A stretch of DNA of 64,000 nt from Apostichopus japonicus (taxonomy: Eukaryota > Echinodermata > Holothuroidea > Aspidochirotida > Stichopodidae). The stretch's first letter is position 1. The number at the start of each line of letters is the position of its first letter. Shown piece after piece: positions 1-64,000 of the stretch. The translations under genes were made by a program, and so were the position numbers. Under the pieces are notes generated by a model. That model saw nothing but the letters and a program-made list of their open reading frames with translations, was not told the origin of the DNA and made no database searches. The stretch spans positions 11,989,501 to 12,053,500 of the forward strand of contig NC_092568.1 of assembly GCF_037975245.1 (NCBI RefSeq), read 5' to 3'.

Positions 1-9878
<9,878 letters not shown>

Positions 9879-12800
9879 AGACAATATCATCTGTGCAATA
9901 GGTTTTTTGCCTTTTTTTCTCTTTTGTCATTGCGTAAAGATCTACACTATTTTTTTTAAATTGTTTAATTGGACATTCTCATGAGAAGGGATAGGAAAAG
10001 ATAGTGAGGGAGGGGTGGGAGTTAAGGAGGGGGAGGTAAGGGGACAGTATAAGTGTTCTTAGGTGGTCGAATGTGCCTCCATTAGATTACAATAACAAAG
10101 GTGAAGTTCTTAATACTGTTAATTGTTAAATTTAAATACTTTTTAGTTACAACAATATATTTAGATTTCTGGTGCAGTGGTTCATTCAGAATAAAGTAGT
10201 CTTGGAATCTACAGACAGGAAAGTAGGGAAAAATCAGAGAGGGTATAGGAGAGAGAAGAGGAGGAAGACATAAATGAAATGAGGGGGGGGGGGGGGGCAG
10301 GTGAGGAGCAGGGCAGCTTATATTCTTAAAATCTGAAAAGGCTAACAATACTTTTCTAAGCATTTTAAAGAAATTGATGGAAAATTCGACTTCCCAGCCT
10401 TCTTTAAATTTTGTGCAAGAATGGAAAGTAGTAAATTGCAAAATTGTGTTCCAAGTTTTTAAGTTCTTAAGTTTTGAATTGATGATGGTGTAGTTTAATA
10501 TAAATAAGCTATTTTTGATAATGGAGTTTGAACAGATTCATGTACTTGTCTTGTGTAATTAAGAGAAATTATTAAATGAAATATTGATGAGGACCTCTAT
10601 TTATTCCACTGGTGTGAAGGACAGCAAGTCAGTGAAGGCTTTGCAGAATTTCAAACAGAATCCACAAGTTGAGAATAAGTAATCCACGGCAATTATGCAT
10701 TTGACATAAATCAGATTATTACCAGATCCATGGTATTCAACTCGGTCTTGCATTCCTTTTTATTCAGAAAATATTCAGAAACAACAATTTTTATATTTGT
10801 GGGATAAAAGCCTCTCGACATAGATTTAGTCAAAAGTTTCAAACATATGACACCAGTTGCAACTAAGGACCCATAATCATTTAGAAAACAGTCATATAAG
10901 ATGAGGATACCTGTTCCTATTATACCTGTTCCCCAGGACACAACGTCCCTCATTGGAGGGTCACCAATATAATCAAGGTGAAAATTATGGTCGTCAAGCA
11001 AACACATTTGAATACCGAAGAAGTAGATTATGAATTGTTGTAGAAGATGCATCCTCGATTGAGCTAGGAAACTAATAATCCAGGTGTTTGCAACGTTTTG
11101 CTGTTAAGAACTCATATGCAAAGAAATATGCCAATAATGGTCACCTCTATGAAACATTACACATTTGTTTACTGCTTCTATGAAATTCTATTTTCCCAAC
11201 AAAAACATGTCCGATCATCGGTATATTTTTTGGCAATTAACTAGAGTACTAACACCTGCAGGTAAATACCTGTGGAAAGTCCTAACAGTTTGTAATGCCT
11301 AATTTTAGGGGATTATACACCTTTAAAAGAAAACCACATAAATTTGGGATGTGCAAAATGTTCTTTGTATGTCATAATGTTCTTTGTAAATTTCATCAGT
11401 ATTATTGCCCCAAAATATGGTAGTATACATCACAAAAAGTTCATTCGAACCCTAACCTCAAAGAACATTTTACTGCCAACTCTCAACACATTTTTCCTCA
11501 TTGAGAGAGAATTTGTCAAATTTTATCAATCTCCAAGACTGAATAATGCAGAATATTCTCATAACCTCCAAAGAACACTTTGAAAACATTTTAGCAATTT
11601 TTAAAAATTTGGGGTCAGTACCAAAGCCGTTGCCTTTATCCTTGATTTTTGTTTTATTGAAAAGTTGCCTTGAGAGCAAACCACCTTGACATTTTCAATT
11701 CTTTTTAATATATAAATATGTATATGTATGAATAATATATTCATATACTGTAAAATATATTTAGTAGTATAATTTTTTAACTTATAGCTATACATTTGTA
11801 GAATTCAGTTTTCATATAGTGACTTGTCATGGTTAATATCAAATCTTTACCCCATTTGTAACTGTCGTTGACTGTTACTATGTATACAGTATGATTTATA
11901 CATGTGCACCACTTCAGTATTGTATTGTTCCACAGTACATCAGTTTATGGTTGTATGCAGTATTGAACATGACAGAATATAACAGAGTGAAAATAAAATG
12001 ATTGCTACTGAGTACAATACATATACTTGTGTTTCATTCATTAAAATGTTGTCTTATGTCATTCCTGTGTTGTCTATCATGTTCTTAAGTTTTTGGCACT
12101 AAAAGTAAATTCTAAAAATTGCCCTTATATGTCCTAAAATTGGAAGAAATTGTTGTTTAATGTGATAGTTTCTTTTCAAATCTACTTTACATTTTTCCCT
12201 TATTTTGCTTGTCTCCCTTTGAAAATGATTTTCGTACATGAGCATGTAATGATAATTTGACACAAGCACTAGTATCAAAACTTGATATACAAGAACTTCT
12301 ATCTGGGCCATTAAAGCTTTACTCTTAAATATCAAGAGTTTATACTCACCAATGACGTTAATTATAATGATTAAAGGAGTCAGGTGAAAAGTTTTCATTT
12401 CACATATATATTTAATATCTAGATATAACATTTCAATGAATACCATCTCCCATACTGATAGCGCAGTAACTCCAGTCGCTGAATCTTATTGAGCTACAAA
12501 CAGTTACTAGTAATGATGGAATTGCCTCGACCCTAAGCATGCATTTATTAATTTACTTAAGCTTATCTAATATTAAATCACAAGATGTATTATCCATATT
12601 TTATCTATACCTTACTATTACTCAGGTCATTTTAAGCATTGCAATGCCACCAAAAATGCTAGAAATTAATAATGATCAGTTAAGCTCAAACATTTCAAAA
12701 CAAAATTTTACTATAAGAGCATTTGCCTTCACTGATTGCCTGTGGAGTAACCTGGAGGGTCAAAACATGAATTGTGGTTGGAACCCCCTCCCCCTCACCT

Positions 12801-13257
12801 ACCCCCCCCCAAAAGTTTAAGTAAGTTAGCATATCTTTAAAACTGCAAACATCCTTCTATAATACCGAGAGTCAAATGAATGGACTTTGATTGCACAAAT
12901 GATGCAACTGCAACAAATGGCCTCCTCACACTGCACCACCGCATGAACACTGCTAACATTATAGTGAAGCTATTTCAGAATTCAAATTTTCTATGATAAT
13001 GTCCTCAACATATATCCCCTAATTAGCTTCAAATTTGCATTGGGTTGCACTTTTGTGTCCCTCCACGCCAATCAGCATTTAACAAGTCATTTAATACCAA
13101 TTAAATCCAATTGATTGCTCCCAGTTTATAGTAAAATACCATTTAAAACAATGCAGAAAATTTAGTGTCCCATGAATTCAATGAACTATTTTCTGTCATT
13201 TATAAACCTTATGCCAACTTTCATCATATTTAGGTAGTCACTGGACTGTCTTTGAAC
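9879..13257. other. PCNX4 3' UTR and intergenic DNA
   Basis: This follows the PCNX4 stop codon. It is AT-rich with an AATAAA near 10190 and another near 11992, either of which could serve PCNX4, and a 16-base G run near 10283. I see no supported gene. The longest frames (minus strand, about 110 codons, near 10.1-11.05 and 12.1-12.4 kb) resemble nothing I know. Confidence 0.6.
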
Positions 13258-14047
13258 AGCCATGTATGATGGTATACCACATGTATGGTACAGACAGCCA
13301 TGTATGGTATGTATATATAGACATGGTCCATGGTGCAACCATGGTACAGCCAGCCATGTATGGTATATAGCCATGGTACTTGATGCAACCATGGTACAGA
13401 CAGACATGCATGGTAGGCCTATATATAGCCATGGTACATGGTGCAACCATGGTACAAGCAGCCATGTATGGTATATATATATGTATATATATATATATAT
13501 ATAGCCATGGTTCATGGTGCAACCATGGTACTAACAGCCATGTATGTTATATTTATATAGCCATGGTACAGGAGCAACCATGGTTCAGACAGCCACGTAT
13601 GGTATATATAGCCATGTTACATGTTGCAACCATGGTACAGACAGTCACATATGGTATATATATATATATATATATATATAACCATGGTACATGATGCTAC
13701 CATGGAACAGACAGACATGTATGGTATATGGTGCAACCCTGGTACAAACAGCAATGTATGGTATATATAAAGCCCTGGTCCATGGTGCAACCATGTAACA
13801 GACAGCCATGTATGGTATATATATAGCCATGGTACATGGTGCAACCATGGTACTGACAGACATGTATGATATAAATAGCCATGGTACAACCATAGTACAG
13901 ACTGCCATATATGTTATATATATATATATATATATAACCATGGTACATGATGCAACCATGTACAGTACAGATTGTCACATATGGTATATATATATAGCCA
14001 TTGTAAATGATGCAACCATGGTACAAACAGCCATGTACTGTATGGTA
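13258..14047. repeat. CATGGTAC-rich minisatellite, about 60-80-bp unit, roughly a dozen copies
   Basis: The unit is built from AGCCATGGTACATGGTGCAA, CCATGGTACAGACAG and CCATGTATGGTATATATA, with TA runs of varying length between copies. Many units are near-palindromic (CCATGGTACATGGTGCAACCATGG), so single strands could fold. Overlapping reading frames on both strands are products of the repeat and carry no domain. Confidence 0.92.
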
Positions 14048-16273
14048 TATAAGTTCAAAACAAAATGCAGCTTGTACGGCAAACTTAATGATATGATCAG
14101 TAGTGAGGTATATATAGAAGATGACATGTATATACAACGCTACACTTTCCAAAGCATCAAAGGCTGTCCAAATCCATGATACAAAATTTGAATGAAGAAT
14201 TCCATTATCAAACCTTATTAAAAATATATCAAAATATAGAAAGGTCATTAACAGAGAGAATATCTTCCATCAAACAACACACCAGTAATATCTCTGGTAA
14301 GTTTTTAATTTTTGAAAAAATTAAGAATTCATCGCTCCTTATCTGTTCTTTCTTCTATGTAAAGATATTTTATAAACCATGATAGATATACTGTGAGGAG
14401 ACTGATCGTCGCCAGTCCACAGTGTAGACCACTTAACAGAACTTATAATTTAGGATTCATATCATAGACCGTGTAGGTATTACTATATAATGTACATTTT
14501 GAAAATTAAACCGAAAAATGAAAAATTTGAGCAAGTGGACCAATGAATCATAATTTAAATAAATGAGTTCTTTTCTATTTATTGATCATAATTACTCTTC
14601 TTACTTTTAATATCTTGTTATAATGAATACAGTCAGCAATCTCAAGGCTGGTATTTGGACTTGATGAAGGGAGATATGGCTGGACAATCTTTCTGATGAC
14701 AGGCTTTGGTGATCACGACTTTTATTCCGTACTCTGACCAGAAGAAGAAAAAAAAATAGACTGGATATGAAAATTGCCCTGGATTGGTAAATATATTAGT
14801 CAAGGCGAATCTTTTTACAACTTAAATAACTGTTATGGTTGTCCAAACAGCAAATCCTTCCCCCCCCCCAAAAAAAAATAAACAACAAAGAATGACCAAT
14901 ATGTACGGTGTAGGGGAGAGAGGTGTAGACTTGGTGAGCATAACACCAGCTTTGGGACTGTAAAACTCCCCTTTGAATGGACCACAGGCCTCCACTTTTC
15001 TTTGTTTTATTTCTGCAAAGTGATGGCAGGTGATACATATTGATATTTTACATATATTTTTGGGTATTTACTTTATAGTAAAAATGTTAAAACTGTTAGT
15101 CGTGTGCTGAAAAGGATAAAAAGGAAACTGCTTTTTGGCCCTGTTAGCGCCATGAAAGTAAGTTGTTGCTAGCAACCATGGCGAAGCTAGCTGCTTTAAT
15201 TAAGTGATTGCATATGACCAGTAGAACATTGCAACAACTGTCTGGCTTGATAATCTGTTCTGGTTGATAAAATTTGCTCTAAGTATTGAGTACCGTTATT
15301 AACATGCTTGCATATGACAAGAAATGATGGTGTAACAAAAGTCTAGCTTAATAACTAGTTGGGATCAATTCCTCTTCTTTCGATATAAACGAGTCGGGTG
15401 CAAAAATATCAGTGGTTTATATGTCAAATGTTGCAAAATACCCATACAGTAATCTGATATAAGAGAAGTTTAAAGATTATAACAAGATTGTAAGCTATTA
15501 CGAAAAACAGATTGTGAATATATGCCAGAAAATATATTTCTATGTTTACTTTTAGGTTTAATTTTCTATTCCGATCAAACGTAACAGCAGGAGGACTTTA
15601 ATATCTACTTTCCTGGTCAATACTTTCCAGGAAATAATTCGTTCATGGTTATTCTTCTGAGATGAATAACACAAGATAATTGCCCTAGAGCATCTTGCTA
15701 TGTTAAACAGTGTTCTTTGTGCAACAGAAAATTATCAGCATTTTCCAAAGTGTTATTGCAAAATTTTGCTCTCTACAATTATTTTTTTATGTATTAATAA
15801 ACTTGTTATTTTACTTCCCCAATCAAGTTTACTCCCGGGTTTTGCTTCCTTATCAGTCTAGAGTTTTATTCTTCATATTCCTTTAAAGGTACTCTGCCAC
15901 CCCACCCCCTCCCATCCCCCTATCCCAACCCCCCTCCCCACTGCACCTCCCATCTAACTGTGCTCATACATATAATTACCTGACTCATTTTGAATGCTTT
16001 AGCTTTCTTCATTCCCAATCTTGCCGACAAACTGAAGAAGAGTGAATTAGGAAATAAATAAATATAAATATCATTACAAATCAAAGTTTAAGTGCATCAT
16101 GGTTAAGAGCCTGTACTGTTCCAGTACCACAAATTGATACCTTAATTAACCACTACATTTCTGTTACCTCTACAGATATCAATCAACTAAATTCTCAAAA
16201 ATGATGCATGTCACAGCATTTCTCATTCATACTGTTATACATACTGGGGTGTAAAACATACAGCATAAACGTT
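14048..16273. other. Intergenic DNA, nothing recognised
   Basis: AT-rich single-copy-looking sequence between the minisatellite and the MITE. There are short poly-C and poly-A runs near 14860 and a C-rich tract near 15895-15945. I found no gene, RNA or mobile element that I can support. Confidence 0.55.
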
Positions 16274-16647
16274 AACCTGGGCATAGGCGTAGGAGCCTAA
16301 TTTGATTTGGGGGGGGGGGGGGCTGTAGACTTGCCCGAAAATACAACGTCAACATGCTAATGTGCAAATAGGCATGGATCGGTTATTAAATCTCATGCGA
16401 ATAACATACAATCATTTGCCGTGTTATTACCCTTCCATATTGGTTAGAATTATTGGGGAAGTCGTTACAATCATTATGATGATAATAATATCAGTTTCAC
16501 CATTGAAAAACATTGCAAATTATTTTTGTTTCAGTAGGTGCCCAAAAACTTCTCATCATATTGCCCAAATTTTCACAAAAATTTTTGGTTTGGGGGACTG
16601 CAGCCCCCCCCCCCCAGCCCCCCGCCTCCTACGCCTATGAACCTGGG
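16274..16647. mobile_element. hAT-type MITE with 8-bp target-site duplication
   Basis: The element spans 16282-16639 (358 bp). Its left end CATAGGCGTAGGAGCC and the reverse complement of its right end, CATAGGCGTAGGAGGC, differ at one of 16 bases. It is flanked by identical AACCTGGG at 16274-16281 and 16640-16647. An 8-bp duplication with CA...TG ends fits the hAT superfamily. It has no transposase frame and carries long poly-G (16309-16322) and poly-C runs just inside the ends. It must have been moved by a transposase encoded elsewhere. Confidence 0.85.
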
Positions 16648-16716
16648 TAAAGATAGAAAATAATAAATAAAAATAAAACAATGGGGAGAACTCAAAGAAT
16701 TAAAGTAAGCAAGTAT

Positions 16717-16732
16717 TTTATTGCACTTTATT
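16717..16732 (-). promoter_or_regulatory. Candidate polyadenylation signals of DHRS7
   Basis: Two AATAAA hexamers read on the minus strand at 16722-16717 and 16732-16727, about 400 bp past the last DHRS7 coding exon. Another AATAAA lies at 17098-17093, right after the alternative stop. Which one is used cannot be told from sequence. Confidence 0.4.
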
Positions 16733-17132
16733 TAGTGCGCAATCTTGAGCAAAGTGAACAACTGATATAGAAAGTACCTTAATGTATAGGAACAAAGAAA
16801 CAATGTGCAAGTATTACTCGAGATGAATCATTTCTGGAAACTGTAGGACAGAACCACAGACTGGGCAGAACCTTTATTAAACAAAGGCTTATTGTCGTTC
16901 TGTTCAATACATTACACAGACTAATTTAACTGGGCTATGTAAACAATGGAGTTATGAATATTCCAATATATATCGCCTCTCAGCATGTAAATCTAGTACA
17001 CCAACCTTGTAGCCATAAAGTAGCTTTACATTGTTTGTTATTTGATGGCAGCGAATGAAAAGCACTCTAGTGCAGTCTTAGCAGCTAGACCATTTATTTT
17101 AGCTTCGCAATGACCTGGTACAGAATACTCAC

Positions 17133-20100
17133 AAACGGAAACACGTCGGCATGTACTGGCTCATGTAGACGACAATCAATAACGGCGGCCGAGAAATCCA
17201 GACTTCTTTCAGTTTGTTTGCTGCAGCTATTAAGATCAACTCGGCACATCTCTCACCGGTCTGCAGCAGGTTCCAGCCTCTCTCGGCCTGACCGTCGTAG
17301 TTCTTGACGGGATCCTAAAATGGAAAGACGGAATTAAAGCGTAGCTAACACAGCCAAAATGTTCCAGCACTGATGTTGTCTGTCTGTAAACCATCACACA
17401 AATACACAGTCGAAAACGTTATCTTTATTTATCATAATGCAACACGTTTTGATAGTTTCTCCAGTTGACAGCTACATGTCTTTATTCAATCTTTGTTTTT
17501 ATCTTATCATAAACTGCATGGCTCATATCTGTGCAGCTTGCATGGTCACTTAAACTGGTGTGGCAACAGTCCTTTGAACTCTCATGTCATTCACCTCGAT
17601 TCTTATATGTACAAATATTAAATCTATCAAATATGTTGTAAAAGTGCTGAAAAGGTTACGATTAAGACTGAAAAAATAATATCTATTATGGGCAAAGTTT
17701 TTCTTGTGAACAAACTTGACACCATCATAAATTAACAGATTCCCAAACAAAGGATTTTGATATCAAGTCTTGAGTTTGGAGTAAACTTTAGGTTACATAT
17801 GTATCATTTAAAGACTCTTGAAATACTTGGTCAAGTTTTATCTATACAAGAGCAGTCTGTCTTTATCTGTTTAGGCATTATAAGTTTTTTTGTCATCAGG
17901 AAATTTTAGTCATGTACTACATACAGGACTTTCAACACTACAAACATTCATGTTGATGTGTGGACATATTTGCTGGCACTTGGCAACCTGGAATCACCAA
18001 ACCTGCACATCTCTCCTACAGCACACATATTAGTTATCTTTTGTACGGGGGCAACCAAATTTGCTGTTGGGATAACCAAACATAAGACCTGGTTGTTCGC
18101 CAGACAACCAGAAAAGAATCCTTATTAGATTTCCCTGGTTTCTTTACTTACAATTGCCAGGGATGTTGATAGTGAATAAATCTCCAAGTGGATATAATGA
18201 TTAAGTAACCTATGTATAAAGTTAAGCAATTAGGAAACCGAATGATATGTGATCAACATCAACCCTTTTTAAAGGGGAATTTCAAGTAATTTAGTCATAT
18301 GTGACAGTGACTGCTAGAACCAAGACGATATGTACAACTTGCATGCTTGCATGCTACTCAGCTTACACTCTCACAGAAAACTCACCAAGTGTTATATTCA
18401 TACAATATATTCAGTTTGCCTGTTCAAGGCAAACTATAAGGAAAAGTAGCATGCAGAATTTACTAACGATATCAGGCCAAAAACCGAGAAATTGCGCACA
18501 AAGTTGTGTGACGTACCAATTTATGATATGCACATGTCATAGGTGATAACCAAGCCTGTACACCAAATAAGTGCGGGTTGCATGCTAACTGTGTGTCGGT
18601 GCGTACATATGCATGTTATTTTATGCAACACTCCTTTGTTCGTGGTGTAATTATACAAGATTAGTTTGTGAGACCATATATACATGATTTTAGATACATT
18701 CAAAACTATTCACAATCTGCAACTGCATGTGAGCAAGGATTTAACATAAGGGTGAATGGCACACAGTGTTAAAGGAGTGAAGAGAACCAATGACAACTTA
18801 CACACAAACACATATTAACCAACTTGAACCCACCAGACCTTGACAGAATATTTCAAATATCACTCAGGCGGATAAAAACACTAAGCTGTTTTCATTGTTT
18901 GTCAAGTTTGCCAGCTCTAAGTACGTAGTTAAGTTTAAGTACGTAGTTATTAATTTTTAACAAAAGAGCAGTACAAGACAAATTTTAATATGAGGTTTCA
19001 CTTTACTAGGTCATGACTAGTATAGATCTCCAGTGCAATATCCTCTGTGAAGGTGTTGCCTTTGTAAATTGTGCATAGTAATACCAATGCACCGGTGAAA
19101 AATAGTCATAACGCCAAACTCCACAGAACGAGAAATGGCAAGTCACTACTCACTATTTGCAGTATCTTTTTCTGTCAAGAAAGAGTTATGGGTAGAATCA
19201 TTTTACAATAGCTATGTATGCTGGCCTGTGTATGCAAGACATGAAATAAAATGGGGTGTAAGGTGGGGGAGGGGGTAAGGGGAGGGGTGATAGGCAGTCA
19301 GTATAAATCTTTTGAAAGTATAATAATGCAAGGTTTGAACCACATTCACATGTAACTGTGGAATAATTTCACAGCATCTTATAACTGAATCGTAGAAACA
19401 TTTCATTTGAGTTGATCTGCTAATCAACACACAGATTGTCAATCCCTCAATCAACCTATGCTTGTCTGGGGATTTAACTGAGCTAATAAATACTGTGCCC
19501 AAAAAACAAATACACTAATTTGCAAGCAGAACTTTCCCTCAAGCAGATCACACGATATAAAAAAAACTTAAGAATTTTTAAGCCATAAGTAAGAGAAATT
19601 ACGAATGTGTGTCTGTAACTTACCTTTTTATCTAATGTCTCTTGAATAGCATTTTCTGCAATATTGGAAACCACAGGACCTGGGCAGATGTTAGTCACAG
19701 CGATGTTTGAGTTATATACCTCTGCACGCACCGTATCAAAGTAACCCTGGGAAAGGAGGAAGTCGGCATTTGTCACACACACACACACACACACGCACAC
19801 ACGCATATAAATGTTTGAGCCTTTGTTTCTAGATGATATCTTAATTTGGCATCATGAGTGAACAGACGTCTAGCCGAAAGACATCAACTGAGAGTTTACA
19901 AGAGCCTGGGATATATTCACAAATATGAAGGAAAAAAACATATTCAGAGTCATAAACAGCACCTGTTACAACTACACCTCATGCATCTGTTTGTATATAA
20001 GAGCAACAGCAATGGGAGCTAGGGTAGGGAGGGCTAGGGAAGGGGGGAGGGAAGGGGGAGGGGAATAAGGGTGGTAGGGAGAATTAAGAAAGCTGGAGAA

Positions 20101-23100
20101 CTTATATATCAATACATGAGAAATATATACTGTATAGAGGCTTTGATAAGCAGCACCTGTTACAACTACACCTCATGCATCTGTTTGTATATAAGAGCAA
20201 CAGCAATGGGAACTAGGGAAGGGGCAGGCAGGGAAGGGGAGGGGAATAAGGGTGGTAGGGAGAATTAAGAAAGCTGGAGACAAACTTCTATATCTATACA
20301 TGAGAAATATATATAGAGTCATGAGCAGCACCTGTTACAACTATACCTCATGCATCTGTTTGTATATAAGAGCAACAGCAATGGGAACTAGTGAAGGGGG
20401 AGGTAGGGAAGGGGCAGGCAGGGAAGGGGGAGGGGAATAAGGGTGGTAGGGGAGAATTAAGAAAGCTGGAGACAAACTTCTATATCGATACATGAGAAAT
20501 ATATATATTCAATGGAATTTGGTCGCTGCTTACGATCATTCCAAATTTGGATGCGGAGTACGTTGCTGAGCAGGGGCTGCTTAATTTTCCAGCTACGCTG
20601 CTGACGTTGATTATGTGACCACTGTTCTGCTCGACCATATACGGGAGAATACATTTTGTTACTGATATAGCACCAAGAAGGTTAGTCCTGAGGACAAATT
20701 GGTCAGCTTCAATGGTTGTAGTGTGAATCCCTGCCCTCTGTGATACACCAGAATTGTTAATAAGAACGTCGATCTGTCAGGAGAATGACAAGATAGTAGA
20801 AACAATGGTTTGATTCTAAAGTGGAGATAAACTGCAGAATATATACATTTCTATAGATTTAAACATACACATGGTACAGTCTAAACTTAATCTTAATCAT
20901 TAACATATGAAAGTTTTATGTCCAACATACTTGAATTGTTGGTTACCTCTGTATCCACCATCTAGTCACAGATTGTATTCAGTTAACAGCAATAAAAAAT
21001 TAAAACAGCTATAAAGTGTGATTACATGATAATAATAGAAAGGAAATGCTCTCTGAATGAAAAACATTTTCTTATCAAGGCCCCCGGCCCCCCCCCCCCC
21101 CTCCCCCAAAAAATGGCAGGAACCTTACACCAACATATTCATGAGAAGTTCGCAGAATCACACCTGTGAAAGGTTTTAATATATTTAATGGATTGAGAAC
21201 AATGGCTCTGAATTACCTTCCCAAAATGTTGGAAAGCTTTCTCTGCACACTCTCGGTGAGTATCAAACTTGTTGGCATCCAACACTACTACCAGCACGTC
21301 ATCACTTTGTACGTTGCTCTCCTTTAAACATCTTTCCTTTACTCGCTCTAATTCCTTTTCTCTTCTGGACGATAGAATCAGCTTGGCTCCCTAAAAGAGA
21401 GCAAAAAAAACAAACAAAAAACAGAACAGGTCTTTAACGAAGATTATCATAAACCACTTACTAAAGACTTCACCAAACTCTTCCTGAAGAAAGGCATTGA
21501 TTTAAGAAAGGACTGCTATGCCTACCTTCAATTCTTATTATTATTATTTAAGTGACATGAGCTTAGATGAAATGTCAGGCAATACATAATATAAGGGCAG
21601 CATTAATATTTCAAAAGTATACTAAAACTCTCTTCAATTATTAAGTACTACTTGATAAAAATATGTAAAACAATATTGCTATCTTATGGCAAGCGAAGTG
21701 CTTATAACCAAGAGAGGGTTTGTTAACCTTATCTCTAGCAAACAAATAATGAATTAAACTTAAAACATGGTATTTATCCTAATTTTGCATATGATGAAAG
21801 ATAAACATATTGTACATCATTAACAAAAATTTAAGGCTTGTTATTTAACAGCTGTTTGGATTTGCTTGAACCAATGAAGTCCTACACAAATTTATAACAA
21901 GTTTCTAAATTTACTTTCATAGAAAACAAACATCTGATTTTGTGGGAACTTTAGTGCCTAAGCGTTGCACATACAACTTCACTACCAAAGTTGTATAGTC
22001 GTTAAAGACATATAATGCTATATGAAACTATCGAAAGCAGATAACAGTGCCAAAGGAGAGGAAATCTCTTCAATATATAGGACCCTCATTTAGACTAAGG
22101 TTACTGTATATTACAAACGTTCCAGCTTCCCACACATCATGAGTATTAATGACAAATGACATCATGAATATTAATGACAAATGACATCATGAATATTCGT
22201 GAAAAACGGTATCATCTTGTTTATAATAAACATTCAATCATGGATGACTAACTTCAATTGTCACATTTCTCGGTATATCTAACGCACCACTGGCAAAATG
22301 GTCATAAATATATTCAGAACACAGAGACTTTTTACCACAGACCCCATTAGCCCTCCTCGCCCCCCATCTCCACAAATTCTGGATACACAAATAAGTGACC
22401 TGCTTGAGAGGGGGGAAACAAAAGAAGTAAAGATGACTCAATCTTCACTATGCAGACATTGTAAATGTCAATGACATGTACTTACTGTTTGTGCCAAGGC
22501 TACAGCCAAACATTCACCAATACCACTGGATGCTCCTGTAATCCATACAACCTTGTCCTTAAAAACATCTGTATGTATAATGATAAAAGATGCAAGTCTG
22601 GTCAAAATTCAAACAATTTTTGTCTTAGCTAAGTAAAGGTAATAGCAGTTTGTGTTTTATCACCGTCTCCAAATATTTGTAACAAATTGTATAGTCTATC
22701 TCTTCTATGCTAGATTTACATGAACAAAATTCAGACAAGATGTTTCCAATATAATTACACAAATCACACATACACACAAAGCACAAAAGCCAGTTGGTTT
22801 TGTGATTCCTGGCAATATAATTTGTTCAAAATGCCACATAACTATCTGACTAATGTAGATCTGAAAGTGAGTTAAACTTTGTCCAAGATCTACTATTGAG
22901 AAACAGATCAGGTCAGGGAAATCCAGCAGTCTTATTTGTAGCACTCACTTGCAATGTATGCATCAACTATTTAATTCAATGATAAGGATTTTGCAATGCA
23001 GAACTTTTCTTCCAAAATGTTCACTGTCCAGAAAGAACAGTCTTCCTGTGTGGAATACAGACACACATGTTCTACGTATGGGCACATGGACATTTTGCTT

Positions 23101-25697
23101 TTACCAATTTTGAGCTAGAAAAGCAGCTCTACAATCACCACTTTAATAGTTGTTATTAATGAATGAGAGATACATCACATTGTTTATTCACTGTGATATA
23201 TTTTCACAACTTTCTGTCAATGCCATAGTCACCTAGTATATAATTCACAGAGAATAAGGCCAAGTTTGAGACCATTTCAGACAACCTGTTGATCCACTGA
23301 GCCAATCTGGAGACCACGCACTTGAGATAACCCATTGACCACTTGAAGCTCAGAGTGTGAAAACTGATAAGGGCCATTTGAGTGTGTTGTAATTGCCCCG
23401 CAACTCTTTGAAGCAGATTTCATTTTCTGGCTATGTATTGTAGAAGATTTTGCCCCTTCACAAAACTAAACTGAACTGAAGTCACAACCTCCACCAATAT
23501 CACTAGGGTTCACATGTACTCCACAAACTGGATCTACGTACCAAGTATGAAGTTCACAAAGGATTTCAGACTTTGACCTCTGTATCTGTTAAACTCAAGC
23601 GATCTTTGAACTTCACAGAAAAGTGCATCAATCTTGTACTCTATTATAACACAGATCCACATACCAAGTTTGGGGTTAGTCTGCCATGAACTTTTGAGTA
23701 ACAGTGTTTACAAGTCACATACACAAGCACATCAACACCATCGCATAGATTACGCACATATTCCTTACTGTATGCCTCCAGCAAGGAATACAAAATTAAC
23801 GTGCTTGTGCATTACAATGCATAACAATACATTTGGCAGGATTTAGTGGAAACATGCGCATCTATTGGAAAGTGGAGCTCAGCAGTATTTACCAATTAAC
23901 TCCCCCCCCCCTCCAACCCCCACCCCAAATTGGAAAAAAACCAGTGCTGCTCATGAGTAGTACATTTGTTGCTATGGAAAATTTCAGGTTTGTGTAGAAT
24001 TCCATGATTAGTATTAACATTTAAGTTTAACATGAGTGGAGCTGAAATTATTGTATGTGAAAGTTCATGAATGTCAGAGCCACAGTTCGACATTTTGGTT
24101 ATATATAGTCCATGAAGTGATAACATTCAATGGCACAATTTAATTCAAACCTTACAATAAATCTATAATGTTCCTTCACAACTCCTATCAAAATTTCCTT
24201 TAACTAGCTGTTTTATGATAGTCATAAAACATTATTTTACAACATATTTAAGCTTGGAGATCATAATTATAATTCTTTTGTGAAAGAAACACTTTCATCT
24301 TCTCTGCATAAAGTTGTCAATATTTTTGTCTTGAAACATTGTACAGCATTTTTGTGAAATAAGAATTTAATCATAAAATACTGTAAACAATAGCTCTGGG
24401 TACTGGTGATATACATCCTTGCAATTTTCACCTTTTGCATAGAATTTTTACCAATGACAAATAAAGTTGTGCAGGTCAACTCTTTCATAACCTGTAATTG
24501 TTGGAGTTCTTAGACTATTGCAACCTGAAAGCCATCATAAAAATTAACCCAAGAAGTCATTGAACTCCCTTATAAACAATACGGTCAATTTTCCGACAGA
24601 TCAGACCTGTACATAAATTTTTGGACGAATTTACAAAAAAAAATTAGTTTCATGGAATGTTTTCCTGCCAAATATATGAATATTTCTTCATATAACCAAA
24701 CTAAGATATCCTTCTCAAGTTTATTTCACTACCAAATGAATTGAAATTGAGAAAGCAATTAATGAATTTGATTCAATCCTTGACATTTTGTCGGGCCGGA
24801 CACTTGTCATGGTAGTACAAAATAATTGGAAACCAAATTTCAAAAATATTATCAAAATTTGGACTTTTGCTTCACTACTTAAAATAAAACTTGACTATCA
24901 ACAAATTTGTGAGTTACTTTGTAATGGGATTTAAAAATGGACTAGAATTGTCATATTTATCAAGTTCGACTCAAAAAGCTGCCTTAAGGAACGTTATCCT
25001 GCTGTATCATATACATGAATGTTCTTTACTACATCTTCTTCTAGACAACAATAATAATCATTTATCAATGCTTTTCATTTGCAAATGTTTCTAGAGATTC
25101 TGAACGACAGTTGAATGTAGAAAATTCATTGCGAATTTACATACATATAAAAGTGAGTCCCTTCTACAGCACCAGAATATATTATTTCTCAGACACATGT
25201 TTTGTCACAAAATGCTAGTTTCTTTTTCTTTATTTCAACTAACTCTAAGCCATTTTATCCTGTCAACCCTCTTTTGCAAAGATACATAAGATATCAATAC
25301 TTTAGTAAGAGTTTACACGTGCACAAACACTAACAAATTGGGAGGTGGATGAGGTCACCCCTATATTCACAAAAACAATTGATAATATGCTAATTAATCT
25401 TTTTAGTCTCTTGAAAATCAATACAATTTCAAATTATGTCTCTCTAACAATAGTTACTGAAACCATATAAACCCTTCCATACTGGTGGCTCAAAAGTGAA
25501 AATTTCATATTTTTACCTGGTTTTTGACCAAATTTTTCATACATCATTAATAGGACATCTCCATCTGACGCAAAGATGAAACAAATATAGAGCATGATGC
25601 CCAGGAAGAATGTTACGGTGAAATAGTACCACCAAGAATAAGTACACAGGACAGCCAGTCCAATGATACCAATGATGGGGATGCTGTAACGTTCCAT
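17133..25697 (-). CDS. DHRS7: Dehydrogenase/reductase SDR family member 7-like
   Basis: NAD(P)-dependent short-chain dehydrogenase with an N-terminal membrane anchor, probably at the ER. Coding exons on the minus strand: 25697-25517 (Met start), 22568-22486, 21390-21217, 20773-20534, 19746-19624 and 17314-17133; all join in frame. Residues 6-43 are hydrophobic. TGASSGIG (71-78) binds the cofactor. LINNSG is at about 150-155, NVSS at about 202-205, and the catalytic YSASK has Tyr218 and Lys222. [11 protein letters not shown] and [23 protein letters not shown]-type sequence match the DHRS7 C-terminal half. About 327 residues are visible, against 339 for human DHRS7. An acceptor at 25700 just before the ATG means the 5' UTR starts in an upstream exon. 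The C-terminus is ambiguous: CGTTTGTGA gives an early stop or a GTGAGT donor, and the +1 frame would end naturally in about 12 more residues. Introns carry tandem arrays. Confidence 0.9.
19773..19802. repeat. (CA)n microsatellite
   Basis: A short CA run with CG interruptions lies about 30 bp upstream (in gene direction) of the acceptor of DHRS7 exon 5. On the coding strand it reads (TG)n, close to the branch-point and pyrimidine-tract region. Confidence 0.85.
19955..20505. repeat. Tandem array, about 180-bp unit, three copies (DHRS7 intron 4)
   Basis: Copies start with GCAGCACCTGTTACAACTA near 19957, 20149 and 20325. They share CATCTGTTTGTATATAAGAG, a variable GGGAAGGGG purine tract and AGAATTAAGAAAGCTGGAGA. 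The array lies between the DHRS7 exons at 19624-19746 and 20534-20773. Confidence 0.9.
22138..22200. repeat. Short direct repeat, about 27-bp unit
   Basis: GAGTATTAATGACAAATGACATCAT is followed by GAATATTAATGACAAATGACATCAT and a partial third copy beginning GAATATTCGTG. It is in DHRS7 intron 2. Confidence 0.8.
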
Positions 25698-26049
25698 TTC
25701 TAAGTAAGTAAAAAAAAGGACAACTGAGAGACAATTAAAAATCAGGGTTCAACAGGTTTTACATAGTATGTGTTTGAACCACTAGTAACAAAACCAAACA
25801 AAAATTTACAAGATACTACAGTGTGGGTTCAACTTTGCATAATGAAGCAATGACATTCATGGAAGTTGCTATTGACATGCAGTTACAGTATAAATTATTA
25901 TGACACTCATGCCCAAAAACACAGATACAACTATGGTAGTCAGAATGGTTCATTATTATTGTACTCTTACTACTTTCATGTTTCACTGATATCATATACT
26001 TTATCAGTCATGGAGTCAGAATGAACACAAAAATGGAAACAATGTGAGC

Positions 26050-26890
26050 TAAGACATGGTCACTGAATAATTAGCCCCACCACTTCCCCACACAGTATAA
26101 CCCTGTCCCATACTTACTAGATTTCTGTCACAATCTCATGACTCAAAGTTAGTGGCATCTTCAGACATTTGGAAGTGGTGAGGAAGGTTGTTGGGGGGGG
26201 GGGGTGGGAGGGAGGGTAAATAGTACTAAGACATGGTCACTCAATAATTGGCCCCACAACTCCCCCACACAGTATAACCCTGTCCCACGCTTGTACTTGA
26301 TTTATGTCACATCCTCATGACTCAAAGTCAGTGGCATCTTCAGACATTTGGAAGTGGTGAGGAAAGGGGTGGGGGGAGGATAAAAAGTGCTAAGACATGG
26401 TCACTCAATAATTGGCCCCACCACTCCCCCACATAGTATAACCCTGTCCCACACTTTCTTGATTTCTGTCACATTCTCATAACTCAAAGTTAGTGGCATC
26501 TTCAGACATTTGGAAGTGGTGAAGAAGGGGGTGGGGGGAGGGTAAATAGTACTAAGACATGGTCACTCAATAATTGGCCCCACCACTCCCCCACATAGTA
26601 TAACCCTGTCCCACACTTTCTTGATTTCTGTCACATTCTCATAACTCAAAGTTAGTGGCATCTTCAGACATTTGGAAGTGGTGAAGAAGGGGGTGGGGGG
26701 AGGGTAAATAGTACTAAGACATGCATGGTCACTCAATAATTGGCCCCACCACTCCCACACACAGTATAACACTGTCCCATGCTTACTTAATTGATTTCTG
26801 TCACATTCTTATGACTCAAAGTCAGTGGTATCTTCAGACATTTGGAAGTGGTGAGGAAGGTTGTGGGAAGGGGGGGGGGGTGGCGGGAGG
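26050..26890. repeat. Tandem array, about 162-bp unit, five copies
   Basis: Units begin TAAGACATGGTCACTCAATA near 26050, 26227, 26391, 26554 and 26714. Each contains the block CACAGTATAACCCTGTCCCA, GTGGCATCTTCAGACATTTG and a G-rich GTGGGGGGAGGGTAAA end. The array is just upstream of the DHRS7 start codon, probably in its first intron. The middle copies are nearly identical, so it is likely to vary in copy number. Confidence 0.92.
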
Positions 26891-29800
26891 GTAAAAAGTG
26901 AAATAAGAACAACAGGGAGGAAGACACAGAATGTTCACAGAAGTTTTGTGGTTGTGAAGGTAAACATCAGTAAGTTACAGTGAGTAGAAGAAGTCAAAGA
27001 CAATTGTTTATCTAATTCCTGCCCAAAGTGTTCTCAGACAAATATATGGCAAATTTCATTTGAGAGCTAGGGCACCACATATTAGGGGAACATGTCTGTC
27101 CTCCACCCCCTCCCCCTCCCCTTGGTGACACCACTGTACAAAGTAGTATTGCTCTAAGTTGATTTCACCTCTTAAAGCAAGTAGTATTGTTTCCAACCTT
27201 AGTTATCATCTGTTACACAGATATAATTGCCACATATATGTTGCAATAAATATCAAGAAAGAAATGATCTTTTCAAACAAACGTCAAGTTCTGTAGCACT
27301 TCCAGAGCAGATTTAGGTCTACGTAGGTCTCAGTGTACCCGCGGTCCACCATGCAGCATATAAAAATTAGAGTAAGCATGTTGACTAACTTCTAGGACAA
27401 ACAGTTAATTGTATCCATTGATGTGCATGCAACTAATCAGACTTGCTACAAAATACTCTCCATAAGTGTTCACACATATCATATGAATCAGTTTTCGGAG
27501 TAAATTTAAAGAGAACCAGAATAAAGTTTGCCCCAACTTAAAAAGGAAATTTATGCAACCAGGCCAGCAAAATCATCCCGATGTTGATGAAATCCGTTTG
27601 GTAAATCTGCCTGAATGCACTACCTTCATGTATCAGACAAGATTCTACACTCATTTCATAGTGTAAGAATCCATACATGTCAACACTGAAAATGCTGGGC
27701 AATGATCTATGCACTGACCAGTGACTTTACATGACTCTATATAAATGCATGCACTGTAGCTTAATAGCCTGAATGAAAGGATTGACTTGAAAGCCTATAC
27801 AGTATATGCCAAGCTAGAGTTCCTCAACTGTTAACATTAACACCTACCTTTGTCTGTTTGTCAAGAACAATGGATCTTGGAAGGTCCAATATGTCTCCGA
27901 CCACACTTTATGTATCTTACAATATCACCATGCACACACACTACAGTGATTATCAATGGTTTATTTATATTATACCTATACATACATTGTGTAACCTGAT
28001 CCCTAATAGCAACTTTGGAAACAACCTGCAATTTGATCTTATCTTCAACTAATTGTATTGCGATCTTCCTGTATAAGCCACTAGAGTACTCTGAATTGTT
28101 TTGAAGTTTGATATAGTGAGGGTAAAAAAGTTGTGTAATCTAGTCTAAAAGTCTATAGCAAGTGATATATCAAAAACTCACCTTGCATATGGAATAATAT
28201 AGATTACTGTGAATTGGTTGGCTCAAATGTGTAGCCAATATATCTGGTTCTTTAAACTGTCATTTAAAAAGCAAAACCTACCAATTATTGGCTGCTTTAT
28301 ATAGTTTTCTTAAATTCTGTTCTTTTGTCAATGATGAGTATGCATGAACGCTATGATGGGAATGACAGTACTCAATATCTCAATATTTCATTATCCAGGT
28401 AAAAAGATGAACATATGATCCATTGGCATCACAAACCTCAGGCCAAATATATATATTAATAGAGAAAACCAGAGAAATAAGATATGACTCATAATTGACA
28501 GATAAGGAGTAAAGTTTTAGAAAATATATTGGAAGTTTCGGTCCCCCTGCGACCTTCTTCAGCAATACTTGTCAGTCAAATGAAAAGTACAAAATGTAAC
28601 AGTAAGTTGCAGTGATGGAATTAGAACCAACTAAACCATTACTAATTACACGAAGCGGATTAAGGAGCAAAGAACGGATTATATATGTTTGTAGAACCGA
28701 TAGTTGTTTAGGGGTCCCAAGTCTTATTTGAGGCCTGTGATGTGAGACTTAATACGAAAGATATCCAATAGATTTCTTTACGATTTACGTTCAGTAGCAG
28801 ATTTGAAGTTTGAGGCAATTAAAATACGTTTTAGGATTGTGAGAGAATGTCTATGAAGATTGAAATCATTCAACCTTCATACTTCATTACTTACATATGG
28901 CTTATGTATGGGAAATGAGGAATGTCCACAAGAACAGGGCATCCTCTCTGCTTAATGGTAAAAAAGCAAGTCACATTGAGCAGGACTGGATCAAATTGGT
29001 TTTCATATTTAGAATAACAAGGTAAAATGCTAGTGAAAAGACCTCGTGGGTCATTAATACACATTGCCTGCTGACCTAACTGTTAGTAACCAGAAATAAA
29101 CACAATAGGCTAATGCTGCCCTGGCTTTTAAATGACATTAGTGACATCCATTGTTTACAATAATTTTGTAAGAACTAGGCTATGTCTAGGCCTTATACTA
29201 AATTGAGACTTCAAGCCGCTTGGAGTTGTGATGTGAATATCTTATATTTGTGCATATAAGAAGAAAAAAGTTGGATAAGGAAATAATCATTTGAGAAAAG
29301 AAATACTTTTTGCAGTCAGAAGACGCTGGAAGAAGAGACAGTGCTGTGCTGATATAAACGAAAGTGATGGCTTCAATTTGGACGATCGACTTAAGTTTCT
29401 TGCTTCCTGAGGACGATTATCTTCGTTTATAAATAAACATACTCATAACACGCAACGGTAGTTAAATGTGAGGGTTGACAGACGACCACATACAACAGTA
29501 CTGTATACAGACGTCACAACCAGACGACAACTTGGTACAAAGTCCAATTGTAGTTTCAGTTTACTATACCAGTATATGTTTTAAACAATTTATTTATGGG
29601 ACGCTTGGAATTAAAAAGTAACGAACTTGGCTATCAACGTTATACCAATGTATAAAAAGTTAAGTATTTAAAAACAAGCTTCAATTGAAAACATCAATGA
29701 ATAAGCTAAGGTTTAAAGACTGAAAGATTATAACAAGGCTCTACAGGCTGTATATATAACACATATCATTCGAAATAAAGTTGAAAATCTATTGTCTCAT

Positions 29801-30219
29801 CTGGGCTACCGTAGCATCTACAAGACTAACATTCTAAGGAGGGCGACCCCAAACCCCATTTGTTATCTGCATCACCCACCCTTCCGTCCCCTTTCACAGT
29901 GTTTTGTTCCATTGACCATGGTGTAGTACACCTATCAAAGTAAGTGAGAAAACTGCACCTTAGTCAAGGGCATAGTTTAATAATTCACAAGTGGGAGGGG
30001 TGGGGTAAACGGGTTATTCAAAGAAAAGGACCTTCACCCATGTGACGATATTAGATAATACCAGGGACAGATCCAGGATTGTAGGTGTGGTCCAGGTGTC
30101 GTTGAAGCAGACTCCGATTTATGGAGGTCTAGGGGTTCTCCGTCGGAAAAAGATACCTTTTTTTAAAGATATTAACAGGAGGCAGGGGTGTGATAAGGCC
30201 CTGAGTGAGTAGGCCCTAC
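26891..30219. other. Upstream region of DHRS7 and intergenic DNA
   Basis: This should hold the 5' UTR exon and promoter of DHRS7, but no CpG-rich block or clear donor marks them. It includes a possible retroelement tail near 28.5 kb and an isolated hAT-like end (CAGGGACAGATCCAGG) near 30065 without a partner in view. No coding gene is supported. Confidence 0.5.
28521..28565 (-). mobile_element. Possible Penelope-like or related retroelement 3' remnant
   Basis: On the minus strand this reads GCTGAAGAAGGTCGCAGG, then GGGACCGAAACTTCC and an AT-rich run. The stem-like form GAAGAAGGTC...GGACCGAAAC is commonly seen near the ends of Penelope-like elements. No reverse transcriptase or GIY-YIG frame is recognisable nearby, so this is only a resemblance. 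Confidence 0.25.
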
Positions 30220-30519
30220 GCACACTCTTAAAACACCTGGGTCATATTCATGACCCAAACGCAGGGTCGATGGTCTTATAACCCAATTTGGGTTGTACGA
30301 TACACTAAGCTGACCTAATGCTAAGTCCGAAACTGACTTTCATCAACGAGTCAAAATAATATTGGACTAAGATTGGTCAACATATGAGTGCATCATGTCA
30401 GATCAGCCAATTAACGAACACACATTGACCGTCTGATAATATTGGCCAGGCGCGCGCGCCATAGACAAATTGGCTGTAGGACAAGTTTGCTGACAGAGCG
30501 AACATGATCAGAAGCACAG

Positions 30520-33500
30520 ATGGATGCATTTGTGAAAGATATATTAGAAAAATGGGGCTTGATGGAATGGGCTAATTCATTTTAAGGTATGGTATCATGT
30601 GCAAATATCTTTTTATATGTAATTCAATTTCAAGAAATGCTGACGTAGCATACGAAGACATAACGTAAGGCTAAGTCGGTGACTGAATTCGTAGTCGTAC
30701 TAGCCTATGGCCTAACGCTAAGCCATAACATAGGCTAGGCCTGTAAACAGTAAACAGTACACTATTGCAGTGGGCTATCTGGTTAGGCTATGTAGTTTCT
30801 TTAAAATATTGAGATGATGTATACATGTACGGAACCTCAACTAGGCTCTAGTATCTGATATACAAATCCACGATCCTGATATGAATATTAGGCCCCTAAT
30901 GGTTGAAATTGTAAAATATTCAGCTAATTAACAGAAAGTTCTGTCCAAGTTGTTAAACAGACCCGTTTAGCCTAGTCGCTGCCAGTAAGCCTAGGCTACG
31001 TACAAAAAATGCAAAGTTTTTCGATAGGCCTAGGCCTAAGAAGTAAGATGTCAATATATCCTGTAGGCCTAGGCCTATTAATAACGTTAGGATCGCCCGA
31101 GGATAGACCCATGGACTTGCAGGGAGGCCAAACATTATTCCATATTTTTACATTTGCCAAACTGTATATCTAAAATAAATATGACGATGCACAACTGCAT
31201 AAGTAAGCATTGTTGACGATGCATAATCAAGCATTGTTGTGTCAAGTTTGCTAAGTAAATATGATTAGGCCCCTAGGCTAGGCCTATTTGCGATCATGAG
31301 GATGACGGCTAGATTTGGACAGGCTAATGAGGTGTTTTTTTTTGTACACACAGGGCAGCTACTGTAGTGTGAAGCATTTGCAATATGCGTAATGTACGTA
31401 GGCCTAGTACTAGTTTAGCCTCACGTTAGGCCTAGGCCCTACTGCGTATAGTGTTATAGGCCTAACGTAAGATATGGAACAAGCACCTTGAACAAAAAAA
31501 TCATCAGAGTTTTTACCAGAATTTTAGGGTTAGGCCTAAATAACAAAAATAGCTTAGTTAAATAGCTAATGTTACATCTGATTAAGCAGTAAGTGTACTA
31601 ACATACTGTAGCTTATCAGACTACCGAAGGAAAGGCAAAGAAGACCAAAAAAGAAGCAGAACTTGGAATAAATTTACAACAATTTCATTTGAAAATTTCT
31701 TGGCAATGAAAACTTTGAATTATCATACAAAATTAACATTAGGCCTAGCCTAGAATGTTAGGCCTATGCTAGGTATATTTGGTCAAGATGTAAAAAAGAA
31801 CAGCCTGTTTTGCATATATTATGGTTGAAAATAAGTAGGTCTAGCAGATCTTATATGTTCATAGCGCTTTTTGAGCACGTTGCTATACGGTAATATTGGA
31901 ACGTATTGTTAGGTAGCCTAGGTTTATATGCATTATTCGGGCCCCCGCAGTATTCGGGCCCACGCAGTATTCGGGCCCACGCAGTATTCGGGCACCTTGA
32001 GATACCCTACGATAAATACTTGTATATTAATTCTACAAATTAAGTATGTACAATTAAGCGGGGAGGGGGTGTTGTTGTAACAAGTAAGTAGCACAGGGTG
32101 CCTGTACACTGTGCACTTTTCAGCTAAATTGCTTCAACATTCATTGAAAATATTCAGATTATGATGCCAGCACCAGACAAACCTCAATCTATATAGGCCC
32201 TGGCATAATCGCCAGGGTTCGAAATACGTGGTAGCTCAGTAGGCTGTAGTGGAGTGTAGCCCTAGACAACCAAATATACGTTGGACTACCAGAACTGTCA
32301 GAACACTGAGTAGCAGTAGTCCGATGGGCTACCAAAATTTACCAACTTGAAAGCTATTATCTGTGATAAATTGTTTTCACCCACACTCACAATGTGTAAA
32401 TCTATTCAATAGCAATATTGTATATTGTATATATCATGAATCATCATTGTGTAAAATATTATAGGAAAAAAATGTTCACAGTCCAAGTCTGGGCACAAAA
32501 AAATGCTTTCTGTGCAGACTTGTCACATATTTCATCCTTTTTCAGATTAATCTGGACTTTGAAGTCATCAAGCCAAAGTGTGGGGACAAATTGTTCCTGT
32601 TATGGACACCTGCACTCGCTAGGAACCTACTGCATTATGCTGACAAGCAAAATGGTTGGTCTCGACACCTGGGGATTGTTCAAGACAGCAGTCAACTATC
32701 AGGTAACTAAGTTGCAATAACTTAACCCAGGTAAAATGCATGTGAACTGTTTTCATGTGACACTGCCAGTGATGTGTCAGTGGGCCCCCGGTTGAGCTTC
32801 ACCTCAGTCAGGGGAAATAATGAAAATGGTGTGTATTTGGAGGAGGGGGTCAGTCAGGGGATTAAGGTGGCCAGTCAGATAACAGAAAAGTGTCAAGTAT
32901 TATGCCTGATTGCCATGTGTCAGTACACAGTGCCTCGGGTCTGGCATGGGCACAACCCTGCACAGTCAACATAGATGACATCAGATTTGTTATAAGCTAC
33001 AAATGTGTTCTATTCTCGCATCAGAATTCTGGTAATATTGTCTTGCTTCATCGACGAACATTCATTGGCCTGGCATCCACCCAACTTTGGATCACAATCA
33101 GAGATGCTGTTGTGAAATTGGTGGATTTGTAGAGCCATCAGAGATCCTATCCACACTATATAATGCATATTGTTCCACTGAAAGACATTTTTTTAACTGA
33201 TATATCATCATATATTACCACAAATGTGTTAGCTTATAACATGGGCATAATCAGTGCCTCCATGGGTGTTAAGTCTGTGAATCTTTCCCCAAGGTTCTTA
33301 TTTTCCCTCTTTACAGATGATGAGGTATGCAACATTGCACTGCAGTGCATTCCATGCATTCTACCTGTTGGGTCACAGAAGGTGAAGGGCAAAGGAAAAC
33401 GGGCTACAATTGAAGATGCCCAAACTTCATTTGTGGATTTGCAAAAGGTGAGCTGAAAGCTAAATTTGAAGTAGAAAAATTCCTTTTATTAGATCATCGT

Positions 33501-34738
33501 CGGTTACAGGTTCATCTAGGAAAATTGACAGACGATACAATTATGGATGAAACAGGCAAAGAGCTTGCCTTCTCTTCTCGAGCAGTGTATTGATTGGTGA
33601 GACAAGACATTCATCAATTACAATCCCACCCTGCTCCTAGAACCACCATTTTATGTTCCCATCTGAAAGACATGAACGATGCATTCAGCCACTTTCCCAA
33701 GGGGAATGGTGGAAGGGGACTATCAAGGCATCGGTCACTAATGCTCTGCAGCTGTGCCAATCAAATGCTCGAATAACCTCACCAGCCCCAGAAATTGTGA
33801 AAACATTACCCACTAGCAAGTTCTCACACAGACCACTGCACCAGGTTGCATTGTACAAACCCCACACCAAATTTATTACAGGTAGAGTTGTAACAATGAT
33901 TTCTTCATTGCAGTATACACATGATATATGAATACATATATGTATATAAATGTGAATGCAGAATATGTTGAGTGTGCAGTGGAAGAGTGTACAATCTACT
34001 TCACACCGATCAGATAGGACATTGTGGTATTCCAGGCAGTATGGTGGGATAGTATAATTGTCTTGTTAACCTTTGAACACTGTGTTCATTCATAATCAAC
34101 TGTCCAGGGTTCCTGGATGAGCCTCAAATTAACTTACAGAGGCCCAACAATTCATAATATCTGAACTAGTAAAAAAAACCTTGTTTTCAGTACAATGCAT
34201 AAAATACCTGGCACCTCTATAACCCTCTATGAAATTGTGGCACTATTCAACACTGAAGTTGTGAAATGCTAAATATTGCACATCCTTAATCAAAACAAAG
34301 ATTGCTTCTATCAATACCCCACCTTCTGGGGAGTACTACAATATATGATCCTTTCTATATGGAAGGCAGCATTTGAATAAATCTAAGAAGTTTGCTTCCA
34401 TAACCTTTTCTTTTTCATTTCAGATTGGAACCAATATTCCACACTACCTTGAAGGGGTGAAACAAAAGCAACCATTCGTTCTAGCTATTGGAAGCAGCAG
34501 GGTTAGCCCGGAACAAACTTACATGATCATAGAGAGAGAAGCCATTCCACAGGAGTCGCTGCTTAATGCCATTGATTTATGTTTTAAGTGTTTTCATGTT
34601 TTTGATATGGATTATCAGTGGCAATCATACAACACCTGGCAGTTCCTCCAGACTGTTGTATACGACATTGATGTACCTGGGAAAATGTCATTATCAGTTG
34701 TGTCATTGAAGACATATTTGAAAATCAAAAGGAAGTAG
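30520..34738 (+). pseudogene. SAM-like multicopy protein gene inside the transposon, probably broken
   Basis: Function unknown. A first exon at 30520 encodes MDAFVKDILEKWGLMEWANSF, which fits the F-V-x3-L-x2-W-x-L start of SAM-like domains in a large fish and invertebrate protein family. It then meets TAA one base before a good donor (AAG|GTATGG). Later exons with clean borders are 33317-33447, which includes GKGKRATIEDAQTSFVDLQK, and 34424-34738 (stop TAG), which includes LLNAIDLCFKCFHVFDMDYQ and NTWQFLQTVVYDI. These two join in phase 0 and resemble the C-terminal part of the same family. A further open segment, 32546-32702, has consensus borders but I cannot place it. Exons linking the N-terminal and C-terminal parts were not found. 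The in-frame TAA suggests a decayed copy, unless the real first exon ends elsewhere. Confidence 0.5.
31935..31993. repeat. 17-bp minisatellite, about 3.5 copies
   Basis: ATTCGGGCCCACGCAGT is repeated directly with one C/A difference in the first copy. It lies inside the candidate transposon, in a TAGGCCTA-rich stretch. Confidence 0.9.
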
Positions 34739-35889
34739 GGCTGAAAATTTTCAGGCCTGGGTCCCATATATATGCTTCAACAAGAACTTTCAACAAAGTT
34801 GAAACAATAGTCGCACAGTGCAACACTAGAATTAACTTGGCAATCGATTCAACTGTCCATTACAATTCCTTTTTACATTACAGTTGAAAGAATTTGGACA
34901 CAATTTTGTTCAATGCCGAGGAACCTTTATTATCATCTGAAGTTGTGTGATTTTAGTTGAAATCTCAACTGTTAGGTGAATCACGTTTATGGGACCAAGG
35001 CATACTTGCCTCATATACAAAGCAAAGATATGCTTGTATTCTAAGAAGAATTGGCAAAACGTTTTCAGCCTGTATGATCATATTTGTTTTCATCTCATAA
35101 ATTCCAGTTCCAAAGTTGCAGCTCACAAATATTTTGCTGTCATGAAATTTTAGAAGGAAATTATATGGATTGTCCCAGTCCCAGTTATCTGCTCTAAATA
35201 AATTTCTTGGACTTTTTTTCAATTGAACGGCTCTTGGAATGCAGAAATCTGTGTATCCATTCTACACATATTTACATATACAATATTTACCTGTGCTGGG
35301 TTATGTACAACAGCAGTATAAATATTACACATAATATTTGGCCTCATTACTAATAGGCTTGCCGCCGTTTAATGAAATCCATGGATAAGTGTTAAAGGGG
35401 GGGGGGGGGGGGAGGGGATCTTTCTTTACGAGGCCTAATTTAGTGAACATTTTCAAGCCTGACCATCCATCACCCCATCTTTTAAAAGTTTGGCAACCAT
35501 GTTTTGATTGTCATTTTCTTCTTTTGTTATTACATCGTAAGTAAGGCAAATACCTCCCCATGCGAGCTAGTCTATGCTTTAGCTGATAACTATCATTATG
35601 AAGACACACACATGTCTAGCTAGAAAGTGTTCGTTCATAAAATGTTGAAATTGTTTTTTTATGTTAAAATTGCACTGGGGTCAAAAAAAATATTAAATCA
35701 TTGGTAATGCTACAAACAATTCCTTCCTTTAGATCTTGTACTGTGGTACCATGTTAATGAAACATTCAGTTTCTGTTGCAAGTTTACATTAGTTGTTAGC
35801 AGTTTTGCAGCAGTTCACTTTCTTTGAAGGAGTTATATCAATAAATTGCACTGTCAAATGAAGCCTTTTGCATTTATGTATTTTTTCCT

Positions 35890-36118
35890 ATAAGAGTCAA
35901 GCTGACCCAAATGTGGTTGATTTTCCATCATAACCCTTGCCTGGGTCAATATTTACCAATATTTCTGGGTCAAATTTTCAACCCATAAATTGGGTCACAT
36001 ATTCTGACCTAATTTTCTGGGTCAGTTTGACCCAAATGTGTTAGGTTCCCTCCTGACTTTCATTTGGGTCAAAAAGTGACCCAATTTGGGTCAATTTTAA
36101 CCCAAGTGTTTTTAGAGT
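35890..36118. repeat. Subterminal TGGGTC/GACCCA cluster of the transposon
   Basis: About a dozen TGGGTC, GACCCA or near-identical motifs occur in both orientations within 230 bp. A smaller set (CTGGGTC, GACCCA, AACCCAATTTGGGTT) lies at 30237-30296 by the other end. Arrays like this often serve as transposase binding sites in DNA transposons; that role is inferred here. Confidence 0.65.
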
Positions 36119-36122
36119 GCAC

Positions 36123-36272
36123 GCTCACACAATGACTGAAATTAGGCTCAATGGTTGGCAAATGAATAAAAAACAAAGTTCCGTTAACTTTGCAGGAAAC
36201 GAAAGTAGGCTATCTAAGTTGAACCATACAACTTTATGCATTATCTTGAAAGGATTTGTCAAATTCATATAT

Positions 36273-36315
<43 letters not shown>

Positions 36316-38902
36316 GGCTGTCATCTTGATATGTTACAGGCATTTACTGAAAGGTGTAGTGCACAGAACACAATATATGTGAACGCGAAGAAAATAGGAA
36401 TGCACGTATACGATTATTCATCCAGCTAACGGCATAATGTGTTTATAACTATAGCGCGATTAACAGTGACAGAAAACGACCCTCAGTCCCAAACTAATTG
36501 GTCACTAACCTCAAAATTGCTAGAGATGATTGTATTTGCAATACAGGTTGCGAGCAGGTAATGGAAACTAAAGATCAGCAAACATTGTTTCCGACGGAAT
36601 CCCCCTTACGTGTTACGCGTTGTTGTATTTATATCACAACGCGAGTCGCCAAAAAAATGGGGAAGTACTGGGATTGTTCCTGTGTTTCGTTTGAACCAGA
36701 GCTCAGTGGTTTACGCAAATGAGTGAGGGGGGACTTTCTTCATTCGGCAGGGTGAGAATTACACCCCCTCCCCATTCATGCAACCTCATACACACACACA
36801 CACACCGACCCCGGCACGCACATACACAAGTTGAGTATTTATTACCACAACATTGCGTTAAAAGCTATACGTATAGGCCTTATAGTCTATAAATATGCAT
36901 TATATTGTGTTGAGGGGGGGGGGGGGATACCAGCCATGCATTCGCCTACATACCGGGGTTCGGCTTCAACGACCCAAGGGTCGCACCTCTCCATAAAAGC
37001 TCTGATTCATTTCTGACCTTCCATAAAGGTTCATAAACCCTCCTAAACTCAGTCGGGGATGGGTGTTTGAATTTGCTCCCCATCCCCCCTATGAAATCCT
37101 GTGCACGCAACTGCCGAAGCTCAATGGGAAATCGCGGTCGACCAATAGAATATCTAAGAAATCCTGATGGATAATAAGCTACCAAGATGGATCGAAAATA
37201 ACTTAACGGTGTGGTAGTGAAAAGGAGGGGGGGGGGGGATTAGCGGTTGTCGGAGGGAAGGATCAGGAGTTGACGGGAGGGGAGAATCAGGGGTTGACGG
37301 GTATAAGAAAGATTAAGTGGTTTACCGTCGAAAGATATTTATTATAGTTTGTTGCATATATTATGCGTTATTTATATTTCATCATGTTGAATAAGGTTAA
37401 ACTATGGGTAAAAGTGTTATTGGATGCTATACGTAAATGGATAGGACGATCACTGTCACTAAATATATGATTCTAATGGCAAAGCTGTATTTAGTGATAG
37501 GTTTCCATGATCTGAATGTATGTTTGCATGGTCGTTATTTCATTTCAAATTTGTAATTGGGGAAAGGCCGACTGTCTCGTTCCTGGGTGAGGGGGAGGGG
37601 GAGCAGGTTCGCGATGTTTATCGTTTTGAATAGTGGTAAATGTTTCGTTATCATTCATTTCTCTCTCCACCCCTCTCTCTCTCTCCCCCTCTCTCTCTCT
37701 CTCTCTTTATACCGCAGGGTTATCTGAGTAAAGTGGCCTCTGTTAAGACCTTTTCGGGCGGGAGGTTTAACCACTTTATTCTGATTTTGATATCATCGCA
37801 ACGGACGTCTTCCGTTGTAAATATATAGCATGAATTTGTGAAATTATACTCAACAACTTTAAACCACCAACATTCGACACAATAGGCCATTCGATGATCA
37901 AATAACAAGAAGTTGGAAAAGGGTGTCTCTTCGAACCTTCACTCAGTTAAATCGCGCATTTGGGCTTAAACGATGTTATAGGCCTACATGTTAACTTGAA
38001 AACTCAAGTATGGAAGTCGTTTCTCATTGTCTTTTATCATATTACCAATATAGTTGACAGGGCAATCGTATATACCAGCATGTTTACACCGGATTAAAGA
38101 GACTGACTATAGGAATATTTATAGGAATATATATATATATATATAGGATATGTATGTATATATATATATATATATATATAGGATATGTATGTATATATAT
38201 ATATATATAGGATATGTATGTATATATATATATATATATATAGGATATGTATGTATATATATATATACTTGATTTCCCATCTTAAGTCTCATCGATATAC
38301 TTTTCTTACAATAAATCTAATGTACTTCATTAGACCTTATAGAAGTATTATGTTCTACTGGTATTTTTGGTAGCATTCCATATCTTAAAGCAGCAGTTAG
38401 CTTTGAATATTAAATTTAAAGGGGGGGGGGGCATTCATGTTAGGCAACAATTTGTAATATGGGGGGGGGCGGTGACAAGGTTATGAGTGAGGTATAAGCT
38501 GACACTAGAAAATGCATAAGATAGTCTCATAGTTTACTTATTCCAAACATTTTGGGAAAGAATATTCCGTTAAGGTTATTGAAAACTTAATTGTGCTGTA
38601 AAAAAATGCATATTGCTGGTTTAATTTCAACAGGTCAGTTGGCTGAATAAAATATACACTCGAGAAATAAGTCAATTGTGCACTTAACACCCATTAGTAG
38701 ATTAGATGAAAGGGTATATGCTTAACTCAGACAATTTTTAATCAGTACCGTAACAGATTCACCAACTATATACAGCAACTCTGCTGTAACCGGTTCCATC
38801 GTGTCTTGAAGACTTCCCGAAAACAAATAACTGTTTGGAACTTGAAGTAATTAGTTATTTAATTGGCATAGTCAATAATCTTTGACTTTTAATATTTGAA
38901 CT
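36123..38902. other. Intergenic DNA with simple repeats
   Basis: It contains a TA run at about 36270-36311, a CA run near 36783, poly-G tracts near 36905 and 37227, and a CT run at 37673-37706. No coding exon is supported. The promoter and any 5' UTR of the downstream receptor gene should lie toward its right end. Confidence 0.6.
38126..38275. repeat. TA-rich minisatellite (GGATATGTATG plus TA runs)
   Basis: Four TA runs of 14-22 bases are each separated by TAGGATATGTATGTA. The overlapping frames seen here are artefacts of the repeat. Confidence 0.88.
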
Positions 38903-41900
38903 ATGGACGAGCGCAAGAATATTTTTCTGAAAGCTGCTACTGTTACATTATTTATGGTTCAATTTGCCTTCCGCCGCGGAGAGAGTAAGTTGTAGAATAT
39001 CTTTCTTGATTTATTTAGTTTCGGTGTCACTCGGTATATATGTATTGCTGGTTTAAGAGGTGTAGCTAACACACGGAGAGTTTTATGCTGAGGAGTATAA
39101 TGCTTTGCAATCAATACCCTTTCATTCCTTAGGCCTATCAACCTTTAGTGATTCGTTATGAATATTGACACCAGTTCATCCACACCGGTAATATCCGTAA
39201 GAAATGTTCTTTATTGTGAAGGATATATGCGTAGGTAGTGTGTTCTGTTGTTCATGGAAATTCTATTTTCTATATGAGGATATATCCTTACGATTGAGCC
39301 TATACCTGTGATAATAAGGTATGTGTAGCACAGCGCCCATAAAGAGCCAAGTTAATGTATCTTTTATCCAGTCTCTTGCCGTTTTGGTGTTTTAATTCAC
39401 AACGGTGTTACTACTTATAGAACGCCAAATGGCTCACATGATACTGATAATGGAATGAAGGATATGTAGATCTTCTTTACGATATATTCACACTCATGTG
39501 AGTTTTATTAACCTGATATGTGTCTGACGTAAACACGTTTGTTGCTACTGTATAAAGACGTGCACATGATATTCATGAATATATCGGTTTATAAAATTAA
39601 ATAAACTTCAGAGCATTATCGTATCATGAGCAAAAGGCTCACAAAATATGATACTGAGAGACCCTGGCAGGTGTACACTATACGATAAATCTGTTATGTG
39701 ATATTTTGCGTCAGCATTTATTTACATACGTTATATACATATTCATTTACATTATGGATGTATCTTTCAGCTTGGCATGTCATGGTATAACTGCGAGACT
39801 GTCGGCGTCCCACAACTATACCCAGTCAACTTGTATCTTTGCTACCCAAGTCTCTAACAAAGACCCATTCCCCACTCCCCGGGTTTGTTTTTATGTGTTC
39901 TGAATTGGAATTCTTCCCAACTTACTAACTTTTATACGATTGGTATATATTCTCTATTTTGTAGCTGCAGAATTATCTGCCCCTAAACGCCTTGCGGATG
40001 ACCTCTTACGTAATTATGGCTCTCCTTTCGTCAGGCCTGTCCGGAATCATACCAACATGGTGAACGTTTATTTCAGACCCAGACCAGTTTGGTTTGCCGA
40101 TTTTGTAAGTTGGTGTATTTTGAAATACTTCCCTCTAACATTTATTTATACAATATCGATATTCCTCTACGAAAATAGTTTGGCATTATTTATATATAGT
40201 ACATGATAGTTCCATGATTCACTCACGAAACAATGTTTTAGATAAACTTAAGTGCATGACGTTATAGTTCCTGAAAAGTACAAATCCAGAATGCCATTAT
40301 ATATAGGCTGTATACTGTTTACTCAGAAATGTTTTATCATACAGCTATAGTGCTCAAGAAGCATAAACTCAAGACAGACAATCAACTCTTGTTTCCATAC
40401 GCAGGTTGATGTTAAAGGTCATCAGTTCTACCCCCAGATATGCTAGAAAGTCAAATAATGGGCACTATATTGCTCCAAACTGTATTAAGCATTTCATCGC
40501 CACCTTTAAAAGTACTTTCTTCACTGACACATTGGACTGTATAACTTAACACTCCTCGATATCTGACATTAATGAGGAGATTCATAACTACCATGGCAGA
40601 AAGCCTATTTTATGATCTTTATCTTGTTAAAGATTTGGGGCCAATACCGATGGCATTTAAGGTTGAAAGGAGAAGACAACTCGTTTCGTTATATTTCAAG
40701 ATATATGATAGAGATGAATCTGATGATCAGCCTTCTCTAACACAGATACGACCAAATCGTCGGAAGACGGTTTAAATCTCATTTTCTCCATGCAATGTGT
40801 GGTGTCAAAAGTGCCGTTATAGAACGCGACACTGCAGCGTTTAGCGTTACCTATTACTTTGTACATTTGCAATTTTAAATTAATCTCTGTGCTGTTACTT
40901 ATGAAAGCAATGTTCATGTAATAATATAAACGTCAGCCCAATCACACGTAGACAATAAAGAAGGAATATAATGGAGATTATGATAGGTAAATATACTTCA
41001 CCTTTCGTTGAAGTATAGTTTACATCCCTTGTATTTCAAACTTTCTTCATATGGCGTTCAATTTTCACTTTCAATATCTTGGCGACCATCCCAGTTATGT
41101 TTTGGCCGGGTAGGGTATATAGGGAAGTACGTACCGTATCTTCTCTATCCTTTGAGAAAGTTAATGTGATTAAAACTGCGTAATTGCATTGCATTGCATT
41201 ATTGTTTTGGCGGCCGTCCTGCAAAAAAAGAGTCGCGACCCCAATATTGAATACCAGGGCTTTGCATGATAGAATCTGTGAGAAGATTGCCCTTTATGCA
41301 CTCAGTACGTATATAGGTAACAACCTCTGAGGAACAAAAAATGTGGTGATGTGTATCGAACTGTGTTTAGTGTTGTTGTCTTTAAGTTTTATCCGTGGCG
41401 AAAGTTCAAACAGTTACGTCACGTTATTAATGTGAACACATCGCTTTATATTTATCACTAAAAAGAATATGTTCATCCGTCTGTTTCACAGTTTCTCTTT
41501 TGTACTTTGTTTTTCGACACTTACGTGTAAACGTTGTCAAAATATTCGATTGCGTGACCAAAAAACCAATGGCTAAAATTAATTCAAGGTAAAGTGGTTT
41601 TCTGGATACTTAACAATCGCAAAAAAGAGGACGATCCAATTTGCAGGTATTTTGACCTCTGACCTTATACCCATGACGTCATCAATCACGCAGACACACG
41701 TATACACTCACGTACACACTCACAAATAACTTCCTCACATTTCTGATGTGGGGTGAAGTACATCGTCTCATCTCCCTACACATTACCTGTAGAGAGATGA
41801 GATAATTATGGAAGGTCGATATCTAAGTTCATTAACCTATTTCAATTTTGTGGATGTCGATTAATATTTCTAATATTGAACAACATGAAGGAACTGACGC

Positions 41901-44900
41901 CAGCTTATTTAGTTTACTATAGGAGTTCTGTGACAAAGAAGTTTCTCTGGGGTGGTGACTTTCGAGGAGATTAATAATAATAATAATCATAGTAATATTA
42001 CTATTTATGTAAATAATAATGTTAATAATAATAAAAATAATAATAAAATAATAATAATAATTATTAATATTATTAATATTATCATTATTATTATTAGAAG
42101 TTTTTTTTACGACGCCTTAAGCAACCACAAATGTGGGAGAAACCCGTAAGGGCTTATGGATTACAACTTACACGTCGGGCGGCTGCCAATTCAACATTTT
42201 AACTCAAAGTTGGAATCTTTTCAATTTAAAAAGACATTTCAGATGGGAAACCGTAGATTGCTCTTGGATGACAAACCCACCTTACAATGACCCGGCCGGG
42301 TATCGAACCCGGAAACTCCCGATTGCTAAGTCTCATTGATTCAATTGCCACCGCTTTTATCCACTCGGCCACCTTACAAACCTTACAACATCAAATGTAT
42401 AAGACAGGAACTGAAACTGATTGGTATTATGTTATGCCCTCTTTACAATAATTGAAATGTTCCATATGAAATATAAACTATTTTTCTTCTCTATCTGGTT
42501 ACCAGGATGAATCAAAACAGGTTTTGTCATTCGTCTCAACAAACAAATATGTAAGATATTTCACTTTCCAATTAACAAGCTTTATTATTTTTATCAATTT
42601 TAATACCAAGATATTACAGTGTGACTTATTTTGATTTTGTTATGTGCTTAAATTGTCCACGCATTTATGATCAAACTCGAATGGACGCACACATGAATGC
42701 ACCCCAGGTATACACGCACCCGCTCACGCCCATAGACGCCTCAGTCGAGGCCGAGGGGAGCAAGTGGGGTAGGGGTTAATGGTTCAGTCGGGGATGTGTT
42801 GCATTCAGCCACGGAAGAATTAGACCACTGATGTTGAGGTGTACATCCGTTTTTCAACCACCACACAAAGATCAACAGCCTGTTTTAGCACAACCTTGCA
42901 TGGATGGATGGATGGATGGATGGATGGATGGATGGATGGATGGATGGATGGATGGATGGATGGATGGATGGATGGATGGATGGATGGATGGATGGATGGA
43001 TGGATGGATGGATGGATGGATGGATGGATGGATGGATGGATGGATGGATGGATGGATGGATGGATGGATGGATGGATGGATGGATGGATGGATGGATGGA
43101 TGGATGGATGGATGGATGGATGGATGGATGGATGGATGGATGGATGGATGGATGGATGGATGGATGGATGGATGGATGGATGGATGGATGGATGGATGGA
43201 TGGATGGATGGATGGATGGATGGATGGATGGATGGATGGATGGATGGATGGATGGATGGATGGATGGATGGATGGATGGATGGATGGATGGATGGATGGA
43301 TGGATGGATGGATGGATGGATGGATGGATGGATGGATGGATGGATGGATGGATGGATGGATGGATGGATGGATGGATGGATGGATGGATGGATGGATGGA
43401 TGGATGGATGGATGGATGGATGGATGGATGGATGGATGGATGGATGGATGGATGGATGGATGGATGGATGGATGGATGGATGGATGGATGGATGGATGGA
43501 TGGATGGATGGATGGATGGATGGATGGATGGATGGATGGATGGATGGATGGATGGATGGATGGATGGATGGATGGATGGATGGATGGATGGATGGATGGA
43601 TGGATGGATGGATGGATGGATGGATGGATGGATATATGGATATATGGATGGATGGATGGATATATGGATAGATCGATAGATATATGGATTGATAGATTGA
43701 TATATAACAATATCACAATGAAATTCAACTTAACTTGAAACCTTTGGGATAATACTTTGCACGACTCTATTGAATGACTCGGCCCAAGTCAGAAAACTTA
43801 CTGGTAAAGAAGACGTCTCGAAGTGACTGGTTACAAACCTATATGTGTTACAGCTATCGGCGGTAGATTTGTACGCTGCATATCATGAGGTTTTATCGGC
43901 ATATCATTTTATCCTGTTTCAGTGACAATGTATATAAACAAACGTTTACGGATTGAAGCATATTGTAGACCCTAAACTGGGTACCATATTCAATCAAGAT
44001 ATCTCAACTGATTGCTTGCACGTTTTCCTACACAAAATGAAGCTCGGTTAAGCAGTCCGCAAATGACAGAAACCTGCTTATGCATGGCAACTATTAATAT
44101 GATATTTTATTGCCATTGTATTACATACTTGTCTGAGTTTCTTTGAAGGATTAAAGATAACATTTCTTTGATCAAGTTATTTCATTTCATTTGTTTCGTT
44201 CTTTCAGGAATGGACAGACGAGTACCTTACTTGGAATCCTGATGATTATGATGGTATTGAGAAGATTACGTTAGGAAAAGATCAGATCTGGTTTCCAGAT
44301 ATAACAACTTTTGAAAGGTACGACGATGGGTGGATTGAAATTATCTTTATATTGGAAGATGAAGCCCATGTTTCTAATGAGTGATTATTTATAGGGTGTG
44401 AAGACTCGCGCACAAAGAACGTCTCATGCCGGTAATCTGACCTAGTTTCAAATGAGGTGTGACAGAAGTGTTAGACACCACCATCGATCCCAGAAAATAC
44501 ACACACAGCTTGCTACCGTCGGTAATTAGACATAAGTGTACTGTCAATACATATAGCTACGGTCAATAACCAAAAAACAGTGTACATAGCAGCGTGGACA
44601 TCTCAGGTCTAGATAAAAGATAACAAAGTATCACGTTTCATTACTGTCTGCATTTTGTAGCGACAAGAAGAAAACGTCATTTGCAAGCAACGGAAAGTTA
44701 ACTTTTTCTGAGCGCGGCACGAGGTTTTGGGGCGAGTCTTTAATGCCTTTTAGGACGACAACCTTTACAGGAAAATTGAGCTAGACCAGACTCACAGGCA
44801 AAGTTTGTTCTACTATTAAGATAGTTTAGAATAAGAGTACATAATAACATTTTCACATTTTGAATAGTTGCTTTGAAGGTAATTTTGCAGAGATGATACT

Positions 44901-47900
44901 GATATTGACCTCCTATGCAGTAAAGATATTAAATGATGATAACCTGTAAACACTTTCCAAACGTTATTTGTCAATATTTGTCCTCCTCATATGGCTGTGA
45001 TGACAATGACAGAGTTGGAAACGGACCAGCTGAAGCTAACATGGAAGACACTTTTGTAACCGCAGACTACCGAGGCAACTTGGTCTATTACAATCTCGTG
45101 TTCCTGTCGGTGTTTTGCAAGATGGACGTCCGTCTCTTCCCGTACGATACTCACTCATGCCCTGCTCGATTTTTGTCTTTCGCCTACGAAGGGGATGCCG
45201 TAAGTTTTGTTACATGCTTCAACTGTAGTTATTTCAATAAGAAAAACACCCGAAGGTATATCGAAACCTTGGTAACGGATTTTAACGCAGTTTCTGAGTT
45301 GACTTGGATAGTTTTTTTCTTTCTCGACGACACTTTTCTATACTTAAAACCATATATAATAATGTAGTTTATTATCTTGAGCAATACACTTTCATATATA
45401 TAGGATAATGAAATAGAGGTCAATATTTTCAATTTCCTCTTCGAAGGACTTGTACCTTTCTATCATATAGCGCCGGATCGAAGTCCCCTTCTGATAATGT
45501 ATGTAAGTATTTTAGATCCTCCTGCTAGCAGGAACTCGCAAAGAAGCCTCATTGGCTTATCAAAGCCGCCAGTTGACCGAAGTCAGTCTCTTACATTTAT
45601 ATTTAACGTCCATGATTATGAATTGTCAATTGTCAATAACTCTGTAACTGGACGACATACATTAATCTTGGAGTGACTCTAACCAGGGACCTTATGATTG
45701 GAAGGCACCGGCGTTAACCACTGAGCTAACACTCCACAGAGTGAAGAGTTCCTACTATATAATGAAGAGTTCCTATATACGTGCCTGAAAAGGCATTCTT
45801 CACTGACTATAGTTCAGTGTACTGAAACAGTATGCCAGCTATAATATAATGTCATACCGTTATGAGTTTATGAAATCATGCATGCCAATTTACAATATAC
45901 TGTTACACCGGCGCGAAGCGTTTAATTGATTGTGTTTTGTACAGGCTACGTTATACCGGTATACCGCCAAAAGTCATACCGTCTGTATATATCGTCATGT
46001 TACAGGTTGCAGTTTTCAATACCAATGACTCCGATAGTAGCGAAACAGCCCTAAAGAACAACGGTGTTTGGGCGGTTGCCCATTATCATTTTGAAGAAGT
46101 TGAAATCAAATATCCGTGTTGTCCACTACCGTACAGAGAAGTGCACTTTACCATGGACATACGGAGGGAGAGTGGATTTTACGTTCTTAATGTCGGTATA
46201 CCAACGTTACTGTTATCACTAACTACTCTGTCGGTTTTCTTACTTCATCCCGAGTGTGGTGAGAAGATATCTCTATGCGTCAACAATGTCTTAGCTTGGA
46301 TCATTTTTCAACAACTGTTGACAATGAACATGCCACCTACTGGAGACCAAACTCCTATTGTGGGTAAGTGTCCAGTCTTGCTTTCAATGACGCCTCTACT
46401 TATAAAGTGGTGTTACAATTTGTTTCTAAATATAAAGACAGCAGGTGAGGCAAATCCAAATGGTGGAGGGGAGCCGGGAGAGAGGACCGGAGAAATACTC
46501 CCAACAAGTTTTGTTCGAAAACCTCAAAAGTGCCCTTTTCTATAGTGCCTCTGGTAAGTCTTGCTTAATGAAAAAGAAACACTTCGTTATTTGCAAGATA
46601 TCTTCACTTGTTTTGAGAAATGAAATAATCTGTTCTTAGAAAATGCAATTTTGTTGGAAATTAAACAAAATAGTAACTGAAATGTATCGTTTCTTGAAGC
46701 ACATTTGAGGTGATTTTGTGGTTTGCCCGTGACCTGTCCCAATCCCCGCCTCCCCACACCAGTCACCCCCAAGATTGTACCACTGGCTGGTTCTGTCAGC
46801 CAGATTAGATCCAGTTTGGTGTTAATGGTAGTACGATTTTTGGTGTTTCTATTTTTCAGCTTATTACTTTGCAGTGGTCATCACTATCAGTTTTCTCTCG
46901 GTTCTCACGACGTGCGTCACTCTTAGTATTTACCACACCAAAACCAACCGTCCCCTACCAGGACTACTTAGGCAGGTTTTGCTCATCGGAGGACGAAATT
47001 CCAGTCACAGAAGTTTAAAGCCTACTAAGTTAGAAGTTTCTATGTAGGTCAAAGTTCAATAATTGATTTTATCCAAACTACCCACTTTGGTTTGAATGCC
47101 ACATAATATTATGCTATTTTGAATCATATGTGTACATGTAACTATTAAACTTCAATGCACTATCCAAACAGAAAGGTCACGTGCACAGTTCACCGTAGGC
47201 TACACACAGTCGGTTTGTGTTTATTAACAGGTTCGTCCAGAGGAAAAATTTACGCTAAACAGACGGAAGAGAAATATATTCTAGGCATCCTAGTGAAACT
47301 TGCAATCGATTTCTACTTACCATTTTCGAGATTACAACATTTGAATTTGACACGTTTTTTCGCAATAAAAGTTCATTTATGGTACAAACTGTAACTGTGA
47401 CAATTTTAAATCTCAATATCTCGAGGACGCGCCATACATACAGGAGGAATTGGATGTAAACTTCCCTATACGGGCATGCTTAGAAAATGTTCCTCTTTCA
47501 GCTGTCAAAAAGCAAAAAACAAAATATGTCCCCTGGACTATCGTTTGAAATCGGCGAATGGGTGTGCTCTAAGATGGGTCCTTGTTTACTTAAAGTTTCC
47601 ATGTATGCCATTTAGAAACTTTGATCACAAACTAATCGCTTCAACTCCACTTGATAATTTGTGTTGTTCTCCGTTAAATAACACTGTGACTCTCAGTGAC
47701 GTCGAGAGACAGTCCGATTCCCCAATATGTGAGGTATTTAGTTTTCCTTAAGTATATAATATGAACATGGGCATATATTATCCTTTATCCCTTATATCCC
47801 GGGCTCCTTAATTTACCACAGTATTCTAAGTTGAAGCCCCCCCCCCCCCCTCCCCGTCACCTCCCTCTCGTCAGGCTTGGTGACTTTATTTAGTTCATTT

Positions 47901-48434
47901 TGAAGACTGCGTACATGCTTGAGGAAATATGGGGTTACTTTCCCGTTCATGAAACAATCCCTCGTTAATAAAGTTAACTTACATGTAGCGTACTGTTTTT
48001 TTTTTTCTTCTTTTGCATTAACTTATCTAAGGCCGAAGAAAACTGAGGGTTTGCTTCGTAACTCGAGATGCATGGAGGCCAGAGGTCACGAATTTTCCTC
48101 GTTTGATTCCGCCGTTCAAGCTCCTGGAATGAGCGACAGAAGATCGTCAAAAGGAGATTCAAACAGGGGAACGAATAACTCCATGGGAACAACGGATGGA
48201 ATGACCCCTTTGACAATGCCTGGAAGTGACGACACCGATGACGAAACAGCTGGAGCATCTTTTGAAACCGAATGGGTGAAAGCAGCGATCAGGATCGATG
48301 TGATCTTGTTTATCCTCTCATTGTCTGCGATGACTTTAGCAGCTTTATACTGCGCCATGTTATTTAAATTCCACAAACCTGATCACGATCACGACGAGCT
48401 TGAGACCGGCGATGAGGATCACCATGATGACTAG
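38903..48434 (+). CDS. Nicotinic acetylcholine receptor-like Cys-loop channel subunit
   Basis: Pentameric ligand-gated channel subunit of the cell membrane. Exons: 38903-38984 (start, hydrophobic signal-like segment), 39965-40104, 42506-42550, 44208-44317, 45013-45199, 46006-46363, 46860 to probably 47028, and 48032-48434. They give about 497 residues, the usual family size. The 45-nt and 110-nt exons match the classic exon 3 and 4 sizes of vertebrate nicotinic genes. The Cys-loop is C161-x13-C175 ([15 protein letters not shown]). Loop C YPCCPLPY (224-231) has the paired cysteines of alpha subunits. TM1 contains [12 protein letters not shown]2 follows GEKISL (Glu at -1', Leu at 9'), TM3 is [15 protein letters not shown], and TM4 is in the last exon ([19 protein letters not shown]). 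The tail is rich in His, Asp and Glu. Binding-box residues are changed (see findings). The intracellular-loop junction 47028/48032 keeps frame but uses a weak donor, so extra loop exons are possible. Confidence 0.88.
41968..42385 (-). mobile_element. tRNA-derived SINE with AAT-rich tail
   Basis: Read on the minus strand from about 42380, GGTGGCCGAGTGG (A box, Leu/Ser type) is followed about 60 bases later by GGGTTCGATACCC (B box, 42310-42298). A non-tRNA body follows to about 42110, and the tail is poly-A then (AAT)n over 42098-41968. It sits in receptor intron 2. It is not a functional tRNA because no cloverleaf with a paired acceptor stem can be drawn. Confidence 0.7.
42899..43705. repeat. 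(TGGA)n microsatellite, about 183 uninterrupted units
   Basis: Pure TGGA repeats run from 42899 to 43632, then a degenerate GATATATGGATAGATCGATA zone runs to about 43705. It lies in intron 3 of the receptor gene. All three plus frames and the minus frame stay open, giving MDGW and HPSI repeat proteins that are not real genes. Confidence 0.97.
45404..45502 (+). CDS. Candidate 99-nt cassette exon of the Cys-loop receptor
   Basis: An open 33-codon segment is bounded by ATATATAG| and TAT|GTAAGT, starting and ending in phase 0 between two receptor exons that also meet in phase 0 (45199 and 46006). It begins [15 protein letters not shown] and would enter the extracellular domain just after the loop B region (...AYEGDA), near loop F. 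Inclusion gives about 530 residues, skipping about 497. It could be an alternative exon, a constitutive exon or chance. Confidence 0.45.
45530..45735 (-). mobile_element. tRNA-derived SINE, second type
   Basis: Minus-strand GGAGTGTTAGCTCAGTGG (A box TTAGCTCAGTGG) begins near 45735 and ends in GGTTAGAGTCACTCC near 45671. The outer six bases GGAGTG and CACTCC pair like an acceptor stem, but the B box is decayed (GGTTAGAGTCA). The body runs down to about 45530 and contains TTTGATAAGCCAATGAGGCT. It is in receptor intron 5. Confidence 0.6.
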
Positions 48435-49484
48435 GCTCGTCACGTGACAGACCTATAGTATACAGTATAAGTTAGGAGGGGCTACATGTAGTGATAGGAA
48501 GGACTATGTAGGGAGATGGTACAGGGAGGGGGGGGGGGAGTAGTAAACTTCTATCAACGTCAAGGCCGTGGTGTTTCTGGTTAGAATTTCCAAACCACTT
48601 CCAGTGACGGATTCCTCAAGGATTCCTCGGAAGAGGCCCACCTGAGAGACAATTTTCGGTAGGATACAGCCGAAGTTACTACCGAAACAGCGGTGAATTA
48701 CTTGAAAATATCGGTATAAGAAATTCTTAATGGCTGCAGGTGAAGAATGATAATGTTTATCTACTATGTGCATCGTTTCATGCAAACAAATTTATTGTTT
48801 AAGCTATTTTTTAATGCCAGATATATTACGGAAGTGGAGGCGTGTGCCTTCCGTAACTCCTCCGTGAATCCACCCATGTGACTCAATAACTCTTCGCCCG
48901 CCCCAAGTGCTCCTCAACCGCAATTAATTCGCCAGTGGATTGCTGCATGTACCGGTCCTCCGATACTAACCTCGCAGCGCCTATATAATATATGGTCATT
49001 TCTTGTATAAAGCAAGGTTTTGTTGATCACATTGAAACAGAAGCTGAAATTTTCAAAGTGAATGTAAAAAATTGTTTAAGCCAAATGTACTACTGGAAAT
49101 TATGGTTGTACAGAGTAAAAGGTTGGAGGATGGGGCGGCAGGGAGGAGGGGTGTAAGGATGGTAATCCTCCATCAATGAGAATTGCAACATCTGAACACT
49201 GGTACATGTATAGTGAGTTGCATAACTATATATAGATCACTTATGCAATTGCACTTTTAGTTGAGTTTGACATGTGTGACAATAACGACATCTTTCCAAA
49301 GGTTTGTTGTCATTATGATAGTTTATGTAGTCCTTCTATCTCCCTCCCCTCCCGTCCTCTCCCACTCCCCTTTATATTCGAACTTACTTCAAAATTTATT
49401 CTTTGTTCTTTGTCATTCAAACGCCTACAGTGGAATTAAGACCTTCCTTATCGGTTTCGAACCTCTGGACAAACAACTAGCGTC

Positions 49485-49600
49485 CATATTGTAGTGGTTA
49501 GGATGTCCGCATACAAAGCGAGAGGCCCGGGTTCGAATCCCGGTGGAGGCTGGAAGTTTTTTTCACTGTTCTGGATTTTCCAACTCACTACAATTTCAAT
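49485..49600 (+). mobile_element. tRNA-derived SINE, third type
   Basis: TAGTGGTTAGGATGTCCGC (A-box region) is followed by a hairpin-like loop with ACA at the anticodon position and a perfect B box, GGTTCGAATCC, inside CCCGGGTTCGAATCCCGG. The acceptor and anticodon stems have mismatches, and the sequence continues into a SINE-like body with a T run. I therefore call it a SINE head and not a tRNA gene. Confidence 0.55.
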
Positions 49601-50059
49601 TATATATATATTCATTTGCCTATGTCGTTTACTTCCATTTCATTTAACAGATTTCGAGATCCGGCTTTAGGAATCACAAATGATTTCGAGTTGATTGGCA
49701 TCATATTTGATCTCTAGAGTAAGGCAAATTTGTCACCAAAACAGAATTAGTATTGTTCGATACAGGTGACACACGCCTACAGTAGAATAACGACCTTCAA
49801 TATACCGGTTTCGAACCTCTGGGCATACAATTAGCGTCCAATTTATTTTGTGTATTTGCTACGTTTTCATTGATGGTGTGATTGATTAATTGATTGATGA
49901 ATTTCTTGGTTGATTTAGTTTTTGGTTTCGATGGTAATCGTAACTTGTGTAGTGTAATTGTATCAAAAATGGTGGTTCGGGCCATTTCTATATTAAAAGC
50001 TTAGTATTGGTTACTTACAAGCAGAAGTCTAGTGCAATGAAGTCATCGAAACCTCAATG

Positions 50060-50510
50060 CATTTTGCATCCTGGTTAGAATGCTGGATCCGACCCTAGTA
50101 CACCATAGATAGAAGTCCTGCAGTGCCAAAGTCCTGGTTTTATTCATTGCTAATTTCTATACGTGCGTATATCTTTGGTTATTGTGACAAAGGTGCGGTG
50201 CTACAGCAGCACATAAACCACCACTGATTTGTTTCTTATAATGTATGAAACACTACAACGGAAGTGTTAAAAAATGTTGGAAAACATAATAAATTCAAGT
50301 TGAAAGTCTGTTCAATTGCATCCATTTTGTTGTACTTGTATTATTGGTTCTTCTCTTCACATTGTTAGTAAACCTCCTTAAACTATTGACCCCCCCCCCC
50401 TTCCACCCAGATCAGAGTTCTTGGATACCAAGGTCTCAATCCCACATAGGCCTATAGGCAGAGTGTTAGTAAATTCATTTACCTAATATTATTATAGAAG
50501 GCAACAAATC
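50060..50510 (+). repeat. Dispersed repeat, copy 1
   Basis: It shares many blocks in the same order with 54232-54640: the GTGACAAAGGT block, CTACAGCAGCAC, CTTAAACTATTG, CAGAGTTCTTGG, GGCAGAGTGTTAGTAAATT and TATTATTATAGAAG. Both copies have a CTGGATCCG(G/A)CCCT-type left border. No coding capacity is seen. It is probably an interspersed element of unknown class. Confidence 0.7.
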
Positions 50511-51074
50511 ACATTTTTTTTTTGCGTTTTTAACATCTGCTTTTACATCATTGACACAGTACAAAAGATCACAGTTTCCTTTTTTTTCTAATTATATGGT
50601 TTTCACCGAAATAACCCAAAACTATGTTACAGCGCCGTGGGCGCTAGATGCTTGGCTTCTAACTTGCCATATAGATGGAACATTTTTATGCATCACAGAT
50701 GGGGTACATCGTAACTGCAAATAAATTGAGATATGACGTGATGATTCTCCGCCCAGTATTTCCTTCATCTCTATATCTCGTTAGAAACACTAGTTCCCTG
50801 TCATCAAAACCAAACTAATATCTAACTCGTAACTGGGTTTTTGTTTTTTTATCCGATACGATTACGGTTCCTTTTCTGTTCTACGAAACAAATATTTTTG
50901 TCGCCAACTTAGAGATTCCGAAAAGCAGTTTCATGATGCGTTTATGCGCAAGTTGGTTTCTTCATTCAGTGCAGTACACGAACGCGATGAAACAAATGAT
51001 ATAGTCAGAAGCGTACGTCTGCAGACGCGCGCGTGCAATGTTTGTATGTATAGATGGAATAGGAGCAATCAATC

Positions 51075-51960
51075 TAGCGCCCTCGACACTATACAAAAAT
51101 TTCTAATTGCATCAACCTGGTCTTTGAAGTTAAGTTTACAGTCAATGATAGTACCTAGATATTTATAGTGGTGCACCTTTTCGACAATCTCATCATTAAC
51201 CCTGATTTGAGCATGATCACATGGCTGTTTTCTGAAGTCAAATACTATCTCTTAATTTTTTGCCATTCAATTTAGGTAGTTTTGGTTGCACCAAGTAACA
51301 AAATCTTCGATTTCCTTCTCATACGGAGCAACAACATCGTTGTGCAGGTAATCGGTTATCACGGTATCATCAGAATATTTAATAATAGAACAGACATCGT
51401 GTTTACTTCTGCAATCGTTAGTGTATAAGCAGAAAAGGACAGGAAATAGACAGCATCCATGAGGGGCACCAGTACTAACGGATCGAACATCAGAGCAAAT
51501 GCCATTTAATTTAACAAACTGTGGTCTGTCTCTTAAATAGTTTAAGATCCACAACGTAACCTGCAATTTACACCCATAGCTAACAGTTTATTAATTAATA
51601 AGTGCTGCTGAATGGAGTTGAAGGCACTCGAAAAGTCAACAAATGTAGCCCTAACAAAAGAATTTGGAGTTTCCAAGTGTTAAAAATTGTTATGCAAAAA
51701 CAATAGGACTGCGTCATCGACCCTTCTATTAGCTCTATATGCAAATTGCATGGGATCTATGGTAACGCCACTCTCATTTAACAAAGTCCTAAGGATAAGT
51801 TTTTCGAGACATTTCATTACGGTAGAAGTAAGTGCCACTGGACGATAATCATTTAAAGTAGTGACTGTACGTGATTTTGGAACTGGGGTGATTGCGGATG
51901 TTTTCCAAATAACAGGGATCTCACCAGTATCAATTGTAAAGAAGACTTTTGCCACTTTGA
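51075..51960 (-). mobile_element. Non-LTR retrotransposon reverse transcriptase fragment, decayed
   Basis: Reading the minus strand from 51955: WKTSAITPVPKS and LNDYRPVALTSTVMKCLEKL (RT fingers), then FVDFSSAFNSIQ (motif A), STGAPHGCCLFPVLFCLYTN (motif B, normally GAPQG), KYSDDT (motif C, normally ADD) and VHHYKYLGTIID in the thumb region. At least two frame changes, near 51660-51680 and 51560, and stops near 51265 show that it is dead. The motif order fits the jockey/CR1/Rex group. Endonuclease and 3' end are absent. It ends about 120 bp before the kinase exon. Confidence 0.85.
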
Positions 51961-52077
51961 CGCCTCAAGCAAGTCAATTGTGAATACATAAAGAAGTTAT
52001 CCTGTACATGGTCATGTACGTCCGGCAAAATTATCTTTCAAATAGCTATACAATGAGAGTTGTTTATTACTCCTCAG

Positions 52078-53327
52078 CTCACAAGACACTAAATCCAGTG
52101 GTGAGCTTCACGTCTTCTCTGTCTGTGAGAGGATGGGACTTTCTAACGTTCCCTACATCCCTCCAGGTGATCTAGAAGAGGTTGAGGATGAGTGGGGTAT
52201 GCCCATCATTCTAGGGGGAGGTGGTAATGGGGCTGTACAACTGATGAGAATCAAACCAACTCAAGTACTTTGTGCAGTCAAGACACAGTACAAACATCTC
52301 AATGAAGAAACTGCCGGTCAGGTAAATAAACCATATAACTCATTTACATTATAATTAAATTTGTAGTTATGATTTACGTAAACTGACATTAAAACAGCTG
52401 TTTCTTTTATTTCACCATATGTTACTTTAATAACATATTTTGTTTGCTAGTTCATTACTTTCCAGAATTTTAGTTAAACCCCTGTTATGATTGCAGCAAG
52501 AATTTTGATAGAAATTTGTTGTTCGATTTGTTTAGTTTATGCCTCGGAAAGCAGTTTGTGGCTTTCATATTTGCATGGTATTATTTTCCTCTCTTTTTCA
52601 GAACTTTGCACGAGAAGTCAGAGTTTTGAAAGCATTAGAAGGCTTGGAGTGCATTCCAACATTTTTCGGCGTCACTTTGCCCCCAGATGATGGACCTTTT
52701 CCCGCCATAGTTCAAGAGTTCGTCACAAACGGTCAATCGTACACTGCAACGTCACTCTATGATGCCACAGACAAGCGTCTTATCACGAAAGATAATTCTT
52801 TACAGGTGGCGATGGATATCTGTTTGGCTCTAAGGGACATGCACGCCAGGTATTGGTTGCATTGTGACATCAAATCGGACAACATTCTGTTGCAGCCATC
52901 GAGTGTCGCAGACGACACTGAGGACCTCTGGGATGACGTCGACAGCGTTGCATCATGGGAACCAACTCAGGACATATATCCTACCGAGTCAAATCCAAAC
53001 TTCAAAATTAAATTGATTGATTTTGGTTTGACATTAAACATGAATGATCAAGAACAATATTTACAATTCACCGACGAAAGACAAACCGAGATGATGAAGA
53101 ATTCCATTCATGTTGCACCGGAAGTAATTACAGGTCAAAGGCCATTCAGCAAAGCTTCTGATGTATTTTCCATCGGCCGCGTCCTGAAAGACCTCAGTGT
53201 CGTCGGAGACGACTATCTGTTACGTCTTGGAGAACAATGTATGAAACCTAATCCAGATGAAAGACCAAAACTTGATGACGTCATAGACATCATAAATGTC
53301 AGGATACAGAGTGTGAAGATTCCTTAA
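52078..53327 (+). CDS. Protein kinase-like protein, two or more exons
   Basis: Exons 52078-52321 and 52602-53327 (TAA) join in frame. Taking the Met at 52133 gives 304 residues, but the frame stays open back to an acceptor-like CTCAG at 52077, so an upstream exon may exist. Seen: Gly-rich loop GGGGNG (28-33), CAVK with Lys50, helix C Glu68 (NFAREV), catalytic HCDIKSDN (150-157), DFG (203-205) and VAPEV. The residues needed for phosphotransfer are present, so it is probably active. HCD in place of HRD makes it a non-RD kinase. An acidic insert of about 35 residues (DDTEDLWDDVDSVASWE inside it) sits between the catalytic loop and DFG. I cannot assign a family. The C-terminal helix ends at the stop, so it is a bare kinase domain. 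Confidence 0.82.
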
Positions 53328-55059
53328 TGTTACAATAATGAACCTTAATCACGCGAATCATGGTGCTTAAGTGAAAGCCGAAAATCATGAGAAAACATCT
53401 TTTAAGACATATTTTAATTACTATCACTGATGATTATCATGTGATTTTTATTTTCATGGTAAATTTTTTATTTATTTTTTATTTTCGTATATTGCGCGAA
53501 ATACACCTTATTATATTTGGATACGTGCAATAATAAATTTAAGTTAAGAGCAAAGACATCGTTTCTTAATGTGTATTTTTGCTCTTATTGAATTCATGAA
53601 TCTTTACCAACTACTCTGGGAAGCACACAAACGTATTTACCTTTCCATACCATTTTGGATGAATTAGCTTACCTACACTTGATGACGTCATTGGCAATAT
53701 GTAAGCACACAGAGTAACCAGGTACCATAACGGGTTGTACAGATCAGCCTCAGTTATAAGGATCACTGGCTTCAGTGGATTCGGAAATAAATTAATTAAT
53801 TCGTGGTTTTGTTCATAACAGTAACACAGGAGTAGGCCAAGTAAAATACAGTGAAAGAGAAAATTTTCCCACACACCCACCCTGTACTTATTCATATATA
53901 CACACGCACAACGCATACAAACTCCAACTTTATTGCTGATGTTGAAGGCCTACACGGCAAGTACCACAACCACATCAAAACTTTCTTGTGGTACATTGCA
54001 TCTGATATAACACAATTGTATCAATATATCGGTAAACAGGCGCGAATAAAGGGGTGTAGTGGTGTTCACTCCTCCCTTCCTCCTTATTTATAGCGCAAAA
54101 ATGCTTCAGGATGAATCATTTCAAGTCATCAGTTTTATATTTTATGGGGAATGACCAAGGGACAACAACAACCCCTCCCCACGTACCCCCTTCAATATGA
54201 AGCGGCTTCAACAACTCCAATATCACAACTTCTCCTCTTTAAATCCTGGATCCGGCCCTGGTTCACTTTTAGGGGAATATTTCTATACGTACGTACATCG
54301 TTGATTATTATGACAAAGGTATGGGACTACAGCAGCACCTAAATCACCCATGATGCTGTTTTAAGTTCTTAACAAATATGGACGAAACACTGTAACGTAA
54401 GTATTAGAAAATGCTGGTAAACGCTGATTAGTTGCCTTTTCCTTACTTGTAAACCGATCCGTAATCATCGGTGCCTCTCCTTAAATTGTTGCTGGACCAC
54501 CTTAAACTATTGGTACCCAAACCCCCCTCTCCCGCACCACCCAACTCAGAGTTCTTGGCTACCAAGGCCTCAATCACATACATAGGCAGAGTGTTAGTAA
54601 ATTAAACTAAAAATAAACTAGTATTATTATAGAAGTCAAAGAACCCCTATTTATTATATCACTGAAAAAAAAGATCCTTTTATATCACTGAAAAAAAAAT
54701 ATCACACAGTTCTATCATTTTGAAAAACAAAAAAGTAAATGCCGCCTCCATTTATAACTGCTATGAATTTTTACTCTAAGTTTGTTCAATTCCGTTCACT
54801 AAATTGGGGATATTCGTACAAAAAAAACCCCCCATAACTATACACATACGCAACAAAAATTGCAGGGTTAGCCGTGTGGCAAATTAAACATGTAAACTAT
54901 AATGGACACAATTAGCATCCGTACAGACATCGTTTGTAGCTTCTCACGTGGTTCTGGAATGCAAAGCATGATGAGATAGAATCGTAACCTATGCAATCAT
55001 GCTGGCGGATGAATGTGTGCGTGCGTGCGTGGGTGTCTCGTGTGTGTGTGTGTGCCGCC
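53328..55059. other. Intergenic DNA after the kinase gene
   Basis: AATAAA near 53530, about 200 bp past the kinase stop, is a plausible polyadenylation signal. No coding gene is supported. It contains the second dispersed repeat copy, and a TG-rich run near 55017-55055. Confidence 0.5.
54232..54640 (+). repeat. Dispersed repeat, copy 2
   Basis: This is the partner of the copy at 50060-50510, in the same orientation and about 4.2 kb downstream. Shared blocks include GACTACAGCAGCAC, TTAAACTATTGG and GGCAGAGTGTTAGTAAATT. Many substitutions show the two are not a recent duplication. Confidence 0.7.
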
Positions 55060-55500
55060 TCGCTTGTAAACACGACATCTCAAGAACGAAAGCTTGGACC
55101 AATCTCATATTTCTTGTGTAGCAGAACCACATTTAGGATAAAAAGCCTATTGTTTTTGCTGGAGGTCAAAGGTCATTTGGGGTCACCAGGGGGCAAATTG
55201 TGAAAACCTTGTAAACACGATATTCCAAGAAGGGAAGCTTGGATCAACCTCGTATTACGTGTGAAGGAGTACCACATTAAGTAGAATAAGCCTATTGCTT
55301 TTGTGGAGATCAAAGGTCATTTAGGGTTAGTAGGGGTCAAATTGTGAAAACCTTTTTTAACACGGTATCTCAAAAAGGGAAGCCTGGAACAATCTCATAT
55401 TTAGCATGCAGTTGTGACACGTTAAGTAGAAGACGCCTTTTGTTTTTTGTAGAGGTCAAAGGTCATTAGGAGTCACCAGAGGTTAAATTGTGGAAAGCTT
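55060..55500. repeat. Tandem array, about 145-bp unit, with nuclear-receptor-like DR1 sites
   Basis: Three diverged units begin around CTTGTAAACACGACATCTCA, AACCTTGTAAACACGATATT and AACCTTTTTTAACACGGTAT. Each holds GGTCAAAGGTCA or a near copy. The direct repeat AGGTCA-A-AGGTCA occurs exactly at 55163-55175 and 55453-55465, with AGATCAAAGGTCA at 55307-55319. A more diverged relative lies at about 56380-56545. Confidence 0.85.
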
Positions 55501-55921
55501 ATTTCATAATCTACTGTATCTCCAACCGACCAGCCGATTAGATAACATAAGAATTGGAGGGGTTGTTGGCAATTAGAAATTAGCTTATGGGCATACGTAG
55601 ATAGTTTCAGCAAACCAGCGACCAAACTGACATTGAATTAAACGTGTACTCCGTACATACATGTGAATAAAGTTGTATATACTGCTTGTACGTACATCGG
55701 TAAACCCGTTGCGAGTGGAAGATAGATGCTCTTTCAACCTTATATTTCCAGTGCGAAAAAAAAACGCTTTGATTTAGGCAGTGTATTGGAGTAAAAGCGA
55801 TAATTTCGCACACCAATCTGCAGCTAAAACACAAGATAAATAATTGGGAAAATGTATGTATCGCGCTAATCGAGTAGCGGTTCAAAGTAGCAGTGAGGTA
55901 CTGCATAGGACTCGCGCACAC

Positions 55922-58071
55922 CTATAGCTACTGTATAATATATGGCTAGGATTAGAGGAGCCCTAACGTAACAGAAGCCAAGCTAGCTTCGTAGTTATTT
56001 TTGTAGATGTTTTATGTTATTTGTTTGAGGCACTAGTAGGTCTAGCTGCTTATTTATGATTCTGCGACATGTTTAACTCTGTTCATCCCTTACTTTTGGT
56101 AGAAAAGTTGAAATTTCTGGCTATAAGTGCCTAACCTTTGTTCATAGAAAATATTTAATGTTGTAGATCTGTACTATTAAGATTTGAACATCAGTCTTAG
56201 TGGCGAGTGAATTTTGCGTTTTGGCGAGTAGATTTTTAGTCACGGTCGCCAAATAGCGAGTACTTTTAACAATATTTCAGTGTCGATGCCAGAAAACTTT
56301 TAAAACATGATTTCTCATAGTAAAAACCATGGATACTTTTCATACATGGTATATGGACTTGCCATATTGAGTACAAGAATCCTGTTGCTTGTGAGGTCAA
56401 TTCTCATATGAGGTCACCAGAGGTCAAACTCTGAAATCCTTTACATGATATCTAACGATGGGAATCGTGGTTACTTCTCATAGAAGGTGTGTGGATGCAT
56501 CACATTGAGTACATGACCCCTATTGTTTTTGGTGGAGGTGTGTATTACATCGTTCCGTAGACTGACCTGCGTTTAGCATGTCATAGTATAGTGGTTCGGG
56601 CCAATTATATTGTGACAGCTATTTCTGGTTAACAAGCATATGTCTACTACTATAAAGTCATCGAAACGTCAGTGAATTTTGCATTCTGGTTTCATTTGCT
56701 TTATACGTCGTCACTAAAGGCCTATATATGTCAGAAGAGGCTTCATAAATGTGGTGGGGGGGCGGGGGGAGTGAGGGGGGGGACAAGCAAACAGTTTGGG
56801 ATGGGGTAACTTTGAGAAGTGGAAAAACGCACCTTAGTAGGTTAGGGGTACACGTCCTAGTCCCAACTCCAAGCTTCATAGATGAAGCGAATTTAAATTT
56901 TATGAATATTCAAACCAAGTTAAAAACTACATGACAGAACTTGAATTATACTTACATTCCTCGAGAATATATCTCCAGGTCTAGAGGGCGAAGTTCCCAG
57001 AAGCTCAAGCATATTCATTTTTCTCTTGTATGTGAGAAAGAGAATTTTTTTTTGGAATCTATTTCAAAGCCCTTGTCGGGGGAAATCCCCCAAAAGTTTT
57101 ACGATTTTGAGATATTTCTTGTTCTCTCCGTAGCGACTTTAAAACAATATTTAAAGTGTTAAAAAAATTACCGAAATCGAGACAGAAGGTAGAGTAGGGC
57201 TCAACCACGTATACTTCTGGGTGACTTAAACCCCTAGAAAGAACGGGAGAGGGGGGGGGGGACCCAAACCCCAATGGCAGACAAAATATTACAAAAAAAG
57301 TCTAAAGTACAGTAGCCTACATCAAGATATATGTATACGTCGTACGACAGTCGAAAGAGCCTATATCGTGAAATGGAAAGTCAACGATACAAGCGTCATG
57401 TAATACCTCAAAATAAGGGGAAAAGGCATTGACCCCTCGATCACACTAAGAAGTCTGGCTGCGCGCCTTTGTGAAGGGGAATAATGTGTCAAATTCAATA
57501 TCAAACATATCTCAATCGGGGGGGGGGGGTCACAGCACTTATTTAGGGGGGGCAAAATGTTTATTTGTGAATGCGCCGTCCCGGAAGAGGGGTCTAAGGG
57601 GAGGGGTGTCTATATTTTGCAACTTGACGTAACTTAATGTTCAAGAATTTTCTGGCTTAGTCTGTCAGATATTTATGTTTTTAATTTAGGCGGATAATAA
57701 AGTTATACCAACAAAAATGGTAATTAACCCTTTTGCTTTGATAATGTTTTAAAATAATTAAGGATAATAAAATGCAATTTGGTGCTATCTGGTGATTATC
57801 CATTATGAGAGAACAAAAAGATCTTTTCTGCTTGAATAGTTGGGCGAAAGCCTACTTCAGCCCCTCCATCTCAAGAGGGTTTGGGGAATTTAAATTCATG
57901 CCGGGTACTAGTGCTAGCGGTTCACGCCGGGGCCTCTGTAACCTTGTTAGAGAGAAAACAACTGGTTATTGTGATGGTTGGTGGATAGAAGTTTAACTGA
58001 TGAACATAATATGTTTCGTCCTTTGTAAGAAAAGTTTTTGCTTGAGTATTTTTTTAACACTACAAATCGTA
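55922..58071. other. Intergenic DNA, repeat relics
   Basis: This holds a weak relative of the preceding array (near 56380-56545), G-rich runs near 56750 and 57250, and otherwise AT-rich sequence. No exon or RNA gene is supported. Confidence 0.5.
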
Positions 58072-58159
58072 TCTGGGGGCAGGGACGTCGCTAGAGGGGG
58101 GTGTGGGGGGGTGTCTCACCCCCCAATCTTGGTTAAAATGACGATAGTTGGAAAATTTG

Positions 58160-58262
58160 AGTGCGACAGTCGAAATTTCCGACTGTCGGAATTTCCGACT
58201 GTCGCCAGCTTCAATTCGGAATTTCCGACTGTCGCGCTCTAATTTTTCTGACTGTCGCACTC
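58160..58262. repeat. Palindromic CGACAGTCGG / CCGACTGTCG cluster
   Basis: The motif GAATTTCCGACTGTCG or its reverse recurs about five times within 100 bp, inside the outer hAT-type element. Its mixed orientation allows hairpins. Confidence 0.85.
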
Positions 58263-58505
58263 TTATTTTCATATGTTTAAAATTTTCGATCAAAATTGAC
58301 CTTTAATCAGTCATATTTACCACGGTTTCCTCGTCACATTGAGAAATTGTATCTCGCGATCCTTATACTCCACCATACAAAACTTCGTATGATTTTGAAT
58401 ACTCTAAACAAAAATACAACGTTCGCCAACTTCAATTCGGAAAATTTCTGTATTAATTTTGCTATTGGGTGGGTCGACCTTGTTCGCTAGCTTAAAGTAA
58501 GTTCA

Positions 58506-59380
58506 GGATATACCAGGGACGTAGCCAGGGGAGCAGGGGAGCGACTGCTCCCCCTTTGAGTGCCGAAAAAAATGTGTAAAAACTGTTGTTTTTTAGCATA
58601 GTATTTTGTCAGTGCTCTTTTGATCTTGAATACTCGTCAGCTCCGTTAACTCGGTTATAATCGTAATAACATGCAGGCCTACTGATTCAACTACTTACTT
58701 AGTTTGGCAGATGAAATTAGATAAATTTAGCCTATAGCCTATTTCAAACCTACAGTTGGCCACTGCGTAATAAAATACATATTGCCTACCTATAACCTCA
58801 CTAGATGGAATGTCACGAACCGTATGCACAACGACGACGACAAGTTCGTTCTCATCCGTTCTATGTTCGTCCTAAGTTGTTGCACGAACAACATGTTATG
58901 AAGCTAAGCTAGCAATCGTACGTGATACGCACTTCCTATAAATAATTATTACACTGTTAATACACGGAGATAACGATATTTTTTTAGGCCACTGCAAATC
59001 TGGCTGTCTTACAAAATATGAAAGTTTATATTGTCCATCAATTAAGTTCGTCAAATGTATTTAAGTCCAGACATTGGACAATAAACAAGAATCATCCTTC
59101 TGGAAAAATTGTAAAAGAGCACTATGTTTGTCTTTCTGATATATTATGTAAAAGAACATGTAAAAGAATTCAAACAGGAAACAAAATCTGCTGATAGTAT
59201 GATATCATATGATAATGATGAAATTGGCAACAAATTGCACCAGATCGCATCTATGGACCTTCAATTGTTCAAAAAATCTCAAAGGGGAGGGGGACACTCC
59301 CTCCCCTTAGACCCCTCCCCCATATCAATCGCAAAAAGTGCTTCCTCTTTCAAATTCCTGGCTACGACGGTGGGATATAC
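58506..59380. mobile_element. hAT-type non-autonomous element (inner, nested), 8-bp duplication
   Basis: The element is 58514-59372 (859 bp). The left end CAGGGACGTAGCCAGG and the reverse complement of the right end, CACCGTCGTAGCCAGG, match at 13 of 16 positions. The flanks are identical GGATATAC at 58506-58513 and 59373-59380. It lies wholly within the outer element and so was inserted later. It is AT-rich inside, with G/C-rich termini and no transposase. Confidence 0.82.
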
Positions 59381-59747
59381 ATTGTCTCTATGGTATACAA
59401 TTAAAACACTCAATGCTAATCTACGGAAGTTTAAAAGTGCCATCAACATAAGCAAAAACTTTGCCCCATAAGGTACAAATGTATTGCAAAAGTTCGGAAC
59501 AAAAGTGCAGTCGCGAAAGATGGGGTGTCTAACTGACACTGACCGTATCGTTCACGATGAGTGCGGGGGGGGGGGGGGGGTACAAGGCAGCAGTCGGAAT
59601 TTTTTGACTCCAAAACCCATCCAGTTGGAATTTCAGCCACTACACCCCCCCAATCATCAGGCCTTAGCTACGTCCCTGTCTGGGGGGGGGGCACTTGGGT
59701 GGCGCGATTTGTTTTGGGAGGGACGTGCCCCCACCCCACCAGGCCAC

Positions 59748-59764
59748 CCTTGGCGACGCCACTG
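59748..59764. mobile_element. Isolated hAT-like right end
   Basis: CCTTGGCGACGCCACTG reads CAGTGGCGTCGCCAAGG on the minus strand, a typical hAT terminus. No matching left end or duplication of the following CAAGAACT was found in the window. Confidence 0.35.
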
Positions 59765-59827
59765 CAAGAACTAAAGGCTATGGGAGCAGTTATACGTGTT
59801 GCATCCTCCTCTTGCAACCTCTTAGCT

Positions 59828-59995
59828 TTTAGTGTGTTGTACACCGTACCCTGTCTTCGAGCAATGTCAAATGATTGCGCAATACAACCCCTGTACTCGA
59901 ACTTGGACATATTTTAGTGTGTTGTACACCGTACCCTGTCTTCGAGCGATGTCAAATGATTGCGCAATACAACCCCTGTACTCGAACTTCGTCAA
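59828..59995. repeat. 84-bp tandem duplication just upstream of the P450 gene
   Basis: Two nearly identical copies (59828-59911 and 59912-59995) begin TTTAGTGTGTTGTACACCGT. They differ at very few bases (for example GAGCAATG and GAGCGATG), so this is a recent duplication. It ends about 200 bp before the P450 start codon and may alter its promoter. Confidence 0.92.
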
Positions 59996-60193
59996 AGTTG
60001 CGCAATCACATCGGGTCAACAGACAGCCTGTGCCATCATCACATAGCCATAAAACACACACGTTAGTGCTATCACAGTACACTGAGCGAAGCCCGAGGAA
60101 GCAGATCGTACCTCAATAACACTGTTTGATCAGTGCTCGTTTGCTTGGTTTACAGAAAGGGAGGCCTGTTCGCAAAGTCTCTTCGACATCAGC

Positions 60194-63100
60194 ATGGCTA
60201 TTTGGGAGTTCTTCTTCAGCCCGCTAACCTTAGGCTTAGGTGGCATTTGTTTTGCACTGTTTCTGGTGTAAGTACTCTGGACACAATCTAGGCTCACCCA
60301 GGACTAGACTACCTTATGCGAACTAGGCCTAACGTTACACCTTAATTGACTACTGTTGTCTTCGAAAAAAGTAATTAAATTACAAGGATAGTCGTAATTA
60401 AAATGCCAGTTAGTTGAACTGGGGTGCTGGTGACAGGAAAGTAAAGGGATACTGAAACCCACAGTATAGGATCATTAGCAGTGTAGTATTATTACTGAAA
60501 CTACAGTAGGCCTAGAATGTCTTTACTGTGCTTCTGATACAGCTATAGTCAAGTTGTGGCAGATTAGAAACAGCAACTACTGCATGTGGATATTATGTGA
60601 TCAATGCATAATACACTTTAACTGCTGTTTGATGGTTTGAAACTTGCAAGACCATAGTTTAAAGTTGGGAACAAGAGTTCAATAATTACAACCAGCAAAA
60701 AGTAACTTTCTATCATCATCCTTATCACCTTATCCATTAACCTTATCACCACTGTTGGTATGTTTTATAGATGAAAAAATATAAACATTAGAAAAACAAA
60801 GTAAAATAATTATTTTATGAATCAGCAGTAAATTGAATTTTTTCTGTTTTGATTTACTCTCAATAGTTCAGATTCTTGGAAGAAAACCTACTTCAGAAGA
60901 CATGGTATTCCTGGACCAAGACCTCTACCTATTCTTGGGAACATGTTGGATTGTTCAGAGGTTGGTTATCTGGGATATAATAACTGTTGTCATATATGCT
61001 AACTTTGAAGCTTAATACACTGGTCTTCAAATTGGGGCATGTGGACAAATTACTGTGTCTCCCTAGGTTTTAAAACCCTATTTATGCGGTCCACAGAGCC
61101 TTATAGCAAGGAATATCATAATCTAGGGCATTTTGTAAAATTATAGGGCCGTTGTGTGTCAGGACATTTCGGCTTACATGGAAAATTCAATCTCTTATTT
61201 CCCATACAATGTAATATTTCCACTAGTTTCACTGGCGTGCTTAAATTCTTTATGGCCCAAGGATCACGTACAAGATTTCAATCGTCGGAGCTAGATCATG
61301 TGGAAAGGATGGAGGGGAGAGAGTGGGGGGGGTGGGGTGAGGATGGTGCATAGGAGTGGATTATAGTAACCTGAAATACAGTAACTACATCTCTGTTGTT
61401 ATGCAAATATATTCATTCTAAAACTTTTAAATTCCTCAATTATGACATCAATAAATAATCAGTTGGAAAAAATTCATCGTCATAATAAATTTAAATTAAT
61501 AATTGAACACAGGATCATCTAAGCTTGTATGTATCAGCTTGTTGTTCAGTAATGGTGTAATGTGGATAGCAATGCCTTCTTCGGCCACTGTGCCAAGCTG
61601 GATCATTCTAAAATGTTGCAACATCTGTAGTAATTCATATCCAGTCTCAAATAATCAATTCATCTTAGTCATTCCAAAAACAAAAGAAAAGATCATGAAG
61701 GCTGTGTGGTTTCATTCTCTGTTAATAATTCACACTTCACCAAGTTCACCTCAATTTGGTGGGTGCAAAGTTTATTTGAATAACCTGATACAGTTGTTCC
61801 TACTGGTTTTTGTGTCCTTACAATCCAGTACTAGTAATTATTAACGAGTTCAGAAGTTGCAGAATATTGCGCAAGTTTAATTAGTATTGTAGGCAACAGT
61901 GTTGTTCGACTAAACCAGTCAGCATGTTTCATTTCAGACAGTCTTAAAAATTGTAATCCTTATTCACATTCCAAAAGATTCTTTCATTTTGCACTAGAGT
62001 GATTATTGCATTTTTTTAAATACAAATGATGTGACGATTCCTTTGTCACCCTTGTCCAGGCAATAAAGTACAATCACCTGTAGTGTGGCACTTAACCTGA
62101 AATGAAGTTTCCGCCAGTTTTATGATTAAAGCATTATAGTACACCTCATTATTATAATTTGTCATTGTCTTATTATAAGATGCATTTGCAAGTGAATGTC
62201 TATTTGATGACACTTCCCAATGTGTCATAATTCAAATTAGTTGATTTGTATATATGTTACTGCACTATTGCAAATCACTACTATATTAAACATATATGTT
62301 TCACCATTATAGTAGGTTTTTATTTTTATTTTTTTCAATCTTTGCATGTTATTTGATACTTAACTTGTAAAGCAACCTACTTCAGTAGCTTGAATAGTTT
62401 TTTTTTTTTCAAACAATGAAATGAAATGCTGATTAATTTTGATAAATTTTCCAATATGTGATTAATACTAATATGAAAATGTGTCTGTTTGACAAAGTAT
62501 GACAAGACATGATATCCAAATTGTTAATTAAATGCAAAAGAACAGTTTTAAAGTTGGTGGGTTTAAATGCATGCTGATAGTATCGTTAGTCATACTCAAT
62601 ATTCGTGGTGAGTGCTCGTCAACTGTCATTGCTAAAGATGGTTTTCTGCCATAGACTTTAATCCATGTGATACAGTAATTGCATTTTTTAAAAATTGATG
62701 AGAAAAAGGAGAGCAAAACTGATTAACCTTTGAAGGCCAGCACACTCTAAAATGATTAGTACAAATGGCAAAACATTACAAACAGTGTATTTCCAAATTA
62801 AAAACAACACAGTGTGAAACAGCTAGCACATTTCATGTTGAACAGTAGATTTAGTCAAAGCATACATGCAATCTATAAGAAAACACACTTTACAACAGCA
62901 CACTGTGTTTTGCTGTACACAGTAAAAAGGATTTATGCATATATATGCACATAACTAATCAAGTACACTGTTGTGTTTAATAGATTAATAAATGTATAAT
63001 CAGGAAGCTATCAACAACTCATGTTTCTTTTTCTCAATAAAGGGTATATGCACATAATGTAATCAAGTACACTGTTGTGTTTAATAGATTAATGAATGCA

Positions 63101-63418
63101 TAATCAGGAAACACTGTGTTTTGCTATACACAGTTAAAGGGATTTATGCTTTATATATGCACATAAAGTAATCAAGTACACTGTTGTGTTTAATAGATTA
63201 ATGAATGCATAATCAGGAAACACTGTGTTTTGCTATACACAGTTAAGGGATTTATGCTTTATATATGCACATAACGTAATCAAGTACACTGTTGTACATA
63301 ATAGATTAATGAATGTATAATCAGGAAGCTATATCATCAACTCATGTTTCTTTTTCTCATTAAAGGGTATGGCAGAAAACTTGTGCAATATGCGGGATGA
63401 GTATGGAAAGGTCTTTGG
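60194..63418 (+). CDS. Cytochrome P450, CYP3-like, N-terminal three exons; gene runs past the window
   Basis: ER-anchored monooxygenase; only the N-terminus is in view. Exons: 60194-60267, 60867-60960 and 63366-63418, joined in frame with GT-AG borders. MAIWEFFFSPLTLGLGG begins a hydrophobic membrane anchor. The proline-rich hinge RRHGIPGPRPLPILGNML (about 36-52) is the CYP3/CYP5-type form, and GMAENLCNMRDEYGKVFG fits the following helix A region (compare the KYGKVWG motif of CYP3A). Exons of 94 and 53 nt equal the sizes I recall for exons 2 and 3 of vertebrate CYP3A genes. The haem-binding Cys region lies beyond base 64000, so activity cannot be judged. Intron 2 carries a tandem array that duplicates the exon 3 acceptor. 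Confidence 0.9.
62895..63365. repeat. Tandem array in P450 intron 2, including a copied splice acceptor
   Basis: About four units share CACTGTGTTTTGCTATACAC, ATATATGCACATAA, AATCAAGTACACTGTTGTG and AATAGATTAATGAATGCATA. The last unit ends in CATGTTTCTTTTTCTCATTA and AAG at the true exon 3 acceptor (63365). An earlier unit has almost the same string ending in AG at 63042, followed by GGTAT as in the exon. Confidence 0.9.
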
Positions 63419-64000
63419 GTAAGTACTGTCTAACATGAGGGCAGCAGTCACTATACCATGAATATGTCAACAGGAAATACTGTAGCTAGTATATACTACG
63501 ACACTGCAACAGAAACAATGTCGATTTGAGACAATCTCGTCTCACATCCTTCAGTTCTGATCATCTCAACACCTCAGTAAAGTGTTTATAATGTTTCAAC
63601 ATATTTTTCTTAGACTTAGCTTCAAGTACATGAACTAAAATTGTGAAAGGATAGAGGGTATCGCCCATACCTTCTTCAAACTGCACAAACTGCAGTCAAG
63701 TATATTTTTACTACCCATTCCCCCTCCCCTTTCCATTTCCTCTACCATTTGGATTTGTACCATGAGCCTAAACTCCATCACATTGTGACCCAATATCATG
63801 GTATTAATAGTACACTGGAGTGTTTATATATATTAATAAAGATGATTGTTACTGAAATATTTGTGCATATATGTTAACAAATTAATAAAAAATGAATAAC
63901 TACATTCAGCCTAATGCACCATAGCTCACTTCTCCTCTTTTCTCTTCACTTCCCTCCTCCCTTCCTTCCCTCCTCCCTTCCTCATCCTCTGTGGCATCAT
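63419..64000. other. P450 intron 3 (incomplete)
   Basis: No further P450 exon is seen before the window ends. The last 80 bases are a strong CT-rich run (63933-63985). Exon 4 must lie beyond base 64000. Confidence 0.6.

Follow-up and report, generated by a model that had tools for sequence, protein, structure and literature searches.

The window, a 64,000-nucleotide stretch of the Apostichopus japonicus genome (contig NC_092568.1), contains a 5.9 kb element with terminal inverted repeats, subterminal motif arrays and plus-strand exons of a predicted SAM-domain gene. A preliminary description of this DNA had placed two inverted ends 5.9 kb apart; these are real, but the repeat is 20 bp in length, starts with C and is identical between the ends at 18 of 20 bases (CACTCT...AGAGTG). 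The clustering of TGGGTC/GACCCA motifs just inside the ends was borne out: TGGGT/ACCCA occurs four times in the 100 bp at the left end and 11 times in the 260 bp at the right end (inverted repeats included), versus 1.6 per kb in the remainder of the copy. Plus-strand exons are present between the ends, as had been described. The SAM-like N-terminus attributed to them is represented in the window by exon 1, but this supplies half of the domain only and carries an in-frame stop. The features are as follows.

30221–30222: left target-site duplication (CA on each side; matching 2 bp duplication in 20 of 21 copies)
30223–30242, plus strand: left terminal inverted repeat, CACTCTTAAAACACCTGGGT
30238–30293: left subterminal TGGGTC/GACCCA cluster (four TGGGT/ACCCA in the 100 bp at this end, the inverted repeat contributing one)
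30520–30586, plus strand: SAM gene exon 1, which encodes the SAM domain's first half and has a TAA in frame directly before the GT donor; at the site of this TAA-bearing exon the 13.5 kb copy C21 reads MDSFVKDKLEEWGLMEWANSFQ
32471–32473: junction of an 8.0 kb internal deletion (SAM exons 2–7 and the transposase ORF lost)
32546–32702, plus strand: SAM gene exon 8 (INLDFEV...QLS), AG/GT borders
33317–33447, plus strand: SAM gene exon 9 (DDEVCNIAL...DLQK), AG/GT borders
34424–34738, plus strand: SAM gene exon 10, the last exon, stop included
35904–36099: right subterminal TGGGTC/GACCCA array (11 TGGGT/ACCCA in the 260 bp at this end, inverted repeat counted)
36100–36119, minus strand: right terminal inverted repeat, CACTCTAAAAACACTTGGGT on the minus strand
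36120–36121: right target-site duplication (CA)

A chance origin of the ends was rejected. Within the window, matches with up to three mismatches are confined to the two ends themselves (shuffle mean 0.06, two matches being reached in one of 100 shuffles), and a 19-base end pattern gives 24 + 24 exact matches in the whole genome compared with 0 + 0 for the reversed control. These 48 matches include 42 that form 21 correctly oriented pairs, leaving six unpaired, and 12 of the 21 pairs span 5.5–5.9 kb. The preliminary description had staked its proposal of a DNA transposon on other copies of the ends pairing at about 6 kb; they do so, and a transposon bounded by these ends is supported.

A 2 bp target duplication flanks 20 of the 21 copies (17 TA, two CA, including the window copy, and one TG), the exception being a 0.2 kb copy with unequal flanks, TA/TG. 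No copy fits a 3 bp register, and GCAC, which had been taken for the flanking duplication, belongs to a 4 bp register that fits the window copy alone (1/21). As a control, flanks of different copies were compared and agree in 292 of 420 pairs; because TA dominates, the weight of the duplication rests on the three non-TA copies in which both sides match and on empty sites. Paralogous empty sites, for which a search had been proposed, are present for four of the 20 copies tested (40 of 3974 candidates scored), with 96–100% identity across the junction and a single copy of the 2 bp.

The window copy is a deletion derivative. It is one of 12 paired copies that lack the same 8.0 kb, and these are 91.6–99.9% identical to one another, so that their spread came after the deletion. 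Copies of 13.5 kb carry an 840-codon transposase frame (ORF1) together with a predicted ten-exon SAM gene (ORF2). ORF1 is open over all 840 codons in three of the four long copies (C8, C20 and C21) and broken into 615 + 241 in the fourth (C9). Measured against C21, the short copies give dN/dS values of 0.26–0.37 with one to three stops each (n = 12), a figure that mixes selected and broken lineages and carries no weight here.

Residues D309, D403, C423, C426, H631, H635 and E655 of ORF1 are invariant in 12 of 12 divergent transposases, with a C–C spacing of two in 11 of them and of one in L055. The signature D, D, C(2)C, H(3)H, E is that of the CMC (EnSpm/CACTA–Mirage–Chapaev) clade, as the CMC/CMCT signature is defined in the available part of PMC12730594, so the group, earlier suggested to be a poorly described one, does have known kin. 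Pfam Transposase_21 is matched at E ≤ 0.1 by five of the 12 transposases (best 1.9e-5), the window family's own transposase scoring 14.5–15 bits, under the cutoff of 28.6. Against PDB sequences, the N-terminal part of the transposase profile matched C2H2 zinc-finger chains (best E 6.4e-5), the remaining rows being weak and scattered, and no transposase was found in that set.

The clade membership is also consistent with the termini: CMCT elements have CA..TG ends in most cases and 2–5 bp duplications (PMC12730594, available part), and the present element combines CACTCT...AGAGTG with 2 bp in 20 of 21 copies. Two features of EnSpm/CACTA proper, namely subterminal arrays and a second gene spanning the transposase ORF, are found, on the predicted gene model; the ends are CACTC in the window family and CACTG in a sister family rather than CACTA, and the 3 bp duplication is seen in 0 of 21 copies. 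Mirage elements have TA duplications and CAC ends and belong to the CMC clade. The present element resembles them in these respects (TA in 17 of 21 copies), and Mirage is not known to encode a SAM protein. ESTA elements, defined as EnSpm-like with TA duplications in the available part of PMC12730594, are likened by description through the CMCT signature motifs and TA duplications; they differ in being fungal and in having families that carry TET/JBP dioxygenase genes. Fungal ESTA transposases reportedly came to light in structure-based comparisons with RAG1. The TA duplications of the window family, the definition of ESTA and the 2–5 bp range of the CMCT clade (PMC12730594, in part) would all fit an assignment outside EnSpm proper, to Mirage or to a TA-specific lineage like ESTA, a possibility to which we give appreciable weight without favouring it; Transposase_21 (tnp2), of the CACTA family, is the closest relation in Pfam, and the comparison with Mirage and ESTA was by duplication, termini and signature motifs.

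A close parallel in layout is maize En/Spm (tnpA and tnpD). According to the available part of PMC2613891, it shares with the present element CAC...GTG ends, subterminal repeats, internal deletion derivatives and a DDE transposase ORF in an early intron of a same-strand multi-exon second gene, tnpD being located within a tnpA intron. It differs in having a 3 bp duplication, whereas that of the present element is 2 bp and TA-preferring, and CACTA ends in place of CACTC/CACTG; furthermore, the second protein here bears a SAM domain, being set beside TnpA by description, and the transposase N-terminus here is zinc-finger-like. SmTRC1 and the animal TRC elements (PMC1636069, available part) are likewise animal CACTA-like elements with a Transposase_21 protein and a 2 bp duplication, the latter seen in seven of 14 copies there; alternatively spliced products are likewise described, and related transposases are reported from sea urchin, Ciona, zebrafish and Aedes. 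TRC ends begin with CCC, unlike those described here, the available part of PMC1636069 mentions no SAM protein and the likeness is one of description. Chapaev and Chapaev3 (PMC4079192, in part) share the CAC...GTG ends and CMC membership and differ in their 3–4 bp duplications (TWA in Chapaev3).

The SAM domain is encoded by exons 1 and 2 of the predicted gene in the 13.5 kb copies, a model in which the donor of exon 3 and the acceptors of exons 4 and 7 are not pinned. Spliced as predicted, these two exons of C21 match Pfam SAM_1 with 26.4 bits (cutoff 23). Pfam matched nothing known in ORF2 outside the SAM domain, the PDB sequences produced two weak matches to SAM domains (E 0.17 and 0.37) and neither yielded a nuclease or transposase match; the last SAM exon of the window, folded alone, gave a predicted structure with a mean pLDDT of 36.5. 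The gene is very multicopy, as had been claimed, with its last exon at at least about 223 genomic places, and the family may be that of the multicopy fish SAMD3-like proteins. The preliminary description had offered the SAM protein as a possible mobility protein or cargo; in the first case the 840-codon ORF would be a passenger, and short copies do keep SAM exons in the absence of the transposase. The invariant DDE, C–C and H(3)H pattern of ORF1 and the lack of any nuclease or transposase match for ORF2 in Pfam and PDB sequences disfavour this reading, which we regard as highly improbable; the transposase is instead the distinct DDE protein that the fuller copies encode.

In the window family the two open frames are nested, ORF1 lying in the second intron of the predicted SAM gene on the same strand, with its ATG ∼50 bp past the predicted donor of SAM exon 2. 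A frame resembling exon 2 was seen by eye just upstream of the transposase in two of six other families; in the other four, the ∼300 bp preceding ORF1 showed no SAM exon. Among the matches listed, 26 of 52 transposase places have the SAM last exon downstream on the same strand, where 0.17 would be expected; copies belonging to one family were counted singly and are not independent. At no place is that last exon found upstream or on the opposite strand. The pairing reaches transposases down to 32% identity. The last exon is enclosed by 20 of the 21 end pairs of the window family and, among the matches listed, by 19 of 22 in the sister family. Occurrence of the SAM gene without these ends had been named as grounds for refutation. 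Many such places exist. Of all places of the gene, 20 lie inside end pairs of the window family and at least 19 inside those of the sister family, and among the matches listed 26 transposase places have one beside them. We read the places without exact ends as many related transposon families and not as a refutation.

These data bear on another reading, in which an otherwise ordinary EnSpm-like transposon carries the SAM gene as cargo captured from the host, or as a regulator or anti-silencing factor, without a part in the transposition reaction. Among the matches listed, 26 of the 52 transposase places showed no SAM exon at distances up to 20 kb, and none is listed so far near the transposases of families f5, f6/f7 and f10–f12, so the transposase may work alone; non-autonomous copies have also spread although their SAM gene is broken. 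Such spread is, however, expected if both proteins act in trans, and the nesting of the SAM gene around ORF1 argues for joint expression. Moreover, the SAM gene keeps its order and strand relative to transposases down to 32% identity and does so in two well-supported clades, a persistence too great for recent capture. We consider cargo or a regulator unlikely.

The window probably holds a 5.9 kb non-autonomous copy of an animal EnSpm/CACTA-like (CMC-clade) transposon in which the SAM protein serves as a TnpA-like accessory. Such an element would move by cut-and-paste, duplicating 2 bp of target with a preference for TA, and the 13.5 kb relatives would supply the zinc-finger-like DDE transposase and the SAM-domain protein. 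With ORF1 and ORF2 in the same orientation and the former inside the latter's second intron, both products could arise from a single promoter by alternative splicing, in the manner of tnpA and tnpD of maize En/Spm. The transposase most likely cuts and joins the CAC...GTG ends. The SAM protein, which may be needed for transposition, would bind the asymmetric subterminal TGGGTC/GACCCA arrays and gather the ends, perhaps via SAM–SAM contacts. The window copy and other deletion derivatives retain ends and arrays and would be mobilized in trans. More tentatively, and with somewhat less than even confidence, we suggest that this multicopy animal SAM family is the standing partner protein of an EnSpm-like TA-site group, in which SAM proteins polymerizing along the asymmetric subterminal repeats would build up the transposition complex, a TnpA-like end pairing achieved by a protein unrelated to that of plants.

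Among the open-access entries listed, covered as titles and the starts of abstracts, none links SAM-domain or SAMD3 proteins to EnSpm/CACTA; Repbase may already hold such elements. The present analysis connects a mobility system with a multicopy SAM-domain family whose unassigned function becomes testable in a two-component excision assay. The two-gene arrangement of plant En/Spm, one gene nested in the other, is also seen here in an animal, where the second protein is a different one. SAM genes counted as host genes in gene counts and expression studies may be transposon proteins.

The two inverted ends of the preliminary description are present at 30223-30242 and 36100-36119 of the window. 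Across the genome (671.6 Mb in 35 contigs), exact matches to the 19-base end pattern number 48, against zero for its reversed control; they give 21 correctly oriented pairs and six unpaired ends.

Lengths of the correctly oriented end pairs (n = 21)
0.2 kb: one pair
5.5-5.9 kb: 12 pairs
6.2 kb: one pair
7.1 kb: one pair
9.5 kb: two pairs
12.1 kb: two pairs
13.5 kb: two pairs

Unpaired end L037 is part of an almost complete 5.8-kb copy, one end of which is damaged, and four others (L036, L038 and two on contig C18) are part of interrupted or rearranged copies; no further element match is listed around L035. Two of the family's right ends point the same way at C18:3415150-3428511, separated by 13.3 kb that holds no more of the element than pieces; this may be a copy that was rearranged or nested.

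The base 5' of ACTCT is C and the base 3' of AGAGT is G in all 21 pairs, so the inverted repeat starts CACTCT. The 2-bp flanks are identical on both sides in 20 of the 21 copies (17 TA, two CA and one TG), the 0.2-kb copy having unequal flanks (TA/TG). The target duplication of the window copy is CA; the GCAC previously taken for it consists of this duplication and coincidental neighbouring bases. Flanks paired across different copies as a control agree at 2 bp in 292 of 420 cases, and since TA is so frequent, weight is placed on the three copies with flanks other than TA, whose two sides agree, and on empty sites. When the flanks of 20 copies (omitting the 0.2-kb copy) were joined with one 2-bp copy and compared with the genome, junction-spanning matches were found for four, and all 40 listed matches (the best 40 of 3974 candidates) cross the junction. 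Split by copy, these are at least seven places for the one on C7 (identity 99-100%), at least five for one of those on C21 (100%), at least 19 for the one on C14 at 377 kb (98-99%) and at least nine for the 12.1-kb one on C8 (96-98%). For four of the 20 copies, the boundaries of the insertion and its 2-bp duplication are thus established; the remaining 16 have no empty site among these best 40 of 3974.

Identity is 99.39% between the two copies of 13.5 kb and 99.78% between the two of 12.1 kb. The transposase frame (ORF1), open over 840 codons (836 from the first Met), is present in both 13.5-kb copies and one 12.1-kb copy, and is split into 615 + 241 codons in the other. It is surrounded, on the same strand, by a predicted ten-exon SAM gene, modelled from open frames, conservation and the GT/AG borders present at most, though not all, of the exon ends. 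Exon 1 begins ~300 bp inside the left end, exon 2 ends ~50 bp upstream of the transposase ATG and exons 3-10 lie downstream, which places the transposase in intron 2 of the predicted gene. Spliced exons 1 and 2 match Pfam SAM_1 above the cutoff, and the gene family may be related to the SAMD3-like family of fish. SAM exons 6 and 7 are missing from the 12.1-kb copies, so both genes are whole in the two 13.5-kb copies alone. Frame-broken pieces at element positions ~6465-6730 of the 13.5-kb copies (C21:14169150-14182657, minus strand), between the transposase and the SAM gene, resemble to the eye the remains of a piggyBac-type transposase; one of five matches DDE_Tnp_1_7 (E 0.077, below cutoff) and four have no Pfam match.

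The window copy (5897 bp) lacks 8.0 kb of the 13.5-kb element, comprising SAM exons 2-7 and the entire transposase frame, and retains exons 1 and 8-10 as well as the ends and subterminal arrays of both sides; in exon 1, the last full codon ahead of the splice site is a stop. Collinearity across its deletion junction extends to twelve paired copies, one of which has an additional gap; their mutual identity is 91.6-99.9%, so they stem from a single deleted founder that multiplied over time. Breakpoints of the other deletions examined (those of the 12.1-, 9.5-, 7.1-, 6.2- and 0.2-kb copies) differ and show no more than 3 bp in common or one filler base. Other features of the window, whose host is probably an animal, are as follows.

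5798-7183, open frame of 461 aa resembling a pecanex-like protein
42900-43701, ~200 tandem ATGG copies (802 bp), several frames open
45874-46545, open frame resembling by eye a ligand-gated ion channel exon
52536-53327, open frame resembling by eye a protein kinase domain

When up to three mismatches are allowed, 307 + 330 places in the genome match the end pattern, versus 104 + 102 for the reversed control. The one-mismatch part of the listed matches (100 places) includes the ends of a sister family, CACTGTAAAAACAC(C/T)TGGGT, forming at least 22 pairs, mostly ~3.7 kb; the last SAM exon lies within 19 of the 22 listed. The ~3.7-kb copies (e.g. C9:33868531-33872198) retain this exon, often stop-free, and 3' SAM exons are kept in two non-autonomous classes, these and the short copies of the present family.

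A genome search with ORF1 (54 of 408 candidates scored) found at least 56 matches with 28-100% identity, the open frame reaching 800 or more in 41 of the 56, and at least 52 transposase places once pieces were joined. Twelve aligned transposases share invariant D309, D403, C423, C426, H631, H635 and E655, with a C-C spacing of two in 11 and of one in L055. This D/D/C-C/H-H/E pattern is given in PMC12730594 as the signature of EnSpm, Mirage, Chapaev and related lineages. Five of the twelve match Pfam Transposase_21 at E <= 0.1 (best 1.9e-5), the present family's own falling below the curated cutoff. The N-terminus of ORF1 has C/H pairs with the spacing of two zinc fingers, where the family profile matches zinc-finger chains (best E 6.4e-5). 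By its motifs the predicted transposase is assigned to the CMC clade, at a level above EnSpm, Mirage or another lineage; two hallmarks of CACTA elements proper, CACTA ends and a 3-bp duplication, are absent from the present family. CMC-clade transposons are already well known, including in animals with 2-bp duplications, and the SmTRC1 paper (PMC1636069) reports related transposases in sea urchin, Ciona, zebrafish and Aedes. No pairing of a CMC-type transposase with a protein of the SAM-domain kind appears in the open-access titles and abstract starts searched, a scope that takes in neither Repbase nor the bulk of subscription journals, and we therefore claim no priority.

Linkage of the two genes was assessed using the last SAM exon of three families, of which the third (L060) was itself picked at a transposase-linked place; the candidates scored were 99 of 836, 150 of 658 and 150 of 590, respectively. 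The exon occurs at at least about 223 places, and inside 20 of the 21 end pairs of the present family. At 26 of the 52 listed transposase places it is found downstream, on the transposase strand and no more than 20 kb away (0.17 expected if scattered evenly); among the matches listed, it lies upstream or on the opposite strand at none. These 26 are not independent, since they include same-family copies (e.g. four of the present family and six of the next); they cover two fully supported clades, one made up of families 1-3 and the other of families 4, 8 and 9. The other 26 places have no SAM partner within 20 kb among the matches listed, and for some the families may lack one or have a more divergent one. 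By eye, an exon 2-like frame lies directly upstream of the transposase in two of six further families (L063 and L064) and was not found in L062, L065, L066 or L067. Six last-exon matches (36-38% identity to the query) on one strand at C9:12289585-12568576 (minus), spaced ~40-100 kb, may form a tandem array or a cluster of genes adopted by the host.

In En/Spm, according to PMC2613891, the tnpD transposase frame lies within the intron-1 region of tnpA, the subterminal repeats are recognised by TNPA, both proteins are needed and internally deleted derivatives can be mobilised in trans. Measured against that account, the present element is similar in its ends, nested genes (predicted), deletion series and asymmetric subterminal arrays, the motif clusters first described inside the ends holding four motifs on the left and 10-11 on the right. 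From this common layout we infer that the SAM protein, initially proposed as mobility protein or cargo, is a TnpA-like accessory that would bind the element ends. The chief alternative, in which it is cargo or a regulator, we consider rather unlikely. SAM domains can polymerise, as stated in PMC7644731, and in a TnpA-like accessory SAM-SAM polymerisation would be suited to bringing the ends together.
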